Positions 1-64,000 of a stretch of 64,000 bases of DNA are shown piece after piece. Position numbers and translations under genes: made by a program. Origin of the DNA: Epinephelus fuscoguttatus (Eukaryota; Chordata; Actinopteri; Perciformes; Serranidae); assembly GCF_011397635.1 (NCBI RefSeq), contig NC_064767.1:4481001-4545000 (forward strand). The letters are read 5' to 3'. The notes beneath the pieces were generated by a model. That model was given only the letters and a program-made list of their open reading frames with translations, did no database searches and had not been told where the DNA came from. Positions within the stretch are counted from its first letter, which is position 1; the number at the start of each line of letters is the position of its first letter.

Positions 1-161
1 GGTTCCTAAAATGGACAGTCAGAAGGTACTTGCTGGACCTCTGGTCGAGGGTAAGAGGCTTTTAAAACATCAAATGACAAACCTGCAAACTTGGAATAAA
101 CTCCATCAACAATAATGCATTTTTTCCTAACACTTCCCCAAAAGTGCATTTCATTTTTTTA

Positions 162-408
162 GGGACACACAATAATATCGGCACATCATCTGTATCTGCC
201 AAAATCAGCCTTCAAATGAACTCTCAGAATCGGCCAACATGCTTTTTCTTATTTTGCACAATGAATGAATATTACATTCATTGAAAAGTATTGTATTCCA
301 TGTCTCCATCTGCTGGTGGGCTGTCACAATAAGAGTATGCATGCATAACATTATGTTAATTCCACTACAGAAGAGACTTGATGATCACTAAAATTAGGCG
401 GGGAAAAA

Positions 409-461
<53 letters not shown>

Positions 462-495
462 CGGATATCGGCAAAAATCCAAAATAGAGCATCCC
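162..495. mobile_element. hAT-like MITE, copy 1
   Basis: A non-coding element about 330 bp long that matches the copy at 21488-21812 along its whole length. Its ends read GGACACACAATAATATCGG on the left and GAGCATCCC on the right; these are decayed forms of the GGGATGCAC / GTGCATCCC inverted ends of the second copy. Such ends are typical of hAT-type non-autonomous elements (family inference). An ATT microsatellite has expanded inside it near the right end. It has no open frame of its own. Confidence 0.6.
412..461. repeat. (ATT)n microsatellite
   Basis: About 50 bp of nearly pure TTA/ATT triplets inside the hAT-like MITE. It creates a spurious poly-leucine open frame on the plus strand, which is not a gene. 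Confidence 0.9.
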
Positions 496-499
496 AAAT

Positions 500-1490
500 T
501 TTTGTATCGTTCTGCGTAACTGTGGATTCAAGACATATTTTATTTGTAATTTGTTATTTGTCAATAAAGAGTGAGGAGTTATTAAAATAACATTAGTACA
601 GAAAAGGGAATTTAAAAAAAAAAAAAAAAAAACCGTTTAATGTAACCCTGACACACATATTTCCAACCCTCATACTCTCCCAGGTTGCTCAAGTTATAAA
701 TGAATTCATGTGTCATATGTATGTTCACAAACACTGTCTCATCACACATGAAGAGCTTCACACAATGAACACACACTCAGTTTTACCATCACACACCAGC
801 AGGGGGCGATGCAGAGCTACAATATCATATTCAGAGTTTTTACACATTGAGTAATAAGATCAGCTGGGTCGGCTTGACCGACTTGACCGTCAGTGTAAAG
901 GTGAGGAGTATTTTGATGCTTTATTAGACTATAGGAAAAGTAAAATGTGAAGATGAGGGTTGTCGGTGTTATAGTATTTGTTACTGAGACCTAGACAGAA
1001 GTAATTTTCTCATTGCTTGTTTAACACATTTGTTTGTATGTCATGACTTTTTCTCAGCACTGTTTCGTGGGTGCATTCTCTGTAAGTAAAAGGTGTTAAA
1101 TATCTTACGTGTCTCTCACCTCCCATCTCCTCTCGCTCTTTCCTTCCTTGTCTGTCAAGACAACAGACTTCATGTATATATTAGGACATGTGTGTTTCTT
1201 TATGTTCTGTATTAGAGATTTTGTTAGATATTTTCTTCTGTAGAGAAGAAGGAATAAAGCTGAACTCTTATATGAATCTGAGTGAATGGTTTTGAGCAAA
1301 CACTCTATTAGGAATCAACTGGAGACACACGTGTACAACACCTAACACATAATTATCTGTTTTTAGATCCTGAGTCTGTCCTGTGTCCAGCAGGGAGCAG
1401 ACCAAATGACGTTTTTGGCCTTTTTTGTGACGGTTTTTAACTGTACTGCTGGAAGAGTAAATCGAGATAGATGCAGTTGGGAGGTTTCTG
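500..1490. other. no gene recognised
   Basis: AT-rich sequence with a poly(A) run near 615-632 and no frame, splice pattern or repeat that I can identify with confidence. Confidence 0.5.
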
Positions 1491-1496
1491 GATGTT

Positions 1497-1920
1497 GTGG
1501 GTGTTTCTGAGATGCAATTCTCTGCAGAGGTGCATCTCAAAATTGCATCTCTTTTTGCAGATGATGTGATTCTTTTGGCTTCGTCCCACTGTGACCTCCA
1601 GCATGCACTGGGGCGGTTTGCAGCCAAGTGTGAAGCGGTCAGGATGAGAGTCAGCACCTGCAAGTCTGAGGCTCTCTGCTGGAAAACAGTGGAGTGATCC
1701 CTCTGGGTTGGGAGTGAGTTACTGCCCCAAGCGAAGAAGTTCAAGTATCTCAGGGTCTTGTTCACGAGGGAGGGTAAAATGGAGCTTGCAGTGGATCAGC
1801 GGTTTGGCTGTGCTGTACTGTCGTGGTGAAGACAGAGCTGAGCCAAAAGGCAAAACTTTCCATTTACTGGTCCACCTATGTTCCAACCCTCACCTATTGT
1901 CACGAGCTCTGGGTGAAGAC
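1497..1920 (+). pseudogene. LINE reverse transcriptase remnant
   Basis: The plus-strand translation contains the reverse transcriptase active-site segment LFADDVILLASS (FADD box) followed by a run typical of fish L2/Rex-like non-LTR retrotransposons (HALGRFAAKCEAVRMRVST). Similarity continues past the first stop in another frame (KKFKYLRVLFTREGKMELA). It is a decayed 5'- and 3'-truncated fragment of the polymerase, interrupted by stops and frameshifts, and it cannot make enzyme. The clade assignment within the non-LTR elements is inferred from memory of the motif pattern. Confidence 0.75.
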
Positions 1921-2023
1921 CTTTGCTGCAGCTCCTGTGATTTTGATATTGCACATGGCAATATTGCAGTTTTGATAATATTTCTACTACTTGTGCAGCC
2001 TTGGTGCTTTATCACAGAAGACA

Positions 2024-2686
2024 TTAGCCCTTTTTAAACAGGAAGTGTGCAAATTTGCAGGAAAGCCCAATCAGTCTTTTTTCAGCATTGGCAGTATAAA
2101 AACAAAATCGGGGAGTGCAGCAAAATGCCGCCTACCTACTTTTGTTTATACAGAATGCGCGGGGGGGGGTGAGCAAGTAACAAAATGTGTAGCTCAGCGT
2201 GTGACGTAAACAGTGACGTGGGAGGGAAGCTGCGGCTGGTCAGTCCTTCGGTGATTCTCTCGTAAGTCGTCCTGTTCTTCACCGTCCCCGTCATCTGACG
2301 GTTTGCGAGGACAAGGAGGGCGCGCAATTCCTTGTCTCCCCAGTTGCTCATCTTTACAGTGTCTGTCAGGTTTGTGTTTCCCTCTTGCTACTAGCTGCTC
2401 GCTAATTCCTGCTATCAGCTGTTTCCTGTTTATCCACCGCCAGTGGGTCGCACGTGCGGCGTCATCAACAGCTCCTCCCACAAGTCTTCAACAGCCCCTC
2501 CTGTGGCGGAAGGTTGTCTCAATCTTTTTTAACCAAAAAGGTTCCACCAGTATGTCTACCCTACGAGGTGGAAAATTGGGCACCTCGGAACAACTCGCCA
2601 ATCTGGCTCTGTGTGTCTAAACGCTCGCAGCTTGCCGGCAAAACGGCCCAACATTCGCCGAAAATCTGGCAGTGTAAAAGGGGCTA
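2024..2686 (-). mobile_element. PIF/Harbinger-like MITE, copy 1
   Basis: A 0.66-kb element that recurs at 20789-21460 (same orientation) and 29481-30170 (opposite orientation). Its ends are imperfect inverted repeats: TAGCCCTTTTTAAACAGG on the left and, read inward from the right, TAGCCCCTTTTACACTGCC. On the minus strand it carries an ATG-initiated frame resembling the first part of a Myb/SANT-like DNA-binding domain, which in PIF/Harbinger transposons is the second gene beside the transposase. No transposase frame is present, so this is a non-autonomous derivative. I could not define a clean 3-bp target duplication. Confidence 0.65.
2136..2351 (-). pseudogene. Myb/SANT-like domain fragment (MITE copy 1)
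   Basis: A 71-codon frame starting MSNWGDKELRALLVLANRQM. Compared with copies 2 and 3 it lacks the EEAIN residues between LAN and RQM, and it ends in a different C-terminus (PPPRILYKQK), so it is the most degraded of the three. The pattern Trp-x-x-x-Glu-Leu followed by TYERI-EGL fits helices 1 and 2 of a Myb/SANT-like (trihelix) domain. The third, recognition helix is absent in all copies. Confidence 0.5.
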
Positions 2687-2699
2687 ATGACTGAGCTCA

Positions 2700-3890
2700 C
2701 TTCTTTGTCGATTGCTGCAGCCTAAATGTTTCTATCATATATATTCAGGCATATTTATGTTAATTGAACAAACTGAAAAAGGTCCAAAAGAAGGAGAAGT
2801 CTGGTAAAATTTAACCAACATGATCCAGACACCAACAACAACGCTTGAAACTAAGGAAAGAGAACTTATTTGGACCAACATGCACCATGTGACCAATAAA
2901 AGACCTGAAAACAAACAAAAACAGAACCATTAAAACAAAAACCATAATGACTACAAACTGCTCTTACTGTACTCCGTGCAGATAAACAATCATTGTTATC
3001 CTTGTCTCAGAACAACATCTCTGCAGTTGAGATAAATCGTTGTTAATCGTACTTTAAGTATTTGTGCTCTGATGCTTTACAAAGACATTTCACATGTGTG
3101 ATTTAAGAGCTGCATATGAACTATCTTCCATTTATAAATCTATTTATTTTCCCTTTTATAAATCAGATGAGTCATATCATGGGTTAACACATTGGTTTAT
3201 GTTATGTAATGCAGGTTTTCGCCGGTAACCTCTCATGACCCTGCGTGTTCACGCACATACACACACATTCAAATGAATTCATTGTATTGTAGCCATGTGT
3301 GACCTTCAGGCCTGATGAAGAACTGAGCTGTCACTGATAATTACGGCTCATCGATCGTCCTGTAATTTAAGGGCTAAGTGTGCTGTTATGCCGCAGATAT
3401 CTGACAGCATTGATGTTTCTCATGCAGTTTCCAGCACATGGTGACCCAATGTGCTCCTCTCTTTTTCAGCATCTTACTCTCAGAGCTTATTGTCAGCAGT
3501 CGGATTATCTGTCACCTCAAAACACAGGTGCAAAAACAGGAACGCTTGAAACAGAGTAAACTCTTCTATTTTTTGCTTCAACGTTGCAGAACTGAACGTG
3601 CGTGAGAACATCATCAGCTTGATAAAACCTTAGTGTTTGTAATAATACTGGCAATTTGTCAGGTTTTTGATGATTATGATGACATTTGCGAATGATTATT
3701 TCAGATGACGGTGCACACTCACACAGAGTTTCATGCTATACATGCAGAGTGTCTCACTACACACCTTTGAGCCCACACACCTCTGCGAAGGTGCTCCGAG
3801 CGCAGTCTTTCACAAACTGAATATACTGTATCTACATAGAAGCAGTCTGACCTGTCAGGGTGTTTATCTGCCTGCAGCAACAGGTGGACA
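2700..3890. other. no gene recognised
   Basis: Intergenic AT-rich DNA. I see no frame with splice support, no terminal inverted repeats and no RNA gene. Confidence 0.5.
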
Positions 3891-3898
3891 ATGTTCAC

Positions 3899-4312
3899 AA
3901 ATGTCGGCATTGTACGTTTCCACAAACCACAGATTTGTTACATTTGTGCATTTCATATATATCATAAACATTTCTTAAGTGACGTAACATATATCATGTG
4001 ACTTCACCTGAGACTTCAGAGAGATGCCTGCCAGGCTGCAGACCACTGTTGAAGACCAACAAACAACAAAACCAGATGTTTTAGTGAGTCATTGCTGTTT
4101 CCAGAGACAATTGTGGTACCAAAACCGGGTATTTTAAGCCAAAACATGATCCTTTTCTAAGCACCTCCAAATGTTGTTTGTATCTAAACCCAACCACACA
4201 TTAACCTCAAGGTTTTCAAAACATAAAGTATAAAGTTTCAACATGTCTGCCACATAATCACAAAGAAACGTTACATATCTGTGGTTTGTAGAAATGTACA
4301 ATGCCAACATTT
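3899..4312. mobile_element. foldback MITE family B, full copy
   Basis: About 45-bp terminal inverted arms: AATGTCGGCATTGTACGTTT on the left, and on the right the complementary GAAATGTACAATGCCAACAT. The interior carries AAACCGGGTATTTTAAGCC, which recurs in other copies. Related copies lie at 34910-35200 and 58925-59197, and fragments at 20235-20400, 23320-23545 and 32880-33050. It is non-coding; the superfamily cannot be told from the ends alone. Confidence 0.6.
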
Positions 4313-4810
4313 GTTGTTGTGATTGTGTCGATATTTAAGTGGCAAGCTGACACTGAATTATTCTCTTTTTCCACAACCATTTTTTAAAAAAGAAAAATCT
4401 AATTTCAGAGTAAATAGCCATACGAAAATAAATGAATCCTACATTATTCACTCTGATATGAATGTCAAAAGCCTAAGATTTAAGCACATACGTGACACTT
4501 TAACTTTATAGTCGTCGTTTCAGTTCAGATTCAATGATCTTTACACAGTGAAAAACTTTGTACTGATGCTGTCTGACTGCAGCGTGTCTCCAACACAGTC
4601 AGTTCAGTTGAGCCCCACATCAGTGTGAGCTGTTAATTGTTTTGAACGCTCTGTACTTTTGAATACGAGCATTGAGTGAGAGATTTATTTTTGGAATCTG
4701 TTTTTCCTAAAACTGAACCGGGTGGATTGTTGAGATGCTTCAGAGGCACAGACACACCCAGCCTCAGGCCTGTCGCTCTGGTGTCTCTGTCAAAGTCACA
4801 ACAGACACGT

Positions 4811-4816
4811 CATAAA
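4811..4816 (+). promoter_or_regulatory. possible TATA-like box of the small peptide gene
   Basis: CATAAA sits about 30 bp upstream of the likely transcription start of the non-coding first exon (about 4840). It is a weak match, supported mainly by its position. Confidence 0.2.
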
Positions 4817-4839
4817 CTGTAACTTCCCTGTTGAAGACC

Positions 4840-4876
4840 GACTCACAGACTCCTGCTGCTGCGTTTAACAGCGAAG
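4840..4876 (+). other. likely non-coding exon 1 of the small peptide gene
   Basis: The sequence ends in a strong donor, GCGAAG|GTGAGT, at 4876/4877. The next acceptor (GTCTTTTAG at 4978) lies three bases before the ATG at 4982, so a 5' untranslated exon is needed to start the transcript. Its 5' limit is a guess. Confidence 0.45.
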
Positions 4877-4981
4877 GTGAGTTATTATTCTAAATCTCTT
4901 TTTAAGCTTTTACAGACAATAAAAAAGGATCGTTAATCTTGGCAGACGATTGTGCTAAACCTGTGTGTTGTCTTTTAGAAA

Positions 4982-5690
4982 ATGAGAGTTCAGGTTGTGC
5001 TCCTGCTCTTTGCTCTGGTGGTTGCGCTTCAAGCGATGCCAACTGCTCCCCATAGGGACCATAAAGGTATTCATGTGTGTGTGCCTGTGTGAGAACGTCT
5101 TAGTTTGAGTCTTGTCGATATGCTTGAGTTGCACAAACCAAAAACTTTGTGGATTTGGTACTGACGGCACCTGTATTCTCATTTTACAGTTATTCCAGAT
5201 TACATTTTTGAGAGAGGGGAGGCTGATCCAACCAACTCAAAGACCAAGGACAACAATAACAACAACAATAACAACACTTTAAACCTTTTGCAATATGGTG
5301 AGTATTGCGGTAACATGCATTAACATGCATTAACAGTATTTTAACGTGAAAGCTGTTTGATGTGGAGCTCATTTTAAATGCTTTATATAATCTGAGGTGA
5401 TTAAATCCAAACACAGCATCATCATTTATATAAATATCAAATATTTTGTTTGTAAATATCTGAGAGGTAACTAAAGCTGTCACATAAATGAGGTAAATTA
5501 TAATATGTGATGATACCAGATGTAGTACATTACAGAGAGGGGGTTTCAGAAGCAGAATCCTCTCTGTGTCTCCACAGCAGAGCTGATAGTAACTCAGAAA
5601 CATACTTGAGAGTGTGTTGTGTTCACTGTAAATAGTTCTTGTAACAAAAAGCTCTGAACTTGTTTTGCAGGACAAGATGTCCATCAGTGA
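4982..5690 (+). CDS. small secreted peptide, unknown family (spliced, 70 aa)
   Basis: I assembled this gene from frame and splice sites: coding exons 4982-5066, 5190-5297 and 5671-5690. Both introns are phase 1, with donors AAAG|GTATTC and ATATG|GTGAGT and acceptors ATTTTACAG and TTTTGCAG. The protein begins MRVQVVLLLFALVVALQA, a clear signal peptide with probable cleavage after Ala18. The mature part is about 52 residues and includes VIPDYIFERGEADPTNSKTK, then eight asparagines, then TLNLLQYGQDVHQ and a stop. It has no cysteines, no dibasic cleavage sites and no membrane segment, so it is probably an exported peptide or small matrix protein. A poly(A) signal follows closely. I do not recognise the family. 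SCPP genes also make small secreted acidic proteins, but their introns are phase 0, which argues against that family. Confidence 0.7.
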
Positions 5691-5763
5691 CGATGAAGGG
5701 AAATGGCTTTAAAAACAGACCCATAACTTTAACCCCAAACTGTTTCAGCCAAAAGATGTCATA

Positions 5764-5773
5764 AATAAATAAA
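5764..5773 (+). terminator. poly(A) signal of the small peptide gene
   Basis: Overlapping AATAAA hexamers lie about 75 bp after the stop codon and are followed at 5789-5813 by a GT-rich stretch (TGTCTTTGTGTTGATTATG). This is the usual arrangement for cleavage and polyadenylation near 5785. Confidence 0.6.
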
Positions 5774-5828
5774 CAAAATAATTGCATATATGTCTTTGTG
5801 TTGATTATGTTTCTATATACATACAGCT

Positions 5829-5856
5829 TATAGATAGATAGATAGATAGATTGATA
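5829..5856. repeat. (GATA)n microsatellite
   Basis: About seven TAGA/GATA tetranucleotide units, slightly interrupted at the right end. Confidence 0.8.
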
Positions 5857-6299
5857 GAGACCCAGAGACAAACCGAGTTAGCTAATTTGCAATATATAAA
5901 TATGTGTTGCCATTTATTTTAGACCTCTATTATTCATTCATTCATTTACTTTTGTTTATTTATTTTGTTTTTACTTTTTTAAATTTAATTAATTTCATTT
6001 TATTTCTTTATTTACTTTTATTATTATTATTTTTTTATTTCCCAGTAACCCAGTGAGGCATTAATGACACAGCCTTATAAATATTAACCCATGGCTTTTA
6101 ATTTGTCGCCCTCTGGTGGCTCAATCATGTCTTCACAAACTGCGGCTGTTGTCAACAGTTAAGTTCAGTCACTTCACACCTGTTCAGTATGTTGAGGGCC
6201 AAATTATTGGGGACATGATCTGAAGGTTTGTAGGAGACAGAGACGGAAAAACAAGCAGGAAACTTTAAAGTCGCTGTATGTTCAGGTTACAGTTACACA

Positions 6300-6620
6300 C
6301 ATGTCATCAGTGTGTTTCTCCTCGGCCTGAAGAAAGTTGCTGGTCGCCGGTAGCCGCCATCTGCAGCCTGCTGGCCGGTCAGAGACTGCCCCCTTCCTCG
6401 GTGTCGTCCAACTGAACCGCAACATTGTTCCACCACCGGTTCTTCTTCTCTCCTGTTCTTCTTCAGCTGTCAGCAGGGGGCGACATGCGCTCCTCAGCGG
6501 GACTGCCTGCTGTCATCTTCCCCGGGACCGACGCAGGTCCAGCCAGCTCCAAAGGGGGGAGCCTGAGGGGGTCCAGGCGTACAGGTAGAGGCAGTGGAAA
6601 GAGACTGTTATAAAACTTTA
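6300..6620. other. GC-rich island, possible promoter or first exon
   Basis: A roughly 300-bp GC- and CpG-rich patch in AT-rich surroundings, with GCCGCCATC, CCGGTCAG and CAGCAGGGGGCGACATGCGC. Both strands have short ATG-started frames (plus: MRSSAGLPAVIFPGTDAG from 6485, ending near a GT at 6585; minus: MLRFSWTTPRKGAVSD). Neither has a recognisable product or a second exon that I could join to it. The motif CAGCAGGGGGCG resembles a CTCF-type core. It could be a CpG-island promoter, an insulator or an old retrogene; nothing here decides between them. Confidence 0.3.
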
Positions 6621-6779
6621 AAATATGAGTGTTCTTTTTATTACATGATTAGTCAAAGTGACTCATTCATTCTTTTTTATTTGTTGTTGTTTTTTTACTT
6701 TAAGCAATGTGCCAAAGTTATGTTTCCGGTTCAAAATAAAATACCGAGCAATAAAAGTGCTTACAGAGGGAAGATTTAA

Positions 6780-8070
6780 TTGACATGCAAGGGTGTTGGT
6801 TTCATTTTAACATTGGTGGGGACACATATTGGGGGTGGGGCGTCTCAGGGTCTTTTTCCCAGAAAATTTTGGGTGGAACTTTCTTTATTTATGTGAAGAA
6901 AAACACAAAATTCAGGTGACTTTAAAATATGAAAATAGGCTAATATAGAATATAATGCAGTAATGCTCTCAGACATTCGGCATATTTATTCTCCTGGAGA
7001 TCAACTCCTCTCATTTAATGTTATCGCTGCTGAGTCAACATACCTGTAGGTGTGATTTACTCTTCATTTGTGTCTTTTGTTTGGAGAATAACCTTTAAAT
7101 TTGCACCTATTCAGGGATACATTAATTTCAGTGGACTTTAATAGCTCATGTGTGTTTCAGATTTCTGATCATGTTCAGGACTTTCTGCACATTCAAAACA
7201 TATCCTACATATCTGCATTCTCTGAGACAATGGAAATAAAGTTATATTTGTTATAACTTAACTTATGAAGTATGTTGTTGGAGATGGTCTATCTTTGGTC
7301 TGTGAAAGAGAGACAGAAAACTCTGTCACGTGCTTTTTCCACTCATGTCAGTGGCTGCAATGGTCCAAATGCTTTGTTTCTGTTGGATATACAAGTGAGA
7401 GTTTTTAAATATTCTTCTAATATTGTCATAAATACCTGATGACATGAGGTTATTACGAGATTTATATTTATCTTGTTAATGACAGTGTCTTTGCAGTGGA
7501 TTGGTGAAGCAGCAGGAAAGAAAATAGTCTTTGACAGACACCTCAGCGTTAACAATATTCTTTTATTTTTCTATTACAAATCAACAGTGAGCAAGGGGAT
7601 ATATACATGTAAGATGATGAAACACAGAGCATTAAAATACATTTCAAGGAATACTTCAGTTACAAAATTAATTTTTCTTGCACGTCTCTGTGGTGAACAA
7701 AGAATCCAAAAACATTCTTGATGAATTGAAGTGAAAAGGAGACTGCGTTTAACAACAGCAAAACTTTATGAAAACATCTGTTTAGTACTTCCTGAACACC
7801 TTTAACTCAAATATTACTACTGACTATTTGCATAAATAGTCTGGTGCATGGATGAGCAGCTCACCTCAACAACTCAAGGGCAGAGTTAAACATGCAGAGA
7901 ACACACATGCCCCGGGGCCACACGTGCAACTCCTAGAAGTGTTGAAGTACAGAGTGTACAACTGGATAAAGGACACTTGGTTTATGCTGCACACCTTGTG
8001 TGGGCATTTGTAAAAGGATGTTTCGATATAGTTTTGCAGTCCCCTAAACTTCAGTTCATCAATAATGTTA
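6780..8070. other. no gene recognised
   Basis: AT-rich intergenic DNA. A TTTATT at 7561-7566 would be a minus-strand poly(A) signal but has no gene attached. Confidence 0.4.
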
Positions 8071-8071
8071 G

Positions 8072-8620
8072 CAGGGCTGCCCCTGACCAAATTGGGGCCC
8101 TAAGCGAAATTTTATTTGGAGGCCCCCATCCCAAATGTATCATAGGTACAAAATGACCGTACAACAACTTGCCATTTAACTTGACAACTTTTACTGGCAA
8201 TAACAAATGTACTGTAGATACAGTAGTTTGGCTGTATGAGTCAAATAAAATAAAAAATTCAACCTGAAATAAATAAATAAATATTAAATAAAAATAACTT
8301 CAAACTGAAATAAATAAATAAACAAACCTGAGTCACAAATAGCCAACAATTACTCATCAAAAGAAAGTAACTTCCACCACCTCAATCCCCCACCCTTGAT
8401 TAAACACTGAAAACACTCCCCTCTCTGGAGGCGTCCGATCTCCCTCAGCCCTCCGCCTCTCCCACCTTAATTAAACACTGAAAACAGAAATAAAATGCAG
8501 AGACATTCTTTTCTATTTTCATCTTATTTAGCTATATTTCTCCCTCTCCCCTCTCTGGGAGCATCTGACCTCCCTCAGCCCTCCGCCTCTCCCTCTGCAG
8601 CTACAGTGCAGGTTGTCACT
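8072..8620. repeat. transposon-like fragment with internal duplication
   Basis: It starts with CAGGGCTGCCCCTGACCAAA followed by TTGGGGCCCTAAGCGAAA, a pattern seen at the ends of fish hAT-like repeats. It contains a direct duplication: CTCCCTCAGCCCTCCGCCTC occurs at about 8441 and again at about 8570. It is non-coding. I cannot see the matching right end, so the boundary is approximate. Confidence 0.35.
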
Positions 8621-8795
8621 TTAATGTCAGTAAAGTAAGGTGAGTGTGACAGATAAGCAAGTTAAGAGTTTGGACTTTAAATTAGGATTGGAATGAACTT
8701 CAAACTACAAAACTTGAGTGTACGTTCAAGGTTCTTGTACAAACATTTCATTAAATGCATCTTTTTAGTTTACATTTGCAGATATTTAATTACTT

Positions 8796-8797
<2 letters not shown>

Positions 8798-8830
<33 letters not shown>
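8798..8830. repeat. (TA)n microsatellite
   Basis: About 30 bp of alternating AT dinucleotides. Confidence 0.9.
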
Positions 8831-8831
<1 letters not shown>

Positions 8832-9253
8832 CCTTTTGAGACCCGAACTTTTGCTTGGTATGCGTTTTTAATTTCTCCCAACTATTTGGGATCATTAGAA
8901 CCTGATAAGTTTAAACACTAAACATTGTCAACGATAATAGTCCCAGTGTCCTCAAACGAGTTGAATATTCCTCATATCTTCAAAATGTCTTCAAATGAGC
9001 ACTTAAGTGTCTTATCTTGTTACTGTTGCTAAAATTTGTTGCCGAATCAAACTACAAACATTACTAATCATAGTTTAACAAGTTTCAATCATAAAATGTG
9101 ATCAGGTTTTGGACCTTGTTCACTTTGTCTCGGGATTGGCTGCAGACTGACTTGGCAGAGACGGCTGCCATCTTGTTTTTACATGTATTAGTGTATTGTG
9201 CTCTTACTGCCACTAGATGGCACAAAAAGTGTCCACGCACAAGGACAACAGGT

Positions 9254-12186
9254 CTAACTCAAGAAGAATGAAGTATAAGGTCCGGGAAACCCATAATGTG
9301 ATGTCCTCATAGCAGGACACAGGGTCTCAGGAGGATAAGGAAAGTACGTTCTGTAGCAGTACCAGCAGGGTTGTGGACCGGGTGCATGCAGATTTGTGCA
9401 GGGTGCATTAGGGGCCTGTTGGGGTGTGTGGAGCATCGAGGGACAAGGGACAGGAAGTGTGTGCAGAGGTGGTGGTGACCTTTGACACCGAGCTATGGGA
9501 GGAGAAAAGCATTGAGGTTGTTGTTGGTATGACAGCTGGTGTTGCTGCGATGTTAGTTGTGACCACTGTTGCCACAGTAACCCCGTCTGCTGCCACTGAA
9601 ACGGCTGTGGACGCTCCACACTGTTGATTCCTTCCTGCCCTTTTCCCTTGCTTTGCCCTGTTTTCTCCACCTCTTCCTCCTCCTCTCTCCCAGACAGCTG
9701 CTGTTTGACAATGTAGAAGGCGTTATCATTGTTGTCTTGTTTTTGGGACAACACCTGCAGGTGGAGGGTGGAGACGGCAGTGTGAGGGTGTGGCAGGAGG
9801 GACAGAGGGGTCAGGTGAGGAACAGGGGAATTCGGCAAGGAGGAAGAATTGATGAGTGGAGTCATTTTCTTGTTTTTAGCTTCCTGGATCTCCAACATCT
9901 CCCCTCCGTCACCATCTTTTCCTCCAGATTCAGCATTTATATTACGTATTTCTGAGAAAGCCAGCTCAGAGCAGCTAGAGCGAGACTCTGCCTCTGTCTC
10001 CCAGTCCGCCTCTGATCCAGAGTCTTCAGCTGAGGAGCTGGACTCACTGTCGTCCCCCCAGCGAAGGTTGTAGCAGTGGGTACAGCGAGACAGACTGAGG
10101 AATTCAGGGCCTGAAACGGACTGGACAGAGAGGGAAACAAGTTAGGCAGACAGTCAGTTAGTTGTGAAGACATGTCAGCGGTTAAATTATTTATGACTCT
10201 TTGTCTCTGGCTTCAGCATCACCGTGGCATGCTGAGCTGCATTAAGTCCTTGGACTAAAACAGCAGAATTGGTGGTTTATGTTTGTAAACATGCACGCTA
10301 ACCCCACATTCACTCTGATTTCACATTTTTCACTTTTTTTTTTTTAAGTCTAATTTTGAAATCTTTAATCTGACTCTTTTTCCTTGACTGCTGTAACACT
10401 GGAATTTCTCAATTATGGGATCAATAAAGGTGTATCTTATCTTATCTTATCTTATCTTATCTTATGTTTTCCCCCCTATATTTGTGTTTTTATGCCTCCG
10501 CGCCAGTGATAGCCGTGTTCCAGGATTAACTGATTATTTTTGGCAGTCATTAATCAAAGGACAAGATCAAGGTCACTGTGGCCTTGCGTTCGTCTCAATC
10601 TTGTGAATGCAATATCTCCAGAAACCTTGAAGGAATTTCCTCAAATGTGGCCCAATCATCTGCTTGGACTCAAGAATGAACTAATTAGAACATGGTGATC
10701 AAAGGTCAAGGTTACTGTGACCTTGCAACCAGATATCTCAGGAACACCTTGAGGGAACTTCCTCAACTTTGGCACAAACATCCATTTAGACTCACAAATT
10801 AACTGATTAAAATTTGTTGGTCAGTGCAACCTCACAATAGCTCAAGAATTCATACGCTAATTATGACAAATTTGACACAAATGTCTTATCGGATAAAATG
10901 ATGAAGTGGTCAAAGGTCACCTTCACTGTGACATCATAATGTTCTGCATAAAACACTATTCTGGCTATTACTTAACGTACATACACAATATCTCAGCGAC
11001 AGAAATGGAGACATTTGGTCAAATACCAATTTTGGTTGTCTACCTTCAAACTGTGCTAATTGTATAGATTGTCTGCCGCGAGGAAGATGTGTGTGAAGCA
11101 TCCATGCTTTCACAGACATGCTTATGGTCTTGCAACCCATTGCTACCTTTTTATAAAGCCTCGACCTCATCTGAGCGCTGTGGGGGGACACTCACACAAA
11201 CTACCCGAGCACAGAAAATTAGAAAATACAGGCAGAGGGTAGAGAAATACACAACCACACACTGAGAGTGGGACATAATGATTGAAGGGATTACCTCTGT
11301 ATGAGTCTACACATTGTTTTACAGGGAAAATCCTGCATAGTTTATCTTTAACTGCAGCTGTGTGAGATCAGAAAACGACCAGTGTCCTTCTGTTGATCTT
11401 GGCATCAGACTAGAGAACACTTCAGTGTGTTGTAGATCCGGCATAACTAGAATTAGTCTGGAGCCTCAGTTCAGTTTCTGTTTCCAAGAAGTGTCATCCT
11501 GGTGTAGACCGAATTGCCTCCAGACACAACTGGATAGACCAATAAGAGCAATGCAACGTGTCTGACCCGTGAGCGACAGCCAAATGTAAACAGACCCCAG
11601 TGCTGTTTCCTGCTGTAGTGTTAGCGACCGAACGAGCTCAACGACATGGCCCGACGCAAGTTTGACGCTGAATATATTGAACTGTGTGGACCGTAAACCA
11701 ATGACTTTGAATAAATCTGGACCCCGTGGCTGGAACAGTTGGTAACCACTGTTCTAGTTTATACTCGGCACAGATGTTCCTGTACATGATCCCAGTCACT
11801 TGGTTATATCTCTCTGTGTACACTGTCCTAGCCTGCATCTTACATGATATATATTTTTTATATTTTAGTGTGGTATTACTCCTTTTACTGAAGTAAATGA
11901 TCAGTATTCTTCTTCCATGACTGAATCGCTTCCTAAAACAATTCCAGTGAAACAGATAGAAAATTTAAAAGTCTAAATTTTCAGTACCAGATTTCCTCTT
12001 TGTGCCTAAACAGACGTTTCCTTTCTAATCTGCAGTGGAGAGATACTAACAGGAAGTTATCAGTGTGTCACTTCATGTGTTAATGGCTACCTTTGGTTGT
12101 GTCAGACTGTCTTCACTCTGGTCCTCAGCGGAGCCTCCGGACTCAACCTGCTCCATCTCCGTCTCTGCACTCATCCCTCCCTCCAT
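9254..12186 (-). CDS. unrecognised two-exon gene, 320-aa acidic/Pro-Gln-Tyr-rich protein
   Basis: Coding exons are 12186-12091 (96 nt) and 10120-9254 (867 nt including the stop), joined in phase 0. The donor is CCAAAG|GTAGCC and the acceptor is CTCTCTGTCCAG. A second possible acceptor 10 nt further in (CCGTTTCAG) would break the frame. The product begins MEGGMSAETEMEQVESGGSA. Exon 2 then encodes a cysteine pair (CTHCYNLRWGDD), a Ser/Glu/Asp-rich acidic tract, the helical-looking GEMLEIQEAKNKKM, a Pro/His-rich middle, FYIVKQQL, a Gln/Trp-rich stretch (QPFQWQQTGLLWQQWSQL) and a Cys/Tyr/Pro-rich tail (CWYCYRTYFPYP) ending HYGFPGPYTSFFLS. There is no signal peptide or membrane segment, so it is likely intracellular and largely disordered. 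The HYGFPGP tail recalls an aromatic/proline motif I associate with the N-terminus of Bucky ball-type germ-plasm proteins, but the position differs and this is only a hint. The single intron (12090-10121) is packed with repeats. Confidence 0.7.
10388..10465 (+). repeat. LINE 3' tail with (TATCT)n
   Basis: GGGATCAATAAAGGTGTATC followed by about six CTTAT/TATCT units is the usual 3' end of fish non-LTR retrotransposons and their SINEs. It lies in the intron of the 320-aa gene, antisense to it. Confidence 0.6.
10466..11190 (-). repeat. nuclear-receptor-motif tandem repeat family, copy 1
   Basis: Matches the copies at 48395-49200 and 61340-62225, but in the reverse orientation. It has degenerate units of roughly 130 bp containing AAGGTCAAGGTTACTGTGAC and AGATATCTCAGGAACACC, and the head segment encodes the same shadow frame seen in the other copies (for example SVKAWMLHTHLP). 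It is non-coding. It lies in the intron of the 320-aa gene. Confidence 0.6.
11583..11751 (+). mobile_element. hAT-like (CAGTGGTTCC) MITE, 5'-truncated copy
   Basis: The right end, GGTAACCACTG, and an internal frame ATGGCCCGACGCAAGTTTGA (MARRKFDAEYIELCGP) match the copies at 23022-23279 and 24090-25162. The short frame resembles the start of ZBED/SCAND3-type hAT transposases (inference). The left end is missing or decayed. Confidence 0.5.
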
Positions 12187-12198
12187 GCAACAGCTAAT
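12187..12198 (-). other. 5' UTR end of the coding first exon (320-aa gene)
   Basis: A strong acceptor (CTTCTCTTACTAACAG, minus strand) lies 12 bases before the ATG, so the first coding exon probably starts at 12198 and a separate untranslated exon lies upstream. A candidate donor, AACAA|GTAAGT, is at 13007/13006 and could end that exon. The upstream exon is inferred. Confidence 0.35.
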
Positions 12199-12457
12199 CT
12201 GTTAGTAAGAGAAGGAGTAAGAGAAACTTTTAAGTTTTATGAAGCACCTCTAAGACAAACAAAGAAACAAAAACACAGGAAGGCAGAAATAAAGGAGATA
12301 CAGTACCTCTTTCATTTGTACTTCTCAGCAACAATATTCAAACTGGTTATACTGGTCTTCTCAGTCAGGCCCCCAGTTTACTGCAGGTGTAAAGATCAAT
12401 ATTAAGTGATAGTTATGAACTCATTTGGTTGAGACACCAGCTGTTAAATCACAATAT

Positions 12458-12471
12458 CATGACTATATATA

Positions 12472-12538
<67 letters not shown>
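12458..12538. repeat. (TA)n microsatellite
   Basis: About 80 bp of AT/TA dinucleotides with a few G and C interruptions. Confidence 0.9.
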
Positions 12539-12540
<2 letters not shown>

Positions 12541-13191
12541 TTTTTTGTATTTATTCTAAAAAGTACTTTAAATATGTAGTGTTACTATCAGACAAATACT
12601 TTGCACGTGCAGCCTGCGGAGTGGATGTTTATCCAACATGTTCATGGAGTCATAACAACAAATCGATTAGTTGACTGACAGAAAAATAATCAACAACTAT
12701 TTTTATGATTTATCAATGGTTTTAGTCATTTTTGGTGAAAAAAAGAGAGCCAAATATTTTCTGTTTCCAGCTTCTGAAACTGAAGGATTTCTCTGTCATA
12801 TATGTCTGTAAATTGAATTTTTGCGATTTAAGGTGTCACACAGGAGCTTGGGAAGTTTGGATGGGCATTTTTCAATTTTTCAAACAATTAATCAATAATA
12901 AAAAGTATTTATTAGCTGCAGCTCTGAACAACTGTGACCCCATAATCTTAAGTCCGCCTAATGTCTGATATCTAATATGATATAAAATAAAACAAAGTGT
13001 ACTTACTTGTTGTTTTATTTTCTCCTCTCAGCTGCTGTCAGCTCCAGAGTGCAGCCTCTGACTTTGTGCTGATCTTTATTTGATCTTGTAAATGAGCATT
13101 CACGCAGGTGACGGTGTGTTTTGCCTTTCTGTGTGTTGTTGTGAAAATACACAGTGGGTCACATGTTATCCAGACATGTTAAGACAACAAA

Positions 13192-13213
13192 ACACACACA
13201 CACACACACACAC
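13192..13213. repeat. (CA)n microsatellite
   Basis: About eleven CA units. Confidence 0.85.
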
Positions 13214-13566
13214 TGTAAACACACAGCGGGATCATCCTCCAGGCTGCTCCACAAACACCCACCACCTGAAGATAACTCATCCTGACTCACTGTCAGCGCT
13301 GCAGCAGTGACCCTAACTTTAACTATGGGAGTTCAGCCATAAAGGGGCAGGACCTTATTTTGTTTATTTCATAAGTATGTTCATTTGTATTGTTTATTGT
13401 TTATTCTCCACACACTTATTTCATTTATTTTGCCTATAATCGATCAATTTAAATACATTCTATCTATATCTAATGCAGTAGTAAAAGTATAATATTCCCC
13501 TCTGAGATGTGGTGAAAGACAAAATGATAAAAAAAAAAAATAAATAAATAAAACAAAACATTAAAA

Positions 13567-13930
13567 ACGGGGCAGCATGGTGGTGTGGTGGTTAGCACTG
13601 TCGCCCCACAGCAAGAGGGTTGCTGGTTCGATCCCGGGCGTGGGAGCCCTTCTGTGTGGAGTTTGCATGTTCTCCCCATGTCGGCGTGGGTTTCCTCCAG
13701 GTGCTCCAGCTTCCTCCCACAGTCCAAAGACATGCAGGTTAACTGGTGACTCTAAATTGTCCGTAGGTGTGAATCTGAGCGTGAATGGTTGTCTGTCTCT
13801 ATGTGTCAGCCCTGTGATAGTCTGGCGACCTGTCCAGGGTGTACCCTGCCTCTCGCCCGATGTAGCTGGGATAGACTCCAGCCCCCCCGCGACCCTCAAG
13901 AGGATGAAGCGGTTAGAAGAAGAACGAAAA
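13567..13930 (+). mobile_element. tRNA-headed SINE, full length
   Basis: It begins GGGGCAGCATGGTGGTGTGG and has a pol III B-box (GGTTCGATCCC) about 55 bp in, with an A-box-like TGGTGTGGTGGTTAGCA. The body includes GCATGTTCTCCCCATGTCGG, CCTCCCACAGTCCAAAGACA and TCTGGCGACCTGTCCAGGGT, a very common teleost repeat body, and it ends AAGCGGTTAGAAGAAG. SINEs are copied by LINE enzymes and encode no protein; the open frames on both strands here are shadows. Confidence 0.8.
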
Positions 13931-13934
13931 CATT

Positions 13935-14870
13935 AAAAACCTTTAAAGTTGACTGAATGAGTTTTGCCTGTCAGCTGCTGGTTTCTGCTGTAATGTCGCC
14001 CTCTGGTGGACTGAAGCAGGAATTACAAGCAGAGCTGAAACACTGATACACACACACACACAAAAATTGAATTAATTTAATTCTATGCATTATTTTTTTT
14101 ACACTAAATCCCTTCATATCGTATGATATTTTATTTATGTAATAATATATATGTAACATTTTCCTCTGAGATGTGTAAAAGGACAAAATGTTTAAATAAT
14201 TAATAAGATAAAACCTTTTCAAAACCTTTAAAGTTGACTGAGTTTTACCTGTCAGCTGCTGGTTTCTGGACTGAAGCAGGAACTACAATCAGAACTGCGA
14301 CACTAATACACACATTAATTAATACATTTTAAATTAACTGTTTATACAATATACATAAAATAAAAGGATTCAGTATTTAAAACAATACTTTGAAATAACC
14401 TAATATAGCAGACTGACTGATTTTAGAGTAAAGTGAAGATAAACTAAATCCCCTTATTCATGTGTGTTGAATAACTCCTGGTAATTTGAAAATGAATTAA
14501 ACAGTCAGCACGTGACAAATTAATAATTGTTTACAACTCAATATCAGTAAATATGGCTGGCAAAAAAATACAAGTACAAACAGTACAAGGGCTTTAGTAT
14601 CTTAAAAAGGAATATATATATTTTTTTTTTAAAAAGTACACAGATATTTTTAAAAAATGGCTTTATTATTTAAAAAGGAATAAATTAAATAAAATAAAAG
14701 AGGGCAAACTACATGGATACATTTAGATTAAAATAGTAAAATACGATAAAAAAAAAAAAGTTTCAATGTGAGGTGGTTTATTGTGTGTATTAGTGTCGCA
14801 GCTCTGCTTGTAGTTCCTGCTGAGGTCCAGCAGAGGGCGACATTACACCAGACACCAGCAGCTGCAACAT
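13935..14870. repeat. direct plus inverted duplication (foldback repeat)
   Basis: A unit containing CCTTTAAAGTTGACTGA, GTCAGCTGCTGGTTTCTG and GGACTGAAGCAGGAA occurs at about 13935-14056 and again, directly repeated, at about 14214-14320. Its inverted copy (GTAGTTCCTGCTGAGGTCCA, then GCAGAGGGCGACATTACA) lies at about 14785-14870. The AT-rich spacer has no gene. Confidence 0.5.
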
Positions 14871-14879
14871 CACATTATA

Positions 14880-15540
14880 GTATAGAAGCTTTTAGTGTTG
14901 AAAAATGAATGTATAAAATTAAATTAATTTAATCTAAAAAAATAAATAAATAAATAACATGAAATTAACAATTTAATATTGGGAACATCTCATCTTTCAA
15001 AATGACGATCTTTATGCAACATAAATAAATAAGATGATTTAGTTACGTTTTTCAGCAGACTTTTTTGGCAATGCAGAACTGAATTTAACAATTTATACAG
15101 TAAACATGACAAAACAAAAATATTTTACAACCCTATATCAGTACAAAATTCATACAGATAAATACAGATCAGGGGCTTTAGTATTTTAATGAATGTATTA
15201 AAAAATTAAATTAAATTAAATATAAAGAAGGGATTAAGTATTCAAAAATAAATTCAACAAATTAAACAAAATGGTTTCCCTTGGGAAAGTAAGTATAAAA
15301 ATGTGTAATCTGTAAACATGGTTTAATTTATTATTTTTTTATGTTTGTATAATTTCATTTTTTTAACAGAATTGCTGTTAACAAAAATAAACAACTGTTA
15401 CATCAAAAAGTGAATAAATATAAGTTTTAAGAAACTTTTTTTTTGTATTGTAGGTTGGGGGTGTGCCAGAGGAGATTGGAGGGTCATCACTGACGTCACT
15501 AATGCGACACACCTGGGAGAGAGCAATGGTGGAAATGTTT
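14880..15540. other. no gene recognised
   Basis: AT-rich DNA with short (AAAT)n runs. A segment around GGGGCTTTAGTATTTTAAT at 15172-15190 is a diverged repeat of one at 14588-14606. Confidence 0.4.
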
Positions 15541-15599
15541 GGCGGCGCCACGCTCGGACTGTTCAAGCTGTTATTTTCTTAGACTGTGACAGTTTTGGA

Positions 15600-15714
15600 G
15601 CTCCGACATCCACTTTGTGTTGTCTTTGACTGAAGTAACTATAGTGTCCGCATCAGGAGGAGGAGAGGCAGCAGCAGGAACATGAGGGTGACAGTTCAGT
15701 CCTGTAGCTACAGG
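15600..15714 (+). other. possible orphan first exon
   Basis: ATGAGGGTGACAGTTCAGTC at 15682 runs in frame to a good donor (AGCTACAG|GTGAGT at 15714/15715). I found no second exon: joining it to the open block near 17868 gives an early stop. It could equally be a chance donor. Confidence 0.15.
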
Positions 15715-15719
15715 TGAGT

Positions 15720-17340
15720 CAGACCTGCACTCAGCAACATCACCACACCTGGGGACCGTTTCACAAAATTAGCAACTTGCAAGCTGCGGTTTGCAGCACG
15801 AGATCATTTCCTCTGATGTTTATTGTGTCATGTGTCACTGAGCCATCAACACAAACACCAAACACTGACAGAGCGCTGCAGGAGCTGGATCTGCAGTTTG
15901 CAGATAGTGATTTGTGAAACAGGCCTCAGGAGCTCAGGAGCTGTGCTCAGCATCTCTGGTCGCAGGGGTGTCAAACATACGGCCTGTGGGTCCAACCTGC
16001 CCCCCTGGATCACTCTGCACTCTGCACACCTTATATTGGTGCATCTATTAGTGTCCTACTTCATGCTGCCTCAGAGGCCTCTCCACTTGGACCAGAATAC
16101 ACACCTCTGTAATAACAATGAAAACTTTCTGTGGTCATATTTAGAGGTGTTAAACATGGTGCTGAATGTCGTCAATAAGCTGCTCAGTAGGTGACGAAAG
16201 AAAGAAATCGTGAAGGAGATCAAACCCTTTGATACTTTGGATACTGTGACGTCAGGAGCACTGTGATCAGTTAAACACATCGTCTCTATTACATTTACTT
16301 GACTCGACATGTAGCCTACATCACCAGTGTCATTAGACGCATGCATTATCATCATAATAATGTATGCATTTATATAGTGCTTGTACTTGTCCTACCAGGC
16401 TGGGCAGGCAGTGTGCCAAAATATGCAACCCCTGTCATAGTCAGTTCTTTCGCAGCTGAAGTTACAGTGCAAGACATGTTCTCTCAGACTGCCTAAATAT
16501 GTATCCCCGCTCTATAATGCCAAGTCTCTGCCATGACATCAAGTATTTTGTTTTGCACATACTTCAGATCAAGCCCAATACCCAAAATGAATAAAGGGAA
16601 GTTTCCTCCTCTCCAACAAAACCAATTATTTCTGCAGAAATTTGAATTTCTTTATCACTCTGTAATAGAGCAGGGTATCACTACTGATGTCCCGATTTGA
16701 TTCAGTCTCGATTTGATTCAGTTGATTCAGACAGTCTGTGTGTACTGGTTAAATGTCAAAAGTATTTTTTGTCTGAAAGCAGATGAGTAAAATTAAGACA
16801 TTATCATCAGAGGGCTGATCCATCAAAGACAACATGGTAGGATCCAGAGAACAGTCAGGATGACCTTTTGAGCTCTGCTGCAGTCCATGTTTCTGTCCTC
16901 TAGATGACGCTGTAGACTCATCTGGAAAAGGGGAATGAACCTCAGCATGTCTGCAGCCTGTAGAACAACAGCATCACACAGAGGAACAGCTGCAATAGCT
17001 GTTGTCCATAGCAAGAGGAAAGTTTCTCATTATTATCTCATCATCTCAAATCGCTGTGTGCAGTGATGAAAATGTGTTTGTTATAAATTATAGATTAAGA
17101 TCAACAGCAGGGACAGAGCGGGGAAGAAAAGAATAAAGTAATTTATTATTATTCTCATTAACTGTGCTCCAGAATAAATATCAACTGCGTACCTTGCTAA
17201 CTTGTAGTAAATGGCACAGCACCAAAACCCTTCTTAGTTTGTATGCGTGCTAAAGCTAAAGTGACCTGTGCTGTAATCTGCAGACAGATGCATCAGCTTG
17301 TCAGAAGTAGCTCTGATTATATTCACCTAGAAAGTTGAAG
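15720..17340. other. no gene recognised
   Basis: Intergenic. Short frames on both strands lack splice support and known motifs. Confidence 0.4.
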
Positions 17341-18150
17341 CTGGGGTAGGAAGCTTTATTTTAGTGTATTGGGACAAAAAACAGATGATAAAATTTGAAC
17401 ATATTTTAATTCAGGTGAGAGAAAACTAGACTCCTGCAGTTCTTCTTGGCCCTGTTTTCAGGTTTTTGAAAGTCTCGCTCTTGTCAGGAGACTTTGGCCA
17501 ATCACAGGTCATGTCAGACAGAGAGGGCGCTCCTACTGGCTGTTTCACAAATGCAGATGTGTGTGCACATCCCATTGGCGAAAGTCTGATTCAACGGGGG
17601 AGAGTCCTGCAGAGAAAGTTGCTGGCGTTCTAGCATTAGCAACAACTGCCCGTACTGTAGAGCAACCCAGAAAAAAGGCAACTCATCAAAAAGAGTCTAA
17701 GGGGCCGTGCACATGCTGCATCTTTGACTTTAGTTTAGCCCTCTGCTAACCGGAGCCAAAGACTCGTAGTTGCAGCTTCAAGTTAACATTTATGTAGCTA
17801 ACGTTAGCTAAAACCTTGAATCACAGTGTGTCCACTGCCACTACAGACTGCCTCGCCAGGAGGAGAGCAGGCAGCAGCTCTGGAGCCCCGGCCAGCGGCT
17901 GCAGCAACCCAGACTCTACTAGTGCAAACCGCAGCTCCAGCAGACCATGCAGCCCAGACTGCCCACCAGATCAGCAAACTTTCTGTTGCTGCCGTTACAC
18001 AGGTAAGACCTGACACTGCTGTGACACCCGGTGCTGGGGGTTGGTGCTGGCCAAATCTGTGCCTGCGGGTAACTCTGCAATGAAATGAAAATGAAATCAA
18101 TGTATGGGAAACACTGAGTTGCTGTATGATGCACACGCCATGACCCATGG
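17341..18150 (+). repeat. probable dispersed repeat with an open block
   Basis: The text (GGCCAATCACAG, AGAGAGGGCGCTCCTACTGG, GAGCAACCCAGAAAAAAGG, CGTTAGCTA) looks like a dispersed fish repeat. An acceptor-like CCACTACAG at 17847 and donor ACACAG|GTAAGA at 18002 frame an open 155-nt block whose phase-0 translation is Ala/Gln-rich (QTLLVQTAAPADHAAQTAHQ). I cannot tie this block to any other exon, so I treat it as repeat rather than gene. Confidence 0.35.
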
Positions 18151-18379
18151 TTGTCAGGTGGGAGGTTAGTTAGCCTAATTTAGCCGAATTTAGCCTGACT
18201 GTCTTTCATAAAGCAATAAGCATATATAATGACTTTAGTTGTTCTTTTATCTCAGACATGTTAGGATATTACATACCTTGACATTTTTCGGCAGAAAGGT
18301 CCGCCTTCCTCAGAAGTGTCAATTGGTGGTGGTTGTGATGCGTCTTTATCAGCTGATCTGTCAATCAGCTGATATTAGG

Positions 18380-18655
18380 GAGGCACCGTAAGTTTTGACA
18401 GGACAGTCACGCCACCTGCTGTCCGTCCGATGCTTCTCCAGGACGCTGCTCCAGGTGTGGGAGAGCATGTATGCCCCCTCGTCCCTGTTCATCGTCCCTG
18501 GGCCCCTCTTCCTTATTTCAATAGCCTCCCTGATCCAGCGTCAGTGTTTGTTGTCCTTGGTGTGTATGACTCTGGCCTTGTCCCAGTCCATAAGATGGTC
18601 TTCTCTTTTGCAGTGATCTGTTATGGCTGATTTGTAGGTTTCTTGTTGTGCCACA
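18380..18655 (-). pseudogene. Penelope-like/GIY-YIG retroelement C-terminal fragment
   Basis: The minus-strand translation reads YKSAITDHCKREDHLMDWDK, then ARVIHTKDNKH, one in-frame stop, then RWIREAIEIRKRGPGTMNRD and GAYMLSHTWSSVLEK. The sequence H-C-x(4)-H-x-(M/I)-DW followed by K-x-(K/W)-x-REAIEIRK and NRDEGxYxLSHTW is the tail of the GIY-YIG endonuclease region in Penelope-like and related fish retroelements (family knowledge). It is truncated at both ends and carries a stop, so it is dead. Confidence 0.6.
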
Positions 18656-18956
18656 TATGAAAGAGACTAATAAGTGAGGAGCTCGGACTTTCGGAGGGAG
18701 CTCGGAGTAGAGCTGCTGCTCCTTCGTGTTGAAAAGGGCCAGTTGAGGTGGTTCAGGCATCTGATCAGGATCCTCCTGGGCGCCTCCTGTTAGAGGTGTT
18801 GTGGGCACGTGCGACTGGCAGGAGGCCCCGGGACAGACCCAGAACACACTGGAGGGATTATATATCTCATCTGGCCTTGGAGGGATGTCTGGAGTACTTT
18901 GCTCAGCCTGTTGGCAGCCTGGTCTCGGATAAGCCTTTGAAAATGGATGGATGGAT
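18656..18956 (+). mobile_element. LINE 3' end (L2/Rex-like)
   Basis: The plus strand encodes the final residues of a reverse transcriptase polyprotein (GQLRWFRHLIRILLGAF, then ATGRRPRDRPRTHWRDYIS, in shifting frames). It ends in the short tandem tail GGATGGATGGATG, which is the hallmark 3' end of many fish LINEs. It abuts the Penelope-like fragment directly. Confidence 0.7.
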
Positions 18957-19234
18957 GAAAGAAACTAGTACCTGCTATGAAGTAAATCTCCTTTACAAAG
19001 GATAATAATTGGAATTGGACAGCGATACATACGTTTCCAAACAGGTTAATTAATGAACTTGTGACCAAGATCTTTTGTAGCCAAGATATTTCTTAAGTTT
19101 GAACGGAGCAACACAATTAACTAAGTTTGTGTAACTCAGAGGTGGATTGTGCGAGAAGCTGAAGCAGCACAGTCCTGTCACTTTGAACTCTTAGTCTGTT
19201 CATATGTCAGTTACTTGTATAAAAAAGCCTAGAC

Positions 19235-19236
<2 letters not shown>

Positions 19237-19282
<46 letters not shown>
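19237..19282. repeat. (CA)n microsatellite
   Basis: About 23 uninterrupted CA units. Confidence 0.95.
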
Positions 19283-19285
<3 letters not shown>

Positions 19286-19289
19286 GAGG

Positions 19290-20230
19290 TCTGAGCCGTT
19301 AACAGAAAAACATTCTCATGAGAAAGCTGATGTTTACCCTCCGGAAGCTATACAGCCTACTCTGTCTGTGGCTTTCACTACAACACACACACACTGAAGG
19401 GTGAAACGGCGTCTCTGCCATCTGTCTGTGCGATTCCCCTCCACACAGGAAGTGCTCTCGGGGTCACTGAGAGGTTGGAAAGGGCAGACAGACGTAAGGT
19501 CCAAAGGTCTCTCAGAGATCAGAAATGCAGAATGCACACACAGTTAATGCTGCTGTGAGGACTTGACTTCTTTGCAGTAACAGTTTAAAACGGTCAGTCG
19601 ATAAGGACAAATCTAATCGTCAACTTACTCTGTTGATAACAGATTGATGAGGTCATGCGTTTAGCCTTTGGCCCTCGTTACTGTTTTCTGATATTTTATA
19701 ATCTTGTATTCATACTTACTGCATCTTTCACACACATAACAGCACATACCTAAATGTACTTTCAGCTGACCTTTTATAAAAGTACAAAAAATAGACCGAG
19801 AGGCAAATTCAAATGTTTTCACATAAACAAAAGATGGAATAATGAAAAATAGGAGTAAAAAGAAAATAAGTAAAACAAACTCTTAAAGATGATTAAAACA
19901 AAAAAGAAAGAAAAAGATTAAAACATATTTTCTGTGTCTACTTTGGAGTTATACTGACTGCAATTCCCCAAAGCATGACTAACAGACTCTGAAAGTAATG
20001 CTTTGATTAAAAAATTCAGTTGAAGCCATGTTTAGCCTCAACAAGCCAACGTTATCTTACATTCACCCTCTGTGGGCTACAGGCACTATGAAGAACTCTT
20101 ACAGACTGCAGTACTATAGAAAGAGAAATGAATATGACCGTGTATTGTACTATATCAATAGATTTACATCTTTGAGACCAGCCGTATCTAGGGCTGTACT
20201 GAATACGTTAAATGTATGTTTAGGTTTAGG
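19290..20230. other. no gene recognised
   Basis: Intergenic DNA. The open frames are short and lack motifs or splice signals. Confidence 0.4.
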
Positions 20231-20234
20231 TTAA

Positions 20235-20400
20235 AAAAAAAAACACAAAAAGATCATATTTTGGCTTAAAATACCTGGTTTGGGGGTGAAAAGCTGCTGG
20301 AAACGGCAATGACTCACTAAACAACAACTGGTTTTGTTGTTTGTTGGTCTCAAACAGTGGTCTGCAGCTTGGCAGGTGTCAATTGCCACCACCACCTCCA
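20235..20400 (-). repeat. foldback MITE family B, internal fragment
   Basis: GATCATATTTTGGCTTAAAA and GTCTCAAACAGTGGTCTGCA match, in reverse complement, the interior of the copy at 3899-4312. The terminal arms are missing. Confidence 0.45.
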
Positions 20401-20788
20401 CCTCCCATGACAGTCAGCTCATATATTGCTCTACCTTAGAAATGTTAATATGATGCATATGAAACATGCCAATGTAAATTATGTGTCATTTGCAGAAACA
20501 TACAGTGCAGACAATTCCTCCTGGTGATTTGACGTTATCACCCTAAAAAAATAAAATAAAAAGCTGTTGGACCACACAATGTTGTTTTTGAAAAGCTTCA
20601 CACCAGCAAATATGAATTGAAGCAAAACATCTGTTTGATAGAAACTTGTTGAGAATTTTGGAAATTATTGCATCTATCTTTTGTTTTTTTTTTGTTTTGT
20701 TTTTTTTAAAATAAATTTGAACTTCTGGATTTTACAACAGGAGTTGTAGGAGTTATTGAAATGTTAGGATTGCACGAGTCGGAATCAA

Positions 20789-21460
20789 TAGCCCTTTTTA
20801 AATAGGAGTTGTGCAAATTTGCAGGAAAGCCCAATCAGTCTTCTTTCAGCATTGGCAGTATAGAAACAAAATCAGGGAGTGCAGCAAAATGCCGCCTACC
20901 TACTTTTGTTTATACAGAATGTGCCTTTTTCGGGGCAATGGGGGGCGTGAGCAAGTAACAAAACGTGTAGCTCAGCATGTGACGTAAACAGTGACGTGGG
21001 AGGGAAGCCGCGGCTGGTCAGTCCTTCGGCGATTCTCTCATAAGTCGGCCCGTCCTTCACCGTCCCCGTCATCTGACGGTTAATGGCCTCTTCGTTTGCG
21101 AGGACAAGGAGGGCGCGCAATTCCCTGTCTCCCCAGTTGCTCATCTTTACAGTGTCTGTCAGGTTTGTGGTTCCCTCTTGCTACTAGTTTACTAGTTTCC
21201 TGTTAGTCCACCACCAGTGGGTTGCAGGTGCGGCATCATCAACAGCTCCTCCCGCAAGTTTTCTGCAGCCCCTCCCGTGGCGGAAGGCCGTGTCGTTCTT
21301 TTTAAACCAGAAAGGTTCCACCAGTATGACTACCCTACGAGGCGGAAAACTGGGCACCTCGGATCAACTCGTCAATCCGGCTCTGTGTGTCTAAACGCTC
21401 GCAGCTTGCCGGCAAAACAGCCCAACATTCACTGAAAATCTGGCAGTGTAAAAGGGGCTA
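20789..21460 (-). mobile_element. PIF/Harbinger-like MITE, copy 2
   Basis: Colinear with copy 1, with ends TAGCCCTTTTTAAATAGG and AAAAGGGGCTA. It carries the Myb/SANT-like frame intact on the minus strand. There is no transposase. Confidence 0.65.
20896..21144 (-). CDS. truncated Myb/SANT-like protein of MITE copy 2 (82 aa)
   Basis: An ATG-initiated frame, MSNWGDRELRALLVLANEEA, then INRQMTGTVKDGPTYERIAE and GLTSRGFPPTSLFTSHAEL, ending CPEKGTFCINKSR. The first 45 residues fit helices 1-2 of a Myb/SANT-like DNA-binding domain; after that the sequence diverges, so the recognition helix is missing. It is nearly identical to the frame in copy 3. It may once have been the first exon of a Harbinger Myb-like gene. 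Whether it is expressed cannot be told. Confidence 0.4.
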   Translation of the reverse strand: MSNWGDRELRALLVLANEEAINRQMTGTVKDGPTYERIAEGLTSRGFPPTSLFTSHAELHVLLLAHAPHCPEKGTFCINKSR

Positions 21461-21487
21461 ATCTTATACAGCAACCACTTGCATTTG

Positions 21488-21812
21488 GGATGCACGATAA
21501 TATCGGCACATCATTGGTATCGGTCAGTATCAACTTTAAAATGAACTCATAATCGGCCAACATTCTTTTTCTTAATTTACACAATGAATGAATGTCACAT
21601 ACATTGAACAGTATTGTACTTCATGTCTCCATCTCCTGGTGGGCCATCACAATGAGAGTATGCATGTATGATATGATGTTAGTTCCACCACAGAAGAGAC
21701 CTGATGATCACTCAAGTTAAGTGGGGAAAAGTGGATATATCTATATCGGTTATTGGCCCAAAAAAAAAAGTTTTATTGGATATCGGCCAAAAAATCCAGT
21801 ATGGTGCATCCC
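21488..21812. mobile_element. hAT-like MITE, copy 2
   Basis: Clean inverted ends GGGATGCAC and GTGCATCCC, and an interior matching 162-495, including TATCGGCACATCAT and CATGTCTCCATCTCCTGGTG. It sits 27 bp beyond PIF/Harbinger copy 2. No 8-bp target duplication was visible at the flanks. Confidence 0.7.
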
Positions 21813-21814
21813 TA

Positions 21815-22760
21815 ACCGGAATCTAATTCTACAAATACTGTAATACTTACAATATTAGTGTAATCTGTATCTGTAAGTTTGCAGAAATACCAGGTTTTAA
21901 CAGAATAAGTAGACATGAAAAAAGACATTTATAATTTGAATATCAACATCATTAACAAAGCTTGAAACTATCAGTACAGCCCTGGTCCTGTCCCACACTT
22001 CTTCATCACTTACGTAACCGAGGAACAGGAACAGAAAACACAATCTGTCCTGACCAGTAATTTTATTATTGGAAAGAATTTATTTATTTGCTCTGAGTGA
22101 GGGATGTCGGATCCTCTCTAAGTGTGTTGTTTTTCTGTTTATTGATAGTGAATAATCGCTGATCCTCTCTCCACCTCGTCCTGTCACAAGGCTTATTTTT
22201 GGCTCTTTTCCTGATCAGGCCAAACCGAGATCTAAAGGGGTCAAACTGAAGGAGGGTTGAATAATCATTGCATAACGCCCTTTTTGTCCATGTGCTTCCC
22301 AGATCAGAACAATTGCTGAAAACACAATTGTGAGCTGGAGAGGCTTGATTCGGCCAATAATTGTATTTCTGAATGAATTCCCACAGAAAGACAAAGACTG
22401 AAAAAAGACACGGGACAATCCGTTTGTCAATAATTGTATGATGTAAGATATCCATTGTGCCATTGTATCACAGACGGGCCAGAGTACTCTGTTTCCAGTG
22501 TCGCCCACATCTCGAATTGTATTTACTGATTCATAAAGGTCTGCTGTTGTTCTCACAAACGTCTGTTTCCCAGATAGAGAAACAACCCAACAAATCAGGG
22601 TCACACAATGGGCTGTTGTTGAGATTTGGGAAGTGTTTACCCATAACACTGTTCTCTGTTCAGATCCACAGAGACGTCGACATGTGTCTTTGCAGAAGCT
22701 TGAATCAGGCGTTGGACAGATAGAACATTTTAAGGGGCTGTCAAGTGGGTTTGTGTTTAC
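21815..22760. other. no gene recognised
   Basis: A 188-codon minus-strand frame (22215-22781) crosses this region but has no motif, no plausible composition and no splice context; I treat it as chance. Confidence 0.45.
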
Positions 22761-23021
22761 CGTGTAGCCCAGTGGTTCCAAAACGTTTTTTCACTGGACC
22801 CATATTGTATGTTTTTTTTTTTTTTGCATGGTCCATTTAACATTCTAAATGAGTGATTATGATACAGTCAGTTAAACTGTGTGTGCCCATAGAATAAATA
22901 CAGATCCAACAGATTCATGGTCTCCTTTTCAAACAGGTGAGATTATCATGCATCATAATATCATAAGAATGCCCACTAATATCCACTAGCTAGCCACATT
23001 AGTTCTGCGAGTATATTACAG

Positions 23022-23279
23022 CAGTAGTTCCCGACTGGTTGGTATGAATGGACCACAAGTGACTTGCCAACATGTCAAGTTTGTAAATCACACACTTTAT
23101 TTATAGGTACAGTAAATTTCCAGCACAGAGCTTTTATTTTGAAGTGTTGTTTCCTGTTGTAGAATGAGTAACTAATGGTGAGCTACTTGACAGAGACAGC
23201 AAACTAGCTCGACAACATGACCAAACGCTTGTATAAGGATAAATCTGGATCCCACTGCTGGACCAGTTCAGAACCACTG
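23022..23279 (+). mobile_element. hAT-like (CAGTGGTTCC) MITE
   Basis: It starts CAGTAGTTCCCGACTGG and ends GGACCAGTTCAGAACCACTG, which are inverted ends of the hAT type. The flanking octamers TATTACAG and TGGTACAG agree at 6 of 8 positions, consistent with an aged 8-bp target duplication. The interior carries the remnant ATGACCAAACGCTTGTATAA (MTKRLYK). Confidence 0.6.
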
Positions 23280-23319
23280 TGGTACAGAGTCAGACACAAC
23301 CCAGTCGCCAGAAATAAAT

Positions 23320-23545
23320 GTTGGCATTGTAAATTTCTGCAAACCATGGATACGTTAAATTAGCAAGCTATTATGTCGCAGATTTGTTAAAACAACGTTT
23401 CAACAATCTGTGGTTAAAGTGTGGGTAAGTGTAGGCACAAAAACCTCTTGGTAACGGTTAGGAAAAGTTCATGTTTTGGTTTAAAATACCGGGTTTGTGG
23501 AACGCAATCCCGGCAGGAAAAGCAGCGATGTCCCAGTAAGAAAAA
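23320..23545 (+). repeat. foldback MITE family B, partial copy
   Basis: It begins AATGTTGGCATTGTAAATTT and CTGCAAACCATGGATACG, matching the family B arm, and continues into AAAATACCGGGTTTGTGG. The right arm is missing. Confidence 0.5.
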
Positions 23546-24246
23546 AAAAAAAAAGACCACTTTTTGTGCCTAAAAAGCCACTGGATGCACTGGCACATTG
23601 ACATATTGAACTTGCACGATTAAACAGCAGTGCTCAGAATAGGGCCAGTTTTTCACGTGGTCGGCCATGACCTGTGACCAGCCGGTCAGTCTAAAACATG
23701 CTGATTTAAAATGCTGGTCAAATTTCCGCTGCACTGTATGATTGACATGGTGTAACATCAACAGCACACGTGCACATGTGCAACTCACGGCTTGGGCGAT
23801 GTGAGGAAGTGAAACATGGGCAGCTTCTCACCTTAACCATTCACGCACACACATCAAAAGAGAGAAAGAGAAAGTTGTTAATTGTCCGTGTTAAACTGAA
23901 CTGCAGAGCTCTCACTGCTGCACTGTGCCATTGAAACTGACGACGCGCGCGTCTGCGTGCCGAAGATACATGTGTCCATGTGTTTACTGGCGGGTGCGTC
24001 CCGAAGACCTGTGTGAATTTTCCACAGGAGATATTTTTACTTTTTTGTCTATTCAGGAAATTATCCACAAATGCTATAGACCAAGAGGGCAGTGGTTCCC
24101 CAGCTGGTGGGTCGGGGTCTAAAAGCGGGTCGCAGGTCTATGTTGAATGGACCGCAAGTGACTCTGTACAAAACACACTTTGTTTTTGAAGCACAGTGAA
24201 TTTCTGGCACAGAGCTCTTATTTTGAAGTGCCACTTCCTACTTACA

Positions 24247-25039
24247 TAGGCTGACCAAACGTCCTCTTTTGCCCGGACATGTCCACTTTTCACGTCCCGT
24301 CCGGGGCGCCCGGGGGGGGGGGGGGTTTATAAACTGATGATAATGTCCGGTTTTCCGTGTGTTTGTGTGTGTTAGAGTGCAGCACGGGCCGCATATTTCT
24401 CCCGTACCCGAACCGAGCCCGACATTATTTAATGACCAAAGCACTGAGTTTGTGTCACACAGTTGTTACAGTTACAAGCTATTTAACAGGCCGGGCGTGC
24501 TCAGCTGAGAGGGAGACCTCCGTGTTTGAGACGGGAGCGGGAGGTCCGAGGCTTCTAGCGGCCAATGTGTGTCTGTGTGTGTTATGTTCAGGTGTTGTCA
24601 CGTAAATAACAGTGCCCAAGCAATAAACAGGACAGACAATAGGATTTTATTTATTTTTACACTACATTTTCACTGAAAGCTGACCGAATCCGACCTGAGC
24701 CCGAATACAGTTTATATAGCTATAACGGGTCGGGCCGGGTTTGGTCAAAAATGTAGCTCTACATTTTTGACCAAACCCGGCCCGACCCGTCGGGTACCGT
24801 TGGGCTTGGATCGCCACGCTCTGTTGTGTCTATGTGTCCCCTCTAGAGGCCTATCTGAATTTCTGTCTTTGAGTGATATTATTTTGTAATATAACTGAAT
24901 TTTCTATCCATACATATAAATTTTAAATATATTAAAATGATAAGGCATCTTTGAGTAAACTGAGAGTATCATTTAAGTAGGCTATGTCGTGGACGGGCCG
25001 AGTGTCCTCTTTTTTGGAAATCAAAATATGGTCACCCTA
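24247..25039. mobile_element. hAT element with 8-bp target duplication, nested
   Basis: The inverted ends are TAGGCTGACCAAACGTCC and GGTCACCCTA (inward reading TAGGGTGACC), with GTCCTCTTTT conserved inside each. It is flanked by a perfect 8-bp direct repeat, TACTTACA, at 24239-24246 and 25040-25047. An 8-bp duplication is the hAT signature. The interior holds a poly(G) run (about 24312-24326) and the perfect hairpin at 24725-24790. I see no transposase frame, so it is non-autonomous. Confidence 0.8.
24725..24790. repeat. perfect 32-bp-arm hairpin
   Basis: The left arm (24725-24756) starts ACGGGTCGGGCCGGG and the right arm (24759-24790) is its exact reverse complement, separated by only CT. 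It is inside the nested hAT element. Confidence 0.9.
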
Positions 25040-26146
25040 TACTTACAGAGACAGAAAACTAGCTTTACGACATGGCCAAATGCAAGTATGACACTGAATA
25101 CATTGAACTGTGCGGACCTCAAGAGAAATCTGGAGCCCATTTCTGGACCAGCTGGGAACCCCATATTAGGGACCCCCCCCCAGTTTTCAAAAGCACTGAA
25201 ATAAATATATACAATCATCGACATAATTATTACCACCAATTCTAGTTTTACAGTGTACTGAATTTCTAAGGGTGGTTTGTCCGAGTGGTGTTGCCGTACC
25301 TCAGCAGAAGCTGTAGTTCAAACAGCCGATACATTGTGAGTACATTTCCCCCACTAGCTTTGCATGAAGTCAGGATCCGCTTATGTTCCCATCACCTGTT
25401 CATGGGAAACTTATTACTGTAACATGAACCAACAATAACGCTTCACTTGTATGAAATGCATGAATAGGATATGAAACATGCAACATATTCATGGTGTGCA
25501 TAAATATACAATGCCAGTGTGCTCCTCTGATGCCTGGGCTGCCGAGCATCCTTTTAAAAGGTAGAGTAAGAGGGGAAATTGTGGAAACCTGTTGACATGC
25601 TGCTTGGTCTCCAGTTCTTTTCATGTCACCTGGGAGGAAGTAATGCAGTCTAAGACAAAAGGTCCTGCTATAAATCCGTCATTAAGGCTGTTACATTCAG
25701 TTTTTGCTGTTTCAGAGAAGTTGATTCAACTTTATGGCCACTTTGGAGGATGTAGTTTGTGGTGCTGTTGAATTATATTGAGTCTCCAGCCTGAAGGGGA
25801 CTCTGATGGTGTGTACCTCGTGTGTTTGGTTTGATGGCTGCCAGTACCAGACACAAAAACTGGACACAAGTCCTACTGCGGTGAGGGGGAGTTTGTGTCC
25901 ACGTAATCTCTCAAGACAGATTCTGCAATTTACATTGTAGAATCTGTCGGCAGCCCTGTGTGAAAGACGACTACAGAGGGGGGGAGGGCGGGGCTTTGAG
26001 TTTGAACATGGTGCGCTTTAGCCAATTACAATGGAGGGGGCGTGGCCGAGACATGCAGGTGTCCCCAGGAAATGTGTACCTACAGAAACAGCAAGCTCCG
26101 TGTCCATAGCGACCGCTCCACCCAAAACGCTGTCTCGTCAATGTGC

Positions 26147-26420
26147 AAAAGATATTTTTTCCAGCGGATGTCTTAGTTACAACATGATTGAGCTAACTGG
26201 AGTAGTTTCATGTCGTATCCGACAACGGGAGGCTTTTAACAGATGACGTCCTGATGTTAGCTTTGCTGCTGCTGTTAGCTGTCCCTGTCAGCTGCAGCCA
26301 CTGATGCTTTCTAGACATCGTGATTTCCCATAACTGAATAAATACCACACATAGCAACACAAAACTGCTTTGCAAGCTCAATCATGTTGTAACTAAGATA
26401 TCTGCTGGAAAAAATATTTT
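26147..26420. repeat. inverted repeat (foldback element)
   Basis: The left arm, 26147-26193, includes TTAGTTACAACATGATTGAG; the right arm, 26375-26420, includes its complement, CTCAATCATGTTGTAACTAA. The arms are about 46 bp and nearly perfect, with a spacer of about 180 bp. Flanking CAGTCTATGGTTATTACA is a common fish repeat phrase. It is non-coding. Confidence 0.6.
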
Positions 26421-26489
26421 ATTCACGGACCATTTATTGAGTTATTACCTTATTTTTATACAGTCTATGGTTATTACAGACACCGCTAA

Positions 26490-29470
26490 TGGCTAACCTT
26501 AACAGCTAACGGTTAGCCCAGCTAATCTACGATAACCATGTTATTAATTACAAAACGTGCACACAGAAATAGTAACGTTTGTTCAGTTATTGTGTTTATA
26601 GACTTAAACATCAGATTAGTCTACACGGTGATATAGTGACGTGAAAAATGTGATATCACGAGTCACACAAGGTTTTTTTTTTTTTTTAAACCATTGGATT
26701 TCCAGATTGGTGTCCACATGAACGCTGAACACCAGCCTTTGCTGGACACTCAGTTCTTTTTAAGCGGAAGTTTTGCCTTCAAGAAGACAGATTTTACTGG
26801 GGAGTTAGTGGGAACCAGTCTTTCAGTCTTTAATGCTTAATTGAAATATAGTTTCCAAAAGGTTTTGTCCTCTGGGAGGATGAATGCACCCAACAAATTG
26901 TCAAAAACTCAGTACACTGCATACGTAGACTGCGCTCTTCTATGTCAGAGTCCAAACAGAAGTAGTCTGTGATTCTAACATGGGAAACTGGATGTTTGTT
27001 TACAGTGAGATTCAAGCTGCATCAGGGGGTCAGTCCCAGTCAAAACAGCCCGGTGTCCTGGGATTGGACCAGAACATAAACAAGCTGTCCTTGGATCAGC
27101 TTATTGGACAATTGTCCCGAGACATGCTGGGGTCCCAAAGGACAACAAGACATATGAGTGGACAGAAAAGCAGAGGTTTGATGGAGAAACGCCCGGGTCA
27201 GCTCACAGCGTGACTCAGCAGAGACACTTTTTCTTTTTCTGTCTCTCAGCTGGCTGTTTGGTATTTCTCAGTAGTAACACAGCAAGTGTTTCATCGGCTT
27301 ATTCCAAACTCAAAGAAGCTCACATCTGTCCTGGAAAGTATTGAAAGCTATTGATTTCTCAAATGAAAAGGTTTTTTTTCTATACAACAACTGACAGGGG
27401 GGTCTGGTCTAATGTTTCTCAGAATTGTAGCTGTGATGTAATGAAATAATGAGTAAAAATTAGGGATGAGAATCACCAGAGGCTCCATGATATGATATTA
27501 TCACAATGTTTTCATCACAATATTCTAATATTATACAATATAATTTTTTTTCGATGTTGTTATTCAGCAGTCTCATGGCCTGTAGCGGTGGAGCTGGGTG
27601 AGCGAAGCAAATGTGTCAGCCACAGTGGCCGCCATTTTCTGTCTTTTGCAGAGTATGATGTCGCCTCTTGCATTCAAAAGTTTGCAGGTCTGTGAAGTGT
27701 GTGACGCATGAAAGGCATAAATATTAGCACTGTTTGTTACCATGGAGGCTTTCCGAAGGTTTTGTCGCAGCCTGAATTGTTCTGCAGCAGACACTGGATA
27801 AAGACTCTCCATGTCTGAAACAAGAGGAAGCTGGTCGGCCCGAGACGCCGGTTCCTCCTATTTTACCTCCGCCATGTTTTCCTGACTCCCCACCTGAGGG
27901 AAACAAAAGGCTCTGAATCAGCTGGAACAAAGGGATTCAAGACACGTGTGTGTGTCCTAGATTGCAGTCTGAAAGTCCCCTGTGCCTGTTTTCGTGTGCC
28001 CGTAAAGTTTAGGTTCCTGTCTTCCTGCAGAGGGAGGAAGGAAGAACAACAAATAAAACCCCACAAAATTTCATCTGCTTTTTCTTTTTTCTCTTTCATT
28101 TTGGTTGGCAAACAGACAGCAGGATCCAGCAGGATCTGTTGGCACCCGATTATAAACTTTTGCTTCCTTTGCCAGCATTTTCCCAGATGAGTAAAATGCT
28201 GAGCTTACACGCATGTTGGCAGTCGGCTCATCAACCGTGGTCTTTGCATTGTTTTCAGGTGCTCTCAGTGCCTTCAGCAGAGGGTTCCCATTACCGTGAT
28301 GATTAGCTACGCCTACCTAAAAAAGTTGGCACTATAGTCTGTTGACTTTGTGTTTTGTTTGCTTCTCCAGGTTATCCTCGATCCAAGTTGTGTCCTGAAT
28401 TGCCAAAACCAGCAGTGCCTGGATGAGCAGACACAAGGTGGGAGACACTGTGTCTTTGTTTTTGTTTCAGTGCCAGTTTTGGCTTATTTGTGCCAATCTG
28501 TTTGCCTCTCTGTCTGTCTTTCTGTCCGTCCATCCAAGTCAAATGGAGGATTTGCGTCACAATCCAAAACAAAAACATCAAGCACAATACAAAGGTGGAG
28601 TTAAAGCTTTGAAACATGTTTTCCATGGAACAGGAAAGCAGACCAGACCTTCATCAAAAAGCTTTTTAATCAACAGCAAACATTTGTAGAGTGAAAACAA
28701 AATGGACTTCTTGGCTTTTCTTTTCCTTCAGCTCACATCGATGCTTCGACTCTGACAGTATTACAGATACAATGCTACACAGGCTCACGACAGATACTAG
28801 AGCCTCACATACCAACAAGTTTAAAACTACCGTACCTTATTTAAAATGATTATAACGGCACCTTTGAAGCTGAGAATCAAACACAGTTGAGCTGTTGAAA
28901 GATCATTCACTTGAACTTCATACATCAGGCCCAGTCTCCTCTTCTGTCAAATGATTAATTAATAAATGATTAATCTTTTGAAAGTGCTTAAACATTTTTT
29001 GAATCAGTATTTAAAAAGGTGGGGGAAAAACAACAACATGGCAGCAACTCCATCTGCACAACTCTGAGAATGCATCATACTACATGAGCTCATTTTATGC
29101 TTTAAATAAAATCTGCAAGTAACCAAATAAGTTGAGTATAAGTTGAGTACATATTATTATGTTTTCCTCTTAAGTGTAGTGAAGATAAAGGGCCAGTGTA
29201 TTACAACTACACCTAAAAGGATACTTCACCCACAAAAAAGACAATTTGCATTTCAGTTACTCACTGTGTGTTACCTTAAATTCCTGAAGAGAACTTTGTT
29301 TTTCTGGCATGCCTCCACGGTGAACGAATAATCCAAAAAAAGGTGAACGTTATATCAAAGCATTCATTTACAGACTCTCACACAACTCGTGCAGTGTAAT
29401 CCAAGTTTCCTTTACCCAGTCGTATGCTCAGTACCGTGGTGGCAGTTTCTACAAGACAAAACACATCGAG
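26490..29470. other. no gene recognised
   Basis: Three kilobases without a supportable exon. Short frames on both strands lack motifs and splice partners. A minus-strand ATTAAA near 28663 is not tied to a gene. Confidence 0.4.
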
Positions 29471-29480
29471 TCAGAAACTT

Positions 29481-30170
29481 GAGCCCCTTTTACACTGCCA
29501 GATTTTGGCGAACGTTTGGCCGTTTTGCCGGCAAGCTGTGAGCGTTTAGAAGCACAGAGCCGGATTGGCAAGTTGATCCGAGGCGCCCAATTTTCCGCCA
29601 TGTAGGGGTAGACATATTGGCGGAACCTTTTTGGTTTAAAAAGAACGACACGGCCTTCCGCCCTGGGAGGGGCTGTTGAAGACTTGTGGGAGGAGCTGTT
29701 GATGACGCTGCACGTGCGAGCCACTGGCGGTGGATAAACAGGAAACAGCTGATAGCAAGAATTAGCAAGCAGCTAGTAGCAAGAGGGAAACACAAACCTG
29801 ACAGACACTGTAAAGATGAGCAACTGGGGAGACAAGGAATTGCTCGCCCTCCCTTTCCTCGCAAACGAAGAGGCCATTAACCGTCAGATGACGGGGACGG
29901 TGAAGGACGGGCCGACTTACGAGAGAATCGCGGAAGGACTGACCAGCTGTGGCTTCCCTCCCATGTCACTGTTTACGTCACATGCTGAGCTACACGTTTT
30001 GTTACTTGCTCACGCCCCCCATTGCCCCGAAAAAGGCACATTCTGTATAAACAAAAGTAGGTAGGCGGCATTTTGCTGCACTCCCCGATTTTGTTTTTAT
30101 ACTGCCAATGCTGAAAAAAGACTGATTGGGCTTTCCTGCAAATTTGCACAACTCCTATTGAAAAAGGTCT
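29481..30170 (+). mobile_element. PIF/Harbinger-like MITE, copy 3
   Basis: Inverted relative to copies 1 and 2. It starts GAGCCCCTTTTACACTGCC and ends CAACTCCTATTGAAAAAGG. It carries the Myb/SANT-like frame on the plus strand and no transposase. Confidence 0.65.
29816..30064 (+). CDS. truncated Myb/SANT-like protein of MITE copy 3 (82 aa)
   Basis: An ATG frame MSNWGDKELLALPFLANEEA, then INRQMTGTVKDGPTYERIAE, ending CPEKGTFCINKSR. It has the same length and C-terminus as copy 2, with only scattered substitutions. It keeps the Trp4 and the TYERIAEGL helix of a Myb/SANT-like domain but has no recognition helix. The 5' part of the element (29640-29815) would be its leader. Expression is unknown. 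Confidence 0.4.
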   Translation: MSNWGDKELLALPFLANEEAINRQMTGTVKDGPTYERIAEGLTSCGFPPMSLFTSHAELHVLLLAHAPHCPEKGTFCINKSR

Positions 30171-30179
30171 TTGGACTCA

Positions 30180-33100
30180 CCACAAACAGTCAAGAATGAG
30201 CCGAGTGCAAACAGTGAGCCCTGAACACAGGAGTTGTCAGATGCTTGCTGAGGTCAGGGATCTTCAACTAGCGTCATCAGATGGGTGACAAAGCAGTTTG
30301 GGCCATCTTATCTGGTCATGTCCTTTGACATCAAGTGAAGCACTCACAGCTTGTTACACACTGACAGAGAGTAAACGTCATGTAAGGCACTTGTGAGTGT
30401 GATATCCTGACAAGACATAAAATGCCAATTATTTCACATTCTTTCTGCTTTGTGGCACATAGTACAGAGGCCTAAAAGTTCCCATCAGATAAGTGTTAAA
30501 TATTGCATTGATTTTACATAATTTCATAATGTCTCTTACATTGTTGATTACCTTTCGATTTTATTAATATTTCCCGTTATAGCACTTTCAAACATGCATT
30601 TTTATTAAAAAGTCATGATTTGTAACATGTCAGTACAGTTTGGACTGTTACGCACACCCCTATATATTGTAACGTTTTAGCGTTGTAACATTAGAGACTT
30701 AATTGTACTGCCCGAGTTGTGTGAGAGTTACAAACGGCTTTGACATAATTTTGCTGTTGTTAAACGAGGCCTCCATTTACTTAAATTCATGAAGAATTAA
30801 ATCATTTTTTAGGTTTTCCATTTAATGTGTGCAACAAAACCAGTTTTCTTTACTACTTTAAGGTAACACACAGTGAGTTATTGATATAGACATGGTCATT
30901 TTGCAGGTAAGGTGTTCTTAAAAATACTTGAGTAACTGTACTTGGTTATTTCATTGTATCCTTTACCTGAGCTCTTGTTTTATGGCAGTTGTGTAGTTGC
31001 TGGAATGAATACAGAGGAAGAAAAACAGCAACACACATTTGAACCTTTATACCTGTGTGCACTTCAATGTCTTAACCCTCAAACGACCCTTAAAAGAGGG
31101 CCAGACGAAATGTTCCCACCCCTAACATCTAAAACTCAAATTGGTGCAAATAAAGATAGAAGTACACACACACAGAAACAGTGAGATTTAGAGGGGAAAA
31201 GTAAAACAGAAAGTTTTCAAGGGTAGGAACAGACTGTTCTTCAATTAGTGTGTCTGAAACTGCTAAATGATCTCGAACTGAACGCTGTACTGGCCGAGGA
31301 ACAAGTCAAACACTAAAGAGCACACAGGCTCACACACACAGACCTGCTTGTGCAAACTTGAATAATCTGGTAAGCACACTCTCTGGCCTGTCACAGTAAC
31401 ATTTTAAGGGAGATAAATGGATGAAAAAAATGTGAGACAGTGCTGGCACGCAGCCAGGAGTGGAAAGAAACCAAGTGTGTTTAATCAGCTACAACTTTCT
31501 GTTGCATGTTCATTACTTATGTACTTACGTACTGTACATGTCCATTTTGGGAAACTTTTTCTTCTCTTCATTTGAGAGGAAAAATTTGTTCTGTGTCGCT
31601 GTTAATTTTTAGATTAAGATTTTACATTCAGCATCAGCATGTTGGATAAATCTTTTCAGGAACCATGAAAAACAGCCTTAATCACAATGTTGTTATGTTT
31701 CTGCAAACCATTTACACATTACATACATATATCAACGTTTACACAGTAATATATGAGCTGACTTTGTTCCTGAGGTGGTGGTGGTGGATGGTGTGTTACC
31801 AAGGCAAGATGTCTGCCAAGCAGACAGACCAGCAAACAACACAGCGGGTTGTTTTTTAGCTACTTGCTGTGTTTCAGGTGACTTTTACGCACCAAACGTG
31901 TGTGTTTTGGGGAACCGTCGCTGTGTTTCTTGCAGCGTTTCAGACCCCTAACGTGAGAGCTGGTGCAGACCTGCAGTTTTCTTGGAGTTTGTTTCAGATA
32001 TGTGCAGCATAAAAACTACACGCTGCTTCTCCGTGTTTAGTATTGACACAAAGCCGACCTGTCCCAGATGACCTGGGAGTGTAGCAGAAGGTCAGATATG
32101 TATTTGGGCCCTGAACCATTCAGTGCTTTGAAAACCAACAGTAGTCGTTTGAAGTTGATTCTCTGACAAACAGGAGGCCAGTGTAAAGACCTTAGAAATG
32201 GAGTGATGTGATCAACTTTCTTGGTCTTGGTGAGGACTCTGAATCAGCTGAAGCCGTCTGATTGATATTTTTTAGGGAGATCTGTAAAGAGACAGAGATA
32301 GTAGTCAAGTCTGCTGAAGATAAATGCATGGGCCCCATGGCTGTTTTTGCATCAGGGATAGTGTCACGCAAAGTGGTTGATTTTACAGAGACATTGCTGC
32401 CTTGCCTGGGTTTGCACCTTTTAGTCCGCCCACTATGTTGAGTTCGAGTTGACTGATGTGTCTGGCATCATGACATGAAACAGCAGTTTCCCAGTTAAAA
32501 TAAAAAAACAACAATGAGCCTTGCAGGTGGAGGAACGATTAGCCAGGAGGGACTCAGGCTGCTGTCAAGCAGATAATGAGAAGTAGTTACAACAATGGTG
32601 ACTGCTGTAAATAAGGCTATCGAGGCTGTTCTAAATTGACATGTCTTCTTACTATCGCCCAACATCATCCTTTTGTCTTTACTAACCCAGCAAAATGGTT
32701 ACGGTGGCATGGCACCCTGTCAGTGTGGACTTAAAATTATGTTAGATTCAGATGGATATGTGGATCTGTTGTGATTGGTTAGGGGAAATTGGATCCTCCT
32801 CCTTAGCAGAAATTGGTTCGAGTGGACACAATGTCGACAACTGTAACGCAGTTGACAATTCTGACTGATATCAGGCAACATTGTGCCCCAAAACCAGGTA
32901 TTTTAAGACAAAATCTGATCCTTTCCTAACCATAACCAAGTGTTTAACCAAAATTTAAACATACCTGCTACATAATAACATGGAAATGTAACACATCCCT
33001 GGTTTGCAGAAACTAACAAGTCCATATCTTTTTCTGACAGTTGCGTTGTTTATACAGAAGCATGTAATCCTTCTGCTCATCTAAAATTGGACGATTACAG

Positions 33101-34900
33101 GTCCAAGGTTTTTTACCAACAGGAACAATTTAATACAATGCTAGAGTTTAGTTAGAGGGGTGACACAGGGCTCTGTACTGGTACCTCTGTTGTTTCCCAC
33201 TAAATATGTAACATCACTTAGGCTTTTACCATATAAAATTCAAACTTTAACTCTTTAATAAGTTCTAAATGTTTAAAGAATGCAAAAATGTGTATAACTG
33301 AATATAAAATATGACTGCATCATAGGTCCAGTAAAACTGAATATTATTTTTACAAACCAGCATCGTGCTTCTGTAATTATTTGGAGACTGGTAGCAATAA
33401 AACATTAACATGTTTTACTGTTAATAGCCTCCATGTTCATTTTTCCGTGGGTGAGTTTCTCTGTGATCAGTAAAACATCAGACATAAATCACACCTGAAG
33501 CCAAGGGAGGGTAAGATCAGTATGGTTTAATAATAAGATATCAGTGCAGAAACACAAACTTCTTATTGGGTTAAATTCCCCATATAGTAATAACAATGAT
33601 AACAATATATGATAATAATAAGATCAATATGAATTTTTTAGCATATTAAAAAAATGAAGAATCAGCTAATATAACTGTACTGTATGACATGGACAAAAAC
33701 AGAATACACGTAGCTCAACATGGATCCCATAAGGAAAAACAAAAACCCTGTTGTCACACGAGACACAAGAAAAAATGCTGATATTGTCTTTAAAGAGGAA
33801 GTGCAGTGAATGAATTAACTCCGACGTGTTTTGCCATTTTTTGTTTTTTGGGGGGGGAAACCCTTCAAGCAGCACAGTGTGAGCACTAGGACTGGTGATA
33901 AGCCTTCTGAGGTTTAAATAGAGAAGTGAAGCCCCGCCCATTTTTGGATAGCAGTCTCTCTTCGAGTTATTCTGTCTTTCTAAATAGCTGACGCCTGTTC
34001 CTCTGTTCAGATATAAAACTATACCTCCTAAGAAGCTTTAAGACTCAGAGAGGTGTTGTTTGTGAATGCTAAAAATACAGTAAATGTTTTGTCGTGGTTA
34101 AAATGACTAGCGATACACATTTTAATCAACTTTAGATTGTCTGGCTGAAGCTTCTGCAGCAGAAGCTATCGTAAAATGGGAGCGGGACTTCACCTCTGCC
34201 TAGATTGATTTAAATCAACTTCCATCTGGCCAACTCTGTTCACATACATTAACACAGTTTAGTTCAAATCTCATCAGTTGCTAAAAAGTCCATCTGAGGT
34301 ACTGATCTTCTTCCATGTGCAAGTTTCAGAACATTTATTGTCATCCTAAAACCTCTTTGGTCTCCAAAAAAATAATGAAAATAATAATGACTTAAAACTT
34401 TGAACATGCTTTAAGGTGCTTTTCTGGGAAACCTAATCTAAGTTTGATTTTTATGATTGATTAAAATACAGAGCAAAAATAAATTTTAAGTCTTTAAATA
34501 CTATAAATAATCATTTAAATAGGAATATCTCAATGTGCAGGAAGAACTTCCAATGTTAGCAGTGTTAAAAATGCCCTCTTGTGTCAAGTAACGCTCACAT
34601 ATAAGGAGAGGAAACAAAATTTGGTTTTCAAGTCTTAAAAGAAAGTGCAGAGAGAGGAGGAGTGGCAGCAGAAACAGATGAGGAAGATGTTGATTGGAGG
34701 AGTTGAGAGATATGCGTCAGTGGGCAGGCTGAGCAGGATGTATCTCCCTTTTAATGTCACTCTACTCAACATCTTGTCTTTTCACATCTCTGTAACTGTT
34801 CAAACTGTTTCTGTGCCCACATCCTCTCTCAGGATCGTAACAATCTCCAGTCTGATTAAACCTCGTGGCTTTGCTCAGCTCAGTCGCTAGAGGAAATGTC
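30180..34900. other. no gene; scattered repeat fragments
   Basis: Nothing codes convincingly. Family B fragments are visible near 31680-31850 (GTTTCTGCAAACCATT, GTGGTGGTGGATGGTGTGTT, as in 58925-59197) and 32880-33050 (AAAACCAGGTATTTTAAGAC). The rest is AT-rich intergenic sequence. Confidence 0.4.
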
Positions 34901-34909
34901 GCTAGGAGG

Positions 34910-35200
34910 AAATGTTGGCATTGTACATTTCTGCAAATCAAGAATATGTCACATTTGCTGCTTTTCCTGCCGGGACAGAAGCACAGTAAGTGGTCGTTTC
35001 CAGCGGGGTTTGTGGCACCAAAACTGGTTGTTTTAAGCCAGAACATGATCTTTTCCTAACCTTAATCAATTGTTTTTGTGCCTACACCTTGCCATGTTAA
35101 CAAAGCACTGTTGAAGTGTAAAGTTTCAACGGATCTGCTACGTAACAATGAGCAAATGTAACATACCAGTGGTGTGCAGAAACGTACAAAACCAACATTT
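34910..35200. mobile_element. foldback MITE family B, short full copy
   Basis: The left arm is AAATGTTGGCATTGTACATT followed by TCTGCAAATCAAG; the right arm is GTGCAGAAACGTACAAAACC followed by AACATTT. The arms are inverted and about 45 bp. The interior includes CCAAAACTGGTTGTTTTAAG. Confidence 0.6.
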
Positions 35201-36035
35201 TTCTCTGTTGATTGGGTTGCTTAGCTGGTTTGTTTGTAGTTAACATTTAATCTCTTTAAAATCTGGGTTTTATTTTCATACATTTGGACAGTATTATCAT
35301 CACTTATAACATTTTGGTTACCAATTTTGCTACCAGACAGCTTTGCACCATCCTTTCACTTCTGATACTGGGATTTATTTAAACAGCAGATTTGGTTCTC
35401 ACCCTTCGAAACATCTGAATTATCATGTGCTCCAATGAACTCCATTCCTGTGCTCTCAGTAACTGAGTAGGAACTAATGGCCAAATTTTAAAGCTTCTGT
35501 GCACATGTTTTTAAGGCAGGCCATGCAGCATGTTGAGCCACTATTTATCGAACTAAAACTCAGGCGAATTTGCTTCGTGCGTCTGCAAAAGCAAGGCACT
35601 AACTCTGAGGGACACTGCTGTCCCCTCTGACCCGCACAGGAGAACTTTCACTGTCCAGTCAGATCTTTTTCAGCTAAACCTAAAACACCTACAAGCAGCT
35701 TCATCGACAGACAGTCAGGTCATGTGATGAGCTGGGAAATCCACATCCTTAAAAACCTTTTAATAATTTTGACTCGTCATCACCAGGGGGTCTACAGTGG
35801 GTTCTACTTTAATCTAAAAGGTTTCTATTTTATATTTCCTGACTAGGCTGCTGTTCTGTCTGGATCTAAATGATCGATCAGAGGAGGCTACGAAGGAGCT
35901 GTTGGCTACAGACTCTGAGGGGTTGTTGTGAAAATCATCCCAACTGTGACACTGACTACAAAAGGCAAGTGGACCCAACAAATGCAAAGCTTCTACTGTA
36001 GTTTCACATTAATATCAGGCTCTGCCAGCTGGTTG

Positions 36036-36664
36036 TTAAAGGGATAGTTCAGATTTGTTGAAGTGAGGTTGTACGGGGTACTTTTCCATAGAGAGTATAT
36101 TACAAACAGTAGAAGGGGTTTAGCCACTCAAAAAAGTTCCATCTAAATAATCAGCATCAGGTTAAGTGTATGCTTTCTTGAGAGTATTCTCACTGCTTCA
36201 CCCTAATGTCAGACAGTGATTTTCAACTGGAAAATGAAGCCGTAATGAAGCTGTCTTCAAAGCCAGACTCCATTGAGAAAAACTGTGATTTAACATCGCT
36301 GCACACAGGAGCTGCTGGTCTACTGCTGCCTCCATCAGTTAGCTTGTATGTGTTATTGTGTGAATTTGGCATTTGACATGGTTAGTTTGGACTCACAAAG
36401 AGGTTGGTGGCTTTAACCAGAGCAAAGATGGGGAACTGAAGCCGTTGACAGCACCTCTGTTGAAACAAGCAGTGAAAACACTCTCAATATAGTGGACACT
36501 TAACTGACATTGATGTTTTTCTTTTTAGGTGGCTATAATATGTTTTGTTGCAGGCCCCTGCACAACTAAGAGCGTGCTAACTGATATCTACTGTGTGTAA
36601 TACACTGACTATGGATAAGCGCCCCACAGAACCCCATTTGAAAAAATCTGAACTATCCCTTTAA
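36036..36664. mobile_element. TTAA-flanked MITE (piggyBac-like), copy 1
   Basis: The element 36040-36660 has inverted ends AGGGATAGTTCAGATTTG and AAAATCTGAACTATCCCT, and both sides are flanked by TTAA (36036-36039 and 36661-36664). TTAA duplication is the piggyBac signature; the assignment to that superfamily is inference. It has no coding capacity. Confidence 0.6.
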
Positions 36665-36704
36665 ATGACAAATGCTGAGAGACACAGTTAAGGTGTTAAA
36701 ATCC

Positions 36705-39700
36705 AATGTCAAGTTAGGGTTTTATTCAGTAACAGCCCCCAGAGTTCAGAGGAAGTCATCTACAGGGTCGCAGGAAACACACTGTGCACTTGAAGGGCAA
36801 ACTCAGTATGTGATGAGACAACCGTAAGACACATTTATACGGATTAAAAGAAACTTTAAAGAAACTTTCAGCACAACATAAAACAGAGAACATCAAAATA
36901 TAGTGTTAGTGGATCCAAGAGATGTAATACAGGTTCTAAAAATGACACATACATGGTCTATAAAGCACCATTGCTTTTATATATGCAACTTGAAAACTAT
37001 GTGATTAATTATGTGGCAACTTCACCTTCTTTACAATATTCAAAATGCTACATATCTGAAAAGTGAAACTGATATTCATCTTTAATCTGAACTCTTTTTT
37101 TTTTCCTGTTATCTTTTAGTTTTAAAGCAAGAACAAAAACAGTACTGCCCAGCCAAAAGATTCAATAGATATTTTAGGGATATTTAAGAATAAAACTCTG
37201 GAGGAAAAAAAATAACAGAACAAAATGCCACAACACAGAAACAGCACGAGAGGAAACAGCACTGCGAGAGATCTGATCCATCTGCATCTACAGGCGTAGA
37301 TAAGGACAAAGTACCAGAACACATAAACACTAAAAACACTATCTTCAACATTAGTTTTGTCTTTTTAAATACGTAACGTAGATGTGACAAAGCTCTATAA
37401 TTCATACTCTTAAAGTGGTCACCACACGAAGACGATTACCTCAAAAAAATAGTGAGAATAAGAAAAATACTTTGAGTACAGGAAAGGAGAGGAAAGCTTG
37501 TTTTTATACAACGCATTCTGTCGATGTGATCACTGACATCAGTTGGGTGAAAACTACAGTCTACATGTTGAAAATAAGAACTCTGACCTGGCTCCTAGTT
37601 CATTGTGTATTAGGTCGACTAATAATATTCTGTATCAAAGCTTTCTAATATGGGCAGCCGCTCCGTGTCAACACTTACAAGAAAAACTGGCCTCGTCCTA
37701 ATCATGAAGAATAACACGTACACTCCACTTCCAAGTCACATCGTGTGAAGTGTGTAAGCCTACAATATGTAAGTCAGATCATTTGTACAAGCTATCAGTT
37801 TGATGATGAGGCGAGCTATGTTGCTGGCTATAACGAGCTTAATGAAATAATTGCACAATAAGAAAAACCCTGTCATCACTTGGCGCTAGAGACCGAGAAA
37901 GCGTGAGAGGAACAAGTTTAGATAAATCAGATTTAAGGAGAGAAAATAGACAAAAAAAGGAAAAACAAAACTTAACAATATTCAACTTACAGTAGACTAC
38001 ATGTATTGCAATATATGTTTATTAGTGTGTCTGTGAGCTAGACACAAAAAATGAGAGTCTTGTAGGTAGAGTAAGAAGAACATAAAAAATAAATGAGAAA
38101 CAAAGCTGATATTGTAAAGTATCCCGTCGATTTGGATTAAATAACGTGGGGAGATCTGAAGAAAGCTAAAATGTCTCATAACAGAAAAAAAAGACAAATT
38201 ATAAGAACTAAAATAAAATGCATTAATTTTGACCCAAACTGAAGTAATGCTGCTGTGCACCAGTTGTGAGAATGAACAAACAGAGCAGGTGAGGATGTCA
38301 TAGTGACTCAGATGGGATGGATTCAGGCAGAGAGGCAGGTAGATGATTGTAGAGGTGTGTCTGTCTGTATATGTGGAGAAGGCTCCAGCAGAGTTGGGTA
38401 TCATTTGTATTCTGATTCTGCTTATTAATGCAAATTCTCAGGTGTTTTTGAGAATGAACTGAAAGAAAAACACCTATCTTAAGATGACTCTCCGTTATAA
38501 TTAAGTGTTTTATGATTTAAAAAAAGAAATACTGTCTATGCGGTACAACAACACAGGCTGCTGTAAGTATTAAAAGATAACCCCGGAGTAGGGGGAGGAG
38601 GGTAGCCTGAAATTCTGATGAAAAAAAACTCAGAATTTCTGAGATTATTGTCAAAAATTGATTCTATTAAATTCTGAAATCATAAAGTCATAAATTTGTG
38701 AATTACATTTTTCAGCAATGAACCACATCATTGCACTTTGCAGGGTTGGATCAACAGCACCTTTTTTTTTTTTAAGACCAAGAACATATTTATTAGTGTA
38801 AGATATTTATCGAGCGTATATATGGCTGGTTACACCCCCCCCCATGACACCGACAGGTTTCAGGTTGCTATAGCAATTAGCTTAGCATGAGACTCACATT
38901 ATTCTGCTCAGCTAACAGATATTTTGGCACTATTGAAACATGTGTCGATGCATTATTTGCTCGGTCACATACAAACAGGCAACGAGGTTGAACAGCCAGG
39001 CGTTCCTGCTTTGAAACACCAGAGTCAAGTGAACTGCAAGACACAAACAAAATACATTTGTTAAAACATCACATGGCTGTTCATGCAACTTGTGTATTAC
39101 TATATTCAAATCTGAGCCGCAATCAGCCATTTACGTCCAGTCGTTTCTATTTATTATTAACTAGAGATTTTGTGAATTTAAATAAGAGAATTTCTGAGTT
39201 TTTTCTTACAAATTTATGACTTTTTAACCTCAGATTATATATTTAATTTTTTTAATTGTAAATTTACGACTTTAAAGCCGTATTTACTGAAACTGTCTAT
39301 GTCCTGACAGTAGTACTTGAGACGGATAATGGAGGGATAAAACATGTTTTTCTAGCTCCTCCTGCTGCTCCTAATGGCATTTGCTAGAATCCAGTGCACC
39401 TGAATGACGACAACCAATCAGAGCCAGGTGGAGTCCCTAATGCAGTGTCAATCGTTGCTCGTGCAAACGCTCAAAGCCAACAACAACGTACACGACAAAG
39501 ACAAGAAAACAGAAGACGATGCGTGAAAAGCTTGCTTTCACTTTCACAAGTCCTCTTTTGTCTTCTTGTCTGTGTTATGTACGCTGTTTTTGGCTTTGAG
39601 CGTTTGCATGAGCTGTAACTGACACTGCATTAGGGACTCCACCTGGCTCTGACTGGGTGTTAGGAGACTTTCTGTCTTACGTACTACTGTCAAGATATAG

Positions 39701-41021
39701 TAACTGTTTGAGCAAATATGGCACATGTAGCTTTAATTTTGAAATTATCACATTTCTATTATTACCCTAATACACTGTCATAATATTGCCATTTACAGAT
39801 TAGATGTCCTAAGCTAGCATTATGTGATTTGGGAGCGGTGTCTTTTAAGTCGTCTTTTTTTTGGGGGGGGGATTCAACAAGCAGAATCAAAGAGCATGCT
39901 TTGTAAAGAATTCTTGGTTCAGAACCAGTTCATGATACCCAACTTTTGCTTGAGGCTTAGACTGGGACTAGGAAAGTGGGCTGGGTCTAATTGCTGGTCA
40001 GATACACAAAGTGAAAGAACACAGTGTCTAGGTAGATAGTACTTCTCCTCGGAGCCAAATGATTTAGCTAATAAAGAGAAGGTAGGTCTGGGAACTGAGC
40101 TGCATAGAGTTCATATCAGGGTGTAGGTCTGTGGCAGAGACCGGGCCTGGATAAGACACAGGTTGTAGGATTGGATCCCATGCCACTAATGCCCCTTTTA
40201 CCAAAGGCCCGGGAACACAGAGCATTTACACCAAACCCAGTGCTCTGCAATAAATCAGGGTGTGTTTTTGACAGTGTTGCATCATTTTTACTCATTTAAT
40301 TGTCCCCCGTTGACCTTTTTTTTCCTCGGAGTGACCCATGTTATATATGTGTGGTCGGCTCAATGCAGGGTTGTACACTGTTGTTCGACCTGCATCTCAT
40401 TTGAGTTGAGCGGAAAAAGGGGTTTAAATGGCTTGACCCTGATATCTCAGCAACAGAATGTGGTCATGAATACCAATCCCCATAGGTAGCTTAGCCTCAG
40501 GGCTCTCAGGAGGCCCAGAGGTACGAAGGTAAAGAAAGGCTTAAAGTTACAATCTCGAAGATCTTCATTGCGTTGTCTTTGGTGGCACCCATGGTGATAG
40601 GCAGTAACTGCAGTGTGTTTGTTGGCAGACTCAGGCTTGAAACCAGGCTGGTGAATTATTCTATATCAGCTCGTTTTGTGAGCTCTGCAGCTGGTGAGAT
40701 GAAAGGGTTACCACAGCCGAGACGGTGTGTGTTTTTATGTTTCTGAGTATTTGTGAGTGGATTATTAATGACTATGTGCGGCTTGTGAATTCTTCTGGGA
40801 ATGTTGCCACATACACCCTGTTTGTAATACTGCAAAAGCAAGGGCTTTCATCATTGGGCCACAGGCTCAGTCACCACCACCTCATTCAGCGACAGATAGT
40901 GACCTAACAGACACTTATTGAAATGAAAATCTTCGAGAGTACTACTTTATGTCTCAGGCTGCAGGTTGAGGCTTAGGGTTGGGATTAAGTCCGGTTCAAT
41001 GGCAGATTTGAGTCTGGGGCT
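36705..41021 (-). other. epas1: putative epas1 3' UTR and downstream region
   Basis: Downstream of the epas1 stop there is no other gene until the TTAA MITE. A minus-strand AATAAA (plus TTTATT at 36721-36726) could end a long 3' UTR near 36705; an alternative ATTAAA near 40296 would give a UTR of about 750 nt. The sequence does not decide which is used. A foldback MITE at 39304-39694 would lie inside the longer form. Confidence 0.3.
39304..39694. mobile_element. palindromic foldback MITE
   Basis: Outer ends are CTGACAGTAGTACTTGAGAC and, inverted, GTCTTACGTACTACTGTCAAG. The inner arms contain CAGAGCCAGGTGGAGTCCCT and TGCAGTGTCA, with matching complements around 39600-39660 (TGACACTGCATTAGGGACTC). 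Nearly the whole 390 bp can fold on itself. Confidence 0.65.
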
Positions 41022-63178
<22,157 letters not shown>

Positions 63179-63410
63179 CTGAAAAGACAATATTAGGTTC
63201 AGTTGTAGGTTGAGTTGTAACATCCCAAATGTGGGCTCTGAGATAGAAGAGTTGAACTCATTTTGACAAAGTATTAAAGTTAATAAAATTATGTTAAACT
63301 TTCAAGAGTGAAACTGCGCTTCATCACATGTAATGCAGGACAAATTAAAAGGCATGTTTTTTCTAGTGTCAGTGCTTCAACAATCAACATATCTGTAACA
63401 CTTGAAGGAA

Positions 63411-63905
63411 CAGTGTGTTAGATTCAGGGGGTTTAGTGACATCTAGTGGTGAGGATTGCAGATTGCAACCAGCTGAAACTTCTCCTGGTTCTAATTCCTT
63501 CAGTGTTTGGGAGGTTTTTACCCCAAAACCTGTTTCCCCCCGGCAATATTTTTGCAAGCGCACCGTTGCTGGCACCGCCCAGAAAGATTGTGATTGGTTG
63601 AAAGAAATAAAAAAAGCCGGAGCGTTTTTTTCTCCAATGTTAAAGTGAGAGTCGGCCCAGCCAGACCTTTCTTTTCTTGAGAAAGGTCTGGTGAGCGAGA
63701 CTACTCCTCACCTAAACAAATTGACCCAATGAGCTAAACTGTTAAAAAAAACATCAGTGTTTTTATGATGCTCTCGTCACAGAGGGGCTCTTAACTACAG
63801 TGGCCGACACAAAAATGCAAAAGGACCTATCTAGAGCCAGAGTTTAGTGTGTCTGTTCTGGACTACTGTAGAAACATGGTGGTGCAACTCATCTCCACAG
63901 ATAAG
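63411..63905. repeat. repeat related to 41318-41973
   Basis: It starts CAGTGTGTTAGATTCAGGGG and includes TGGACTACTGTAGAAACATG, phrases shared with the two other intronic copies. It lies in the epas1 intron upstream of exon 5-equivalent. The rest of the window to 64000 shows no further exon. Confidence 0.4.
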
Positions 63906-64000
63906 GACCTGTCTTTAAAACTTTCATTTCTATGACACACATGAAACCTTTAATGCTCTTATCTTTTCAGTCACAGCAAAAAACAACAATGAACGTGTTA

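Follow-up and report, generated by a model that had tools for sequence, protein, structure and literature searches.

A candidate compact gene for a small secreted peptide downstream of epas1 in a fish genome

Is the cluster of splice, signal-peptide and polyadenylation signals that fits into less than 1 kb, some 35 kb downstream of epas1, a real gene for a small secreted peptide, or does it only resemble one? The question is raised by the window C16:4481001-4545000, i.e. the whole stretch of 64 kb that was analyzed here. Its source is a fish genome whose 26 contigs add up to 1.047 Gb, that of a teleost to judge by size and gene content; positions are those of the window unless a contig or locus is named. 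The best account of the locus, which on the sequence evidence we consider probable, is a real and uncharacterised compact gene that has no detected paralogue and would encode a small secreted peptide.

The gene model is placed on the plus strand and comprises four exons. Exon 1 (4840..4876, about 37 nt, with a putative start) is non-coding and ends in a donor of full consensus, AAG/GTGAGT. Exon 2 (4979..5066, 88 nt) has the ATG at 4982 and encodes the signal peptide (residues 1-18) followed by residues 19-28, ending in phase 1. Exon 3 (5190..5297, 108 nt) encodes the VIPDYIFERGEADP segment, the Asn run and LLQY, and it is symmetric because both coding introns are in phase 1. Exon 4 (5671..5785, about 115 nt, with a putative 3′ end) supplies GQDVHQ and a stop codon ending at 5690 and is mostly 3′ UTR; the polyadenylation signal AATAAA (5764..5769) starts 74 nt after the stop, and a GT-rich stretch is present downstream at about 5790-5803. 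The spliced coding sequence of 213 nt gives 70 amino acids and ends with a stop codon in exon 4. The ATG at 4982 is the first AUG of the predicted mRNA, three bases past the acceptor in the context AAAATGA, exon 1 having no ATG, and if either of the introns after exons 2 and 3 is retained, the frame runs into a stop codon. The preliminary description had reported this compact anatomy, with its exons, phase-1 introns, AATAAA and GT-rich element, and every element was re-derived at the same position.

A CATAAA-type box (GTCATAAA) at 4809..4816 on the plus strand lies some 25-30 nt upstream of the putative transcript start and is a weak candidate for a TATA-like element; it is one of 17 GYMATAAA sites in the window, both strands counted (0.27 per kb). 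One CDX-like site was also found, along with three RCGTG sites in 4300-4985 against about 1.2 predicted from the window rate; these promoter motifs are not usable because they are too common. On the minus strand an antisense open reading frame of 164 amino acids from its ATG (5190-5684) runs across exon 3 and intron 3; it has no Pfam match and was treated as a by-product of base composition.

The splice sites were scored with generic vertebrate matrices and ranked among all GT or AG sites on the plus strand of the window. The strong non-coding donor of the preliminary description is borne out, as the donor at 4876 stands within the top 0.07% of GT sites. The share of sites scoring at least as well is 9.5% and 0.3% for the donors of exons 2 and 3, and 6.1%, 0.7% and 2.2% for the acceptors of exons 2, 3 and 4. 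Both sites of exon 2 (acceptor at 4979, donor at 5066) are therefore unremarkable, and these two ordinary sites out of six speak for an explanation by chance, in which splice-like, hydrophobic and AATAAA signals have come together in A+T-rich DNA. The same explanation gains from the way the locus was found, since the earlier reader chose the top candidate from 64 kb.

Chance was evaluated by searching for chains made up of acceptor, ATG, signal peptide, donor, acceptor, donor, acceptor, stop and AATAAA; the relaxed rules dropped the AATAAA and allowed any phase and weaker sites, and 2000 dinucleotide-preserving shuffles of the window served as the null. The gene model is the top-scoring chain of the window on either strand. 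Under strict rules the window has two starting points, the locus scoring 38.7 and the other, at 3438, scoring 24.9; any chain at all appeared in 27 of the 2000 shuffles (best 38.5) and none of them reached 38.7. Under relaxed rules the locus scores 41.0 and the runner-up among five starting points 35.6, with chains in 1541 of the 2000 shuffles, scores of at least 38.7 in seven and a score above 41.0 in one. Another 196,239 bases of the same genome (2500 of them N) yielded no chain by the strict rules and 14 by the relaxed rules (best 33.1). The seven relaxed shuffles thus favour a chance assembly, but the strict rules gave nothing comparable in the shuffles or in the other genomic bases, and we regard such an assembly as very improbable. 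The model as a whole goes beyond chance on statistics that are good but not decisive, because the chain rules are post hoc, written after the model was seen, and flatter it.

The predicted product argues in the same direction. The signal peptide was called by a simple rule and not by a trained predictor; it has an uncharged hydrophobic core with a mean hydropathy of 3.66 leading up to the small residue A18. Cleavage at A18, as placed by rule, would leave a mature part of 52 of the 70 residues with a mass of 5990, a pI of 5.8 and a charge of about -2.2. A phase-1 intron lies shortly after the predicted cleavage site, which counts for a peptide gene, since extracts of PMC1626468 describe an excess of phase-1 introns near the cleavage site of signal-peptide proteins. 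The 70-residue precursor contains no cysteine and no dibasic site, so that the convertase sites characteristic of prohormone and neuropeptide precursors number 0 in 70 residues. Eight consecutive Asn residues are encoded by an imperfect AAC/AAT microsatellite at 5252-5275. AlphaFold2, run without an alignment on the 35 in-frame residues of exon 3, returned nearly all coil with a mean pLDDT of 60 and a pTM of 0.13; this low-confidence model is consistent with disorder and is no proof of it. Taken together, the signal peptide, the phased model and the use of the first AUG support the secreted-peptide reading that had been proposed from the sequence.

If the gene works as predicted, transcription would start near 4840 and three introns would be spliced out. 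The first AUG would open the precursor, whose 18-residue signal peptide would direct it to the ER, and signal peptidase would cleave after A18 to release an acidic, cysteine-free and largely unstructured peptide of 52 residues. Further cleavage by prohormone convertases is improbable because there are no dibasic sites, and the mature peptide probably acts as one extracellular chain. As a working mechanism, the VIPDYIFERGEADP segment may bind an extracellular partner as a short motif, and the run of Asn may lead to the C-terminal NLLQYGQDVHQ as a flexible spacer that is prone to slippage.

Codon usage points the other way. Synonymous usage was trained on 3476 codons from 12 of 30 GPCR loci; by this measure the gene scores -12 bits, a value matched or exceeded by 38.5% of the 187 open 70-codon frames of the window, and none of the 82 GPCR segments scored as low. 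Such a gene is at a disadvantage in this test, since third-position G+C is 74% in the GPCR exons and 49% in the gene. The coding status receives no support from codon usage, which counts against the peptide-gene reading. This score, which resembles that of the non-coding frames of the window, would agree with a dying gene or with a non-coding RNA that is spliced, the frame being fortuitous or no longer under selection, as would the microsatellite inside the frame and the lack of relatives in the same genome. Against this explanation stand the frame itself, which runs in phase from a strong signal peptide through two more exons and stops in the final one, and the Rfam search, which gave no match in 3500-7000. 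We consider it quite unlikely.

No family passed the curated Pfam cut-off with the 70-residue form, for which nothing was listed, and the mature part alone gave only PRS2_N (E 0.14, 12.3 bits against a cut-off of 27). NCBIfam also yielded no family for the 70-residue form, and among PDB sequences nothing rose above chance, with E 1.4 and 8.9 for the whole form and E 0.41 for a 31-residue piece. In the 1.047-Gb genome itself, protein and DNA searches revealed no convincing paralogue. The protein search returned two matches at the locus itself (exons 2 and 3) and four others with E 0.6 to 3.5. Two of these, L004 and L005, were rejected because their matches rest on Asn runs from microsatellites. 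The other two were also rejected: L006:1504-1569 on C5 resembles part of the core at about 48% over 23 residues with one gap and has two in-frame stops, and L007:1486-1626 on C11 aligns at 28% over 47 ungapped residues across the exon 2/3 junction and has one in-frame stop. No ATG with a strong hydrophobic core was found in the 1500 bases before either, and both are read as chance on their genome-wide E-values of 1.2 and 3.5. Judged by sequence, the resemblances are most likely chance, with a very old kinship still conceivable. The DNA search with 4979-5297 found the locus itself and 40 bases on C1, mainly Asn microsatellite. The earlier remark that the family is not recognised thus holds against Pfam, NCBIfam, PDB sequences and the same genome. 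The conserved look that it ascribed to the core is unsupported. As there is no relative in that genome, there is no sign of selection either, which counts against the peptide gene.

Alternatively, the locus may be orthologous to a small secreted protein or hormone precursor that is already known, but have diverged so strongly that profile searches no longer reach it; it would then work like its relative. Such a reading falls within the compact-gene account given above as a special case, and the odds of the two overlap. Short disordered peptides diverge fast, and this counts for it. The zebrafish secretin precedent, as given in excerpts of PMC12714231, also supports it, as old families can hide members, and it makes a hidden orthologue a serious possibility. 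The same searches in Pfam, NCBIfam and PDB sequences, with nothing above chance, weigh against it, and so does the absence of dibasic sites and cysteines, which are usual in hormone precursors. On balance we regard a hidden orthologue as rather unlikely, though worth serious attention.

The gene and epas1 are on opposite strands: epas1 is encoded on the minus strand, and the gene, on the plus strand, is found about 35 kb beyond the 3′ end of epas1. The epas1 locus named in the preliminary description is confirmed by the HIF-1 domain segment within 45512-46057, the C-terminal domain at C16:4522028-4522132 (window 41028-41132) and the bHLH exon outside the window at L043:637-915. PMC9789988 deals with the genes flanking epas1 and describes a truncated, N-terminal-only HIF2A copy in derived teleosts; the copy found here has the C-terminal domain and therefore is not the truncated copy described there. 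Another HIF C-terminal domain locus is present on C14.

Several other features were observed in the neighbourhood. On the minus strand, DDE_3 matches mark 51729-52763 and 53028-54045 as transposase-like; both are inside the epas1 span and hence presumably in epas1 introns. The longest of the listed open frames of the window, 295 codons on the minus strand (9257-10141), is Ser/Pro/Gln-rich with a CTHCYNLRW stretch; it has no Pfam match and only E about 0.6 in PDB, and may belong to an uncharacterised gene as one of its exons. Open frames on the plus strand at L040:132-1796, some 18-20 kb before the window begins, resemble exons of a membrane-protein gene, with weak similarity to Endomucin (E 0.0026, below the cut-off).

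The gene was not found in the published literature searched with its peptide strings, nor in literature on epas1 combined with small secreted peptide terms, and among the matches listed for small or orphan secreted peptides nothing concerned it. Extracts of PMC4568590, which provide method background on conserved small ORFs, do not mention it. Annotations elsewhere may already list the gene as an uncharacterised locus. It could also be the founder of an as yet undescribed peptide family that serves extracellular signalling in fish, lacks cysteines and convertase sites, acts via the IPDYIFERGEADP motif and is absent from tetrapods, but we hold this wider reading to be unlikely. If the gene is expressed and conserved, it enlarges the fish secretome by a secreted peptide that has no known relatives and is encoded close to a key hypoxia regulator, and the locus becomes an example of a compact gene type that homology-based annotation can lose; the gene alone settles no open question.

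The predicted product can be compared with known systems. Secretory calcium-binding phosphoproteins (SCPP) are small secreted disordered proteins of vertebrates, and the product predicted here is likewise small, secreted and disordered. The gene structure differs, as phase-0 introns are ubiquitous in SCPP genes according to extracts of PMC6732285, whereas both coding introns here are in phase 1. As described in part of PMC2830478, piscidin genes have four exons and three introns, one exon encoding both the signal peptide and the first part of the mature peptide; the present model shares this layout and a small secreted linear precursor, but the exon concerned is the first in piscidin genes and the second here. 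Mature piscidins, in the same extracts, are mostly shorter than 26 residues, with a high content of basic residues, Phe and Ile, unlike the 52-residue predicted peptide with its pI of 5.8 and charge of about -2. The zebrafish gene si:zfos-2372e4.1, previously unannotated, was recognised as secretin only via gar, shark and synteny (excerpts of PMC12714231), and the gene described here resembles it in being a small fish prepropeptide gene with no obvious relatives by simple search. For zebrafish secretin the peptides were seen by mass spectrometry and the orthology follows from synteny, whereas the present gene is predicted from its DNA, and the likeness is one of gene type.
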